From an uncultured Bacteroidota bacterium (GTDB taxonomy: Bacteria; Bacteroidota; Bacteroidia; Flavobacteriales; Flavobacteriaceae), in assembly GCA_902509675.1 (NCBI GenBank), contig CABWYN010000006.1, positions 1 through 50,182 on the forward strand: 50,182 nucleotides of DNA. Reading direction: 5' to 3'. Below are positions 1 to 50,182 of the stretch, piece by piece. Position 1 is the stretch's first letter. Each line of letters begins with the position of its first letter. The notes below the pieces were generated by a model. The model saw only the letters and a list, made by a program, of their open reading frames with translations, was not told where the DNA came from and ran no database searches. The position numbers and the translations under genes were made by a program.

Positions 1-1539
1 ATTATCTGTATCAATTTTGGCTTGATTTGTAAGACCAGTATCAAATAGTCTTTTGTAATTGGTTTTGTTAATTTTAACAAATGAGATATCTAAAGTACTC
101 TGATTTAGTTTATATCCAATCCCGAGTGAAAAACTACTGACTGAATCGTCAAAATTATTGACATAATCTTCTGACGGACTATGGGGAACATTACTAGAAT
201 TATAGGGACTATCTTGTGACATGTATCCACCTCTAAAGCTAAATCTATCTGAAATTATTTCAGCTCCAACTCTATAAGTATTAATTTCTTTAAGAGTAGA
301 GTTTATATCTTGATTTATATTTGAAAAATAGTTATCATTTTCAGGCTTAAATTTCATTGAACTGTAATCTTGTCTTGAGTAATCAAAACTTATTAGGCCA
401 AAATTTTTAAATACAAATGCACCACTTGCAGTAATTTTTGAAGGCATTTTCAATTCATAATCTTCATAAATATTTATGGAATTTGGATTGGTAACAAGAA
501 GTGAACTTTCATCTAGTTCGTTTATCATTGATGTTTCTAAATACTGACTCGTTTCTTCCGAAATAGTAAACCAGGTAGGGGAATCGTATGTGAATCCAAT
601 TCTAACAACATCAGAAATTTTTGAAATCATTCCAAATTGAGCTGAAAAACCTTCTCCCAATGTTGAAAGTCGATTTTCAAAATAAACTCCGTTTACTCTA
701 AATTGACCAGGGTCTCCATTTTCATTAGTTTCACTAAAGATTGTATAATTATCATAATCTATAAAATGACTATTGAGATTAACACCTAAATAAATATTTT
801 TATTGTACTGCATTCCAATATTGGCAGTTAGTTTACCATTATATCCCCTTGCTATTGATCTGTAGGTTTGATTAAATAATCCAGGTTGAATATTAGAATA
901 ATAAGTACTATTGTCATTAGTATATTCGTTAGGCTCGATAATAAAAGATTCATAGCCTAAAAATGCTTGTTGATGTGAGAATCCATAAATATTTCCAATG
1001 TCAATATATGCATCAGTGATACTTTCTCCGTCAAATGCAGATATTTGATCTAATCTTAATCCATTAGCATTATTAAGAAAATAACTATCAATAGAATTGT
1101 TATTCGAAAAATTATAAATTGAAAATTCACTGAAATTATTTTTTGTTTGATTGTACGTTATCGCGAGGGAAATTTTACCCCAATTCGTTTGTTTATCTAA
1201 ATTTTCAAAGGTTATCACACCACCAATTTGATTTAAAGTAATGTTATTTTTAGTGAATTCATTTTTTGAATTCAATACACTAGCAGAGTTGGCTTTACTA
1301 TCAGAACCAAAACTGATTGAAAAATGTCCATTATTGAATATGGCCGACCCTGCAGGATTAACAGCAATTGCACTGAGATCACCACCAAGAGCTCCAAAAG
1401 CACCACTCATTGATGTAAAACGTGCCGTACCCTGGTAGGAATCACTTGAATAATTTAATGCATCGGTAATATTTTGACCAAATATAGAATATACAGTACC
1501 TAATAAAAGAAACAGAATAATTGTTAATTTATTTTTCAT
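1..1539 (-). CDS. FadL/OmpP1/TodX-family outer membrane transporter (3' end outside window)
   Basis: The frame is open from an ATG at 1539 to the window edge, giving 513 codons and no stop, so the C-terminus is missing. Translation starts with a hydrophobic signal peptide ending near I-F-G-Q. About 20 residues later comes the family N-terminal signature, seen here as GALGGDLSAIAVNPAGS. The rest is alternating polar and aromatic residues, as expected for beta strands. FadL-family proteins are 14-stranded outer membrane channels for long-chain fatty acids and other hydrophobic compounds; the substrate here cannot be told from sequence. The lipoprotein gene at 1561-2661 lies 21 bp upstream on the same strand, so the two are probably cotranscribed. 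Confidence 0.85.
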   Translation of the reverse strand, partial: MKNKLTIILFLLLGTVYSIFGQNITDALNYSSDSYQGTARFTSMSGAFGALGGDLSAIAVNPAGSAIFNNGHFSISFGSDSKANSASVLNSKNEFTKNNITLNQIGGVITFENLDKQTNWGKISLAITYNQTKNNFSEFSIYNFSNNNSIDSYFLNNANGLRLDQISAFDGESITDAYIDIGNIYGFSHQQAFLGYESFIIEPNEYTNDNSTYYSNIQPGLFNQTYRSIARGYNGKLTANIGMQYNKNIYLGVNLNSHFIDYDNYTIFSETNENGDPGQFRVNGVYFENRLSTLGEGFSAQFGMISKISDVVRIGFTYDSPTWFTISEETSQYLETSMINELDESSLLVTNPNSINIYEDYELKMPSKITASGAFVFKNFGLISFDYSRQDYSSMKFKPENDNYFSNINQDINSTLKEINTYRVGAEIISDRFSFRGGYMSQDSPYNSSNVPHSPSEDYVNNFDDSVSSFSLGIGYKLNQSTLDISFVKINKTNYKRLFDTGLTNQAKIDTDN

Positions 1540-1560
1540 TGTAATAAGATTTAATTTTTG

Positions 1561-2661
1561 TTAACCAATTTTTCCACCTCTCGACGAACTTCCACCTGAA
1601 GATCTAGATGAGCTACCTCTTGAAGAAGATGAGCTACCTCTTGAAGAAGATGAGCTGTAATTTGATCTGGAGGAGCTACTTGGCGAATATCCAGAATTAG
1701 CAGGTTTGTAATCATTACTTGGTCTTGAGTAATTAGTATTACTGCTTGGTTTTGAATAATTGCCACTTGGCTTGGAGCGTGAGTAGTTATTACTCGGCTT
1801 TGCGTTTGGCCTAGATAGATTATTCGAGGATCCACTGCTAAAAGGTTTGTTATAGTAGTCTCTGTTAATCCTAGCGGCATTATTAATTCTGTCTATTCTA
1901 TTAAGACGGTCGTTCAAACTACTAGATGCTGTTCTACTGAATCTATTTTTAATACTTGAATTACTGACAGAAAGTGACCTTGACGAAATTGCATTTCGTG
2001 AACCTCTTCTTCCACTTATTAAAGATACAGGAGTATTCCAATTTCTTGAATAAGGGTTGTTATTATACCAGGAATTATATCCATACCCCCACATACTAGC
2101 GTATCCTTGATAACCATATCCGCCATAGAATGAGTTATAATAGCCAAAAAAGGGATTAAACGGATCATACATTCCCCAATAATAAGGGTGTGGTCTGGAC
2201 CAAAAATTATTATATCCATAACCCCAAACGTTTCCATATCCATATCCATAATTCCACATCCAATTAGGATATCTCCATCTTGACCAGAAGCTGTCATTGT
2301 GGTATGAATGAATATTAATAACAACAGAGTTTTTACTCTCGCCCCAAGGGCCATATGTACTAGTTGAGTCGTTTTCAGAGGATCTGTAATTTTCAACATC
2401 GGTAAATAACTGTTCGCTAGAGCCATCATCAGTATATGCAATCACTTTTTCAGCAAATGCACTCTTATAATATTCGTTACTTTGTTTATCCTCAGAAATA
2501 TTTTCATTGGCTGAACTGAGTTGTTCAGTTGGTTCATTAGTTTTATAGATACCATCATTTACGTATCCGCTGTATTGATAGGTTCCACAAGAAAAAGAAA
2601 TTAAAGAAAGTAATACTAGGTAAATTATATTTTTAATATTTAATTTTTTTATCTGATCCAT
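1561..2661 (-). CDS. Lipoprotein with aromatic/glycine-rich middle and Ser/Arg-rich tail, unknown function
   Basis: A 366-aa protein. Residues 1-25 form a lipoprotein signal (LLSLISFSC), so it should be lipid-anchored in the cell envelope. Residues about 110-210 are unusually rich in Tyr, Trp, Gly, Asn and Pro, with runs such as NYGYGYGNVWGYGYNNFW. The last about 90 residues are low complexity, with repeated NYS(R/K)P-like units and then Ser/Arg/Gly runs partly encoded by a 21-bp tandem repeat. No enzyme motif is visible. It lies 21 bp upstream of the FadL-like gene on the same strand and diverges from proS. I recall similar proteins beside FadL and proS in other flavobacteria, but assign no function. 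Confidence 0.75.
   Translation of the reverse strand: MDQIKKLNIKNIIYLVLLSLISFSCGTYQYSGYVNDGIYKTNEPTEQLSSANENISEDKQSNEYYKSAFAEKVIAYTDDGSSEQLFTDVENYRSSENDSTSTYGPWGESKNSVVINIHSYHNDSFWSRWRYPNWMWNYGYGYGNVWGYGYNNFWSRPHPYYWGMYDPFNPFFGYYNSFYGGYGYQGYASMWGYGYNSWYNNNPYSRNWNTPVSLISGRRGSRNAISSRSLSVSNSSIKNRFSRTASSSLNDRLNRIDRINNAARINRDYYNKPFSSGSSNNLSRPNAKPSNNYSRSKPSGNYSKPSSNTNYSRPSNDYKPANSGYSPSSSSRSNYSSSSSRGSSSSSRGSSSRSSGGSSSRGGKIG
1610..1651. repeat. 21-bp perfect tandem repeat, two copies
   Basis: Two adjacent identical 21-bp units (1610-1630 and 1631-1651) begin GAGCTACCTC on the plus strand. They lie inside the lipoprotein gene at 1561-2661 and encode part of its C-terminal Ser/Arg/Gly run in frame. 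A partial third unit follows. Such a tract can change length by slippage without shifting the frame. Confidence 0.85.
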
Positions 2662-2677
2662 AACTTTAATTTTAATT

Positions 2678-2707
2678 GTTGAACATGCTAAAAATTAACT
2701 AGATTTG
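2678..2707 (+). promoter_or_regulatory. Candidate Bacteroidota promoter for proS
   Basis: GTTG at 2678-2681 and TAGATTTG at 2700-2707 are separated by 18 bp. This matches the Bacteroidota -33/-7 pattern TTTG/TTG-N17-20-TAnnTTTG. The -7 box ends 48 bp before the proS ATG. AT-rich DNA produces chance matches, so this is a prediction. Confidence 0.45.
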
Positions 2708-2755
2708 TAGTCTGTACACTAATAAAATAACAATTGTTATGCCAATTTACGAAAA

Positions 2756-4234
2756 ATGGGTAAGAAACTAGTATCGAGAGAAGAAGATTATTCTAAATGG
2801 TATAATGAGCTTGTAGTCAAAGCAGATTTAGCCGAAAATTCAGCAGTTAGGGGATGTATGGTTATCAAACCATATGGTTATGCTATATGGGAAAAAATGC
2901 AAGCTCAATTAGATAAAATGTTTAAGGAAACAGGCCATGTAAACGCATATTTTCCTCTTTTTGTTCCTAAAAGTCTCTTTGAAGCTGAAGAAAAAAATGC
3001 TGAAGGTTTTGCAAAAGAATGTGCTATTGTAACTCATTATAGACTTCAAAATGATCCCGATAACAAAGGGAAGCTTAGAGTTGATCCCAAGGCAAAGCTA
3101 GAAGAAGAGTTAATTATTCGACCAACGAGTGAAGCAATAATTTGGAATACGTATAAAAATTGGATTCAATCTTACAGAGATTTACCTATACTTATTAATC
3201 AATGGGCTAATGTGGTCAGATGGGAAATGAGAACGAGACTTTTTCTTAGAACCGCTGAGTTTTTGTGGCAAGAAGGACATACTGCACATGAAGAGAAATC
3301 CCAAGCCATTGAAGAAACCAAAATGATCAATGATTTGTACGCGGAATTCGCTGAAAATTTTATGTCTATGCCTGTGATAAAGGGTGTAAAGTCTAAAAAT
3401 GAAACCTTTGCAGGAGCTGAAACTACCTATTGTATTGAAGCACTCATGCAAGATGGAAAAGCTCTGCAGGCTGGTACTTCTCATTTTTTAGGTCAGAATT
3501 TTGCTAAAGCGTTTGACGTGAAGTTTGCTGATAGAGATGGAAAATTACAATATGTTTGGGCTACTTCTTGGGGTGTTTCTTCTAGACTGATGGGTGCTTT
3601 AATAATGACTCACAGTGACGACTACGGATTAGTACTTCCTCCAAAACTAGCTCCTTTTCAGGTGGTTATTGTTCCAATATATAAAAACGATGATGAGTTA
3701 AATCAAATTTCAGCCGTAGCTGAGACTCTTAAATCTAATCTGATAAAAAATAATATTTCCGTAAAATTTGATTCAAGAGATACAATTAGGCCGGGTCAAA
3801 AATTTGCTCAGCATGAAATTCAGGGCGTCCCGGTTAGGATTGCAATAGGACCCAAAGATTTACAAAATAAAACAGTTGAAATAGCAAGACGAGATAATCT
3901 AACCAAAGAATATATCAACTTTGATCTTGCGACAGATCATATCATTCAATTATTAGATGAAATCCAAAGTAATTTATTAGAGAGGTCCCTAAAATTTCGA
4001 GATGAAAATATCACAAAGGTTGACACTTTTGACGAATTTAAAAATGTATTAGAAAATAAAGGAGGATTTATTTCAGCTCATTGGGATGGAAGCTCTGAAA
4101 CTGAAAATAAAATTAAAGAATTAACAAAGGCAACAATAAGATGCATCCCTGAAAACAGTGATAATGAATCGGGTGAGTGCGTTTTTTCTGGGAATCCCTC
4201 CAACCAAAGAGTATTATTTGCTAAGGCTTACTAA
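2756..4234 (+). CDS. proS: Prolyl-tRNA synthetase, ProS type 3
   Basis: Charges tRNA-Pro with proline in the cytoplasm. The 492-aa length and the N-terminus ([20 protein letters not shown]) fit the eukaryote/archaeal-like type 3 enzyme, which lacks the large editing insertion of the E. coli type. Class II core motifs are visible: RPTSEAIIW near residue 122, [14 protein letters not shown] near 165, and an anticodon-binding domain after about residue 300 ([13 protein letters not shown]). The C-terminal extension ends in AKAY, as in the family. It is divergent from the lipoprotein gene and is followed 86 bp later by tRNA-Glu and rpsT. Confidence 0.97.
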
Positions 4235-4262
4235 CTAATCAATAGATTTTTTATTACAGAAG

Positions 4263-4292
4263 TTGCATCATTTAAAAATAGTTGTATTTTTG
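4263..4292 (+). promoter_or_regulatory. Candidate promoter for tRNA-Glu (and rpsT)
   Basis: TTG at 4263-4265, a 19-bp spacer and TATTTTTG at 4285-4292 match the Bacteroidota -33/-7 consensus TTG-N19-TAnnTTTG. The tRNA-Glu begins 28 bp after the -7 box. This is the best two-box promoter match I found in the window. Confidence 0.6.
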
Positions 4293-4320
4293 CACGCGCA
4301 ACTATTGTTAAACAATAAAT

Positions 4321-4392
4321 GGCCCGTTCGTCTATCGGCTAGGACGCCAGGTTTTCATCCTGGTAAGAGGGGTTCGATTCCCCTACGGGCTA
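4321..4392 (+). tRNA. tRNA-Glu (anticodon TTC)
   Basis: A 72-nt cloverleaf. The acceptor stem GGCCCGT pairs with ACGGGCT (G1-U72 wobble). The anticodon stem CCAGG/CCTGG holds the loop TTTTCAT with anticodon TTC. The T stem AGGGG/CCCCT holds TTCGATT, and the discriminator is A4392. CCA is not encoded, as is usual in Bacteroidota. It lies between proS and rpsT and is probably cotranscribed with rpsT, which starts 17 nt after it. Confidence 0.96.
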
Positions 4393-4409
4393 CAAAATAA
4401 AAATATATT

Positions 4410-4667
4410 ATGGCAAATCATAAATCAGCTATTAAAAGAATTAGAAGTAGCGAAACAAAAAAGCAAAGGAATAGGTATCAGCATAAAACTGCTAGAACAG
4501 CAATGAAGAAGTTTTTTGATACTACAAAAAAGAAAGATGCCGAAAAAGAATTACCGGCACTTAATTCTATGATAGATAAGCTTGCAAAGAATAATATTAT
4601 TCATGACAACAAAGCCTCCAATTTGAAGGCAAATGTTGCTAAGCATGCCAGTGGTTTAAAGAAGTAA
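4410..4667 (+). CDS. rpsT: 30S ribosomal protein S20
   Basis: An 85-aa basic protein of normal S20 length. The N-terminus MANHKSAIKRIRSSETKKQR is the S20 signature, and the rest is the expected helical, lysine-rich sequence (TARTAMKKFFDTTKKKDAEK). It binds 16S rRNA early in 30S assembly. It follows tRNA-Glu by 17 nt, so a joint transcript with processing of the tRNA is likely. It converges on the hydrolase gene, leaving only 10 bp between stop codons. Confidence 0.97.
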   Translation: MANHKSAIKRIRSSETKKQRNRYQHKTARTAMKKFFDTTKKKDAEKELPALNSMIDKLAKNNIIHDNKASNLKANVAKHASGLKK

Positions 4668-4690
4668 TCTAATTCGATCAATTCTTTAAA
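4655..4690. terminator. Possible bidirectional terminator hairpin spanning two stop codons
   Basis: TTTAAAGAA (4655-4663) and TTCTTTAAA (4682-4690) form a perfect 9-bp inverted repeat around an 18-nt loop. The arms lie inside the last codons of rpsT and of the convergent hydrolase gene. The stem is AT-rich and lacks a clear T tract, so termination is uncertain. Confidence 0.3.
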
Positions 4691-5637
4691 GTCTCTAACA
4701 TAAATGAATTAGCAAAATTAAATGCTAATTCTCGAGTTTCTGGATTGCCACCTAAATTCACACCTCTTTCCACACAAAATAAAAAACCTAATTTTTGCAT
4801 TAGCGGAGATGACATAGGTAGAGATAAGTAGTTCATTAAAACATCACCCTCCGAATTAAGTTTAAATAAACAATTTTTAAAACTGTACCCTTTTTTGTTA
4901 AAGGAAACGGGCTCTTGACTATCAAAAGAATGGTGAGAGTTGGGGTATGTGGTTAAACTAATATTTGCAGTTTTTGAAATTTTATTTACAAAATAATTGC
5001 ACGGTTCTGCTGGCGTCCAATCGTCTATTTCTCCGATTAAAATATGAATCGGAGAATCAGTAAATTCTGTATTTTCTGGATCAAAAAAACAAGGTGGATA
5101 AAAAGCCAGGTGAGAAGCAAATTTTAAATCATCTGTTATGGCATTTTTTACGGGAAGCCAACCTGAAAACAATGCTACAGCGCCACCTAAGCTCCAACCT
5201 GTGATGGAGACTTTATCCTTATCAATTTTTGGATGATTAGCTAACTTTTCAAAAGCTCTGTATGCATCTAAAATAATTGCAGCGGTAGTAACTTCGACTT
5301 GAGAGCCAACGGTAGATTTTATATTTCTGCTTTCAAAGCTGTTAAGTTCAAATGTGGCAAAACCACTATTTTGATACATATCCAGATATTCCTTGTGATG
5401 CTCTCTCCAGCCTAGACTACCGGCGACTGCTATAATAAGAGGGAATTTTTTATTATCGTTTAATGAATCAAAGGGAATCACTAATTTTCCAAATACATCT
5501 TGTTTTTTTTGGTTATCTAAATCAGTTATTATATCACTGAGTGCAAATGGATTTGCACTTTCAAAAGAAATTTTTTCGTTGATTTGAGCATTTGATTCTA
5601 CAAAAAACAAGCAAAAGAAGATTATAAGATACCGCAC
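4678..5637 (-). CDS. Secreted alpha/beta hydrolase, dienelactone-hydrolase-like
   Basis: A 319-aa protein with a signal peptide (FFCLFFVESNAQ). The fold markers are in order: FPLIIAVAGSLGWREHHKEY (oxyanion region), the nucleophile elbow GWSLGG with Ser near residue 148, an acid region ILIGEIDDWTPAEPC, and a histidine in NSHHSFD. Dienelactone-hydrolase and related families hydrolyse esters or lactones; the substrate is not predictable. It is upstream of nothing obvious in its pathway: rho is 23 bp further upstream on the same strand, so read-through from rho is possible. It ends 10 bp from rpsT on the opposite strand. Confidence 0.8.
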   Translation of the reverse strand: MRYLIIFFCLFFVESNAQINEKISFESANPFALSDIITDLDNQKKQDVFGKLVIPFDSLNDNKKFPLIIAVAGSLGWREHHKEYLDMYQNSGFATFELNSFESRNIKSTVGSQVEVTTAAIILDAYRAFEKLANHPKIDKDKVSITGWSLGGAVALFSGWLPVKNAITDDLKFASHLAFYPPCFFDPENTEFTDSPIHILIGEIDDWTPAEPCNYFVNKISKTANISLTTYPNSHHSFDSQEPVSFNKKGYSFKNCLFKLNSEGDVLMNYLSLPMSSPLMQKLGFLFCVERGVNLGGNPETRELAFNFANSFMLETLKN

Positions 5638-5660
5638 AAATGGATTTTAATTTAAAATTA

Positions 5661-7190
5661 TTAGCCGTTCATCGAAATCAAAAACTCTTCGTTATTCAAC
5701 GTTTGTTTAAACCTTTCATTAACAAATTCCATCGCTTCTACTGGGTTCATATCAGCAAGATATTTTCTCATAACCCACATTCTCTGAACAGTTTTTTCGT
5801 CTAACAATAGATCATCTCTTCTAGTACTAGATGAAGTAAGGTCAATTGCAGGGAAAATTCTTCTGTTGGAAATATTTCTGTCAAGTTGAAGTTCCATATT
5901 ACCTGTTCCTTTAAATTCTTCAAAAATAACTTCGTCCATTTTAGATCCCGTTTCTGTTAGAGCGGTTGCTATAATTGATAGAGATCCGCCGTTTTCAATA
6001 TTTCTGGCTGCTCCAAAAAATCTTTTTGGTTTATGCAATGCATTTGCGTCAACACCACCACTTAAAATTTTACCAGAGGCAGGTTGAACAGTATTGTAAG
6101 CTCTAGCCAGTCTAGTAATAGAATCCAATAAAATAACAACATCGTATCCGCATTCAACAAGTCTTTTAGCTTTCTCTAGGACTATATTTGCTATTCTTAC
6201 ATGCTCATTCGCTTCTTTGTCAAATGTTGAGGCAATTACCTCTCCCTTAACATTTCTTTGCATATCAGTAACTTCTTCGGGTCTTTCATCAATTAATAAA
6301 ATAAGTTGATAAACTTCAGGATGATTTGCTGCTATAGCATTTGCTACATCCTTAAGAAGCATTGTTTTACCTGTTTTAGGCTGGGAAACAATCATACCTC
6401 TTTGACCTTTTCCAATTGGTGAAAATAAGTCAATAACTCTAGTAGATATTGTATTGTTTTTATCAGCTAAATTAAATTTTTCTTCAGGAAATAATGGAGT
6501 CAGGTGTTCAAATGAAACTCGGTCCCTTACTATCTTTGGATCTAATCCATTGATTTTATTAACCTGGATTAGCGGAAAATACTTTTCGCCTTCTTTTGGT
6601 GGCCTAACGTTTCCAAGAACAGTATCACCTTTTTTCAAACCAAAAAGTCTGATTTGAGACTGTGATACATAGATATCATCTGGTGAAGAGAGATAATTGT
6701 AATCAGAAGATCTTAAAAATCCATAACCATCTTGCATTACGTCAAGAACTCCTTCACTTTCTATAATTGCGTCAAATTCAAAATCAGGTTCCTTGTACCT
6801 ATTTCTTTTATCTCTATTGCCGTTGGGTTCTGTTTTTGGTTTTCTATGATTATTTTCCCTTTTAGATGAATTATTTCTTCGATCAGAATTACTGGTTTTT
6901 TCTTCAGAAGATTTTTTTTCATCAGCTTCTTCTTTTTTGTCCTCTTTTTTATCTTCTTTTTTTACCTCTTTTTTGTGGGATTTATTTCTCGGTTTGAATC
7001 TGTTTTTAGACTTTTCATCACTTTTTTCCTGATTACTTTCTTTTTCTTCAGGATTTGAAGCTTGGTGATCAAGAATCTTATAAACCAAGTCTAATTTTTT
7101 TAAAGTTTTGAATTTAGAAATCTTTAAGTTTTCAGCGATTTCTTGTAATTCAGAAAGTTTTTTTTCTTTTAATTTTGATATTTCAAACAT
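5661..7190 (-). CDS. rho: Transcription termination factor Rho
   Basis: The ATP-dependent RNA helicase that ends transcription. The 509-aa protein has a Rho N-terminal helix domain (residues 1-45, SAP-like), then a charged, low-complexity insert at about 50-135 (repeated KEDKKEDKK, then Asn/Arg-rich). After that come the RNA-binding cold-shock-like fold ([20 protein letters not shown]) and the hexameric ATPase. The P-loop reads QPKTGKT, against PPKAGKT in E. coli; Walker B is [16 protein letters not shown]. The insert is typical of Bacteroidota Rho, which is longer than the 419-aa E. coli protein. Divergent from the DUF4293 gene, an arrangement I recognise from other flavobacteria. Confidence 0.97.
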
Positions 7191-7371
7191 TGTGTATTAT
7201 TAATTTTTTTGAAAATTGTGTTCTTAGTGAACGTTATATATATAGGAATATAATTTTGAAGTCTTAGAATTCTATTTTTAACAGAGAATTCTGTACAATT
7301 ATACAACATTATTTTAAATTCAAACCAATTTTTTTTTTAATTCTATTAAATTTGATTTAAAATTCGTTTTT

Positions 7372-7833
7372 ATGATTCAAAGAATTCAATCTCTATATCT
7401 TTTTTTTACCGCTATTTTTTATTTAAACTACTGGTATTTTGGTATGGAATGGTTTGAAAAAGGTTTTTTAATTTTAAGTGATATTTTTGCTCACGTTGAC
7501 GGAAAAGAGGGCATATTTTTTATTATCTCTTACATCCCATTATTTATTGCTATAGTTTGCTTAATTAGTATTTTACTGTTTCGTAACAGAGTACTGCAAT
7601 ATAAGTTTGTTATCCAAGCTTTTCGAGTAAGTTTATTTATGTGTTTATTTACTGTATTTTATTTTTATAACACGCTTGAAGCTTTAATTGATATGATGCC
7701 TTCAAAAATTCTTGAATTTTTTCTATATGCTGCAATTTTGAATCCATTTATATGTAGTTTTCTTATATACAAAGCTTTAAATTTTATAAAAAAAGATGAT
7801 GAGTTAATCAGCTCATTAAATAGAATTAGGTAA
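7372..7833 (+). CDS. DUF4293 membrane protein
   Basis: A 153-aa protein beginning MIQRIQSLYLFFTAIFYL, the characteristic start of DUF4293, a Bacteroidota family usually found next to rho. Four hydrophobic segments are visible at about residues 5-25, 47-68, 83-103 and 115-135, followed by a short charged tail. The function is unknown and no catalytic motif is seen. It is divergent from rho across a 181-bp AT-rich gap that must hold both promoters. It ends at the base directly before the stop codon of the convergent phosphoesterase gene, with no gap. Confidence 0.88.
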   Translation: MIQRIQSLYLFFTAIFYLNYWYFGMEWFEKGFLILSDIFAHVDGKEGIFFIISYIPLFIAIVCLISILLFRNRVLQYKFVIQAFRVSLFMCLFTVFYFYNTLEALIDMMPSKILEFFLYAAILNPFICSFLIYKALNFIKKDDELISSLNRIR

Positions 7834-8325
7834 TTATCTGTCAAATTCTATAACCTCAACATTTTCAATAACTTTTTTATCAATTTCAAACCTTATCATT
7901 GTTCTTTTATTATGAAAACCATGTTTTCCTATTGCTCCTGGATTCATGTGAAGTAAATTATTTTTTTTATCATAAATGATTTTTAAAATGTGTGAGTGAC
8001 CAGAAATAAATAAATTAATATTTTTTGATTTCAAATTTTCTGACACCCTCCTTTTATATTTTCCTGGATATCCTCCGATGTGTGTTATCCAAACCTTAAC
8101 TTCTTCACAAGTAAATATATTATTTAAAGGTAATTCCTTTCTTATTTGATTATCGTCAATATTACCAAAAACTCCTCGGAATGGTTTTATGAGTTTAAAT
8201 TTATCAATAAGTTTGATGTCTCCCACATCTCCAGCATGCCATATTTCATCAACGGATTGAGCATACCTGATGATTTTATCATCTAAATAGCCGTGAGTAT
8301 CTGAAATGAGAAGAATTTTTTTCAA
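7834..8325 (-). CDS. YfcE/MJ0936-family metallophosphoesterase
   Basis: A 163-aa calcineurin-like phosphoesterase. All metal-binding motifs are present in order: SDTHG near residue 8, HAGDVGD near 31, GNIDD near 55, HIGG near 82 and SGHSH near 109, with a trailing H near 126. This small family hydrolyses phosphodiesters; the physiological substrate is unknown. The length is normal. It is divergent from truA (31 bp apart, or 55 bp with the shorter truA start) and convergent with the DUF4293 gene. Confidence 0.9.
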   Translation of the reverse strand: MKKILLISDTHGYLDDKIIRYAQSVDEIWHAGDVGDIKLIDKFKLIKPFRGVFGNIDDNQIRKELPLNNIFTCEEVKVWITHIGGYPGKYKRRVSENLKSKNINLFISGHSHILKIIYDKKNNLLHMNPGAIGKHGFHNKRTMIRFEIDKKVIENVEVIEFDR

Positions 8326-8356
8326 ATTAATTTCTTAAGAATTATTAAGTATATAT

Positions 8357-9130
8357 TTGTTTAACAAATTTACAAATAGATTGAGATATTTTATTGAGCT
8401 TTCATACAATGGAAAAAATTTTCACGGTTGGCAATATCAGCCAAATGCTGTAAGTGTTCAAGAAACTATTGAAAATTCATTGGTAATTTTATTAAAAAAG
8501 AAAATAAAAATTTTAGGGGCCGGTAGAACAGATACGGGAGTTCACGCCAAACAAATGTTTGCTCATTTTGATTTTAAAGAATCATTTGATACACAAAATT
8601 TAAGTTTTAAACTAAACTCTTTTTTAGGAAAAGATATTAGAATAATAAATATACTTAAAGTCAAAAGTGATTCTCATGCAAGATTTGACGCAAAATCTAG
8701 AGAATATCAATATGTAATAACCCAAAAAAAAGATGTCTATAATTTTGATACGAAATATTTTTTTTCAAAAAAATTAGATTTTGATGAGATTGATAAGGCT
8801 ATCAAAATAATCAAAAAAACAAAAAATTTTAAATCATTTTGCAGAACCAAAACAGATGTTACTAATTACAATTGTAAAATTTTTGACTTTGAATATACTA
8901 TGTATAATTCAGATATTGTATTTACAATAAGAGCAAATAGATTTTTGAGAAATATGGTCAGATCAATAATTGGAACAATTTTAGATGTTGGTTTGCTTAA
9001 AACATCTATAAAAGACTTTTCCGATATAATTAAAAAAACTAATAGGATTTACGCAGGTCCCTCGGCACCTGCACATGCATTGTTTCTGACAAAGATTGAG
9101 TACCCTGAAACTATTTTTATAAATGACTAA
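8357..9130 (+). CDS. truA: tRNA pseudouridine synthase A
   Basis: Isomerises uridines 38-40 of the tRNA anticodon stem. The catalytic motif GAGRTDTGVHA is present with its Asp near residue 57, along with the family N-terminus FIELSYNGKNFHGWQYQPNA and the C-terminal region FLRNMVRSIIGTILDVG. No ATG is in reach. The longest frame starts with TTG at 8357 (257 aa); a second TTG at 8381 would give MRYFIELSYNG, which matches flavobacterial homologues better. The start is therefore unsure by 8 codons. The stop overlaps the ABC transporter start by 8 bp, indicating translational coupling. Confidence 0.94.
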   Translation: MFNKFTNRLRYFIELSYNGKNFHGWQYQPNAVSVQETIENSLVILLKKKIKILGAGRTDTGVHAKQMFAHFDFKESFDTQNLSFKLNSFLGKDIRIINILKVKSDSHARFDAKSREYQYVITQKKDVYNFDTKYFFSKKLDFDEIDKAIKIIKKTKNFKSFCRTKTDVTNYNCKIFDFEYTMYNSDIVFTIRANRFLRNMVRSIIGTILDVGLLKTSIKDFSDIIKKTNRIYAGPSAPAHALFLTKIEYPETIFIND

Positions 9131-10895
9131 TAAAACAAAAGTTTACAATATTGAATTGTTCAAGAGGCTGCTAGAGTATGTGAAGTCATACAATAATATC
9201 TTTATAGTTTCTGTTTTTTCTGTTGTTGGCCTCTCTGTTTTTGGTGCGTTAAGGCCAGTGGTACTGAAAAAAATTGTGGACGAAAATCTTACTCAGTCCA
9301 GTTATGACTTTTTTTTAGAATATATTCTATTAATGGCTCTTCTACTAGTCATGGAAGTTTTATCAAATTATTCCTTCATTTACAATGCCGGATTTTTAGG
9401 CCAATCTGTGGTGAAAGATATTAGGGTGAAATTATTCAATCACATTCAAAAATTTAAAATGAAATACTACGATAAATCATCTGTGGGTATTTTAATAACA
9501 AGAGCTGTAACTGATATGGAAAGAATTGCCGATATTTTTGGTCAAGGTCTTTTTATGATTCTCAGCGATATTTTAAAAATGTTGATCGTTGCAATAGTGA
9601 TGATAACTATGAATTGGGAACTAAGTATAATTGTTTTTATTTCCTTACCCTTTATCTTGTTAGCTACAAAAGTATTTCAAAAGTATATGAAATTGGCATT
9701 TGATGAGGTAAGAAATGAAGTTGCTAATTTGAACTCTTTTGTACAAGAAAGAGTTACGGGAATTAATATACTACAGCTCTTTGCTAGAGAAAAAGTAGAA
9801 TATGAAAAATTTAAATTAATAAATGAGCGTCACAAAAAAGCTTGGCTTAAGACAGTTTGGTATAATTCAATATTTTTTCCTGTTGCTGAAATATTCTCGT
9901 CACTTACCCTAGGGCTAGTTGTTTGGTATGGGGGAATGAATACAGTTTTAGACAATACAGCATCATTAGGCGAACTAACGGCCTTTATAATGATGATTCC
10001 TATGTTGTTTAGACCCTTAAATCAAATAGCTAATAAGTTTAATACTCTACTCATGGGAATGGTAGCGGCAGAAAGAGTTTTTAAAATTTTAGATACTGAA
10101 TCAAAAATAAAAGATAATGGCTTAAAGACTGCTGATAATATAATGGGTAAGATTAAATACGAAAATGTACATTTTTCTTATAATTCATCTGAAAAAGTAA
10201 TAGAAGATTTTAATCTAGAGATTAAAGCCGGAACTACTAATGCAATAGTGGGAGCTACTGGCTCAGGAAAGTCCACAATTATAAAGCTGTTAAATAGATT
10301 TTATGAAATTAACGAAGGAGAAATATATATAGACGACATTAACATTAAAAACTATAAAATCTCGTCATTAAGAAAAAATATTGGCTTTGTTTCACAAGAT
10401 GTTCATCTATTTTCCGATTCCATTTTAAATAATATCACCTTGAAAAACTCTAAAATTCCGTTTTTAAGAGTTAAGAATGCAGCCAAGGAAATTCAAATAG
10501 ATGATTTTATTAGCTCACTTCCTGAAGGTTATAATTATAATGTTAGGGAAAGAGGGGTAGGTATTTCCACTGGTCAACGACAACTTATATCATTTCTACG
10601 AGCGTTTATAAAAAACCCTCAAATTCTTGTACTTGATGAAGCAACATCTTCAATTGATACAGACTCAGAATTACTAATTCAAAATGCCATAGAAAAGATT
10701 ACAAAAGACAGGACCTCAATTATTATTGCACACAGATTGAGTACAATAATGAAAGCAGATAATATTATAGTTATGGATAAAGGGAAAATTGTTGAATGTG
10801 GTAAACACAGCGATTTGATTATCGATAAAAATGGATATTACAAAAAACTATTCGATGCACAACTTAAAAAAGAAAGAAGTACTTTGGTAAATTAG
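9123..10895 (+). CDS. ABC exporter, fused permease and ATPase (MsbA/MdlB-like)
   Basis: A 590-aa half-transporter that would work as a dimer in the inner membrane. Residues 1-320 hold the six-helix type I exporter domain (PVVLKKIVDENL near 50). The ATPase follows: Walker A GATGSGKST near 377, Q-loop FVSQD, signature STGQR near 482 (replacing the usual SGGQ), Walker B ILVLDEATSSID near 502-513, and H-loop IIAHRLS. The family exports lipids, drugs or peptides; substrate unknown. It overlaps truA by 8 bp at its start, and its stop overlaps the convergent cdaA stop by 4 bp. Confidence 0.93.
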   Translation: MTNKTKVYNIELFKRLLEYVKSYNNIFIVSVFSVVGLSVFGALRPVVLKKIVDENLTQSSYDFFLEYILLMALLLVMEVLSNYSFIYNAGFLGQSVVKDIRVKLFNHIQKFKMKYYDKSSVGILITRAVTDMERIADIFGQGLFMILSDILKMLIVAIVMITMNWELSIIVFISLPFILLATKVFQKYMKLAFDEVRNEVANLNSFVQERVTGINILQLFAREKVEYEKFKLINERHKKAWLKTVWYNSIFFPVAEIFSSLTLGLVVWYGGMNTVLDNTASLGELTAFIMMIPMLFRPLNQIANKFNTLLMGMVAAERVFKILDTESKIKDNGLKTADNIMGKIKYENVHFSYNSSEKVIEDFNLEIKAGTTNAIVGATGSGKSTIIKLLNRFYEINEGEIYIDDINIKNYKISSLRKNIGFVSQDVHLFSDSILNNITLKNSKIPFLRVKNAAKEIQIDDFISSLPEGYNYNVRERGVGISTGQRQLISFLRAFIKNPQILVLDEATSSIDTDSELLIQNAIEKITKDRTSIIIAHRLSTIMKADNIIVMDKGKIVECGKHSDLIIDKNGYYKKLFDAQLKKERSTLVN

Positions 10896-11683
10896 GAAAG
10901 ATCTTTTTCAATTAATTTGTTAAGATTATCCATTGATATAAACTCGATAAACTTTCCGTTTTTTATGTAAGATATTTTTCCATTTTCTTCTGAAACTACA
11001 ATTGCAACTGCATCGGTTTTTTCTGTAATGCTAACGGCAGCTCTGTGTCTTAGCCCATATTTTACAGAGATTTTAGATTGATTGTTAATGGGAAGGACTA
11101 CACGTGTTGCCTTGATAAAATTGTTAGAAATAATAATTGCTCCATCATGAAGTGGACTATTTTTGAAAAAAATACTTTCTAAAATAGGCTGAGTCACCAT
11201 GATATTCATCTCATCTCCTGAGTCCTCTAAAAAATTTAAATTATTACTTCTTTCAATAACAATTAAAGCACCGGTATTGGATTTGCTCATATTTTCGCAG
11301 GCAAGAATTACTGATTCGATATCGGTTGTATCTCTTTCTAGTTTTTGATTTTTGAAGAATTTTATTTTTTCTAAAAATGACCCTTTTTTTGAAAGATTCG
11401 TAGATCCGACCATTAATAAAAATTTCCTTATTTCAGGCTGAAACACAACTATCAGTGCAATAATTCCTACACTCATGAAACCACCAATAATACCTGAAAG
11501 TAATTCCATATCCAATAAAACTGTTATTCTCCAGAGTAAATAAATTAGAATGATTCCGATAAAAATATTTATAGCTACTGTACCTTTTAATAATTTATAG
11601 GCATAATATAAAAGACTCGCAACTAAAATGATGTCAAGAACATCAATTATTGAAAAATTTAAAATTTCGGCGATAAAGTCCAT
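10892..11683 (-). CDS. cdaA: Diadenylate cyclase CdaA (c-di-AMP synthase)
   Basis: Condenses two ATP into the second messenger c-di-AMP at the inner membrane. The 263-aa protein has three predicted N-terminal membrane segments (about residues 10-30, 35-53 and 60-82) and then a DAC domain. Its catalytic motifs are intact: DGA in SPLHDGAIII near residue 180 and RHR in LRHRAAVSITEKTDAVAIVV near 212. It lies 29 bp downstream of folP on the same strand, a pairing common in Bacteroidota. No c-di-AMP phosphodiesterase or receptor gene is in the window. Confidence 0.95.
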   Translation of the reverse strand: MDFIAEILNFSIIDVLDIILVASLLYYAYKLLKGTVAINIFIGIILIYLLWRITVLLDMELLSGIIGGFMSVGIIALIVVFQPEIRKFLLMVGSTNLSKKGSFLEKIKFFKNQKLERDTTDIESVILACENMSKSNTGALIVIERSNNLNFLEDSGDEMNIMVTQPILESIFFKNSPLHDGAIIISNNFIKATRVVLPINNQSKISVKYGLRHRAAVSITEKTDAVAIVVSEENGKISYIKNGKFIEFISMDNLNKLIEKDLS

Positions 11684-11712
11684 AATTTACACAAATATAG
11701 GATTATTTAATT

Positions 11713-12537
11713 TTAAGAATTTAATTCACTTACCAATCTAATGCATTCATTGGCTTGTTTTACATCGTGAGTTCGAATAATTTTAGCTCCTTTTAATAAC
11801 GATACGGTATGTAGTACTGTTGATCCGTTTAATGAATTATCAGGTGTTGTATTTAAGGTCTTATATATCATTGATTTTCTTGAAACACCAACCAATATTG
11901 GTCTTTTGTGCTGATTGAAAAGATTTAAATTATTTAAAATATCAAAATTTTGTTTCGTTGTTTTAGAAAAGCCAAATCCAGGATCAATTATAATATTCTT
12001 TATGCCAAAACTTTCAGCTAATGAGATTTTTTCGTTGAAATATTTATTGAGTTCCCCAAAAATATCTTTGTAATTGGTTTTTTCCATCATATTTCCTGGA
12101 TCTCCTTTCATGTGCATGATTATATAAGGAACATTCAATTTTGCAATAGTTTTGTACATTTTTGAATCTAATGATCCTCCAGAAATATCATTAATAATGT
12201 CTGCCCCACATTCAACTGATAATTTTGCAACTTCACTTCTAAAAGTATCAATTGAAATTAAAATTTTCGGATATTTTTTCTTAATTAATTTAATAACTGG
12301 CAATACGCGCTTTAACTCAGTGTCAATACTTATCTCTTCAGCACCAGGGCGAGAACTATACCCGCCTATGTCAATAATACTTGCCCCGTCAGAAACCATT
12401 TTTTTAACCTGATCGATAACTTTATTTTTTGAGTTGTAGAATCCTCCATCGTAAAAAGAATCAGGTGTAACATTTAAAATTCCCATGATGATTGGACTAG
12501 AAATATCTAACAGATTTCCCTTTATATTTATTGTCAT
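11713..12537 (-). CDS. folP: Dihydropteroate synthase
   Basis: Joins p-aminobenzoate to hydroxymethyl-dihydropterin diphosphate in folate synthesis; the target of sulfonamides. The 274-aa protein shows the pterin-site motifs MGILNVTPDSFYDGG near residue 18, IIDIGGYSSRPGAEEIS near 55, SIDTFRSEVAK near 98, DIINDISGG, IIMHMKGDPGNM and a C-terminal RTHDV. The length and motif spacing are normal for the sul-sensitive chromosomal form. It is the first gene of the folP-cdaA pair and is divergent from the DUF1599 gene by 82 bp. Confidence 0.96.
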   Translation of the reverse strand: MTINIKGNLLDISSPIIMGILNVTPDSFYDGGFYNSKNKVIDQVKKMVSDGASIIDIGGYSSRPGAEEISIDTELKRVLPVIKLIKKKYPKILISIDTFRSEVAKLSVECGADIINDISGGSLDSKMYKTIAKLNVPYIIMHMKGDPGNMMEKTNYKDIFGELNKYFNEKISLAESFGIKNIIIDPGFGFSKTTKQNFDILNNLNLFNQHKRPILVGVSRKSMIYKTLNTTPDNSLNGSTVLHTVSLLKGAKIIRTHDVKQANECIRLVSELNS

Positions 12538-12619
12538 TTCAGGATGTTTAAAAATTTAAAGATGTTTGTTTGATGATTAAAGATATTTAATCGAAATTTA
12601 CGTAAAATTACTACTATTC

Positions 12620-13159
12620 GTGCAAAAAACTTTAAAGCAATACGATAATGTAACAACAAAGTGTAAATCTCTTTTTGAAAAGAAATTACATGACTATGGT
12701 AGCGCTTGGAGAATTTTAAGGCTTTCTTCGTTAACCGATCAAATTTTTATAAAAGCTCAAAGGATTAGGGGGCTTCAACAAAACTCTGTTCAAATGATTG
12801 ATGAAAGCCAATCAGATGAATTTATTGGAATAATTAATTATTCAATCATGGCCTTAATTCAAATTGAGAAAGGGATTTCAGAAATTCCAGATTTAAATTC
12901 CAAGCAATGTATGGAACTCTATGATTTGATGATGAATAAGACTAGAGACTTGATGATGAATAAAAATCACGATTATGGTGAAGCATGGAGAGAGATGAGG
13001 GTTAGCTCTCTGACGGATTTAATTTTACAAAAATTACTAAGAGTCAAGCAAATTGAAGATAATCAAGGCAGTACTCTTGTCAGTGAAGGAATAGATGCAA
13101 ATTACACAGACATAATTAACTACGCAGTTTTTGCCTTAATTCATTTAAAATTACAATGA
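12620..13159 (+). CDS. DUF1599-domain protein with internal duplication
   Basis: A 179-aa protein starting with GTG. It consists of two copies of one motif: HDYGSAWRILRLSSLTDQIF from residue 24 and HDYGEAWREMRVSSLTDLIL from residue 117. DUF1599 (also called nucleotide modification associated domain 1) is found in Bacteroidota and phages; its biochemical role is unknown to me. The acidic and His residues recur in both halves, so each may carry an active or binding site. It is the first gene of a plus-strand run, and the next gene overlaps it by 4 bp (ATGA). Confidence 0.85.
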   Translation: MQKTLKQYDNVTTKCKSLFEKKLHDYGSAWRILRLSSLTDQIFIKAQRIRGLQQNSVQMIDESQSDEFIGIINYSIMALIQIEKGISEIPDLNSKQCMELYDLMMNKTRDLMMNKNHDYGEAWREMRVSSLTDLILQKLLRVKQIEDNQGSTLVSEGIDANYTDIINYAVFALIHLKLQ

Positions 13160-14253
13160 AATTTATAACCACTTTTTTTAGATATTTTGTAGGATCACTT
13201 TTTATTTTTTCTGGTTTGATTAAATTAAATGATCCTGTTGGTTTTTCATTCAAATTGGAGGAATACTTTGGCCCAACAGTTTTTGATATTGATTTTTTAA
13301 TTCCAACTGTATTACCAATGGCAATTTTTATTGTTATTCTTGAGGTTGTTCTTGGTGTATTTTTGATTATTGGTTACAAGAAAAAACTTACAATATGGAG
13401 TTTATTAGGGATGATTATTTTCTTTACTTTTTTAACATGGTATTCTGCATATTTTAATAAAGTTACAGATTGTGGTTGTTTTGGGGACGCAATAAAACTT
13501 ACTCCATGGGAATCCTTTACAAAGGATGTCATTTTATTAATAATGATTTCTTTTTTATTCCTGAGGATAAATTTCATTCAGCCACTATTTAATTCTATAA
13601 CGGAAAAATATGTGATAGGTTTTTCCTTGATAATATGTTTTGCCATCACTTATAGAGTTTTGAATCATCTACCGATCTTAGATTTTAGAGCATACAAAAT
13701 AGGGGATAATTTAATGGAAAATATGACTATTCCCGATGATGCTCCCAAGGACTTATATGAGTACAACTGGGAGTTCATAGACGGTGACGAAAAAAAGACA
13801 ATCGTAACCAATGGGGAGTATCCAAATGTTTCATGGGAATTTGTTAAAGTGGAAACTGAATTATTAGAAAAAGGATATGAGCCCTCAATTTACGATTTCA
13901 CCATTGAGGTGAATAATGAAGATTTAACTGATGAAATTTTAAACGAAGAGAAATTGGTAATTTATATTTCATATAACCTTGACAAGTTTTCGATAAGTTC
14001 AATTCAAGATATGATTGATTCTGCAGAAAAAGCTAAAGAATTAGGTTATAAAATAATCGGTCTTACCGCATCCTCTATTGAGCAACGAGATCTATTTTTA
14101 AAAGCAAATAATATATTTTTTAATTTTTATACCTGCGATGAGACTGCTTTGAAAACAATTGTTCGCTCAAATCCTGGTGCAATTGTATTAAATAAAGGTA
14201 CAGTAGTCGATAAAAAACATCACAAAGATTTTTCTGATTTAAATTTTAGATAA
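13156..14253 (+). CDS. DoxX/MauE-like membrane protein (BT_3928-type)
   Basis: A 365-aa protein. The first about 150 residues form a four-helix DoxX/MauE-like domain, with FFRYFVGSLFIFSGLIKLND at the N-terminus and a Cys pair in VTDCGCFGDAIKLTPWESF. After a fifth membrane segment near 155-170, the rest is a soluble domain resembling a thioredoxin fold in layout. I see no CxxC in the soluble part, so a redox function there is unproven. The family is conserved in Bacteroidota and thought to be linked to envelope redox chemistry. ATGA overlap with DUF1599 and zero spacing to the permease gene point to one operon. Confidence 0.82.
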   Translation: MKFITTFFRYFVGSLFIFSGLIKLNDPVGFSFKLEEYFGPTVFDIDFLIPTVLPMAIFIVILEVVLGVFLIIGYKKKLTIWSLLGMIIFFTFLTWYSAYFNKVTDCGCFGDAIKLTPWESFTKDVILLIMISFLFLRINFIQPLFNSITEKYVIGFSLIICFAITYRVLNHLPILDFRAYKIGDNLMENMTIPDDAPKDLYEYNWEFIDGDEKKTIVTNGEYPNVSWEFVKVETELLEKGYEPSIYDFTIEVNNEDLTDEILNEEKLVIYISYNLDKFSISSIQDMIDSAEKAKELGYKIIGLTASSIEQRDLFLKANNIFFNFYTCDETALKTIVRSNPGAIVLNKGTVVDKKHHKDFSDLNFR

Positions 14254-15330
14254 TTGGTTAATTATATTCTAGACAAGTTTTTTTATTCCCTAATAACTTT
14301 ATTTGGAGTGGTTACCGTGATTTTTTTTTTATTTAATGTATTGCCAGGCGATCCTGCACAAATGATGCTCGGGCAAAATGAAAATTCGGAGCAGATACAA
14401 ATCGTCAAAAAAAAGTATGGATTTGATAAACCTTTAAGAACCCAGTATTTTTATTATTTAAACGATTTGTCTCCAATATCAATACATTCAAATGATTCTG
14501 ATGACTATACTTTTTTTGATGAGGAAAAATACTCTGGTATTCAACTTCTTAGATTATCTAATCTAAGCCTAAATCTAAAATTCCCATATTTAAGAACATC
14601 TTTTGTAAATCAAGGAAAAAAAGTTTCTGAAATTATTGGTGACACACTACCTAACACTATAATCTTGGCTATTTCGGCTATTTCAATAGCTATTATTTTG
14701 GGAATTATTCTTGGAATCTTTTCTGCATTATTTAAGAATTCTATTATAGATTTCTCCATACAGTTTTTTAGTACGATCGGGATGAGTGTGCCTTCTTTTT
14801 TTAGTGCTATTATATTTGCATGGGTTTTTGGTTTTCTTTTAAAAGATTTGACGGGGTTAGAAATGTCTGGAAGCTTATATGAATTAGATGATTATGGAGA
14901 ATCTTACAATTTAAAATTAAAAAATCTTATACTTCCTTCAATAGTATTAGGGATTAGACCTTTAGCTGTGATTAGTCAGTTAATGCGAAACGAGTTGCTG
15001 AACGTATTAAACCAAGATTATATTAGAACCGCCAGAGCTAAAGGACTTTCTAATTTTTTAGTTATAAGGGATCATGCTCTAAAGAACTCTTTAAACCCGG
15101 TTGTGACTGCTATATCTGGCTGGTTTGCTTCCTTGCTAGCAGGTGCCGTTTTTGTTGAATTTATCTTTGGATGGAACGGAATTGGAAAGGAAATAGTTAA
15201 TGCGTTAAACTTGTTGGACCTGCCAGTAATGATGGGTTCTGTAACAGTCATTGCTTTTATGTTTATCATAATAAATATATTAGTAGATATTATATATATA
15301 AAATTAGATCCAAGAATTAAATTAAATTAG
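14254..15330 (+). CDS. OppB/DppB-type ABC transporter permease
   Basis: A 358-aa inner membrane permease. TTG at 14254, directly after the previous stop codon, gives the family-typical N-terminus (VNYILDKFFYSLITLFGVVT, then NVLPGDPAQMMLG). The EAA-type loop that contacts the ATPase is visible (NQDYIRTARAKGLSNFLVIR) followed by HALKNSLNPVVT and EFIFGWNGIGKE. The family imports di- or oligopeptides together with a second permease, two ATPases and a binding protein, none of which is in this window. Residues about 65-120 form a longer than usual periplasmic loop. tpiA starts 1 bp after its stop. Confidence 0.9.
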   Translation: MVNYILDKFFYSLITLFGVVTVIFFLFNVLPGDPAQMMLGQNENSEQIQIVKKKYGFDKPLRTQYFYYLNDLSPISIHSNDSDDYTFFDEEKYSGIQLLRLSNLSLNLKFPYLRTSFVNQGKKVSEIIGDTLPNTIILAISAISIAIILGIILGIFSALFKNSIIDFSIQFFSTIGMSVPSFFSAIIFAWVFGFLLKDLTGLEMSGSLYELDDYGESYNLKLKNLILPSIVLGIRPLAVISQLMRNELLNVLNQDYIRTARAKGLSNFLVIRDHALKNSLNPVVTAISGWFASLLAGAVFVEFIFGWNGIGKEIVNALNLLDLPVMMGSVTVIAFMFIIINILVDIIYIKLDPRIKLN

Positions 15331-15331
15331 A

Positions 15332-16087
15332 ATGAAAAGAAAAAAAGTTGTTGCAGGGAATTGGAAAATGAATATGAATTTAGAGGAATCAAAAAAGCTA
15401 ATTTCTGAATTAATGCAGATCAATGTGGAAAATGTAGATGTTAAAATTGCGCCTAGCTTCACTAATTTATTTCACTCTAATATAATGTTAGATTCTTCTA
15501 GCATTGAAGTCATTTCACAAGACATGCATCACGAACAAAAAGGCGCCTTTACAGGTGAGATTTCAGCTGAAATGCTATTGGGTATTGGGATCAAAACGTC
15601 GATTATTGGACACAGCGAAAGAAGAAAATATTTTGGTGAGACAGATTTAATATTATCTAAAAAAGTTAATTCAGCAATTGAAAATAAGATGAAAATAGTT
15701 TTTTGTATCGGGGAAGAACTAATGGACAGAAACAATAATAATCATTTTGACATAATTGAATCGCAACTACGAAATGGAATTTTTCATATTGAGTCATCAC
15801 AATTTAAAAATATAATTATTGCCTATGAACCCGTATGGGCTATTGGGACAGGAATGACCGCAAATTCTGATCAAATTCAAGAAATGCATCAATTTATTAG
15901 AGATTTGGTAAATTCTAAATTCGGAAACGAGATTTCACAAAATATAAAAATTTTATACGGCGGTAGTGTTAAACCTAGTAATGCTAAAGAAATATTTTCT
16001 TTGAAGGATATAGACGGAGGATTAATCGGAGGAGCATCTTTAAATTTTTCCGACTTCAATTCAATAGTTGAAGCTGCCAATGAATGA
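15332..16087 (+). CDS. tpiA: Triosephosphate isomerase
   Basis: Interconverts dihydroxyacetone phosphate and glyceraldehyde 3-phosphate in glycolysis. The 251-aa TIM barrel has all catalytic parts: Lys in GNWKMN near residue 12, His in GHSERR near 95, Glu in YEPVWAIGTG near 167, and the phosphate-binding YGGSV and GGLIGGASL at the end. The length is normal. It starts 1 bp after the OppB-like gene and overlaps prmA by 8 bp, so it is embedded in an operon. Confidence 0.98.
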   Translation: MKRKKVVAGNWKMNMNLEESKKLISELMQINVENVDVKIAPSFTNLFHSNIMLDSSSIEVISQDMHHEQKGAFTGEISAEMLLGIGIKTSIIGHSERRKYFGETDLILSKKVNSAIENKMKIVFCIGEELMDRNNNNHFDIIESQLRNGIFHIESSQFKNIIIAYEPVWAIGTGMTANSDQIQEMHQFIRDLVNSKFGNEISQNIKILYGGSVKPSNAKEIFSLKDIDGGLIGGASLNFSDFNSIVEAANE

Positions 16088-16928
16088 AAATTATACATCG
16101 GTAGATTTTAAAATTTCGCCTATTTACCCTGGGGTTGAAATTTTAATAGCACAGCTCAGCCAATTAGATTTTGAAATGTTTGAAGAATTAAATTCAGGTC
16201 TAGTAGCTTATATTCCATCTAAAAATTTTAAAAAGGATTTACTGTCAAAGGTTAAATTACTTAAATCAGCTGAGTTTGATATAACTTATACAATTAGCAT
16301 AGTTGAGGATAAAAACTGGAATAAAGAATGGGAAAAAAATTTTAAGCCTGTAAAAATTAGCGATGATTGTATAATTAGAGCACCTTTCCATAAATCTTTT
16401 GATAAAACTTATGAAATCATCATCAGTCCGGAAATGAGTTTTGGTACTGGGCATCATGAAACAACTCAATTAATGATTGAAAATATTTTAGATATTGATC
16501 TTGTCGATTTACATGTGTGTGATGTCGGATGTGGAACGGGTATTTTATCAATATTAAGTGAAAAGAAGGGTGCAAAAAAAATTGATGCAGTAGATATTGA
16601 TAAAAGGTGTTATATAAATTCTATAGAAAATCTAAAAAGAAATAAATGCACCAAATTTTCCGTAGATCATTCTAATTCTGATTCATTGCTAAAGAGCAAA
16701 TATGATTTGATTTTGTGTAACATTAATCTTAATCATTTAATCTCTAATTTTGAAAATTTTAAAAAAATCTCTAAACAAAATACAATCTTAGTAGTAAGTG
16801 GTTTTTATAAGAAGGATCTGGACCAGGTAAATCTAAAATTGAAAAATAAAAACTTTGATCTCTTAGACTTCAAAGAAAAAAACAATTGGATAAGTTCTAA
16901 ATATTGTTACAATTTAACACCTCAGTAG
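16080..16928 (+). CDS. prmA: Ribosomal protein L11 methyltransferase
   Basis: Adds methyl groups to ribosomal protein L11 using S-adenosylmethionine. ATG at 16080 gives 282 aa and an 8-bp overlap with tpiA; a TTG at 16068 would add four residues but is less likely. Motifs: SFGTGHHETTQLMIE near residue 120, SAM-binding DVGCGTGILSILSEKKGAKK near 145, and LILCNINLNHL near 215, the PrmA version of the N-x-x-x motif. The last 32 bp overlap the convergent MBL-rhodanese gene. Confidence 0.95.
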   Translation: MNENYTSVDFKISPIYPGVEILIAQLSQLDFEMFEELNSGLVAYIPSKNFKKDLLSKVKLLKSAEFDITYTISIVEDKNWNKEWEKNFKPVKISDDCIIRAPFHKSFDKTYEIIISPEMSFGTGHHETTQLMIENILDIDLVDLHVCDVGCGTGILSILSEKKGAKKIDAVDIDKRCYINSIENLKRNKCTKFSVDHSNSDSLLKSKYDLILCNINLNHLISNFENFKKISKQNTILVVSGFYKKDLDQVNLKLKNKNFDLLDFKEKNNWISSKYCYNLTPQ

Positions 16929-18318
16929 AGTTATAGCAGTTTTCGTTTAAATCACACTTTAAAATTTCATTGAATCCTTCGGTAATATTGGTAAGGCCTT
17001 TAAATCCTAATTTCATTAATATTGAAATAGCTATAACGGATCTATAGCCACCCGCACAGTGGACATATAAATTATCTTCATATTTAATTTCACTGAATGA
17101 ATTTTTTAATTTATCAAGAGGATGGTTCAGAGCTCCCTCAATATGTTTGTTATCGAATTCAGAGTTAGTTCTGACGTCTAATAAATTAACTTTATTCATT
17201 TTAAGAATATCAACAAATTTTTTTGAGCTTATAGATTCAATTGTTATTGTCGGATTTCCAAGATTTTCCCACTCTGTAATGCCACCTTTTAGAAAGCCTA
17301 AACAATTATCAAATCCAACTCTTGATAATCTGGTTAATGTCTCTATTTCTTTACCGTCAGGAACGATAAGTAAGATTTTTTTATTAACATCTCCGATTAT
17401 ATTTCCAACCCAGGGAGCAAAACTTCCATTTAATCCAATAAAAATTGAATTGGGGATGTGTTTATTCATGAAATCTTTTTGATGTCTTACATCAAGTAAG
17501 ATTATTTCAGGATTATTAAGATGATTTTTAAACTCATCAATGGTTAAAGATTTATTACCTTGCTTTATAACATCCTCATAAGAATTATAACCGGTTTTAT
17601 TCATCATTGCATTATCCTTAAAATATTTTGGAGGCAAAGGCATACCATCAAGAAGTTCTTTTACAAATTCATCTTTAGACATTTCTTCTCTCAAGGCATA
17701 ATTAGTTTTCTTTTGAACTCCAAGTGTGCTAAAGGTTTCTTTACTAAGATTTTTACCACAAGACGAACCTGCTCCGTGTGCAGGATATACAATGATGTGG
17801 TCTTCTAAAGGCATTATTTTATTTCTTAAAGAGTCAAAAAGTATTTTAGCTAAATCTTCACTGGTTGTGTTGGAGCTAGTAGCTAAATCCGGTCTACCTA
17901 CATCACCAATAAACAAGGTGTCTCCGGTGAAAATAGCATGATCTTTACCATTTTCATCGCTCAATAGATAGCATGTCGATTCAGGGGTATGCCCCGGTGT
18001 ATGAATTGTTCTTATGGTAATTTTTCCAACTGAAAAAATCTCAGAATCTTTTGCATTATACACAGGGTAATCGGTATTTGCTTCTGGGCCATAAATTATT
18101 TTTGCACCAGTTTTTCTTGCAAGATCTATGTGACCAGACACAAAATCCGCATGAAAATGTGTCTCAAAAATGTATTTAATCTTAGAATTATCTTTTTCTG
18201 CTTTTTCAATATATTGTTGAGTTTCTCTTAAAGGATCAATTATTACAGCTTCATTTTCAGAAGTTATGTAATAAGATCCTTGAGACAAGCATCCAGTGTA
18301 AATTTGTTCAATTTTCAT
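16897..18318 (-). CDS. MBL-fold hydrolase with two rhodanese domains (persulfide dioxygenase-like)
   Basis: A 473-aa cytoplasmic protein. Residues 1-245 are an ETHE1-type metallo-beta-lactamase domain with the metal ligands THFHADFVSGH near 53-63, HTPGHTPEST near 108, GDTLFIGDVGRPDL near 132 and YPAHGAGS near 178. Two rhodanese domains follow (about 260-355 and 365-460). The first has no catalytic Cys (LIVPDGKE); the second has Cys421 in YVHCAGGYRS. Related fusions oxidise glutathione persulfide or move sulfane sulfur; that role is inferred from family. Its 3' end overlaps prmA by 32 bp. A 59-aa membrane protein gene lies 12 bp upstream. Confidence 0.92.
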   Translation of the reverse strand: MKIEQIYTGCLSQGSYYITSENEAVIIDPLRETQQYIEKAEKDNSKIKYIFETHFHADFVSGHIDLARKTGAKIIYGPEANTDYPVYNAKDSEIFSVGKITIRTIHTPGHTPESTCYLLSDENGKDHAIFTGDTLFIGDVGRPDLATSSNTTSEDLAKILFDSLRNKIMPLEDHIIVYPAHGAGSSCGKNLSKETFSTLGVQKKTNYALREEMSKDEFVKELLDGMPLPPKYFKDNAMMNKTGYNSYEDVIKQGNKSLTIDEFKNHLNNPEIILLDVRHQKDFMNKHIPNSIFIGLNGSFAPWVGNIIGDVNKKILLIVPDGKEIETLTRLSRVGFDNCLGFLKGGITEWENLGNPTITIESISSKKFVDILKMNKVNLLDVRTNSEFDNKHIEGALNHPLDKLKNSFSEIKYEDNLYVHCAGGYRSVIAISILMKLGFKGLTNITEGFNEILKCDLNENCYNSTEVLNCNNI

Positions 18319-18330
18319 ACAAAAACAAAA

Positions 18331-18510
18331 TTATGAAATAATTAGCATAATTATTCCCCCTATGGCCATTCCTTCAATATGTGTTAGCCACAAAGCATCA
18401 AAAGTTGACAAATTAAGTTTTTTAAGCATACCCTCAATTTCATTAGCATACGGTTTTGTAAAAAAATACAGGCACACAACAATTAATATATAAACAGAGA
18501 TAATTTTCAT
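18331..18510 (-). CDS. 59-aa membrane protein, unknown
   Basis: ATG at 18510 opens a 59-codon frame ending at 18331. Translation begins MKIISVYILIVVCLYFFTKP and ends WLTHIEGMAIGGIIMLIIS, giving two hydrophobic segments around a polar stretch of about 22 residues. It lies 12 bp upstream of the MBL-rhodanese gene on the same strand and fills an otherwise empty 217-bp gap. Good hydrophobic pattern and operon position support a real gene; I recognise no family. Sulfur-handling operons sometimes include small membrane proteins, but no transport motif is seen here. Confidence 0.6.
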   Translation of the reverse strand: MKIISVYILIVVCLYFFTKPYANEIEGMLKKLNLSTFDALWLTHIEGMAIGGIIMLIIS

Positions 18511-18535
18511 AGTATAAATTTACAAATCTTTACTA

Positions 18536-19024
18536 ATGAAAGATTTAATATCTTTAACTAAAATTATTTTTATGTATTCAATTGATTTTGATAATAGTTT
18601 GATAAAGGATGTTAAACTTGTTGATATAGACCTTTTAAATCCACATGAAAAGATTATTGAAAAAAAGAAAACATCCCTAGCAAAATTTATTAAATCTTAT
18701 GAAAGTTACTATATTATTTCATCGATTGTCTGCTGTCATAAAAGTATGCTAATAGTTGACGGTCATCACAGATATTTTGCTCTTAAAGAATTAGGTTTCA
18801 GGATGGTTCCTGTTACATTAATTGACTATTGTCATGAATCAATCAGAACAGGAAAAAGTAATTCTTTAGAAAAAAAATATATTATTGATGTTGGATATAG
18901 TAAAGAATTAATGGAGCCCAAAAGCACTGAGCACGCCGTTTACTGCAACAAAACAAAAAAATGGCAACCAATTATATTACTATCGTCAATGTTTAAAATT
19001 GAAACAAAAAATTTAATTAAATAA
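18536..19024 (+). CDS. ParB/SbnI-like domain protein
   Basis: A 162-aa protein. Residues about 25-110 resemble the ParB N-terminal/SbnI/SerK fold: LVDIDLLNPHEKI, then IDGHHR-type motif VDGHHRYFALKELG near 80, then VPVTLIDY. In this superfamily the DGHHR region binds nucleotide; members include ParB CTPases, the free serine kinases SerK and SbnI, and sulfiredoxin. There is no helix-turn-helix DNA-binding domain, so plasmid partitioning is unlikely. ATG at 18572 is an alternative start close to the domain. First of four short co-directional genes with gaps of 13, 11 and 5 bp. It is divergent from the 59-aa membrane protein gene, with 25 bp between starts. Confidence 0.7.
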   Translation: MKDLISLTKIIFMYSIDFDNSLIKDVKLVDIDLLNPHEKIIEKKKTSLAKFIKSYESYYIISSIVCCHKSMLIVDGHHRYFALKELGFRMVPVTLIDYCHESIRTGKSNSLEKKYIIDVGYSKELMEPKSTEHAVYCNKTKKWQPIILLSSMFKIETKNLIK

Positions 19025-19037
19025 ATAAACTGAAAAT

Positions 19038-19352
19038 ATGGTGCTATCAACTACTGAATCAATACCAAATAAGGAAATTCACCAAGTTCTTGGAATTGCC
19101 AGAGGATCTACTGTCAGAACCAGAAATGTAGCAAGGGATTTCATTGCTGGATTAAAAAATATTATTGGAGGTGAAATTGAAGAATATACAAAGTTACAGG
19201 CATATGCTAGAGAACAAGCTCTTGAAAGAATGATAGTCGATGCAGGTAAATTAGGAGCAGATGCAATATTAAATATCAGGTTTACAACCTCAGTTATTAC
19301 CCAAGGTGCATCCGAAATTTTAGCTTATGGAACAGCTGTGTCATTCAAATAA
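19038..19352 (+). CDS. YbjQ/UPF0145 family protein
   Basis: A 104-aa protein matching UPF0145 along its length: MVLSTTESIPNKEIHQVLGI at the start, GSTVRTRNVARDFIAGLKNI, LGADAILNIRF and a C-terminal GTAVSF. Family members are about 100-110 aa and form pentamers; their function is not established, though some are described as heavy-metal-binding. No signal peptide is present. It sits 13 bp after the ParB/SbnI-like gene and 11 bp before a 35-aa membrane peptide. Confidence 0.92.
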   Translation: MVLSTTESIPNKEIHQVLGIARGSTVRTRNVARDFIAGLKNIIGGEIEEYTKLQAYAREQALERMIVDAGKLGADAILNIRFTTSVITQGASEILAYGTAVSFK

Positions 19353-19363
19353 TTGAAGAAAAA

Positions 19364-19471
19364 ATGATAAATGCTATTTTATACATAATTATACTTATTT
19401 TATTAATTTGGTTAATTATTAACAGAGTTAATCAAACTAAGAAAGAAAAATTTGATAAACGTAAAAATTAA
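19364..19471 (+). CDS. 35-aa single-pass membrane peptide
   Basis: ATG at 19364 opens 35 codons ending at TAA 19469-19471. The N-terminal 19 residues are almost entirely hydrophobic (INAILYIIILILLIWLII), followed by a basic tail (NRVNQTKKEKFDKRKN). This is the layout of a small membrane protein with a cytoplasmic tail under the positive-inside rule. It lies 11 bp after the ybjQ-like gene and 5 bp before the Cys-rich gene, so translation within the same transcript is plausible. No family recognised. Confidence 0.5.
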   Translation: MINAILYIIILILLIWLIINRVNQTKKEKFDKRKN

Positions 19472-19476
19472 TATTC

Positions 19477-19668
19477 ATGGAAACATATAAATGTAGTAAA
19501 TGCGGAATGGCTGTAAATGCCAGTTGTGCATCATGCAATGAACCCCTAATAAATGACCATTTGTCTTTAGATAACGGACAGGTTGTTCAAATTTCGATGT
19601 GTCCTGAATGCAAGGGTAAAATTAAATCTCCTCAATGTTGTGGTGAAGATATGACATGTCAAGTATAA
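19477..19668 (+). CDS. 63-aa Cys-rich zinc-ribbon-like protein
   Basis: A small protein with ten cysteines in paired arrangement: CSKC (6-9), CASC (17-20), CPEC (42-45), CC (53-54) and a final C near 61. Such spacing suggests two zinc ribbons or another metal cluster. There is no signal peptide and no membrane segment, so it should be cytoplasmic. It begins 5 bp after the 35-aa peptide gene, and the GTG start of the large haloperoxidase fusion follows after 13 bp. I cannot name a family or function. Confidence 0.75.
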   Translation: METYKCSKCGMAVNASCASCNEPLINDHLSLDNGQVVQISMCPECKGKIKSPQCCGEDMTCQV

Positions 19669-19681
19669 TTCAATTTTTGTC

Positions 19682-22600
19682 GTGAAATATAGATTTATTT
19701 TTATTTTTTTCATTTCACAAATTCTTTACTCTCAGCAATTTCGAAATATAAATAGCACCTCTGATTTAGGTCTTTACAGCGATAATAATGGAGTGGCTGT
19801 TGCTGATTATGATCAAGACGGAGATTTAGATGTATTTATTGTCTCAGTATATTCATCAGAAAACGAAGATTCCTGGAGTAGATTATTAGAAAACACAAAT
19901 AATGGTAATTTTATTGATGTAACCGAAAATTCAGGAATTAATCAAAATCTAAATCATGAGATAAACCTGATAAATTACGATGAAAACGGAAATCAAATTT
20001 TAGATGTATTAGAACATGGGGATAGACTTTCTGCTTCATGGGGTGACTTTAACAATGACGGATTTCCAGATCTTTTTTTAGGAAATGCTGTTCAAAGTGA
20101 GCTTTATAAAAATAACGGTAATGGTACCTTTTCAAACATAACTGAATCGGCCGGATTTGAAATTTCATGTAACGAATGCTACATCACAGGTGCTTTGTGG
20201 TTAGATTTTGATTTAGATGGCTATTTAGATATTTTCTTATCTGATTACAATTCTATATCTCCAAACAAATTATACAGAAATTCTGGAAATGAAACATTTG
20301 AGTTAATAGATATTAGTTCCGCTTCTGAAAATGCAAATAGTTTTTCAGCTATTCCTATGTATGTTAATGATGACATGTACCCAGATATTTACATAGCTAA
20401 TGATTTTGATGTTAATAATCAGCTACTAATAAATCAAAATGGGGAAGCTTTTGTTGAAATGGCTAGTGAATATGGAGTTGCTGATCCTTTTGACGGAATG
20501 GGAATTGCAACATGCGATTTTAACAATGATCTAAATTTAGATTTTTATGTAACTAATATCAAAGAAAACAGTTTGTATGCTAAAGACATTTTTGATGCTG
20601 AATATGACTACACAAATTTTTCTGAAGATTTAAATGTTTATGATGTTGGATGGTCATGGGGAGCTATTTTTTCAGATTATAATCACGATGGTTTTGAAGA
20701 TCTTTATGTGGCAAATGGGTTTTTTACTAATGAGAGAAATATTTATTTTGAAAATATTCAGGTTGGAAATAATAATACATTTGAGCAAGGTTTTTTTTCT
20801 GACAATGTTATGTCACTACAGCACACAAAGAGTAGGTCAGTAAATTCTTTTGACTATGATAATGACGGGGATCTCGACCTGATTTTTTCTATTTTTGATA
20901 ATGATTTAAATATGTGGGAGAACACATCTGTTGATAATCAGTATACTGACGAGATAATGGGTGCGTGGGTGAAATTCGATCTTGAGGGTTCAACTTCTAA
21001 TAAAGACGGGCTTGGGACGATTTTAGAGGTAGAATTTGAGGACGGAACCAAACAAATTAGACACTATAACGGTTCTGGCTACCAACATCAGTCTATCCAG
21101 TCTACCCATTTTGGTGGTGGAGATAATAATATGATCACTACCCTAAAGGTAAAATGGCCAAGTTCTGGAGAGGAAATATATTCTAATATTGAAATGAACT
21201 CAACCTATGAAATAATTGAGGGTCAAGGAATTCAATCTACCGATAATAATTCGTCAGTATTTATTTATGGATGTACTAATGAAAATTCCTGTAATTATGA
21301 TCAAAATGCCACTATAGATGACGGTTCATGCACCTATATAAATTCGCAAGAAATTCTAGGTCAAAATATTGCTCAGCCTCTGACAATATCCAGTTACAGT
21401 TATGTAGATAATTCAATCTTAGATTTTGAATGGAGTGTTGAAAACGGGAATATTATTTCAGGAAACGGTTCACAAGAAATAATTGTTCAGTGGGACATAG
21501 CTGAAATGGGTAGAATATCTCTAGTAGTTACCGATGAAAATTGTTCATCAAACGCAATAGAACTTGACGTTGAACTGGTATTATCTATATCTTCTGATGA
21601 ATACAATTTCTCCGTTGCAAGACTTTGGAACGAGGTTTTATTATACTCTATTAGAAATGATTTTGCTCGACCAACTGTACATGCAAGAAATTTATTTCAT
21701 GTAAGTGCAGCAATGTATGATGCTTGGGCTATTGTAAATAATATCGGAACCCCGTATTTAATCGGAAACTCTCTGAATGGTTTTAATACACAATTTTCAC
21801 AATTTTCAAACTCTGAGGATGAAGACATGAACAATATTAATGCAATTAGCTACGCAGCCTACAGATTAATAAAACATCGTTTTTCACAGTCTCCAGGTTA
21901 TGAAAAAATTGAACAAAAGTGTAATGCACTTATGAGCTTGTTAAATTTAGAAATTGATTTTCTTGATTCTTCAGAAAATAGTTATAATTCTTCGTCCCTT
22001 GGAAATTTCATTGCTGAAAAATATATTGGATATGGCATATTGGATGGTTCGAATGAACAATTCGACTATATAAATCAATATTACATGCCTGTAAATGACC
22101 CTATGGCGCCAATTTTTTCTGGAAATCCTGAACTTATAAATCCAAACAGGTGGCAGCCATTAACATTAGATGTTTTCGTTGATCAAAGTGGAAATATATT
22201 GTCCGAAACTACACCTGAATTTTTGGGAGCTGAATGGGGCAATGTTTGGCCATTTGGATTGAATAGCGATGATGTTTCTGAATTTGAAAGAGATGGGGAT
22301 GTATATAAGGTTTATCATGATCCAGGACCACCACCATTGATTGATGAAGACTCAGAAACAAATGAATTATTCACAGAAGCTTTCTCCATGGTTTCTGTAT
22401 GGGGGTCTCATTTAACCCCTCTGGATAATACGGTTTGGGATATTTCACCGAATTCTATTGGAAATATTGATAACAATACATATCCAGATGATTTTTCTGA
22501 ATATCTGTCATTTTATAATTATTTTGAAGGAAATGATTCGGGCCAAGGATATTCTTTAAATCCTATTACAAATCAACCATATGATATCCAAAATGTCAGA

Positions 22601-23707
22601 AGAGGTGACTATACAAGAGTTTTAGCTGAGTATTGGGCTGACGGACCAGATTCTGAGACCCCACCAGGACATTGGTTTGTATTGCTTAATTCCGTAAGTG
22701 ATAATCCTAATTTAGAGAAAAAATTCAAAGGTTTAGGTAACGAATTAACTGATTTGGAATGGGACGTTAAATCATACTTTATTCTTGGAGGTGTAATGCA
22801 TGATGTAGCTATCTCCGTTTGGGGTATAAAGGGTTGGTATGATTATATTAGGCCTATCTCCGCAATAAGATATTTTTCAGAAATGGGTCAAAGTTCAGAT
22901 CCAAGTTTAGAAAATTACAATGAAAATGGATTTAAATTGATTGATGGCTTGATTGAAGTTGTAGATGAAGGAGATTTATTAGCAGGAGATGAAAATGAAA
23001 ACGTGGGTAAAATTAAATTATTCACTTGGAAGGGTCATACATATGTTGAAAATACAGAAAATGATTTTGCTGGTGTAGGTTGGATTTTAGCAGAAAATTG
23101 GTGGCCATACCAAAGACCTACATTTGTAACTCCCAATTTTGCTGGCTATGTTTCTGGGCACTCAACATATTCTAGGGCAGCTGCAGAAATGCTTGAAAAC
23201 TTCACAGGTAGTCCATATTTTCCTGGTGGGTTGGAGATTTTTAAAGCTAAGCAAAATGACTTTTTGGTTTTTGAAGAAGGCCCAAGTCAAGATGTTGAAT
23301 TACAATGGGTTTCATATAAAGATGCTGCAGACCAATGTAGTTTGTCAAGAATTTGGGGTGGTATTCATCCCTACATTGACGATATTCCTGGCAGAAGGAT
23401 AGGGGATGTTATAGGAAATGAAAGTTTTGAATTTGGGGCTGAATATTTTGAAAATAATTTATCCACTGCTAATAACTTATTTAAAGACATTAAACTTCTC
23501 AAAAACCCTGTAAGAATTGGTGATGAGATTGTCTTAATCAATGTAACTGGAAGTGAAAACTTGATTTTATATAATTTAAATGGTCAGCAAATTTCATTTG
23601 ACTTTAGATATGATGATAACAATATATTTATCCCTACCAGTAATTTAAGTCAGGGAATATATATATTAAAATCAAATGAAATTAGTTTTAAGGTGATAGT
23701 GCATTAA
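19682..23707 (+). CDS. Secreted FG-GAP/UnbV protein fused to a vanadium-dependent haloperoxidase, with T9SS tail
   Basis: A 1341-aa protein with a GTG start and signal peptide ending near ILYSQ. Residues 40-400 hold FG-GAP/VCBS calcium loops (DYDQDGDLD, DFNNDGFPD, DFDLDGYLD, DYNHDGFED, DYDNDGDLD). An ASPIC/UnbV domain follows at about 430-515, a Cys-containing CTNENSCNYDQNATIDDGSC segment near 532 and a PKD-like stretch to about 640. Residues 645-1250 form a PAP2/haloperoxidase domain with the whole vanadate pocket: K1050 and R1057 (spacing 7), S1158-G1159-H1160, and R1223 and H1229 (spacing 6). The last 70 residues are a T9SS type A sorting domain. The family oxidises halides with hydrogen peroxide; halide choice is not readable. 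It should be outside the cell or on the surface. Confidence 0.9.
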   Translation: MKYRFIFIFFISQILYSQQFRNINSTSDLGLYSDNNGVAVADYDQDGDLDVFIVSVYSSENEDSWSRLLENTNNGNFIDVTENSGINQNLNHEINLINYDENGNQILDVLEHGDRLSASWGDFNNDGFPDLFLGNAVQSELYKNNGNGTFSNITESAGFEISCNECYITGALWLDFDLDGYLDIFLSDYNSISPNKLYRNSGNETFELIDISSASENANSFSAIPMYVNDDMYPDIYIANDFDVNNQLLINQNGEAFVEMASEYGVADPFDGMGIATCDFNNDLNLDFYVTNIKENSLYAKDIFDAEYDYTNFSEDLNVYDVGWSWGAIFSDYNHDGFEDLYVANGFFTNERNIYFENIQVGNNNTFEQGFFSDNVMSLQHTKSRSVNSFDYDNDGDLDLIFSIFDNDLNMWENTSVDNQYTDEIMGAWVKFDLEGSTSNKDGLGTILEVEFEDGTKQIRHYNGSGYQHQSIQSTHFGGGDNNMITTLKVKWPSSGEEIYSNIEMNSTYEIIEGQGIQSTDNNSSVFIYGCTNENSCNYDQNATIDDGSCTYINSQEILGQNIAQPLTISSYSYVDNSILDFEWSVENGNIISGNGSQEIIVQWDIAEMGRISLVVTDENCSSNAIELDVELVLSISSDEYNFSVARLWNEVLLYSIRNDFARPTVHARNLFHVSAAMYDAWAIVNNIGTPYLIGNSLNGFNTQFSQFSNSEDEDMNNINAISYAAYRLIKHRFSQSPGYEKIEQKCNALMSLLNLEIDFLDSSENSYNSSSLGNFIAEKYIGYGILDGSNEQFDYINQYYMPVNDPMAPIFSGNPELINPNRWQPLTLDVFVDQSGNILSETTPEFLGAEWGNVWPFGLNSDDVSEFERDGDVYKVYHDPGPPPLIDEDSETNELFTEAFSMVSVWGSHLTPLDNTVWDISPNSIGNIDNNTYPDDFSEYLSFYNYFEGNDSGQGYSLNPITNQPYDIQNVRRGDYTRVLAEYWADGPDSETPPGHWFVLLNSVSDNPNLEKKFKGLGNELTDLEWDVKSYFILGGVMHDVAISVWGIKGWYDYIRPISAIRYFSEMGQSSDPSLENYNENGFKLIDGLIEVVDEGDLLAGDENENVGKIKLFTWKGHTYVENTENDFAGVGWILAENWWPYQRPTFVTPNFAGYVSGHSTYSRAAAEMLENFTGSPYFPGGLEIFKAKQNDFLVFEEGPSQDVELQWVSYKDAADQCSLSRIWGGIHPYIDDIPGRRIGDVIGNESFEFGAEYFENNLSTANNLFKDIKLLKNPVRIGDEIVLINVTGSENLILYNLNGQQISFDFRYDDNNIFIPTSNLSQGIYILKSNEISFKVIVH

Positions 23708-23739
23708 TATATTTCTTTCTTATTTTTGAGTTCAAAATT

Positions 23740-23813
23740 GGCCTCGTAGCATAACTGAATAGTGCATCTGATTACGGCTCAGAAGGTTGGGGGTTTGAAT
23801 CCCTCCGAGGTCA
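23740..23813 (+). tRNA. tRNA-Arg (anticodon ACG)
   Basis: A 74-nt cloverleaf. The acceptor stem GGCCTCG pairs with CGAGGTC (one G-U). The anticodon stem TCTGA/TCAGA holds the loop TTACGGC with anticodon ACG. The T arm is GGGGG-TTTGAAT-CCCTC and the discriminator is A23813. CCA is not encoded. It starts 32 bp after the haloperoxidase stop. Its last 22 bp and the next 2 bp recur 3.3 kb downstream (27099-27123). The 374-bp stretch 23708-24081 holds this tRNA, its terminator, an AT-rich 9-bp inverted repeat (23912-23933) and the operator region of the next gene. Confidence 0.96.
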
Positions 23814-23815
23814 CA
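23791..23815 (+). repeat. Direct repeat, left copy: 3' end of tRNA-Arg (candidate att site)
   Basis: A 25-bp stretch covering the T arm and 3' acceptor strand of tRNA-Arg plus two flanking bases. It matches 27099-27123 in the same orientation at 24 of 25 positions; the one difference is C23805 against T27113. Site-specific integrases often use exactly this part of tRNA genes. Confidence 0.8.
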
Positions 23816-23816
23816 A

Positions 23817-23846
23817 AAAGGAATAGCTCTTTTGAGTTATTCCTTT
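23817..23846 (+). terminator. Rho-independent terminator after tRNA-Arg
   Basis: A 13-bp stem: AAAGGAATAGCTC pairs with GAGTTATTCCTTT (one G-U) around a TTTT loop. It starts four bases after the tRNA. The 3' arm ends in TTT and continues CTATT, so the T tract is short. Confidence 0.75.
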
Positions 23847-24002
23847 CTATTATCCATAATTTTCTCTTCAAAATTTACAATGTTTTTGTGAAATTCGTAG
23901 TATATTAATTCTTTTAATGATAAATCATTAAAAAACTAAACCTATGTTTATAAAATTCACATATTTAATTTATAAACATTAATAAATTCAAAAAAAAAGT
24001 AT

Positions 24003-24010
24003 TATTTTTG
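24003..24010 (+). promoter_or_regulatory. Candidate -7 promoter box of the surface-protein gene
   Basis: TATTTTTG matches TAnnTTTG, the Bacteroidota -7 element. No clear TTG box lies 18-20 bp upstream. Its position 13 bp before a perfect palindrome and 71 bp before the ATG makes it the best promoter candidate for the 938-aa gene. Confidence 0.45.
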
Positions 24011-24023
24011 CCATCATATTTTA

Positions 24024-24043
24024 TATCGAAAACGTTTTCGATA
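24024..24043. promoter_or_regulatory. LacI-family-type operator palindrome
   Basis: TATCGAAAACGTTTTCGATA is a perfect 20-bp palindrome with the central CG and AAAACG/CGTTTT half-sites typical of LacI/GalR-family operators. It lies just after the candidate -7 box (24003-24010), where a bound protein would block transcription, and 38 bp before the 938-aa gene. No LacI-type regulator gene is in this window. Confidence 0.65.
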
Positions 24044-24081
24044 AATACTTAAAATATTAATATTTCAAAAGTTTAAAAATT

Positions 24082-26898
24082 ATGAGATTCTTTTTAACCC
24101 TCTTTTTTACCTTATCAATAACATTCAATGCTTTTTCTCAAACAGCTGCTGCAATTGCTGACAACAGTGGAGGAGGAACTGCTTTAACTTTTCAGACTAC
24201 GGGTAATGCTTCATGGCCATACAAATTCAATGCTTCTCGTTGGGATAGTGGTAATTCAGTTTATGTTGTAAAAGATGGAAAGTCTTCTCAAAATGCTCAA
24301 ACTTTGAAAATTTACGTTACATCATTACCTGACGGTGGCGCCAATTATCGTACTTACAAAACAAATGTTAACAATACTGCTATTCTAGGGAACTCGACTG
24401 CCCTTGCTCTTGGATTAAACACAATGACAGTTTCTGCAGTTGCTTTTGATAGAACTGTTTTATTCCAATTTAGTAGCGGTGCTGTTGAATACAATGCAAT
24501 ATATTATAATAATAATGTTGGTGTAGATGATGGGGGAGCTACGATTCTGGATGGAGATATTAACACTACAGCATCACCAAGTATTTTTTCAACAACATCT
24601 TCTGGATCTTGGCCTCGTGCAATGACTGTAGTTAGCTCATCCGATGGAGCAACTAGTCAACTAGAACAAGTAATTAAGTTTAATGTTACACAGTTAGACG
24701 GAGATGAGGCTAATTACAGAGTCTATAAAACACTCGCTAATGGAAGCGGAAATAATGGCGCAACAACTGCACTTAGACTAGGACTTAATGAAATAACTGT
24801 TTCTGCAGTTGCTTTCGATAGAACTATAAAAATCCAATTTAGTGAAAGTAGTAATATAGCTTTAAGAGAAGTTTCGGTAAATAATTCCACTTCTGATGAT
24901 GTTGATTCATCGGTATTATTTGCTGATACAGGTAATGCTTCATGGCCAAGAGTGCTCACCGCTGTTACAGAATCTCAGCGTACAACAAGTCAGGCAGCAC
25001 AAACGTTGAATATTTTTATCACAAAATTACCAGGAGCCGGTGCAAATTACAGAAAATACATAACCTATCGTGGTGGAGCCAGCGAGTTTACTGGTACAGC
25101 CAAGCTTACCCTAGGACCAAATACAATAACCCAAGCTTCTGTTGATTTTAATCGAACCCTCAAATGGCAATTTAGTAACAACGAAATTGAATTTAGCTCA
25201 ATTACCTTGAATGATGCTGTTTTTTGGGATGGTAGTACAGATACTGATTGGGATACTGCTGCGAATTGGAGTAATTCAACAGTACCAACATCATCTACAG
25301 ATGTTTTAATTCGTGGAGGCGCCACTAATTATCCCATAGCTACTAATGTAACAGTAGATGCAGGTCAGTCAATAAATATTTCTAAGGGAGGCTCTTTAAA
25401 AATAAATGGTAATTTAACCAATAACGGTACGATTTTTCTAGATTCTGACAGTAACGAATTTGCATCAATTATTGTTGGAGGCACATCTTCAGGAAACATA
25501 ACTTACAGTAGATATGTTAATCTAGCGGGTATCGTTGGAGATGGTTCTGAGTGGGATTTAATTGGCTCACCTGTAGATGGACAATCTATTAGCGCTTTTG
25601 CTACAACAAATACTGTAGTAACGGGAACTAATACTGTAAGTGGAACTAATACAACTGCAACTTTAGCAACTAATGGTTCAGCATATGCTGTAGGAGAATA
25701 TGATAATAGTACTGATACATGGACAAACTTTACAACAGGTACTGTTGCAGGCGCAGGTGATTTTGATATAGGTAAAGGATATCAAATGGGAAGTGTGAGT
25801 AGTACTTTATCTAGATTACATTTTACGGGTACAATTGCTACTAGTGATCAATTACAGGCAATTATCGATAATGATGCAGCAAACTCAGGTTCAGGTAGAA
25901 GATGGTCTCTTATTGCAAACCCTTTTCCGTCGTTCTTAAATGCTAATTCTAATGCTGATGGTTCTAATAATTTTCTGACAGTAAATGCATCTAAAATACA
26001 TGATAGTTACGAAGCAATTTATGGGTATGACGGAGATGGCTCAGGATATACAGTGTATAATCAATCCACTGCTGCAACATATATAGCTCCTGGTCAAGGG
26101 TTTTTTGTTGCATCAGCCAGTACAAGCTCTGATGATGTAACTTTCAGTGAAGCAATGCAAACCATAACAGGAACCGATGATTTTGTTCTTGGAGATATTA
26201 TGGATGATGATTTTGAGTTAATTCTTAAACTTTATGAAGGAGATACTGAAATTGATTACACTAGGTTTTATTTTAAAGATGGTCTAAACCTTAATTTAGA
26301 TCCTGGTTATGATGCTGGTCATTTCAATCAAGAAGCCTCTCTAATGTCAAGATTAATAGAAGATGATGAAGGGATTGGTTTTGTAATTAATGCAATGGGT
26401 ATAGAGAATGTAAATAATGCCATTATTCCACTTGAAATTAACAGAGAAGCTGGTTCTGATTTTAGAATTAGTATTGACACCTTCGATATTTATGCGGGAA
26501 CAAATGTTTATATAGAAGATAATCAAAACGGTACAATGACCTTATTAAATGAAGAGGACTTTATTCTTTCTCCAGAAAGTAACTTAAGTGATGCCGGTAG
26601 ATTCTTTGTTCACTTAACTCAAGATACATTCTCTAACGAAGAGCCTGTAGAAACAAATCACTTAAATGCATTTAAGTTTGATACAAATAACTTTATTACC
26701 ATTGAGGGATTAGCTTCATTGGATAATCAAATAAATGTAAGCTTATACAATATCATTGGAAAAGAAGTATTATCTACAGTTTTAGCTAATAATACAAATA
26801 CACAAACTGTATCTACCTTAGGATTATCTAAAGGAATTTATATAATCAAACTAGAATATGGAAATAGCATATTAACTAAGAAACTTATTATTAAATAA
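24082..26898 (+). CDS. T9SS-secreted surface protein with three N-terminal repeats
   Basis: A 938-aa protein with a signal peptide ending near FNAFSQ. Three homologous blocks begin near residues 41, 174 and 284; each contains (G/S)xxSWP, a LP/LDGxxANYRxY segment and xVxFxRTxxxQFS. Two of them share almost identical DNA around TTTCTGCAGTTGCTTT. Next is a WDGSTDTDWDTAANW segment near 386 with beta-helix-like sequence, then a long Asp/Asn/Thr-rich region. A T9SS type A sorting domain ends the protein (INVSLYNIIGKEVL ... KGIYIIKLEYG ... KKLIIK). No catalytic motif is visible; carbohydrate or particle binding is only a guess. The gene is preceded by a LacI-type palindrome and followed after 6 bp by a 57-aa peptide gene, all between tRNA-Arg repeats. 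Confidence 0.88.
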   Translation: MRFFLTLFFTLSITFNAFSQTAAAIADNSGGGTALTFQTTGNASWPYKFNASRWDSGNSVYVVKDGKSSQNAQTLKIYVTSLPDGGANYRTYKTNVNNTAILGNSTALALGLNTMTVSAVAFDRTVLFQFSSGAVEYNAIYYNNNVGVDDGGATILDGDINTTASPSIFSTTSSGSWPRAMTVVSSSDGATSQLEQVIKFNVTQLDGDEANYRVYKTLANGSGNNGATTALRLGLNEITVSAVAFDRTIKIQFSESSNIALREVSVNNSTSDDVDSSVLFADTGNASWPRVLTAVTESQRTTSQAAQTLNIFITKLPGAGANYRKYITYRGGASEFTGTAKLTLGPNTITQASVDFNRTLKWQFSNNEIEFSSITLNDAVFWDGSTDTDWDTAANWSNSTVPTSSTDVLIRGGATNYPIATNVTVDAGQSINISKGGSLKINGNLTNNGTIFLDSDSNEFASIIVGGTSSGNITYSRYVNLAGIVGDGSEWDLIGSPVDGQSISAFATTNTVVTGTNTVSGTNTTATLATNGSAYAVGEYDNSTDTWTNFTTGTVAGAGDFDIGKGYQMGSVSSTLSRLHFTGTIATSDQLQAIIDNDAANSGSGRRWSLIANPFPSFLNANSNADGSNNFLTVNASKIHDSYEAIYGYDGDGSGYTVYNQSTAATYIAPGQGFFVASASTSSDDVTFSEAMQTITGTDDFVLGDIMDDDFELILKLYEGDTEIDYTRFYFKDGLNLNLDPGYDAGHFNQEASLMSRLIEDDEGIGFVINAMGIENVNNAIIPLEINREAGSDFRISIDTFDIYAGTNVYIEDNQNGTMTLLNEEDFILSPESNLSDAGRFFVHLTQDTFSNEEPVETNHLNAFKFDTNNFITIEGLASLDNQINVSLYNIIGKEVLSTVLANNTNTQTVSTLGLSKGIYIIKLEYGNSILTKKLIIK

Positions 26899-26904
26899 TA
26901 ACAT

Positions 26905-27078
26905 ATGAAAAAAGAAAATAAAAATATCCTTAATCTCAAGCGCTCTGGTATAACAAGAAAGGATGCTATAAAGAAAATGGGTAAATATGCAGCGTTAACT
27001 GCTATTGGAACTTTTACTATTCTTAACCCAAAGAAAGCACAAGCACAATCTGTTGCACCAAATCCTGGTGGATGGTAA
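26905..27078 (+). CDS. 57-aa secreted-peptide precursor with Tat-like leader
   Basis: ATG at 26905 opens 57 codons ending at TAA 27076-27078. It begins MKKENKNILNLKRSGITRKD and continues AIKKMGKYAALTAIGTFTIL, NPKKAQAQ, then SVAPNPGGW. The order is a basic N-region with a weak twin-arginine-like TRKDAIK, a hydrophobic core, a possible A-Q-A or A-Q signal peptidase site, and only about nine residues left as mature peptide. It follows the 938-aa gene by 6 bp, so the two are likely cotranscribed. I have a general memory of similar short proteins after T9SS genes in marine flavobacteria, but no function is known to me. The 301-bp stretch 26899-27199 holds this gene, the tRNA fragment and a terminator. 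Confidence 0.65.
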   Translation: MKKENKNILNLKRSGITRKDAIKKMGKYAALTAIGTFTILNPKKAQAQSVAPNPGGW

Positions 27079-27098
27079 TTTAAACATCAAAAGTTTAA

Positions 27099-27123
27099 GG
27101 GTTTGAATCCCTTCGAGGTCACA
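27099..27123 (+). repeat. Direct repeat, right copy: orphan tRNA-Arg 3' end
   Basis: The bases GGGTTTGAATCCCT then TCGAGGTCACA repeat the T arm and 3' acceptor strand of the tRNA-Arg at 23740-23813 with one mismatch. No 5' tRNA half precedes it, so it is not a functional tRNA gene. It is followed five bases later by its own hairpin terminator. Confidence 0.8.
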
Positions 27124-27128
27124 TCTGT

Positions 27129-27165
27129 AAAGACTCGCTTTTAGTAGTGGGTCTTTATTTTTTTT
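27129..27165 (+). terminator. Rho-independent terminator after the tRNA-Arg fragment
   Basis: AAAGACTCGC (27129-27138) pairs with GTGGGTCTTT (27147-27156) using two G-U pairs around an 8-nt loop. An A and a run of nine Ts follow. It would end the transcript of the 938-aa gene and the 57-aa peptide gene. Confidence 0.75.
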
Positions 27166-27199
27166 GGTCAAAATTTATTACAAAAAAAATAATCAAGTA

Positions 27200-27907
27200 T
27201 TAGAATGAGTCGTATTTGCTATTCCATATACTTTCACTAAAGTTTCTTCTGGTTAAAAAGAAGATGTAGAAAAATATAAAAATAAAGCCTTTTACAAGAA
27301 ATAGGAACAAAATAAAAACTTCGGAACCTGTTAGATCGGGAAAAATTAACTTACCTGTGAGGGCAAATATAACACTGACTAAAATTGAAAATATTGTTAG
27401 ATTATCAATATTTTTAAAAGGTAGAACCAATAATTTTCTAAATAAATTAAATTCCTTTCCCCATTTGTGCACTAGATAATAATAATCATTACCAATTGGG
27501 ACAAATAAAATTGGGTCATCAGGACTTTTTATCTTAAATAACTTGGACGGTGCCATGATCATAAAATTATTCAATTTTGTATTATGATTTTTTTCTAGAT
27601 CCGAAATGATATTGGTTATATTTTTTGGATAATCTCCTTTGAAAAGATTTGAATCTAAAAATCTCAATCTAAATTTTACGCATGTCTTTTTGATTGTATT
27701 TTTATGGAAAATATTTTTAGTTTCCATTTTATCAAAATCTAATTGATTGAACTCATTTGAATTTTTCCTATTCAACCTATCATTTATGCTCTTTTTATCA
27801 GACTCACTTTTGGACCAAATATTTTTAATTGTGGATAGAAGTTCGGCGGAACTAATATCTTTATTCCTTTCTTTTAAGAGCTCATCGACTAAATTAACTT
27901 TTATCAT
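27200..27907 (-). CDS. Conserved flavobacterial membrane-associated protein, unknown
   Basis: A 235-aa protein. The N-terminal about 155 residues are soluble and contain CVKFRLRFLDSNLFKGDYP, then APSKLFKIKSPDDPILFVPI and NDYYYLVHKWG. Two membrane segments follow (about 167-188 and 197-219), and the tail ends FSESIWNSKY. I remember this pattern from conserved hypothetical proteins of Flavobacteriaceae, with no assigned function. No catalytic motif is evident. It lies just outside the tRNA-Arg repeat region and is oriented towards it; the SRPBCC-like gene is 53 bp upstream on the same strand. Confidence 0.75.
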   Translation of the reverse strand: MIKVNLVDELLKERNKDISSAELLSTIKNIWSKSESDKKSINDRLNRKNSNEFNQLDFDKMETKNIFHKNTIKKTCVKFRLRFLDSNLFKGDYPKNITNIISDLEKNHNTKLNNFMIMAPSKLFKIKSPDDPILFVPIGNDYYYLVHKWGKEFNLFRKLLVLPFKNIDNLTIFSILVSVIFALTGKLIFPDLTGSEVFILFLFLVKGFIFIFFYIFFLTRRNFSESIWNSKYDSF

Positions 27908-27960
27908 AATATTTATAAATAATATCTATTACCAAAATTTATACCAAACATTTCAAGTTT

Positions 27961-28473
27961 TTATGAAAACCACTTGTGCTCACCAAAATAATTTTTTGGA
28001 GTTTTTTCGTTTGTTTTTAAATAATAATTTATTCCTCCAATCACACTCTTCAAATAGGACTCCAAAGCTGGAATCACTATTAATTTATAAGGTAAATAAG
28101 AAATTACTTTTGGAAAATTTCTAAGAAAGAATGGGTAAACAGTAATTTTTAAATAGAGCGATTCTTTTTTTTTGAAAATCTTCCACACTACATAGGACTG
28201 GCCTTTATTTTTTTCCCCAATTAACAAACTGTAGCCTTTCAAATTTTCCCATTGTTTAAATGTTCTAATATAAGTCAGTCCATTTAGATAAATCAACTCA
28301 TCAATTGAATCTTTACCAGGCCATTTAATGACTTTGTTTGATTTACAAAAGGGGTGAAATAGTTCAAGATTTGAAGGGGCTGAAATTAAATCCCAAAGAT
28401 TCACTTTTGAGGAGTTGATCTTTTGCTCGTATTCAGCTTTCCACATCTTTTTAATTTTAAGCAAATCTGTCAT
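27961..28473 (-). CDS. SRPBCC-like (START/Bet v 1 fold) protein
   Basis: A 170-aa protein without signal peptide. The sequence pattern suits a ligand-binding SRPBCC fold: an N-terminal helix and strand, WDLISAPSNLELFHPFCKSN near residue 27, alternating strands through YVVWKIFKKKESLYLKITVY, and a long C-terminal helix (LIVIPALESYLKSVIGGINY). The ISAP-x-x-LxxFHP start is typical of SRPBCC-type proteins. The ligand is unknown. Its start is 37 bp from the divergent DUF4920 gene. The assignment rests on pattern and memory, so it is moderate. Confidence 0.65.
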   Translation of the reverse strand: MTDLLKIKKMWKAEYEQKINSSKVNLWDLISAPSNLELFHPFCKSNKVIKWPGKDSIDELIYLNGLTYIRTFKQWENLKGYSLLIGEKNKGQSYVVWKIFKKKESLYLKITVYPFFLRNFPKVISYLPYKLIVIPALESYLKSVIGGINYYLKTNEKTPKNYFGEHKWFS

Positions 28474-28510
28474 TTAAAAATTATAAATTTGAAAAACAAA
28501 AATAATCAAT

Positions 28511-28951
28511 ATGAAAACTAAATTTTTATTTGTTTTTACGGCTTTATTAACAATTTTTTCGTGTAATGAAGAGGTGTTTTTAAGCTATGGTGAAGATATT
28601 AATAGTGATGTAAAATTCTATGATAAAATTGATGATAAACTTGAGGTCACTAATGTTACAGGAGAGATTTTAGATGTCTGTCCAAAAAAGGGATGTTGGA
28701 TGAATGTTAAGGTTGATAGTGACACTCTTTTTGTTAAATTTAAAGACTATGGTTTTTTTGTTCCAAAATCGGGAGTTGTTGGGAAAAAAGTACTCATGAC
28801 AGGGAAAATATTTAAGGATACCATTTCGGTTGAAAGACTAAAACATTATGCTGAGGATGCAAAAAAATCTGTCGAGGAAATTTCTTTAATAACTGAGCCT
28901 GAATACAAAATTAATATGTTAGCCAGCGGGGTAGCAATACAGAAAAACTAA
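28511..28951 (+). CDS. DUF4920 lipoprotein
   Basis: A 146-aa lipoprotein (signal LLTIFSC, Cys near residue 18). It carries the DUF4920 core: TGEILDVCPKKGCWMNVKVD near residue 50-69, VKFKDYGFFVPKSGVVGKKV and a trailing EISLITEPEYKINMLASGVA. The CxxxxC-W-M motif suggests binding of a metal or a redox role, but no activity is established for the family. It should face the periplasm or outer membrane. TAAATTTG at 28484-28491 could be its -7 box. The gene overlaps the convergent SOUL gene by 4 bp. Confidence 0.85.
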   Translation: MKTKFLFVFTALLTIFSCNEEVFLSYGEDINSDVKFYDKIDDKLEVTNVTGEILDVCPKKGCWMNVKVDSDTLFVKFKDYGFFVPKSGVVGKKVLMTGKIFKDTISVERLKHYAEDAKKSVEEISLITEPEYKINMLASGVAIQKN

Positions 28952-29496
28952 TTTTTATAGACAACCTCTATCATAGCCTCGTTTCTTCTGTTGAATATTT
29001 TGTATGGGCTGTTGTAAGAGACATAAAAAACATCACCTTTAGTAACTAGGTTCATTTCAGTTACTTTTTTGATTAGTTTTCGAGAATGATTTTCAAATTT
29101 GTTTGAGTTTGAATACCCTCCGTATTTAATACAAGCATAATGTTTTGCTTCCGATTTAAAAATAACTACATCTTGATCATTAGGTTCGGATATAGTTTCC
29201 AGATCATAATTGGATGGTAGAACAAATTCCATTGTATTTTGACTTTCATTATTTTTCATGTAAACTGGGGTAGTCATAGCTATTTTTTCCCCTTTTGAAT
29301 TATTTCCACTGATAAATTGAAAAAGTTTATAAAAATTTCCATTTGCACTTCTGTCGGAAGAAACTTTTGCTTTTAACGATGAATCATAAAAACGAATTTC
29401 AAAATTATCCTCAGACAATACAACATCATATTTTTGAGTTTCATAATTTGAGATCATAGTCGCAGTGGTAATTGTAAGTAAAAGTAGATATTTCAT
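28948..29496 (-). CDS. SOUL-family heme-binding protein
   Basis: A 182-aa protein with an N-terminal hydrophobic leader (LLLLTITTATMIS), so it is probably exported. The SOUL/HBP core is clear: YDVVLSEDNFEIRFYD near residue 23, LFQFISGNNSKGEKIAMTTP near 60-79, then PVYMKN, MEFVLPSNYDLETISEP and a C-terminal EAMIEVVY. Members bind heme or related tetrapyrroles; the ligand here is inferred. It starts 4 bp after the stop of the plug-domain lipoprotein gene on the same strand, so both are probably in one operon. Confidence 0.9.
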   Translation of the reverse strand: MKYLLLLTITTATMISNYETQKYDVVLSEDNFEIRFYDSSLKAKVSSDRSANGNFYKLFQFISGNNSKGEKIAMTTPVYMKNNESQNTMEFVLPSNYDLETISEPNDQDVVIFKSEAKHYACIKYGGYSNSNKFENHSRKLIKKVTEMNLVTKGDVFYVSYNSPYKIFNRRNEAMIEVVYKN

Positions 29497-29500
29497 GTTA

Positions 29501-29881
29501 TTAGTTTGTTTTAAGCCTTATAATTATAGCTCCTCCACGTGCAATTCCACCATATTTATTGGTAGCAGCAAGTGATTTTAAAATGGTTATACTTTTTACC
29601 ATTTGAGGATCAATAAAGGCAGGATAGTCAGTGTAAATATTTCCGTCAACATCAAAAATTGCATAGGCTTGATTATTAATGGAAAGACTTCCACCTCTGA
29701 TTAAAACCTTATTTCCAATCACTGTTACACCGGGAAATTTCCCGCTGATCACTTGTAAAAGTGTAGTAGCCCCAGGTGAAATGGTGATTTTTGATGAAGA
29801 TTTTGACATACCTCTATTTTGAGATCCGCAAGACTGAAGAATCAAAAGAACAAATACAAAAAGATATGCATATAGTTTCAT
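29501..29881 (-). CDS. Stand-alone TonB-receptor plug-domain lipoprotein
   Basis: ATG at 29881 is chosen because it places a lipoprotein signal (FVLLILQSC) at the N-terminus; the frame could extend 13 codons further to 29920 without benefit. The mature about 107 residues match a TonB-dependent receptor plug: LLQVISGKFPGVTVIGNKVL, IRGGSLSINNQAYAIFDVDG, then VKSITILKSLAATNKYGG and RGGAIIIRLKTN. No beta-barrel follows, so it cannot form a channel by itself. It may act as a carboxypeptidase-like/plug accessory of a SusC-type receptor or be a relic. The SOUL gene follows after 4 bp. Confidence 0.75.
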   Translation of the reverse strand: MKLYAYLFVFVLLILQSCGSQNRGMSKSSSKITISPGATTLLQVISGKFPGVTVIGNKVLIRGGSLSINNQAYAIFDVDGNIYTDYPAFIDPQMVKSITILKSLAATNKYGGIARGGAIIIRLKTN

Positions 29882-29976
29882 AACTGATAATAGGCAAACC
29901 TTATGCCATTTTTTAGCCACTATTACATATTTGTTTTTCTACTACTCCAATCAATCTAATAATCTTTTAAATGCAT

Positions 29977-29984
29977 TATATTTG
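29977..29984 (+). promoter_or_regulatory. Candidate -7 box directly before the endonuclease gene
   Basis: TATATTTG matches TAnnTTTG and ends 2 bp before ATG 29987 (a second ATG follows at 29990). If used, transcription would begin at or very near the start codon and yield a leaderless mRNA. No TTG box sits at the usual distance, so confidence is low. Confidence 0.35.
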
Positions 29985-29986
29985 CC

Positions 29987-31120
29987 ATGATGAAAAAAAT
30001 TATTTTAATATCCTTTTTAATTCCATTTGCTTTTTATGCACAGTCTGATTTTGGCCCCCCGTCTAATCCAACTTTTGGTGCGGTACAAACAAATATGCCT
30101 GTAGATTATTATCAGCAAGCAAATAATTTGTCTGGTGATGATTTAAAAGAGGCTTTACATCAAATTATTTCTAATCATGTGGTTTTCCCATACACGGCAA
30201 CCTCAACAGACACTTGGGATATACTTCAACTTTCTGATCAAGACCCAGATGAAAATAATAATATGATATTAGTCTATACTGGCCGATCACAAGATAAAGG
30301 CTACAGAGATGGGAGTGGAAATTATTCTCAGTATGAAAATGGTAATGGTACACAAAGTAATTCTTGGAATAGAGAGCATGTTTGGCCTAAATCCCATGGA
30401 TTTCCTGATGATAATGATAATGCATATACTGATGTACATAATCTAAAACCTTGTGATAGATCTGTGAATTCATCACGTGGCACTAAAGATTTTGACAACG
30501 GAGGAAGCCAGCATTCGGAAGCTTTAGATTGTTTGACAGATAGTGATAGTTGGGAGCCAGCAGATTACATTAAAGGTGATATAGCGAGAATTTTATTTTA
30601 TATGGTAGTAAGATATGATCCAGGAATTGATCACGATAATAATGTTTTTGATCTTGAACTGGTTGACTACACTACCCCAAATAATAATGACCCTATTTTA
30701 GGTAAATTATCTTCTTTACTGGAATGGCATGTAAACGATCCAGTTGATGATTTTGAAATTAATAGAAATGATGTAATTTTTGGTTTTCAAGAAAATAGAA
30801 ATCCATTTATTGATCATCCAAATTTGGTTAATTTTTTATGGGGAGAAAATATTGGTATGAACTGGAATGAAAATTTAAACCTCCCTGAAAACCAACCAAA
30901 CCAACCAAGAATTTATCCAAACCCTACCACTGGAATAATAAATTTCAGTAACAATTTGGAAAATAAAATTATTGAAGTATTTGATTTTAAAGGCCAATTT
31001 TTACAAAAAGTATTAATTGACAACTCAAATAGTTTAAAATTAAATTTACCCTCTGGTATTTATTTTTTGAGAAGTAGTGATCAGGAAGGTATTTTGAATT
31101 TTAAAATAATCATCAAATAA
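29987..31120 (+). CDS. Secreted endonuclease I with T9SS sorting domain
   Basis: A 377-aa protein with a signal peptide ending near FYAQ. Residues about 40-290 match the endonuclease I/NucM family: NREHVWPKSHGF near residue 129 with the catalytic His, then DVHNLKPCDRSVNSSRGTKD, ARILFYMVVRYD and LLEWHVNDPVDDFEINRND. This family cuts DNA without sequence preference and needs Mg2+ or Ca2+. After the catalytic domain comes IYPNPTTGIINFSNN and a type A sorting tail ending NFKIIIK, so it is exported by T9SS, probably to use extracellular DNA as a nutrient. The antiporter gene follows after 1 bp. Confidence 0.93.
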   Translation: MMKKIILISFLIPFAFYAQSDFGPPSNPTFGAVQTNMPVDYYQQANNLSGDDLKEALHQIISNHVVFPYTATSTDTWDILQLSDQDPDENNNMILVYTGRSQDKGYRDGSGNYSQYENGNGTQSNSWNREHVWPKSHGFPDDNDNAYTDVHNLKPCDRSVNSSRGTKDFDNGGSQHSEALDCLTDSDSWEPADYIKGDIARILFYMVVRYDPGIDHDNNVFDLELVDYTTPNNNDPILGKLSSLLEWHVNDPVDDFEINRNDVIFGFQENRNPFIDHPNLVNFLWGENIGMNWNENLNLPENQPNQPRIYPNPTTGIINFSNNLENKIIEVFDFKGQFLQKVLIDNSNSLKLNLPSGIYFLRSSDQEGILNFKIIIK

Positions 31121-31121
31121 A

Positions 31122-32057
31122 ATGAATATATTATTTATATTTTTTGGCTTTATACTTTTGGTAATAGGTGGAGAATTTATAGTAAGATCTTCTGTTGCTA
31201 TTTCTTTAAAATTTAATATTTCTAAGCTTGTTATTGGAATGACTATTGTAGCTTTTGCCACCTCTCTTCCGGAACTCATAGTCAGTGTTAATGCTGCGTT
31301 AAATGACTCTCCAGCTATTGCAATTAATAATGTTATTGGGTCTAATATTGCCAATATAGCATTGGTTTTATCAATTATATCCATTTTGAGTTACATAGAA
31401 GTAGACAAAAATTTTTACAAAAAAGACTGGCCAATAATGTTTGTTTTTTCTATTTTTTTAGTAATATTCTGTCTTACTAATAAAACATTAGATCGTTACG
31501 AGGGGTCAATTTTAGTAGTTCTTCTTCTACTTTTTATTTATTATTCTTTAAATAATTATGACGATGAATTTAGTGACAGTGATTTAAACGACAAATTAGT
31601 TTCAACTTCGAATACTAAAATTATAATATGGCTGTTAATTTCATCTATAACTCTCTACTTCGGTGCCGATTTTCTTGTAAACGGGGCTGTTAATTTTGCA
31701 AAACAAATGAATATTAGCGAAGCTGTTATTTCTGTTTCAATTGTTGCAATTGGTACCAGTGTCCCAGAGCTAGCAGCGTCACTGATTGCACTAGCAAAAA
31801 AAGAAAAAGGAATTTCGGTTGGAAATTTAATTGGTTCAAATATTTTTAATATTGGTTCCGTGTTAGGCATTACTGCGATAATAAGACCCATTAAGATTCC
31901 TAATGAAATAATTGAAAGAGACCTACTTTGGATGTTATTTTTTGCTTTATTAATACTTCTTATGGCAATAGTCCCTAAAAAGAATAGCATTGGTAAGCTT
32001 AAGGGGCTTTTGATGTTATTTGCCTATTTTCTTTTTATAATATATACCTTTATTTAA
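31122..32057 (+). CDS. CaCA-family calcium/sodium antiporter (YrbG-like)
   Basis: A 311-aa inner membrane protein with ten or so hydrophobic segments. The two alpha-repeats that form the ion path are plain: GMTIVAFATSLPELIVSVNA with NNVIGSNIANIALVL in the first half, and SIVAIGTSVPELAASLIALA with GNLIGSNIFNIGSVLG in the second. An acidic loop of about 25 residues (DDEFSDSDLNDK) separates the halves. YrbG-type members exchange cations such as Ca2+ for Na+ or H+. It starts 1 bp after the endonuclease stop, and a strong bidirectional terminator follows. Confidence 0.93.
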   Translation: MNILFIFFGFILLVIGGEFIVRSSVAISLKFNISKLVIGMTIVAFATSLPELIVSVNAALNDSPAIAINNVIGSNIANIALVLSIISILSYIEVDKNFYKKDWPIMFVFSIFLVIFCLTNKTLDRYEGSILVVLLLLFIYYSLNNYDDEFSDSDLNDKLVSTSNTKIIIWLLISSITLYFGADFLVNGAVNFAKQMNISEAVISVSIVAIGTSVPELAASLIALAKKEKGISVGNLIGSNIFNIGSVLGITAIIRPIKIPNEIIERDLLWMLFFALLILLMAIVPKKNSIGKLKGLLMLFAYFLFIIYTFI

Positions 32058-32094
32058 AAAAAAGGAACTGTTTTCACAATTCCTTTTTTTTAAA
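32053..32094. terminator. Bidirectional terminator between the antiporter gene and glnA
   Basis: TTTAAAAAAAAGGAA pairs with TTCCTTTTTTTTAAA, with one mismatch and two further pairs around a TTTTCA loop. A and T tracts flank the stem on both sides, so it can stop transcripts from both convergent genes. It overlaps the last codons of the antiporter gene. Confidence 0.85.
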
Positions 32095-32109
32095 TAATAA
32101 AGCAAAAAT

Positions 32110-33114
32110 TTATGCTGATTTTACAGTCTTGATTATTCTTGCAGCAATTTTGTAAGGATCAGCATTCGATGCAGGTCTTCTATCTTCTAACCATCCTTTA
32201 TAACCTTTTTCAACTGTGATTATAGGAATTCTAATCGACGCTCCTCTATCCGAAACACCATAACTAAATTGGTCAATTGATTGGGTTTCGTGCAAACCAG
32301 TTAATCTCATATCATTGTAGGCACCATAAACAGCGATATGCTCTTTAACAACAGGTCTAAACGCCTCACAGATTTTCTCGTATGTTTCTTTCGATCCACA
32401 GGTTCTCAAAGTTTCATTTGAAAAATTCGCATGCATACCAGATCCATTCCAGTCTCCTTGAATCGGTTTGGGGTGATATTCGATATAATAACCATAATCT
32501 TCAGTCAATCTATCTAAAATATACCTTGACACCCATAATTGGTCTCCAGCATTTTTGGCACCTTTCCCAAAAACTTGAAATTCCCACTGGCCACATGCCA
32601 CTTCTTGATTGATACCTTCAATATTTATACCTGCAGCTAAACATATATCTGCATGATCTTCAACTAGTTGTCTTCCATGTGTATTTTTTCCGCCAACTGA
32701 ACAATAGTAAAGCCCTTGTGGTCCTGGGTATCCTCCAGGAGGAAAACCAAGCGGAAGATCTGTCTCGTTGTCCATGATGAAATATTCTTGCTCAAAACCA
32801 AACCAAAAATCATTATCGTCATCATCAATAGTTGCTCTTCCGTTAGAAACATGTGGAGATCCATCAGGATTCATTACTTCAGTCATAACAAGGAATCCAT
32901 TTTCTCTTGTAGGATCTGGATAAATTGCAACGGGTTTTAATAAACAATCAGAAGATCCACCTTCGGCTTGTTTGGTTGAACTGCCGTCAAATGCCCATAC
33001 GGGACAACTTTCAAGTTTTCCGTCAAAATCTTTTAACATTTTTGTTTTACTACGCATATTTTGCGTGGGAACATACCCGTCAAGCCAAATATATTCTAAT
33101 TTTGCTGTGCTCAT
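32110..33114 (-). CDS. glnA: Glutamine synthetase, eukaryotic-like type II
   Basis: Makes glutamine from glutamate, ammonia and ATP. At 334 aa it is far shorter than GSI (about 470) or GSIII (about 700) and fits GSII. Motifs: LEYIWLDGYVPTQNMRSKT and DFDGKLESCPVWAFDGSSTK at the N-terminal beta-grasp domain, FWFGFEQEYFIMD near 105 with metal-binding Glu, GINIEGINQEVACGQWEFQV near 165-184, and NGSGMHANFS near 224 in the catalytic domain. No adenylylation-type tail is seen. It is divergent from purM across a 280-bp non-coding gap that contains palindromes. Confidence 0.94.
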   Translation of the reverse strand: MSTAKLEYIWLDGYVPTQNMRSKTKMLKDFDGKLESCPVWAFDGSSTKQAEGGSSDCLLKPVAIYPDPTRENGFLVMTEVMNPDGSPHVSNGRATIDDDDNDFWFGFEQEYFIMDNETDLPLGFPPGGYPGPQGLYYCSVGGKNTHGRQLVEDHADICLAAGINIEGINQEVACGQWEFQVFGKGAKNAGDQLWVSRYILDRLTEDYGYYIEYHPKPIQGDWNGSGMHANFSNETLRTCGSKETYEKICEAFRPVVKEHIAVYGAYNDMRLTGLHETQSIDQFSYGVSDRGASIRIPIITVEKGYKGWLEDRRPASNADPYKIAARIIKTVKSA

Positions 33115-33258
33115 TTTTTGTATTTTCTTTAGTTAATTATTGGATTTAAATGATGGTTTAATATATCAATAAATTTAAAAATCGTTATAAAATATTTTCC
33201 GATTTTACAGCTTTTTATAAACACTAAAATAAGATCATTTATATCTTATGAAAAACAC

Positions 33259-33280
33259 GATAGATTATCGATAATATATC
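33259..33280. promoter_or_regulatory. Near-perfect 22-bp palindrome between glnA and purM
   Basis: GATA (33259-33262) and TATC (33277-33280) flank ATTATCGATAAT (33264-33275); only the pair 33263/33276 is mismatched. A second inverted repeat, TAAGAT-N7-ATCTTA, lies just upstream (about 33231-33249). The 280-bp gap 33115-33394 holds nothing else except a weak -7 match TACTTTTG at 33364-33371 before purM. An operator is possible, but the DNA here is very AT-rich. Confidence 0.4.
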
Positions 33281-33394
33281 ATATTGTTAATAACATATTT
33301 TTCTTTTTTTTTATTTTGAAAATCTTATCGTCTTCATTAGGCAATTTTTTATGTTTTCTTTAATACTTTTGTTTATCAATAAATTTTTCAAGAA

Positions 33395-34573
33395 ATGAGT
33401 GATTCATCTCAGAAATATATGCTTAGAGGAGTTTCTGCTTCAAAGGAAGATGTGCATAATGCGATAAAAAATATTGACAAAGGTCTATTTCCAAAAGCTT
33501 TTTGTAAAATTGTTCCAGACTTTTTGACAGGAAGTAATGATCATTGTATTGTTATGCATGCTGACGGGGCTGGAACAAAAAGTTCTTTGGCTTATATGTA
33601 CTGGAAAGAAACAGGAGATCTTTCCGTTTGGAAAGGGATTGCTCAGGATGCTTTGATAATGAATATTGATGATTTAATTTGTGTTGGAGCAACCGAAAAT
33701 ATTCTACTTTCATCCACAATTGGAAGAAATAAAAATTTTATTAACGGCGAAGTTATTTCTACGATAATTAATGGCACCAATGAGATAGTTGAAGAACTTA
33801 ATAACAATGGAATAAGCATCCATATGACTGGTGGTGAAACTGCTGATGTTGGTGATATTGTAAGAACGATTATTGTTGATAGTACCGTTGTTGCCAGAAT
33901 GAAAAAAGATGATGTTATCGACAATTCTAATATTAAAGCTGGAAATATTATAATCGGCTTTGCCTCCTATGGAAAAGCCAGCTATGAATCAATTTACAAT
34001 AGTGGAATGGGGAGTAATGGGCTTACGTCAGCTAGGCATGATATTTTTTCAAATATTTTGGCTGAAAAATATCCTGAAAGTTTTGATCCTAATATTCCTG
34101 AAGACTTAATTTATTCTGGTACAAAAAAATTAACTGATAGATTTGAAGAGGTTGAATTAAACGCTGGAAAATTAGTTTTGTCACCTACAAGAACATACGC
34201 TCCATTAATCAAAAAAATTTTAATAGAGATAGGAAACAAAAATATTGATGGAATTATTCATTGTAGTGGAGGGGCACAAACTAAAATTTTACATTTTATT
34301 TCAAATAATTTACATATCATAAAAGATAATTTATTTCCCCTACCTTTTTTATTCAAACTCATAAATGAAGAATCAAATACTGAATGGAGAGAAATGTATA
34401 AAGTTTTCAATTGTGGCCACAGGATGGAAATGTATGTAGACCAAAAATTTGCCAATCAGATTATCAATATTTCAAAAACATTCAATATCGACGCTCAAAT
34501 TATTGGCAGAGTTGAAAAATCAGAATCAAAAAAATTATCTATTAAATCAGAATTTGGTGAGTTTAATTATTAA
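33395..34573 (+). CDS. purM: Phosphoribosylformylglycinamidine cyclo-ligase (AIR synthase)
   Basis: Closes the imidazole ring in step five of purine synthesis. The 392-aa length is the longer form seen in Bacteroidota (E. coli about 345). Motifs: HADGAGTKSSLAYMYWKETG near residue 52, DALIMNIDDLICVGATE near 83, and MTGGETADVGD near 145, corresponding to the glycine-rich ATP-binding segment. The C-terminal half has GHRMEMYV and a final domain ending in IGRVE. It is followed by prfA and pyrF on the same strand, a gene order I know from other flavobacteria. Confidence 0.85.
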   Translation: MSDSSQKYMLRGVSASKEDVHNAIKNIDKGLFPKAFCKIVPDFLTGSNDHCIVMHADGAGTKSSLAYMYWKETGDLSVWKGIAQDALIMNIDDLICVGATENILLSSTIGRNKNFINGEVISTIINGTNEIVEELNNNGISIHMTGGETADVGDIVRTIIVDSTVVARMKKDDVIDNSNIKAGNIIIGFASYGKASYESIYNSGMGSNGLTSARHDIFSNILAEKYPESFDPNIPEDLIYSGTKKLTDRFEEVELNAGKLVLSPTRTYAPLIKKILIEIGNKNIDGIIHCSGGAQTKILHFISNNLHIIKDNLFPLPFLFKLINEESNTEWREMYKVFNCGHRMEMYVDQKFANQIINISKTFNIDAQIIGRVEKSESKKLSIKSEFGEFNY

Positions 34574-34605
34574 ATTAGAAAGATCCAGTAAATACAAGTT
34601 ATAAA

Positions 34606-35673
34606 GTGCTAGAGAAATTAAAATTAGTAGAAAACAGATTCAATGAACTAAATGATTTAATCATTCAGCCAGATATTATTTCTGATCAAAACAGATATAT
34701 TCAAATTTCGAAAGAATATAAAGATATCAAGAAGATCATTGAAAAAGGGGACTTGTATAAAAATTTATTGGCAAATCAATCAGAAGCTAAAGAGATTATC
34801 TCAAATGAAGATGATCAGGAAATGATTGAAATGGCCGAAATGCAGTTGGAAGAAGCCGAAAATGAAATTCCCAAAGTTGAAGAAGAATTAAAATTACTAC
34901 TTATTCCCAAAGACCCAGATGACTCGAAAAATGTTGTTGTTGAGATTAGAGCTGGAACTGGGGGTGATGAAGCAAGTATTTTTGCGGGTGATCTGTATCG
35001 GATGTATACTAAATTTTCAGAATCAAAGAAATGGTCTGTTAATTTAGTCGATTTAAGTGAAGGAACCTCTGGTGGATATAAAGAGATAATTTTTGAGGTT
35101 AATGGAGAAGATGTATACGGGCATTTAAAATTTGAAGCTGGAGTACATAGAGTTCAGAGAGTTCCCCAGACAGAGACCCAAGGTAGAGTACACACCAGTG
35201 CAGCAACCGTGATTGTTTTACCTGAAGCGGAAGAATTTGATGTCGAGTTAGATATGCAAGATGTTAGAATCGAGAGAACTACCTCAACTGGTCCTGGTGG
35301 ACAATCTGTTAATACGACATATTCAGCAATAAGATTACATCATGAACCTACAGGAATTACTGTAAGTTGTCAAGATCAAAAATCACAGCATAAAAATCTT
35401 GATAAGGCATTAAAAGTTTTGAGAACCAGATTGTATGAGCTTGAGGTTGAGAAAAGAAGGCAAGAAGATTCTCTGAAAAGGAAAAGTATGGTTTCGTCTG
35501 GAGATAGAAGTGCAAAGATTAGAACATATAATTATCCTCAGGGTAGGGTAACTGAACACAGAATAGGTTTAACCTTGTATGATTTAACAAAAATTATAAA
35601 CGGAGATATTCATAAAATAATAGATGAATTGATGTTGGCAGAAAATTCTGAAATTTTAAAAGCAAACAATTAA
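34606..35673 (+). CDS. prfA: Peptide chain release factor 1
   Basis: Releases finished proteins at UAA and UAG codons. The 355-aa protein starts with GTG at 34606, giving the normal N-terminus [34 protein letters not shown] lies near residue 117, and the GGQ loop that triggers hydrolysis is [20 protein letters not shown] near 225. The stop-codon-reading region includes TSAATV, giving the tripeptide position typical of RF1. The gene lies 32 bp after purM and 3 bp before pyrF. Confidence 0.97.
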
Positions 35674-35676
35674 AAA

Positions 35677-36498
35677 ATGTTGATTAGCGATCTGACACAA
35701 GAGATTAATAAAAAAAAGTCTTTTTTATGTATTGGCTTAGATACAGATATAAGAAAAATACCAAAACATCTTCACAGTGAAAATGACCCAATTTTTTCAT
35801 TTAATAAATCTATAATTGATAAAACCAATAACTATTGTGTCGCATATAAGCTGAATACTGCATTTTATGAGTCTTTGGGAGTTCAGGGTTGGGCTTCAAT
35901 GAAAAAGACTATTGAGTACATTAATAAGGCTTTTCCAGATATATTTACGATTGCCGATGCAAAAAGGGGTGATATTGGTAATACAAGTAAAATGTATGCT
36001 CAGACCTTTTTTGAAAACATGAATTTTGATAGTGTAACAATTAATCCATACATGGGATCAGATTCGGTCATGCCTTTTTTAGAATTTGAGAGTAAAACTG
36101 CAATATTACTGGGTCTAACATCAAATAACGGAGCTTTAGATATTCAGTTAAAAAAAACAAATCAAGATTACGTTTTTGCAGAGATGATCAGATCCTCTAA
36201 AGATTGGGGTAACGAAAAAAATATGATGTATGTAGTGGGTGCTACCAAACCACAATACATTGAAAAAATTAGGGAAATAATACCAAATCACTTTTTATTA
36301 ATGCCTGGAGTTGGAGCCCAAGGGGGAAATTTAAATGAGATTTGTAAATATGCGCTAAACGATAATATTGGTATACTGGTTAATTCTTCAAGATCTATTA
36401 TTTATGCTTCAAGCGATCAGAAATTTGCAGAAAATGCTGCCGAAGAAGCTAGTAGGTTACAAAAACAGATGAAAGTAATTTTGTCAAGAGTAAAATAA
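35677..36498 (+). CDS. pyrF: Orotidine 5'-phosphate decarboxylase, type 2
   Basis: Makes UMP, the last step of pyrimidine synthesis. The 273-aa length and the motif IADAKRGDIGNTSKMYAQTF near residue 90 identify the longer subfamily 2. FLCIGLDTD near residue 15 and LMPGVGAQGG near 209 are the phosphate-binding parts; the Asp-Lys-x-x-Asp of the active site is DAKRGD. It begins 3 bp after prfA and is followed 8 bp later by the PqqB-like gene. Confidence 0.96.
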   Translation: MLISDLTQEINKKKSFLCIGLDTDIRKIPKHLHSENDPIFSFNKSIIDKTNNYCVAYKLNTAFYESLGVQGWASMKKTIEYINKAFPDIFTIADAKRGDIGNTSKMYAQTFFENMNFDSVTINPYMGSDSVMPFLEFESKTAILLGLTSNNGALDIQLKKTNQDYVFAEMIRSSKDWGNEKNMMYVVGATKPQYIEKIREIIPNHFLLMPGVGAQGGNLNEICKYALNDNIGILVNSSRSIIYASSDQKFAENAAEEASRLQKQMKVILSRVK

Positions 36499-36506
36499 TT
36501 CTTTAC

Positions 36507-37427
36507 ATGAGATCCGTTATCTTTTCCGTTATCTTTTCATTTTTAATTCTAAATACCTTATCACAAAACACCAATCAAACTGATTACATACAGGTTTTAG
36601 GAATTATTCAGGATGCTGGATTTCCTCATATTGGATGTGATAGAGATTGTTGTCAAGGGGTTTCCCCAGGGCAATATTTTGTTAGTTGTATTGGACTTGT
36701 AGATAAAAAAAATAAAAAAAGGTATTTATTTGACGCCACTCCAGATTTACATAATCAGCTGAGGTTATTAGAAAGTTTTCCAAATTCTGAAAATATTATT
36801 GATGGTGTATTTTTAACACATGCACACATTGGACATTATACGGGGTTAATGTATTTCGGACGTGAAGGATTAGGGGGTAGTGGAATAAATGTTTTTGCAT
36901 TAAAACGAATGGCTGAATTTTTAAATAATAACGGACCTTGGAATCAACTAATAGACTTAAAAAACATTTCCGTAAAAGAAATTTATGATCAAATCTCCGT
37001 TTCTCTTTCTAAAAATTTAATTGTAATACCAATAAAAGTTCCACATAGAGATGAATATTCTGAAACTGTTGGTTATAAAATTATTGGTAAATCAAAAAAA
37101 ATATTATTTATTCCTGATATTGATAAATGGAGTGAGTGGGAGAAAAATATTATCGAAGAGGTGAAACTAGTTGACTATGCTTTAATTGACGGTACTTTTT
37201 ATAATGGCATTGAACTGAATCGTGATATGCAAGAAATTCCTCACCCATCAGTTGAAGAAACAGTTAATTTGTTTATGAAAGAGCCATTAAAAGAAAGAAA
37301 CAAAATTTATTTTATTCACATCAATCATACTAATCCGATATTAACAAACAAAGACAATATTAGAAATAACATTGAAGATTTAGGATTTAATATTGCATAT
37401 AAAGATTTAAAATTATTTTTAGATTAG
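36507..37427 (+). CDS. Exported PqqB-like MBL-fold protein
   Basis: A 306-aa protein with a signal peptide (FSFLILNTLSQ). The MBL fold resembles PqqB: VLGIIQDAGFPHIGC, a Cys cluster CDRDCC near residue 46, DATPDLHNQL, then THAHIGHYTGL near 110 and late VPHRDEYSETVGY and FIHINHTNP. In the main metal motif HxHxDH the Asp is Gly (HAHIGH), so metal binding differs from classical hydrolases. No other pqq genes are near, so PQQ synthesis is not indicated. It sits 8 bp after pyrF and 5 bp before the DUF4396 gene. Confidence 0.82.
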   Translation: MRSVIFSVIFSFLILNTLSQNTNQTDYIQVLGIIQDAGFPHIGCDRDCCQGVSPGQYFVSCIGLVDKKNKKRYLFDATPDLHNQLRLLESFPNSENIIDGVFLTHAHIGHYTGLMYFGREGLGGSGINVFALKRMAEFLNNNGPWNQLIDLKNISVKEIYDQISVSLSKNLIVIPIKVPHRDEYSETVGYKIIGKSKKILFIPDIDKWSEWEKNIIEEVKLVDYALIDGTFYNGIELNRDMQEIPHPSVEETVNLFMKEPLKERNKIYFIHINHTNPILTNKDNIRNNIEDLGFNIAYKDLKLFLD

Positions 37428-37432
37428 CACAT

Positions 37433-37852
37433 ATGAATTGGAATTGTAAACATACTTGGAAAAAAGCTTCGATAAATACACTTTGGTGCTTACTTGGATG
37501 TAGTATAGGAGATTTTGGTACAATATTATATTTTCAAACTGTCGAACATTCCTTTTTGACCTGGCAAATTATGGGACTAGCTATTGCAAATGGCCTTTTG
37601 ACCAGTATATTATTAGAAACAATTATTCTTTCACGGCAAATGATTTTAAAGGAAGCCTTTAAAGTTGCAATTGGGATGAGTTTTATAAGTATGATTGCAA
37701 TGGAAATGTCAATGAATTTGATTGATATTTTACTTACAGGTGGGGCTAAATTGACATGGTGGGTGATACCAATTATGTTATTTGTAGGTTTTATAACTCC
37801 ACTACCTTATAACTATTATAGATTAAAAAAATGGGGATATGGTTGCCATTAA
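37433..37852 (+). CDS. DUF4396 membrane protein
   Basis: A 139-aa protein beginning MNWNCKHTWKKASINTLWCL, followed by GCSIGDFGTILYFQ, the DUF4396 hallmark. Four hydrophobic segments are visible (about 14-32, 44-62, 73-98 and 106-125), and the tail PLPYNYYRLKKWGYGCH ends in a Cys-His. The acid residue in a membrane helix and His/Cys ends hint at metal or proton handling, but the function is unknown. It is the last gene of the purM-led run and ends 2 bp from the convergent amidohydrolase stop. Confidence 0.82.
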   Translation: MNWNCKHTWKKASINTLWCLLGCSIGDFGTILYFQTVEHSFLTWQIMGLAIANGLLTSILLETIILSRQMILKEAFKVAIGMSFISMIAMEMSMNLIDILLTGGAKLTWWVIPIMLFVGFITPLPYNYYRLKKWGYGCH

Positions 37853-37854
37853 AA

Positions 37855-39435
37855 CTATTTAATTCCAGGCTGTTTTAATTTCCAGTTTTCTTCATCCTTT
37901 TTTTTATCAACCATTTCTTTGACCTCACTCAAGAGACGCTTTGCATCAAAAATAACTCCGTCTTTTATCGTGTATTTTACGCCTCCAGCTCTTACAACTT
38001 CATTGTTCTCATTTAATTTAATTGTACCAGTGCCATATAGAGATTTAAGGTTTTTCAAAGGATTTTCTTCAGTGATGACAAAATCAGCCAGCTTACCGAT
38101 TTGAACACTTCCAATTTTATCATCCATTCCCAAAGCCTCAGCTCCATTAAGAGTGGCTGACTTAATTACTTCAAGGGGATGAAATCCAGCTTCTCTAAGA
38201 AGCTCAAGTTCCCTTATATATGCAAAACCATATAGTTGGTATATGAAGCCTGAGTCTGAGCCGGTAGAAACTCTACCGCCTCTATTTTTATACTCGTTTA
38301 TGAAATTCATCCATAGACTATAATTTTCTCTCCATTCTACTTCCTGTTCAGTTCCCCAATAGTGCCAATAAGAACCGTGAGAAATTCTACTAGGTTCATA
38401 AAACTTCCATAGAGATGGTAATGTATAATCCTCATGCCATTCTGCTCTTCTAGCTCTGTGCAAGTCTCTGTTTGCTTCGTAAATATTAAAAGTTGGTACG
38501 ATTGTAAAATCTAATGAAATCAGCTCATTCATCACATTATTCCAATGATTAGAGTGTGGTTTTGCAGCTTGTTTCCATAATTTACCAGCTTCTTCAAATC
38601 TGTCTTGTTCATTTTGATAATTATAATCAGCTGGGTAATTTTGCACAACCCTGTCAGTGAAAAGAGCTTCAGGAAGACCATACCAGTGTTCCATTGAAGT
38701 TAATCCTGCTCTTGCTGAGTGTAATACATTCCATCTTGCTACACTAAGTTGAGCATGATGTGCAGCGGAGCCTAAGCCTAATTTGTTATTTTCATCTAGT
38801 GCAGCAGACATTATTGCAGGTTCAGCACCAAAAAATTTAATCCCATCTGCTCCTTTTTTTGCATTTGCTCGTACCCACGCTCTTGCCATCTCCGGATTAC
38901 TAATTGGGGCACCATTTAAAGGATTAAAATTTTTTCCTGATTGACCAAAACTTGTGTAAGCAAAAATTCGAGGGGCAACAATTTTATTTTCTGAGCTAAG
39001 TTTCTTAAGATTTAAAGCCCAATCTATACCTCTTCCACCGGGTTCTCTAACCGTTGTTATTCCATGGGCCATCCATAGCCTAAAAACATAATCGTAATCT
39101 GCACCTTGGCCATTACCGCCTATGTGCCCGTGCATATCGATGAATCCAGGAAGAAGATACATCCCATCTACACTCAATTCAAAACCTCCTTTTTTAAGTT
39201 TAGGTCTAGAAGAGTCTTTGATATCAACTCCGGGGTATCCAACACTTTTGATATTCGTAATTATGTTATTCTCAACCACGATATCAACTGGCCCGCGGGG
39301 AGGAGATCCGTCTCCGTTGATTAGTGTTACGCCTCTAATAATAAGTTGATCAAACGGCCCATCTCCTAAATACTTTTCTTGAGAGAATCCATTAAATAGT
39401 ATAAAAAGAATAAATACAGAAATAAAATTTTTCAT
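37855..39435 (-). CDS. Secreted amidohydrolase-family protein
   Basis: A 526-aa protein with a signal peptide (LFILFNGFSQ). The TIM-barrel amidohydrolase pattern is clear: a leading beta-sandwich (IRGVTLINGDGSPPRGPVDI), metal ligands in GFIDMHGHIGG near residue 100, later His residues in the AHHAQLSVARWNVLHSARAG and SMEHW stretches, and the metal Asp in TGSDSGF near 395. The C-terminal GKLADFVITEENPL closes the sandwich. The family hydrolyses cyclic amides, dipeptides and similar bonds; the substrate is not predictable. The M14 peptidase gene is 11 bp upstream on the same strand, suggesting joint peptide breakdown. Confidence 0.88.
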   Translation of the reverse strand: MKNFISVFILFILFNGFSQEKYLGDGPFDQLIIRGVTLINGDGSPPRGPVDIVVENNIITNIKSVGYPGVDIKDSSRPKLKKGGFELSVDGMYLLPGFIDMHGHIGGNGQGADYDYVFRLWMAHGITTVREPGGRGIDWALNLKKLSSENKIVAPRIFAYTSFGQSGKNFNPLNGAPISNPEMARAWVRANAKKGADGIKFFGAEPAIMSAALDENNKLGLGSAAHHAQLSVARWNVLHSARAGLTSMEHWYGLPEALFTDRVVQNYPADYNYQNEQDRFEEAGKLWKQAAKPHSNHWNNVMNELISLDFTIVPTFNIYEANRDLHRARRAEWHEDYTLPSLWKFYEPSRISHGSYWHYWGTEQEVEWRENYSLWMNFINEYKNRGGRVSTGSDSGFIYQLYGFAYIRELELLREAGFHPLEVIKSATLNGAEALGMDDKIGSVQIGKLADFVITEENPLKNLKSLYGTGTIKLNENNEVVRAGGVKYTIKDGVIFDAKRLLSEVKEMVDKKKDEENWKLKQPGIK

Positions 39436-39446
39436 AACAACATAAT

Positions 39447-41969
39447 TTAATTTGTAGGGACTGAGATGTTATCCCCTAAGAATATAGCATTAAGAAATAA
39501 TTTATTAGTCCCGTACCATGTGCCTCTAAAATTTGGATTATCCGCAAAAAGGATGACTCTTCCTGAACCAATTTTTGACACAATTATTGATGCAGCGCCT
39601 GGGATAAAGTATTTCCTATTTAATTTAGAAATATATCCATCAATATGAAAATCTTTTGAATAGATTGCAACAGACGAATAATCGTCTTTAGTTTTATTTA
39701 TAAATACATTATTGTTCTTATATACAGGGATTGAAATATCATTATAGCCAAAGGCAATTGGGTGTGTTAAGTCTAAATCAGCACTAAGCATTGATCCTCC
39801 TATCCTTTCTTTTCCCAAGTATTCGCTAGCGTCTACATATCTTTTTCTTGAAAATGAAGAATCTTTTTTCACTTCCACTAAGCTTTCTTTTATTAGTTTG
39901 CTGTTTATTGCCCAGCTGGAACCTCTAGCTATTGTAATTAGAGTATTGCCTTTTTCAACCCACTTTTTTATTTTTTTAACCTCTTTATTATTTAATTGAT
40001 TATATGTGCCAGACACCATAATCAAGGTTGTGTATTTATCAATTGATGTGTTTGGAAATTGATGTAATCTTAATTTGGTTAACGGCATTCCAATTCTTGT
40101 ATCCAAAAGGTGCCATACTTCACCGGCCTCATATGAATTAACACCTTCACCAATTATCAATGCTACTTTTACGGGATTATTAATTCTAAAATTATTACTT
40201 CCAAGATCAATTCCTTTTAAACTATATCCAGATTCCGAATTATAAATAGGCACATTAAACCTTTCCTGGATTTGATTTACAATCTTAAATAGTTTATCTG
40301 ATGAAATCTTTTGTTTGCTGACAGGGATTAACACCGAACCGTAGTTAAATTTCTTTACGGAATTTGTGCCGTTCACCTTTAAGGAAAATGGTTTAAATGC
40401 AGAGTAAGTAATAATTCCGTTCTTTTGTAATTGGTTTAGAGCAGCCGGGGAATTATAGTCATCCCAATCTAATATGTATGCATAAGAGGAATTTTTAACT
40501 TTCAAGTTTTTGACTAAATTTTTAGTGCTCACAACCTCAGATTCGCCAAAAAAACTTTTAAGTTTTTTCGACTTCATATTATACATATTCGAAACACTCC
40601 ATGCAGATGCATCGTAATAAACACTATCTACATATTTTTCATATGTTTCGAAGAAATTTTTGACCATTCTAGATTGTGGCTGATTAACGGGTACAACATA
40701 TTTTCCTTTACTTGAGTACACTCTAATCTTATGTAATAATAACTTATCAATAAAAGCTTTATTTCTATTTTGATCATACAAATCACCAAATTCATAAGCT
40801 TTGACTTTTTCATTCTTAAATTCTTTTACCGATGAATTGAAAAACCTCATTTGATAGTCTCTTAAAAGCTCCTTATTATCAACTGCTGCTTCCACAGTAG
40901 CTATACTGGATAAGTATTGATTTCTGATTGTAAATCCAAAGGACATAGATCCGTAATTTGTTTCTTGTAAGTGCCCTCTTGAACTAGCTTGTTCAAATAA
41001 TATAGCTACAGCGCCTTGAACATCTGGATACGAAGAGCCGTATCCAGGATAGGTTTCATCAAAAGATTCTTTAGTGTAGTAAAACGAACCAATACTGTCT
41101 AGTGATTTTACATAATACTCAGCAAAAATTGGACTTAAAACACTATAGTTCTCATCGGGAATTAATGGTTTTAGAGATGCATTTCTTTTCATGGGCTCGA
41201 AGAAATAATTACTGTTTGTACCCATTTCATGAAAATCAGTCACAACATTTGGATACCAACTGTGGTACCAATTTAATTTGCCTCTACTTTCGGGATTAAT
41301 AGCTAAAAGCCAGTCTCTGTTTAGATCAAACCAATAATGATTGGTTCTTCCTCTGGGCCAGGCTTCATTGTGTTCGGCATCGTTACTATCAGCAACTAGA
41401 TTAATAGATTTGTATTGGTTAGCCCACTGAGAATGTCTATCTCTACCATCGGGGTTAATTGTTGGATCTATAAATATTACAGAGTTTTTAATGAGCCTTT
41501 TTATTTTTATATTTTCAGAAGAAACAAGTGTATATGCAGCAAGCATTGCGGCCTCGGCACTTGAGGGTTCATTTCCGTGTACCCCATAACCTAAGTTAAT
41601 AATTATCGGTAAGCTATTATCAATTTCTGTTTTTAACCCAGGAACTGTATGTTTTAGATGCTCGTTCTTTATTTTTTCAAGTTCATTTAAATTCTCAATA
41701 GAAGAAACAGTTAGCATAATCAATTCTCTACCCTCATGAGATTGACCGTATTTAATAATTTTAGCTTTATCAGAAGATTTAGCTAGGTATTTTAAATAGG
41801 CAGTAATTAAATCATGTCGTGTATGTTCAAAGCCAATTTCATAACCAAGAAATTCCTGAGGGCTTTGAATAGTTTCTGAGTAGGGACCATTATTTTCCAA
41901 ATAATAGTCTTGGGCTTTAGTATTATTAAAACAAAAAAATAACAGTGTAAATATTAATATGTGTCTCAT
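39447..41969 (-). CDS. Secreted M14-family zinc carboxypeptidase
   Basis: An 840-aa protein with a signal peptide ending near NNTKAQ. Residues about 50-380 form the M14 peptidase domain: the YGQSHEGRELIMLTVSS start, zinc ligands in GVHGNEPSSAE near 133, INPDGRDRHSQW, DLNRDWL and zinc His in TDFHEMG near 248. The distal Glu is likely in AILFEQASSRG near 328. The remaining about 450 residues include a domain with the look of a glutamine-amidotransferase-like fold (VALIIGEGVNSYEAGEVWHL). It is upstream of the amidohydrolase gene by 11 bp and starts 80 bp from the divergent DUF1684 gene. Confidence 0.9.
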   Translation of the reverse strand: MRHILIFTLLFFCFNNTKAQDYYLENNGPYSETIQSPQEFLGYEIGFEHTRHDLITAYLKYLAKSSDKAKIIKYGQSHEGRELIMLTVSSIENLNELEKIKNEHLKHTVPGLKTEIDNSLPIIINLGYGVHGNEPSSAEAAMLAAYTLVSSENIKIKRLIKNSVIFIDPTINPDGRDRHSQWANQYKSINLVADSNDAEHNEAWPRGRTNHYWFDLNRDWLLAINPESRGKLNWYHSWYPNVVTDFHEMGTNSNYFFEPMKRNASLKPLIPDENYSVLSPIFAEYYVKSLDSIGSFYYTKESFDETYPGYGSSYPDVQGAVAILFEQASSRGHLQETNYGSMSFGFTIRNQYLSSIATVEAAVDNKELLRDYQMRFFNSSVKEFKNEKVKAYEFGDLYDQNRNKAFIDKLLLHKIRVYSSKGKYVVPVNQPQSRMVKNFFETYEKYVDSVYYDASAWSVSNMYNMKSKKLKSFFGESEVVSTKNLVKNLKVKNSSYAYILDWDDYNSPAALNQLQKNGIITYSAFKPFSLKVNGTNSVKKFNYGSVLIPVSKQKISSDKLFKIVNQIQERFNVPIYNSESGYSLKGIDLGSNNFRINNPVKVALIIGEGVNSYEAGEVWHLLDTRIGMPLTKLRLHQFPNTSIDKYTTLIMVSGTYNQLNNKEVKKIKKWVEKGNTLITIARGSSWAINSKLIKESLVEVKKDSSFSRKRYVDASEYLGKERIGGSMLSADLDLTHPIAFGYNDISIPVYKNNNVFINKTKDDYSSVAIYSKDFHIDGYISKLNRKYFIPGAASIIVSKIGSGRVILFADNPNFRGTWYGTNKLFLNAIFLGDNISVPTN

Positions 41970-42049
41970 AATTTTAATTTGGGCGAATGATAAATTTAAT
42001 AATTAAAATTTATTGTTTTGTTTTTGAAGTATATTTTTAATTTTACTCT

Positions 42050-42652
42050 ATGCGCTTATTATTAATAATATTTATAATTTTTTCTTTTTCGTGTAAAGAG
42101 CAAAAAAGATACGCAAATAATAATTTGTCTGAATATCAAAAGAATGTAAATGATTTTTTTAAAGATGCTTCAGTTTCCCCTTTAAAGTCGAAAGACCTAA
42201 AAAACTTTAAGGGATTGGATTTTTTTGAATCTGATTCAACATATATCGTTTCTGCTAGAATTAAAAAAACTCCTGAAAGTTTGCCCTTCAAAATGAAAAC
42301 AACGAGTAATATTCCAGCAGACTTTCGAATATATGGCAAAGTGATTTTTAATCTGAATAACCAGGATATGGAATTGTTTGTCTACGAAAATCTTGAATAT
42401 TTAGATGTTGAGGGTTATGAAAATTATTTATTTCTCCCTTTTTCGGACCAAACTAATGGCTTTGAAACTTATGGCGGTGGCAGATATATTGATATATATT
42501 TTAAGGAAAATGATTCTGTAATAATCGATTTTAACAAAGCATATAATCCTCAATGTGTTTATGATGAGAATTATTCTTGCCCTATAGTTCCTAGAGAAAA
42601 TAATTTAAAAATTCGGATTGAAGCAGGTGTAAAAAATTTTACACAAAATTAA
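42050..42652 (+). CDS. DUF1684 lipoprotein
   Basis: A 200-aa lipoprotein (signal FIIFSFSC, Cys near residue 15). The DUF1684 core is plain: NDFFKDASVSPLKSKDLKNF, GLDFFESDSTYIVSA, LFLPFSDQTNGFETYGGGRY, and the C-terminal DFNKAYNPQCVYDENYSCPI then VPREN. The conserved Cys, Asn and Tyr residues at the end suggest a ligand site, but the function is unknown. It is exported and probably outer-membrane-anchored. It overlaps the convergent fluoride-channel gene by 14 bp. Confidence 0.9.
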   Translation: MRLLLIIFIIFSFSCKEQKRYANNNLSEYQKNVNDFFKDASVSPLKSKDLKNFKGLDFFESDSTYIVSARIKKTPESLPFKMKTTSNIPADFRIYGKVIFNLNNQDMELFVYENLEYLDVEGYENYLFLPFSDQTNGFETYGGGRYIDIYFKENDSVIIDFNKAYNPQCVYDENYSCPIVPRENNLKIRIEAGVKNFTQN

Positions 42653-43019
42653 ATTTATCAGCGATAAAATATCCAAGGGAAACTAACAGAATCCCAACTA
42701 CCACAGATAAAATTATATATACAGAAAAATTTAATAATTCTCCACTTTTAATCAGGTTAAAATTCTCATTTGCAAAAGCTGAAAAAGTAGTGAAACCGCC
42801 GCAAAAACCGGATGCTAATAGTAGGGTGTAGTTAGAAGAAATGTTAATTTCTTTTTGAGCACATCCTAAAATAAATCCAATCATTAAACAGCCCAGCATA
42901 TTCACAGTGAATGTCCCAATAGGTATAATTTTTTCATAATTACTCATCGAATTTGAAAGTAGAAACCTAAGCCCACTTCCAAATCCACCTCCTAAAAAAA
43001 CTAGCAAAAAACTTTTCAT
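42639..43019 (-). CDS. crcB: Fluoride ion channel Fluc/CrcB
   Basis: A 126-aa inner membrane protein of usual Fluc length with four predicted helices. Family motifs: GGGFGSGLRFLLSN at the start, PIGTFTVNMLGCLMIGFILG near 32, and GFCGGFTTFSAFANE near 71, which includes the Phe residues lining the pore and the break that binds Na+. Two subunits form a dual-topology dimer that lets fluoride out of the cell. I found no fluoride riboswitch in the 98-bp upstream gap; it holds a 16-bp palindrome instead. Confidence 0.95.
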   Translation of the reverse strand: MKSFLLVFLGGGFGSGLRFLLSNSMSNYEKIIPIGTFTVNMLGCLMIGFILGCAQKEINISSNYTLLLASGFCGGFTTFSAFANENFNLIKSGELLNFSVYIILSVVVGILLVSLGYFIADKFNFV

Positions 43020-43053
43020 AAATTTTATACAAACTAATTTAATCTTAATTGTT

Positions 43054-43069
43054 TAATCATCGATGATTA
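43054..43069. promoter_or_regulatory. Perfect 16-bp palindrome between crcB and the M3 peptidase gene
   Basis: TAATCATCGATGATTA is its own reverse complement. It lies 35 bp upstream of crcB and 49 bp upstream of the peptidase gene in a divergent 98-bp gap, a natural spot for a regulator of either gene. It is too short to be a terminator and has no loop. Confidence 0.4.
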
Positions 43070-43117
43070 TTATAAAAAATAATACTAAAAAACCCTATAT
43101 TTACCAGTTCACTTATT

Positions 43118-45274
43118 ATGCTAAATATGAAAAGACTAATTTTAATTACAGTGCTACTTTTTGTGGTAAGCTGTCAACAAGAATCGAAAATGAATTCAAC
43201 TATTAACCCGTTTTTCCAAGAATGGAACTCTTCATTTCAGGTACCTCCATTTCTAGATATTAAAGATGAGCATTACATGCCAGCTTATGAGCAAGGAATG
43301 AAAGAAAATTTAGACGAAATTGATGAAATTGTTAATAATGCAGAAGTTCCAACATTTGAAAATACTATTGAAGAGCTTGAGAGATCTGGTAAACTACTTT
43401 CAAAAGTTGGGCGTGTATTTTCAAATTTAGCTAGCTCAAATACAAATCCTAGCTTACAAGAATTACAGCGTAATTTAAGCCCTTTACTTTCAGCTCATTA
43501 TGATAAAATTTCTTTAAATGAGGGGTTATTTAACAGAGTTGATGCTGTATGGAAAAACAGAAAAAATCTTGATTTAACTAGCGAACAGAGTAAACTGCTT
43601 AATGATACTAGAAAAGGATTTGTACGAAGTGGTGCTTTGTTAAGTGAAGCTCAAAAAGAAAGAATTTCAGAAATCAATTCAAAGATTTCTGGATTATCAA
43701 CTTCATTTGGTCAAAATCTTTTGGCTGAAACAAATGGATTTGAACTTATTTTAGATAAAAATGATTTGGACGGTTTGTCTGAGGATGTTATAGCTGCTGC
43801 ATATGATGCGGCTTCACAAAAAATGGATAAAACCGATAGTGATGAAGAAAAAGAAAAGTATAATAACAAATATGTTTTTACTCCTCACAGAAGCAGTATG
43901 TATCCCTTCTTGACTGAATCTACTCGTAGAGATTTAAGAGAACAATTATATAATTCTTATGTAAAACGTGGTGATAATAATAATGAAACTGATAATAAAG
44001 AAATTGCTGCTCAAATAGCTAAATTACGTGCACAGAGAGCTAAAATAATGGGATATAAAACACATGCCCATTTCATATTAGATGACAATATGCTTAAAAC
44101 ACCAGAAGAGGTTTATGATCTTTTAATCAAGTTATGGAAACCTGCGGTTAAAAGAGCAAAAGCCGAGGTAGCTGATATGCAAGCCGTAGCTTATGCAGAA
44201 GGCCATAATTTTAAAATTGCTGCTTGGGACTGGTGGCATTACTCTGAAAAAGTTCGTAAGGAAAAATATGATCTAGATGAATCTGCTATTAAACCATATT
44301 TATCTCTAGACAACGTTCTTCAAGGAGTATTTAATACAACTAATAAATTATGGGGTTTAAATTTTACTGAAATTTTTGATATAGACCTTTATCATCCTGA
44401 TGCAAGAATTTGGGAGGTTACGGATAAAGATGGAAGTCATTTAGGAATTTTTATTGGAGACTATTTTACAAGGTCAAACAAACGTGGTGGAGCTTGGATG
44501 AGTAGTTTTAAAGGTCAATCAAATCTAGACGGGGTTGAGCGTCCAATAGTTGTAAATGTATGTAATTTTCCAGCACCAGTAGGAGATAATCCAGCTTTAC
44601 TAAGCTTTGATAATGTAGTAACTTTATTCCATGAATTTGGTCATGCAATGCATGGAACTTTAACAAATGTTAAGTACGGAAGTATGGCAGGAACATCTGG
44701 ACCAAGAGATTTTATCGAACTTCCATCTCAATTGCTGGAGCATTGGGCTAGTGAGCCACAGGTTTTAAAATCATTTGCAACTCATTATGAGACAGGCGAA
44801 TCGATTCCTGATGAATTAATCGAAAAATTATTAAATGCCTCAAAATTTAACCAAGGATTTATCAATACAGAATATTTAGCCGCTTCATTATTAGACATGG
44901 ATTGGCATACAATTTCTGCTGATGATGATATTAAAGATGCAAATAATTTTGAGTTAGCATCTATGAAAAATGTCGGCTTAATCGGAGAAATCGCACCTCG
45001 ATACCGAACAACATATTTTGCTCATATATTTTCTGGGGGATATTCATCTGGTTACTATAGTTATGTTCATGCTGCTGTGTTAGATTCTGATGCGTTTGAG
45101 GCCTTTAAAGAAGCTGGAGATGTATTTGATTCCAATCTTGCATCCAGATTAAGATCTAGTATTTATTCTAAGGGGTCTACTGAAGAAGCTATGGATTTAT
45201 TTATAAAATTTAGGGGAAGAAAACCTGTAATTGAACCTCTTTTAAAGGTTAGAGGGCTTGACGGAAGTGAATAG
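43118..45274 (+). CDS. dcp: M3-family peptidyl-dipeptidase, lipoprotein
   Basis: A 718-aa protein. It begins MLNMKRLILITVLLFVVSC, a lipoprotein signal; the second ATG (43127) is an equally good start. The zinc motif HEFGHAMHGTL begins at His505, with the third ligand expected in ELPSQLLEHW about 29 residues later. GMKENLDEIDEIVNNAEVPT and the YEHAA-like YSYVHAA are family features. M3 peptidyl-dipeptidases remove C-terminal dipeptides; many are cytoplasmic, so the lipid anchor moves this one to the envelope, as is common in Bacteroidota. The HupE-like gene follows after 24 bp. Confidence 0.93.
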   Translation: MLNMKRLILITVLLFVVSCQQESKMNSTINPFFQEWNSSFQVPPFLDIKDEHYMPAYEQGMKENLDEIDEIVNNAEVPTFENTIEELERSGKLLSKVGRVFSNLASSNTNPSLQELQRNLSPLLSAHYDKISLNEGLFNRVDAVWKNRKNLDLTSEQSKLLNDTRKGFVRSGALLSEAQKERISEINSKISGLSTSFGQNLLAETNGFELILDKNDLDGLSEDVIAAAYDAASQKMDKTDSDEEKEKYNNKYVFTPHRSSMYPFLTESTRRDLREQLYNSYVKRGDNNNETDNKEIAAQIAKLRAQRAKIMGYKTHAHFILDDNMLKTPEEVYDLLIKLWKPAVKRAKAEVADMQAVAYAEGHNFKIAAWDWWHYSEKVRKEKYDLDESAIKPYLSLDNVLQGVFNTTNKLWGLNFTEIFDIDLYHPDARIWEVTDKDGSHLGIFIGDYFTRSNKRGGAWMSSFKGQSNLDGVERPIVVNVCNFPAPVGDNPALLSFDNVVTLFHEFGHAMHGTLTNVKYGSMAGTSGPRDFIELPSQLLEHWASEPQVLKSFATHYETGESIPDELIEKLLNASKFNQGFINTEYLAASLLDMDWHTISADDDIKDANNFELASMKNVGLIGEIAPRYRTTYFAHIFSGGYSSGYYSYVHAAVLDSDAFEAFKEAGDVFDSNLASRLRSSIYSKGSTEEAMDLFIKFRGRKPVIEPLLKVRGLDGSE

Positions 45275-45298
45275 GTTTAGGTACACTTACATTTTATT

Positions 45299-46045
45299 AT
45301 GAAGGTTATTAATATTATCCTCCTATTTTTATTTTTCTTAATTAATCACAATATACACTCTCACAATCCTGAAGATTTTATGATTGCTGAAATTGAACGT
45401 GGTCAAATGAATTTTGAGAATGAACAAATTGCCCTTGAATATGGTGCTGCGCTAAAAAGACAAAGGATTCGTCGTTTATCCGCCATGCCTTTTATCAAAA
45501 AGTTTTACATTTTTGTCAAGGCTGGCTTTGAACATATTATTCCTCAGGGTATCGATCACATTCTTTTTGTTCTTGGGTTATTTTTTTCATGCATGACCCT
45601 TCGTGCACTGTTATGGCAGGTTACGGCATTCACCGTTGCTCATAGCATTACACTGATACTTGCTGCTCAAGGCTTGGTACAGCTTCGCGGAGATATCGTT
45701 GAAGCAATAATCGCTCTCTCTATCGTTTGGGTAGCTGTAGAGAATTGTTTGTATAAAGAAACTAGTAGGTGGAGATATTTAATTGTATTTGCATTTGGTT
45801 TATTGCATGGATTAGGATTTGCAGCACTTTTAACTCAGTATGGTCTACCAAAAGATAATTTTATTTCAATGCTCCTGGCATTTAATGTTGGTGTTGAATT
45901 TGGACAGCTAGCTGTTCTACTTATCGCTTTTATATTAATAAAATTGTTTTTGAAAAAAAACTGGTATAGTGATGAAATAAAAATTCCTGCTTCTTTAATG
46001 ATAGCTATAATTGGTCTATTTTGGTTTATTGAAAGAGTTGTCTAA
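45299..46045 (+). CDS. HupE/UreJ-family membrane protein
   Basis: A 248-aa protein with an N-terminal leader (LLFLFFLINHNIHS), a basic linker, then GFEHIIPQGIDHILFVLGLF near residue 81-100, the HupE/UreJ_2 hallmark. About six membrane segments follow, with AHSITL, GLLHGLGFA and FNVGVEFGQ motifs carrying His and Glu suited to metal binding. Relatives are proposed nickel or other metal transporters beside hydrogenase or urease genes; neither is found here. In the first half five of nine Arg codons are CGT/CGC, unlike the AGA/AGG preference of the neighbours, which hints at a foreign origin. Confidence 0.88.
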   Translation: MKVINIILLFLFFLINHNIHSHNPEDFMIAEIERGQMNFENEQIALEYGAALKRQRIRRLSAMPFIKKFYIFVKAGFEHIIPQGIDHILFVLGLFFSCMTLRALLWQVTAFTVAHSITLILAAQGLVQLRGDIVEAIIALSIVWVAVENCLYKETSRWRYLIVFAFGLLHGLGFAALLTQYGLPKDNFISMLLAFNVGVEFGQLAVLLIAFILIKLFLKKNWYSDEIKIPASLMIAIIGLFWFIERVV

Positions 46046-46117
46046 ATCTATATTTTTTTCGAAGTTATTTTCAGAAAAAAATCTTTACATTAGTTCCACA
46101 AATTAAATTAACAGTTT

Positions 46118-48136
46118 ATGAAAACTAGATCATTATTTTTTGCATTTATTATCTCCATTATTTTTTTTAGTTGTAATGATGGAGACGATAATTATTATAT
46201 TCCAAAAAGCGAAGATTCATTTGAATTTAAAGTTGATCAATTCGCTGATTTAGCCATTCTTAGATATCAAATCCCTGGTTGGGATGAACTCACTTTAAAA
46301 GAAAAAGAATTGGTTTATTATTTAACCCAGGCTGGTTTAGCTGGTAGGGATATTATATGGGATCAAAAATATAGACATAATCTTGAAATAAGATCTTCCT
46401 TAGAAAATATTTACAGAAATTTTAACGGTGACAAAAATTCTGATGATTGGAATACGTTTGAGGTTTACTTAAAAAGAATATGGTTTAGTAATGGTATTCA
46501 TCACCACTACTCAAATGATAAAATGATGCCTGGTTTTTCTGAAGACTATTTTGACCAACTGTTAACAGCAACAAATACTAAGCTTGAAGGTGAGGCATAT
46601 GATGTTATTTTTAATGATGTTGATTCAAAAATGGTTGACAAAAGAAAGGGTGTTGATAATATATTGGAATCAGCTGTTAATTTTTATGGGGCTAATGTTA
46701 CAATGAACGATGTCACTTCTTATTACAGCTTAAAAACTCAACCGGACCCAACTAAACCCCTTTCCTATGGACTAAACTCAAAACTTGTAAAGGAAAATGG
46801 TGAGGTTAAAGAACTTGTTTACAGTGAATCTGGTCTGTATGGGGAGTCGATTAAAGAAATTATTAAGTGGGTTAATAAAGCTGCTGATGTTGCTGAAAAT
46901 AAGCCACAGGGCGATGCGCTTAGAATATTAGCGGAATATTATAGAACTGGAGATTTGAAAAAATGGGATGACTATTGTGTTGCTTGGACAAAAGCTACAG
47001 ACGGAAATATTGATTATATCAATGGTTTTATAGAGGTTTATAATGATCCCTTAGGCTTAAGGGGTTCTTTTGAGAATATTGTTCAAATAAATGACTTTGA
47101 CCTTTCTAGAAAAATGTCAGTTTTATCCGAAAATGCCCAGTGGTTTGAGGACAACACCACGTTGATGGAAGAACATAAGAAAGCTAATGTAGTTGGCGTT
47201 AGCTACAAATCTGTAATTGTTGCAGGTGAAGCAGGCGATGCATCTCCTAGCACACCAATTGGAGTGAACCTTCCTAATGCTAATTGGATTAGGGCATCTA
47301 TTGGTAGTAAATCTGTTTCTTTAGGAAATATTAAAAATGCATACAATAACGCTGGTAGCAGTGGAAGATTGAAAGAATTTGTTAATGATGATGAGGAATT
47401 CGAACTTGAACTTAAGTATGGTGCATTATCTGGTGATATGCATACCGCTTTACATGAAGTTATTGGCCATGCTTCTGGTCAATTAATGCCTGGTGTTGGG
47501 ACACCTAGTGAAACTTTAAAAACATATAGATCCACAATGGAGGAAGGAAGAGCTGATCTTTTGGCGCTTTATTATGTTTATTCTCCAAAAATTCAAGAAC
47601 TGGGATTAGTTGAAGATTGGAAAGCTGTTGGTAAAGCATCATATGATGGATACATTAGAAACGGAATGATGACTCAATTAATAAGACTAAATCTTGGGGA
47701 TGATGTTGAGCAAGCTCACATGAGAAACAGAAAATGGGTTAGCGAATGGGTATATGAAAAAGGTCTTTCTGAAAATGTGATTGAAAAGGTTTCTAGAGAT
47801 GGAAAAACTTATTTCAATATAACTGATTATGATAAGTTAAGAGATTTATTTGGAGAGTTGCTGAGGGAAGCCCAAAGGATTAAATCCGAAGGTGATTATG
47901 ATGCAGCTGAAAAATTAGTTGAAGGATACGGAGTTAAGGTAGATCAAGAACTTCATGCAGAAATTCTTGAAAGAAATAAAAAATTTAAGGGTGCTGCATA
48001 TTCAGGTTTTGTTAATCCTGAGTTATCTCCTATTTATAATGACAAAAATGAGTTAATAGATATAGAGGTTAAATATATAGATAGCTTTGAATATCAAATG
48101 CTTGAGTACAGTGAAGAATTTGGATTTTTGGATTAA
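46118..48136 (+). CDS. M49-family dipeptidyl-peptidase III-like lipoprotein
   Basis: A 672-aa protein with a lipoprotein signal (SIIFFSC, Cys near residue 19). The M49 zinc motif is HEVIGH from His446 (HExxGH, bacterial form), and the second motif EEGRADL starts at Glu475 with the third ligand. Upstream, FADLAILRYQIPGWDELTLK and GIHHHYSNDKMMPGF match DPP III sequences. The enzyme cuts dipeptides from the N-terminus of short peptides. The length is close to other bacterial members. It stands 72 bp after the HupE-like gene; a weak AT-rich inverted repeat lies in between (46052-46082). Confidence 0.9.
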   Translation: MKTRSLFFAFIISIIFFSCNDGDDNYYIPKSEDSFEFKVDQFADLAILRYQIPGWDELTLKEKELVYYLTQAGLAGRDIIWDQKYRHNLEIRSSLENIYRNFNGDKNSDDWNTFEVYLKRIWFSNGIHHHYSNDKMMPGFSEDYFDQLLTATNTKLEGEAYDVIFNDVDSKMVDKRKGVDNILESAVNFYGANVTMNDVTSYYSLKTQPDPTKPLSYGLNSKLVKENGEVKELVYSESGLYGESIKEIIKWVNKAADVAENKPQGDALRILAEYYRTGDLKKWDDYCVAWTKATDGNIDYINGFIEVYNDPLGLRGSFENIVQINDFDLSRKMSVLSENAQWFEDNTTLMEEHKKANVVGVSYKSVIVAGEAGDASPSTPIGVNLPNANWIRASIGSKSVSLGNIKNAYNNAGSSGRLKEFVNDDEEFELELKYGALSGDMHTALHEVIGHASGQLMPGVGTPSETLKTYRSTMEEGRADLLALYYVYSPKIQELGLVEDWKAVGKASYDGYIRNGMMTQLIRLNLGDDVEQAHMRNRKWVSEWVYEKGLSENVIEKVSRDGKTYFNITDYDKLRDLFGELLREAQRIKSEGDYDAAEKLVEGYGVKVDQELHAEILERNKKFKGAAYSGFVNPELSPIYNDKNELIDIEVKYIDSFEYQMLEYSEEFGFLD

Positions 48137-48141
48137 TAGTT

Positions 48142-48327
48142 CTAAACAAAGATAAATTTTATAGCGGCTATAAGACTGATAAAACCTATAAAAGCTAGGA
48201 GAACCCAGGCACTCCCCTTATAATATTTTCTGTGAAGTTTAGCATCTTTTTGATATGCTAAAAAAAGAACAATAGAAAAACATATTGTGAATAATACCGC
48301 AAAAACTAGTTGACCTTGTGAAAACAT
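48142..48327 (-). CDS. 61-aa membrane protein, conserved in flavobacteria
   Basis: A 61-aa protein with two membrane segments (about 6-24 and 40-60) joined by a basic loop, YQKDAKLHRKYYKGS. I recognise this pattern from small conserved flavobacterial proteins; function unknown. It ends 5 bp from the convergent M49 gene and is divergent from the MazG-like gene by 42 bp. The clear two-helix layout and the gap-filling position support a real gene. Confidence 0.75.
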   Translation of the reverse strand: MFSQGQLVFAVLFTICFSIVLFLAYQKDAKLHRKYYKGSAWVLLAFIGFISLIAAIKFIFV

Positions 48328-48369
48328 TTTTTTTTGCGAAACTAATAAATATTAGAATAAATTAAAATC

Positions 48370-48756
48370 ATGAAAGATAAAATATTAGCCGTTAAGGAAT
48401 TTCATAAAGCATTTAAACTTGATTATCTAAATGAACCTACAGCTAATTTAGGTTTAGATAAAAATAAATTACGTTTCAATTTGATGAAGGAAGAAAATGA
48501 AGAATATTTAGAAGCAGCAAATAATAATGATATAGTAGAAGTAGCTGATGCGCTTGGAGATATGTTGTACATACTTTGTGGAACCATTATTGAGCATGGA
48601 ATGCAACATAAAATAGATGAAATATTTAGTGAAATACAAAACAGTAATATGAGTAAGTTAGGAGGGGACGGCAATCCAATTTACAGAGAAGACGGTAAGG
48701 TTTTAAAAGGTCCTAATTATTTTAAACCTAATATTGAAGAGATATTGAATTCTTAA
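48370..48756 (+). CDS. MazG-like/phosphoribosyl-ATP pyrophosphohydrolase-like protein
   Basis: A 128-aa all-helical NTP pyrophosphohydrolase-type protein. The metal site is visible as EENEEYLEA near residue 38-46 (ExxE) and ADALGDMLYIL near 60 (ExxD type, with E59 before it). A tail NMSKLGGDGNPIYREDGKVL is typical of stand-alone members in Bacteroidota and phages. The substrate is probably a nucleoside triphosphate, exact one unknown; it is not the histidine-pathway enzyme judging by the tail and context. Its stop overlaps the convergent ilvE stop by 4 bp. Confidence 0.85.
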   Translation: MKDKILAVKEFHKAFKLDYLNEPTANLGLDKNKLRFNLMKEENEEYLEAANNNDIVEVADALGDMLYILCGTIIEHGMQHKIDEIFSEIQNSNMSKLGGDGNPIYREDGKVLKGPNYFKPNIEEILNS

Positions 48757-49808
48757 ATTTTGGATCTCCAGTTGTGATGATCCGTAAGCTGATTTGTTTG
48801 TATCCCAACTAAATTTGATTTTAATTTTTCTGCGTAAGAATCATTTTGATCTTCTAGTTCAAACAATTCTTCTTTATGCTGGAAAGCATTAATTTGACTT
48901 ACAACAGCAGCAGTTCCTGCTCCAAAGATTTCTTTTAAACTTCCATTTCTTGCTGCATTTTTTAATTCTTCAACTTTCAGTTTTTTAACCAGAACATCAA
49001 TTCCATTGTCCTTTGCTATCTGTATTATACTTTTTCGGGTTACACCGTCTAAAATTGTATCTGTTGTTGGGGCTGTTATTAGCGTGTCATTTATTCTAAA
49101 AAAAACATTCATTGTTCCTGCTTCTTCAAGATAACTGTGTTCATTTGAATCTGTCCATATAACCTGATCAAATCCTTGTTCTTTTGCCAAGTTTGTAGGG
49201 TAAAATTGCCCAGCATAGTTGCCGGCTGCCTTTGCATAGCCAACTCCTCCAGACGCTGCCCTGCTGTATTTATCAGCGACAAGAACCTTTAGTTTTTTTG
49301 TATAGTATAGCGTTGCTGGAGCACAAATAATCATAAACTTATAGTTTTTAGAGGGAACTGCTTGGATTGCGTATTCGTTACCGATCACAAAAGGTCTTAT
49401 ATACAAAGATTTACCTTCTCCGTATTTAACCCAATCTCTGTCCATATCAACAAGTTTTGTTAAAGCCTCAAAGAATAATTCTTTTGGGAACTCGGGAATT
49501 GCCATCCTAACAGCAGACTTGTTAATTCTTTCAAAATTTTGATCCGGCCTGAACAGCCACACATCATTGTTTTTATCTTTGTAAGCCTTCATTCCTTCAA
49601 AAATAGCTTGCCCATAATGTAATACACTAGCCGAGGGCTCAATTGAAATTGGCTGATAGGGCTTTATGGTAGGATTTATCCATTTATCATCAACATAATC
49701 ACATTCAAACATGTGATCAGTGAATACAGATCCAAAAGAGAAATTATTAAAATCTATATCTTGTATTTTACTTTTTTCGGTTCTGGTAATTTTGATTTTT
49801 TGATGCAT
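48753..49808 (-). CDS. ilvE: Branched-chain amino acid aminotransferase
   Basis: Transfers the amino group in the last step of Leu, Ile and Val synthesis and the first of their breakdown. The 351-aa length fits the longer BCAT II class. Motifs: YGQAIFEGMKAYKDKN near residue 66, YIRPFVIG, the PLP lysine in YAKAAGNYAGQFYPT near 195, then EEAGTMNVFF, LDGVTRKSIIQIAKDNG and EIFGAGTAAVV. It is convergent with the MazG-like gene and divergent from the epimerase gene across 68 bp. Confidence 0.95.
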   Translation of the reverse strand: MHQKIKITRTEKSKIQDIDFNNFSFGSVFTDHMFECDYVDDKWINPTIKPYQPISIEPSASVLHYGQAIFEGMKAYKDKNNDVWLFRPDQNFERINKSAVRMAIPEFPKELFFEALTKLVDMDRDWVKYGEGKSLYIRPFVIGNEYAIQAVPSKNYKFMIICAPATLYYTKKLKVLVADKYSRAASGGVGYAKAAGNYAGQFYPTNLAKEQGFDQVIWTDSNEHSYLEEAGTMNVFFRINDTLITAPTTDTILDGVTRKSIIQIAKDNGIDVLVKKLKVEELKNAARNGSLKEIFGAGTAAVVSQINAFQHKEELFELEDQNDSYAEKLKSNLVGIQTNQLTDHHNWRSKI

Positions 49809-49876
49809 GATAAAATAGATAAAAATTCACGCAAAATTAATCAATTAAATTATATTTACTTCAACTTTAATTACAA

Positions 49877-50182
49877 ATGAAAATATTAATTACAGGAGCT
49901 ACCGGTCTAATTGGGTCTAAAATTGTAAAAGACTGTTTGAAAAAAGATATTCAGGTCAATTTTTTAACCACAAGTAAAGCTAAAATAAATAGTATTCCCG
50001 GAAGCAATGGATTCTTTTGGGATCCAGAAAAAAATATTATTAATATAAAATGTTTTGAAGATGTAGACTCGATAATAAATTTATCCGGTGCCTCTATTTT
50101 TAGATTATGGACTAAAAAAAACAAAGAACTTATCTTAAATAGCAGGGTAAAAAGTTTAAATTTTTTGAAGGAAAAAATTATT
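49877..50182 (+). CDS. TIGR01777-family NAD-dependent epimerase (5' part only)
   Basis: ATG at 49877 opens a frame that runs 102 codons to the window edge without a stop. The start is a Rossmann fold, MKILITGATGLIGSKIVKDC, with the GxxGxxG nucleotide-binding motif. FFWDPEKNIINIKCFEDVDS, then IINLSGASIFRLW and RVKSLNFLKEKI match the TIGR01777/SDR39U1 group, sugar-nucleotide-epimerase-like proteins of unclear substrate. About two thirds of the protein lies outside the window. Confidence 0.88.
   Translation, partial: MKILITGATGLIGSKIVKDCLKKDIQVNFLTTSKAKINSIPGSNGFFWDPEKNIINIKCFEDVDSIINLSGASIFRLWTKKNKELILNSRVKSLNFLKEKII

What the first reader, a model, noticed from the sequence alone, without database searches (positions are those of the whole stretch)
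23740..27123. Possible mini-islet inserted at tRNA-Arg: 25-bp repeat of the tRNA 3' end 3.3 kb downstream
The T arm and acceptor end of tRNA-Arg(ACG), plus two bases, recur at 27099-27123 in the same orientation with one mismatch. No 5' tRNA half precedes the second copy, and each copy is followed by a different terminator. Tyrosine recombinases that use tRNA 3' ends leave exactly this trace. The enclosed 3.3 kb carries one surface-protein gene, one peptide gene and a LacI-type operator, but no integrase. It may be a non-autonomous element, a decayed island, or a remnant of a tandem tRNA duplication.
Basis: partly seen in the sequence, partly recalled or inferred. Interest (0 to 1): 0.75.

Follow-up and report, generated by a model that had tools for sequence, protein, structure and literature searches.

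The report
Decayed insertion inside a tRNA gene
A marine flavobacterium carries a 3.3-kb insert in an arginine tRNA gene, and relatives show that this gene is a repeated docking site for tiny mobile elements of one or two genes, most of which carry no recombinase gene of their own.

Summary
The repeat is real. tRNA-Arg(ACG) at 23740-23815 is followed 3.3 kb later by a displaced 3' remnant (27087-27123, 32 of 37 bases; core 24 of 25). Comparison with 20 other genus genomes supports an insertion: in five relatives the tRNA lies 45-89 bp from the gene that follows the remnant here. The insert holds a T9SS surface-protein gene and a 57-aa peptide gene, no integrase.

The locus is a hot spot. Five relatives carry displaced tRNA-Arg pieces: 5' pieces (1-38 to 1-42) upstream, 3' pieces (32-76) downstream, so crossover is in or beside the anticodon loop. 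G013 has both, so its working tRNA is probably built from two element-borne halves. The five elements seen whole are 1.9-3.1 kb, with different cargo, no integrase, and arm-like direct repeats spaced 12 bp. One partial, integrase-bearing element (G006) has the same arm word as an integrase-less one (G014), suggesting movement in trans.

The window's insert shows no such arms and no match to the other elements' ends: most likely a decayed, immobile member. In passing I found SdhA carrying an N-terminal integrase-type arm domain under purifying selection, with arm-like words in its promoter.

The parts
23740..23815 (+). tRNA-Arg(ACG), intact gene (ARAGORN 23740-23814) plus one 3' base; target site, 3' half inferred to come from the inserted element
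23817..23846 (+). terminator-like hairpin after the intact tRNA
   Evidence: by eye, sequence; not flagged by the scan
23816..27086 (.). insert between the tRNA and its displaced 3' remnant; no integrase, no 12-bp-spaced arm repeats found
24025..24042 (.). perfect 18-bp palindrome ATCGAAAACGTTTTCGAT upstream of the surface-protein gene (LacI-type operator by resemblance only)
24082..26898 (+). 938-aa T9SS-sorted surface protein; C-terminal module (about 377-937) shared by other genes in the genus, several per genome in many
26905..27078 (+). 57-aa peptide gene (..PKKAQAQSVAPNPGGW), of a family that directly follows such surface-protein genes in 24 of 31 genus matches
27087..27123 (+). displaced 3' remnant of tRNA-Arg (positions 40-76, 32 of 37 identical)
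27127..27158 (+). terminator of the type that directly follows tRNA-Arg in several relatives (inferred native)
19682..23707 (+). native 5' flank: 1341-aa FG-GAP / haloperoxidase-like T9SS protein (family F15)
27200..27907 (-). native 3' flank: 235-aa protein (family F3), next to tRNA-Arg in five relatives

Best explanation
The 3.3 kb is an element that entered tRNA-Arg(ACG) by site-specific recombination, most likely in the anticodon loop by a tyrosine recombinase. It supplied a new 3' tRNA half with its own terminator; the original 3' half was pushed to 27087-27123. The same tRNA has been hit repeatedly in the genus, from both sides, by elements of 1.9-3.1 kb with different cargo, mostly without integrase, flanked by arm-like repeats. 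The window's copy has since lost its arm sites and any integrase, the displaced half has drifted, and the cargo (a T9SS surface protein plus a small secreted peptide) remains as a resident gene pair. Shown: insertion relative to relatives, displaced halves, shared ends with different cargo, 12-bp repeats. Inferred: recombinase type, movement in trans, order of events, decay of the window's copy.
For: Remnant and its non-chance match. Tight tRNA-to-flank spacing in five relatives. Displaced halves in G006, G010, G012, G013, G014 with boundaries in positions 32-42; G006's contig ends before any intact tRNA. Shared ends with unrelated cargo: G010 and G014 left ends 93.6% over 110 bp, right ends 74.7% over 166 bp; G012 and G013 downstream right ends 72% over 154 bp. 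Arm words at 12-bp spacing. The word GTTAGGCAC both at the integrase-bearing G006 end and in the integrase-less G014 element. All five drift changes are AT-ward.
Against: The window's insert shows no arm pair: best score 4.9, against 17.1-30.3 for 14 of 15 known ends and 7.2 for the fifteenth, with a model trained on those same ends; unrelated places in the window reach 15.2. Its two ends match none of the 15 other ends (plus strand, E 1e-3). So its membership in this element class rests on position and the tRNA remnant alone. The remnant starts at tRNA position 40, not 32. No cognate integrase is in the held 56.5%-complete assembly. G009, G017, G019, G020 and the downstream side of G010 and G018 have extra genes at the same place and no detected tRNA piece, and G012 has an arm pair just upstream of its tRNA but no 5' piece in the 4 kb held, so DNA can also enter here without such a trace, or the trace is lost.
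Confidence: 0.8

Rival explanations
1. The tRNA gene was duplicated in tandem, the second copy lost its 5' half, and genes were later inserted or moved in between by ordinary recombination.
For: The remnant has no arm sites beside it, and gene gain without a detected tRNA scar occurs at this place in relatives.
Against: None of the 17 genus genomes with a match shows two complete tRNA-Arg(ACG) copies. In five relatives displaced halves sit at borders of other inserts, on both sides of the tRNA.
Confidence: 0.08
2. A variant of the best explanation: the first insertion was a normal mini-element of the downstream class, and the surface-protein plus peptide pair later replaced its cargo and right end by recombination with one of the paralogous pairs in the genome.
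For: The pair is a multi-copy family; in G011, G014, G016 and G020 several contigs end at nearly the same codon of it, which I read as near-identical repeats. The peptide stop lies 8 bases from the tRNA remnant, leaving no room for the ~190-bp right end seen in G012 and G013. G010 has such a pair beside the same tRNA, inverted, with no 3' piece found; G001 too, but its contig ends inside it.
Against: No intermediate is seen; the left end also lacks arms.
Confidence: 0.35
3. The insert is still mobile: a non-autonomous element with att sites too diverged for my model, moved in trans by an integrase in the unassembled part of the genome.
For: Integrase-less elements with good arms exist at the same tRNA.
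Against: No arm pair, no shared end. The remnant has drifted at 5 of 37 positions, whereas 5 of the 6 displaced pieces in relatives are identical to the common genus tRNA over 38-45 bases and the sixth (G010) equals G017's tRNA over 39 of 39.
Confidence: 0.1

Closest known systems
tRNA-targeted genomic islands as defined by Islander (PMC4383910, passages seen)
   Same: Intact target tRNA gene plus a displaced fragment in the same orientation marks the island ends; anticodon-loop attachment sites are one of the known sub-sites.
   Different: Islander asks for an integrase gene inside the island; the window's insert and the five elements seen whole here have none. Islands with a 5' fragment are the minority there (159 against 3760 with a 3' fragment), yet here 5' pieces occur in 4 genomes.
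CIMEs, cis-mobilizable elements (definition in PMC5704250, passages seen)
   Same: Element that has lost integration and transfer genes but keeps its attachment ends; fits the G010, G012, G013 and G014 mini-elements.
   Different: In that passage CIMEs arise by decay of ICEs or IMEs; here no conjugation gene was seen among the few genes of the five elements, the units are 1.9-3.1 kb, and cargo varies while ends stay alike. The window's copy does not keep recognisable arm sites.
Tycheposons of marine bacteria (passages in PMC10872708 and PMC11389934; original paper not read)
   Same: tRNA-associated, cargo-carrying elements of ocean bacteria with tyrosine recombinases.
   Different: Described in the passages as 4-200 kb with a recombinase; here 1.9-3.1 kb, mostly without, and in a flavobacterium. 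Relationship by descent not tested.
CALINs, integron cassette arrays without integrase (passages in PMC11389934)
   Same: Integrase-less gene units thought to be moved in trans.
   Different: No attC test was made; the site here is a tRNA anticodon loop.

Membership tests
tRNA-targeted integrative island | intact tRNA gene with displaced, same-orientation fragment bounding the insert | tested here: met
tRNA-targeted integrative island | empty site in relatives | tested here: met
   tRNA 45-89 bp from the 3' flank gene in G002, G007, G008, G014, G016: 5 of the 14 genomes, window included, where both are visible
tRNA-targeted integrative island | integrase gene inside | tested here: not met
   two genes in the insert, neither an integrase; the one PF00589 gene of the held assembly is on another contig
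CIME (window's insert) | loss of integration and transfer genes | tested here: inconclusive
   they are absent; that they were once present is inferred
CIME (window's insert) | attL and attR retained | tested here: inconclusive
   tRNA core present on both sides but no arm-type repeats found
CIME-like (relatives' mini-elements) | both attachment ends retained, no integrase | tested here: met
   arm pairs at both ends in G010, G012, G013 (two elements) and G014; in G010 the left and right words differ, in G012 the second left copy is degenerate; gene lists, Pfam
Tycheposon | descent from that recombinase lineage | not tested
   no tycheposon recombinase was compared
Integron / CALIN | attC sites | not tested
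   no attC search was run

The most novel reading that the evidence does not exclude
tRNA-Arg(ACG) in this genus works as a two-sided docking port, integron-like in effect: mini-elements with a small 'address' (a word repeated at 12-bp spacing at each end) and freely exchanged cargo (defence, nuclease, protease and surface-protein genes) enter the anticodon loop from either side, each bringing a tRNA half, and are moved in trans by a changing pool of integrases that read the address. The window would be a retired unit of this system.
Probability: 0.3. Interest if true: 0.75.

Novelty: new variant of a known kind. Interest (0 to 1): 0.55.

Why it matters
Island finders that ask for an integrase, as Islander does, would miss gene-sized units like these; if common in ocean bacteria with small genomes they would help explain how single defence or surface genes move. 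A tRNA gene with both halves apparently supplied by mobile DNA (G013) is a clean system for asking how an essential gene tolerates repeated replacement. The arm words give a testable code: which integrase moves which element.

Tried and rejected
A T-arm or 3'-end crossover was considered and set aside: in five relatives the borders lie at positions 32-42 and the window's remnant reaches position 40; its 12 extra bases match 8 of 12, a level reached at 0.27% of window positions. The case is moderate, not strong.

A source of the elements among viruses was sought: exact tRNA halves in viral contigs gave 0 matches, the G006 integrase none. Four arm-word patterns gave 4, 23, 11 and 10 stretches; phmmer with four genus integrases found no relative at E 1e-4 in these 48 loci. 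I listed neighbouring ORFs for 19 of the 48: several hits lie in repetitive coding sequence, and by eye only L220 and L255 sit near integrase-like ORFs. Not useful.

The first 266 bp of the insert gave only short matches elsewhere in the genus (11 of 21 genomes, best E 4e-6). A search with tRNA-Arg over 149 family genomes (match table cut off) mostly listed whole tRNA genes and could not show whether halves occur outside the genus.

I first took a 771-aa protein with arm words before it for a trans-acting integrase (note); Pfam showed it to be SdhA with an extension, so that idea was dropped.

Paper searches: 'tycheposon', anticodon loop and non-autonomous terms, SdhA fusion terms (no paper), flavobacterial islands in single amplified genomes (one paper, listing and start of abstract seen), genomic islets and lacking integrase, mobilized in trans. 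I saw no description of this locus in the listings and passages; that does not show it is unpublished.
Full report
What was checked. The window is contig C6 of an incomplete assembly (1.08 Mb, 53 contigs, 56.5% complete). Seven named records found with the 3' flank protein are titled uncultured Bacteroidetes (five, names AG-/AH-, which I recall as single-cell genome names), Flavobacteriaceae and Flavobacteriales (one each). tRNA-Arg(ACG) at 23740-23815 and the copy at 27099-27123 are as described. The copy extends to 27087; its five differences are all toward A or T, as expected of drift in AT-rich DNA.

It is an insertion. Of 21 genus genomes, the window's included, 17 show tRNA-Arg or part of it. 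Gene maps of 16 relatives plus the window place the tRNA between an upstream gene of 1333-1341 aa (FG-GAP/haloperoxidase-like, kept in 10 of the 17) and a downstream gene F3 of 230-240 aa. F3 is visible downstream of the tRNA in 14 of the 17; in 5 (G002, G007, G008, G014, G016) it lies 45-89 bp away, in 9 there is 0.6-4.8 kb between. In the window, G012 and G013 that stretch ends in a displaced 3' tRNA piece beside F3; in G009, G010, G017, G018, G019 and G020 there are extra genes but no piece was found. The other three are G001 and G006, whose contigs end, and G003, where F3 is missing. The terminator type behind the window's remnant directly follows the tRNA in G002, G008, G009, G019 and G020, but also after the element-borne tRNA halves of G012 and G013; G007, G014 and G016 have other hairpins.

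A hot spot used from both sides. G006, G010, G013 and G014 have 5' pieces (1-38 to 1-42) upstream; G012 and G013 have 3' pieces (32-76) downstream. The overlap, positions 32-42, is the anticodon loop and its edge. In G013 both native halves appear displaced (2.2 kb upstream, 3.1 kb downstream), so the working gene seems made of two element-borne halves. G010's 5' piece differs from its own working tRNA at 2 of 39 positions and equals G017's tRNA at 39 of 39, as expected if the element brought a different allele.

Small elements, changing cargo, alike ends. Five elements have both ends visible, 1935-3103 bp long. Cargo: G014, a trypsin-like protein; G010, a PQQ-domain T9SS protein; G013 upstream, a CoiA-like protein and a 387-aa protein; G013 downstream, a DndB-like protein and a PNKP-type phosphatase; G012 downstream, a GmrSD-type protein (PADLOC). 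Ends are alike where cargo is not: G010 and G014 left ends 93.6% over 110 bp, right ends 74.7% over 166 bp; G012 and G013 downstream right ends 72% over 154 bp. Arm pairs also lie just upstream of the tRNA in G003, G012 and G018, without a 5' piece: G003 and G018 contigs hold under 1 kb upstream, G012 about 4 kb.

Arm-like repeats. Words repeated at 12-bp spacing, in one direction: GTTAGGCAC (G014), GTTGTACCC (G013 upstream), GTTGTAAAC (G003, G012, G018), GGTGACACA (G013 downstream), CGTGACACA (G012 downstream). Of 15 ends compared, 11 repeat nine of nine letters; G014 left, G010 left, G012 downstream left and G003 downstream left repeat 8, 6, 7 and 8. A scan of 820,799 bp of fetched loci (some contigs held twice) for exact GC-containing 12-spaced 9-mers lists 37 places: in L044-L059 11 at tRNA-Arg element ends and 9 elsewhere; in the rest 5 are repeats of those ends, 3 lie before sdhA and 9 elsewhere. 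Of the five whole elements, four carry one word at both ends; G010 does not. G006's end, with a partial integrase of 495 aa (Arm and SAM-like Pfam domains; no catalytic-domain match at E 0.01; distant relatives at 19-25% in 15 other genus genomes), has GTTAGGCAC twice and GTCAGGCAC once, at spacings 12 and 22. That shared word is the ground for 'moved in trans'; it is inference.

The window's copy. No arm pair (best 4.9; the model was trained on the known ends, and other places in the window reach 15.2), no similarity to the 15 other ends, no integrase in the insert, one PF00589 gene in the held assembly (304 aa; XerC/D-like by size, recalled). The peptide gene ends 8 bases before the remnant. 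I conclude: an old, decayed insertion whose cargo persisted. The 938-aa protein has a T9SS tail and a C-terminal module shared with other genes of the genus.

Other targets. At tRNA-Asn(GTT), G011 has a displaced piece (26-75, 100%) 8.7 kb from the tRNA with an integrase beside it, so the mode is not confined to tRNA-Arg.

Known or new. Displaced tRNA fragments and anticodon-loop sites are established (PMC4383910, passages); elements that lost integrase but kept ends are known as CIMEs (PMC5704250, passages). The unusual combination is gene-sized, integrase-less elements on both sides of one tRNA with repeat-coded ends. I rate it a new variant of a known kind.

Side finding. Of 100 genomes searched, 13 of the 21 genus genomes and G024 of another genus have succinate dehydrogenase SdhA with an N-terminal extension of about 105 residues; one further weak match is in G049. 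It matches the integrase Arm-DNA-bind_5 family just below Pfam's cut-off (20.6 against 22.6 bits, E 6e-4). SdhA of G008, same genus, lacks it. The 12 genus promoters with the extension read hold GTGTTACA-type words: two pairs in nine, one pair in the 200 bp shown for G010 and G015, one pair plus a single word in G020 (by eye, some copies with one mismatch). dN/dS in the extension is 0.015-0.089 for the six pairs with finite values among the twelve closest pairs printed; only G012/G013 (0.089) and G010/G015 (0.029) have dS below 1. So it is kept by selection. An enzyme carrying a DNA-binding domain and matching sites in its own promoter recalls PutA (recalled, not looked up); self-regulation is a guess.

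Noticed in passing
L177:13806-16121 (G007); also L187-L198, L200: SdhA with an N-terminal integrase-type arm DNA-binding domain, found in 13 genus genomes and G024 of 100 genomes searched, under purifying selection, with GTGTTACA words in its promoter: possible enzyme-repressor fusion.
   Followed up: partly
window 26905-27078; L060-L089: Family of about 55-aa peptides with a signal-like N terminus and an AQA|Q site that would leave a short P/G-rich tail, often ending in GW (cleavage inferred by eye); 24 of 31 genus matches directly follow a T9SS surface-protein gene; the window's copy has no Pfam or NCBIfam match at E 1.
   Followed up: partly
G011, G014, G016, G020 contig ends: Several contigs per genome end at nearly the same codon of the surface-protein family, which suggests that the 3' part is almost identical among paralogues of one genome.
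   Followed up: no
L127:4200-13400 (G013:C8): Beside tRNA-Asn: an integrase and an array of small secreted-protein genes sharing 5' DNA, interspersed with about 30-bp copies of the integrase gene's 3' end; by eye such an end also lies at the right ends of the G010 and G014 tRNA-Arg elements, and 3' fragments of the gene occur in G002, G003, G007, G011, G016 and G018.
   Followed up: partly
L167, L169, L170, L171: Surface-protein plus peptide pairs lie next to tRNA-Ser(TGA) in G010 and G012 (in G015 the peptide gene, at a contig end) and near a tRNA-Arg(TCT)-Pro-Ser cluster in G015; no tRNA fragment was found there.
   Followed up: partly
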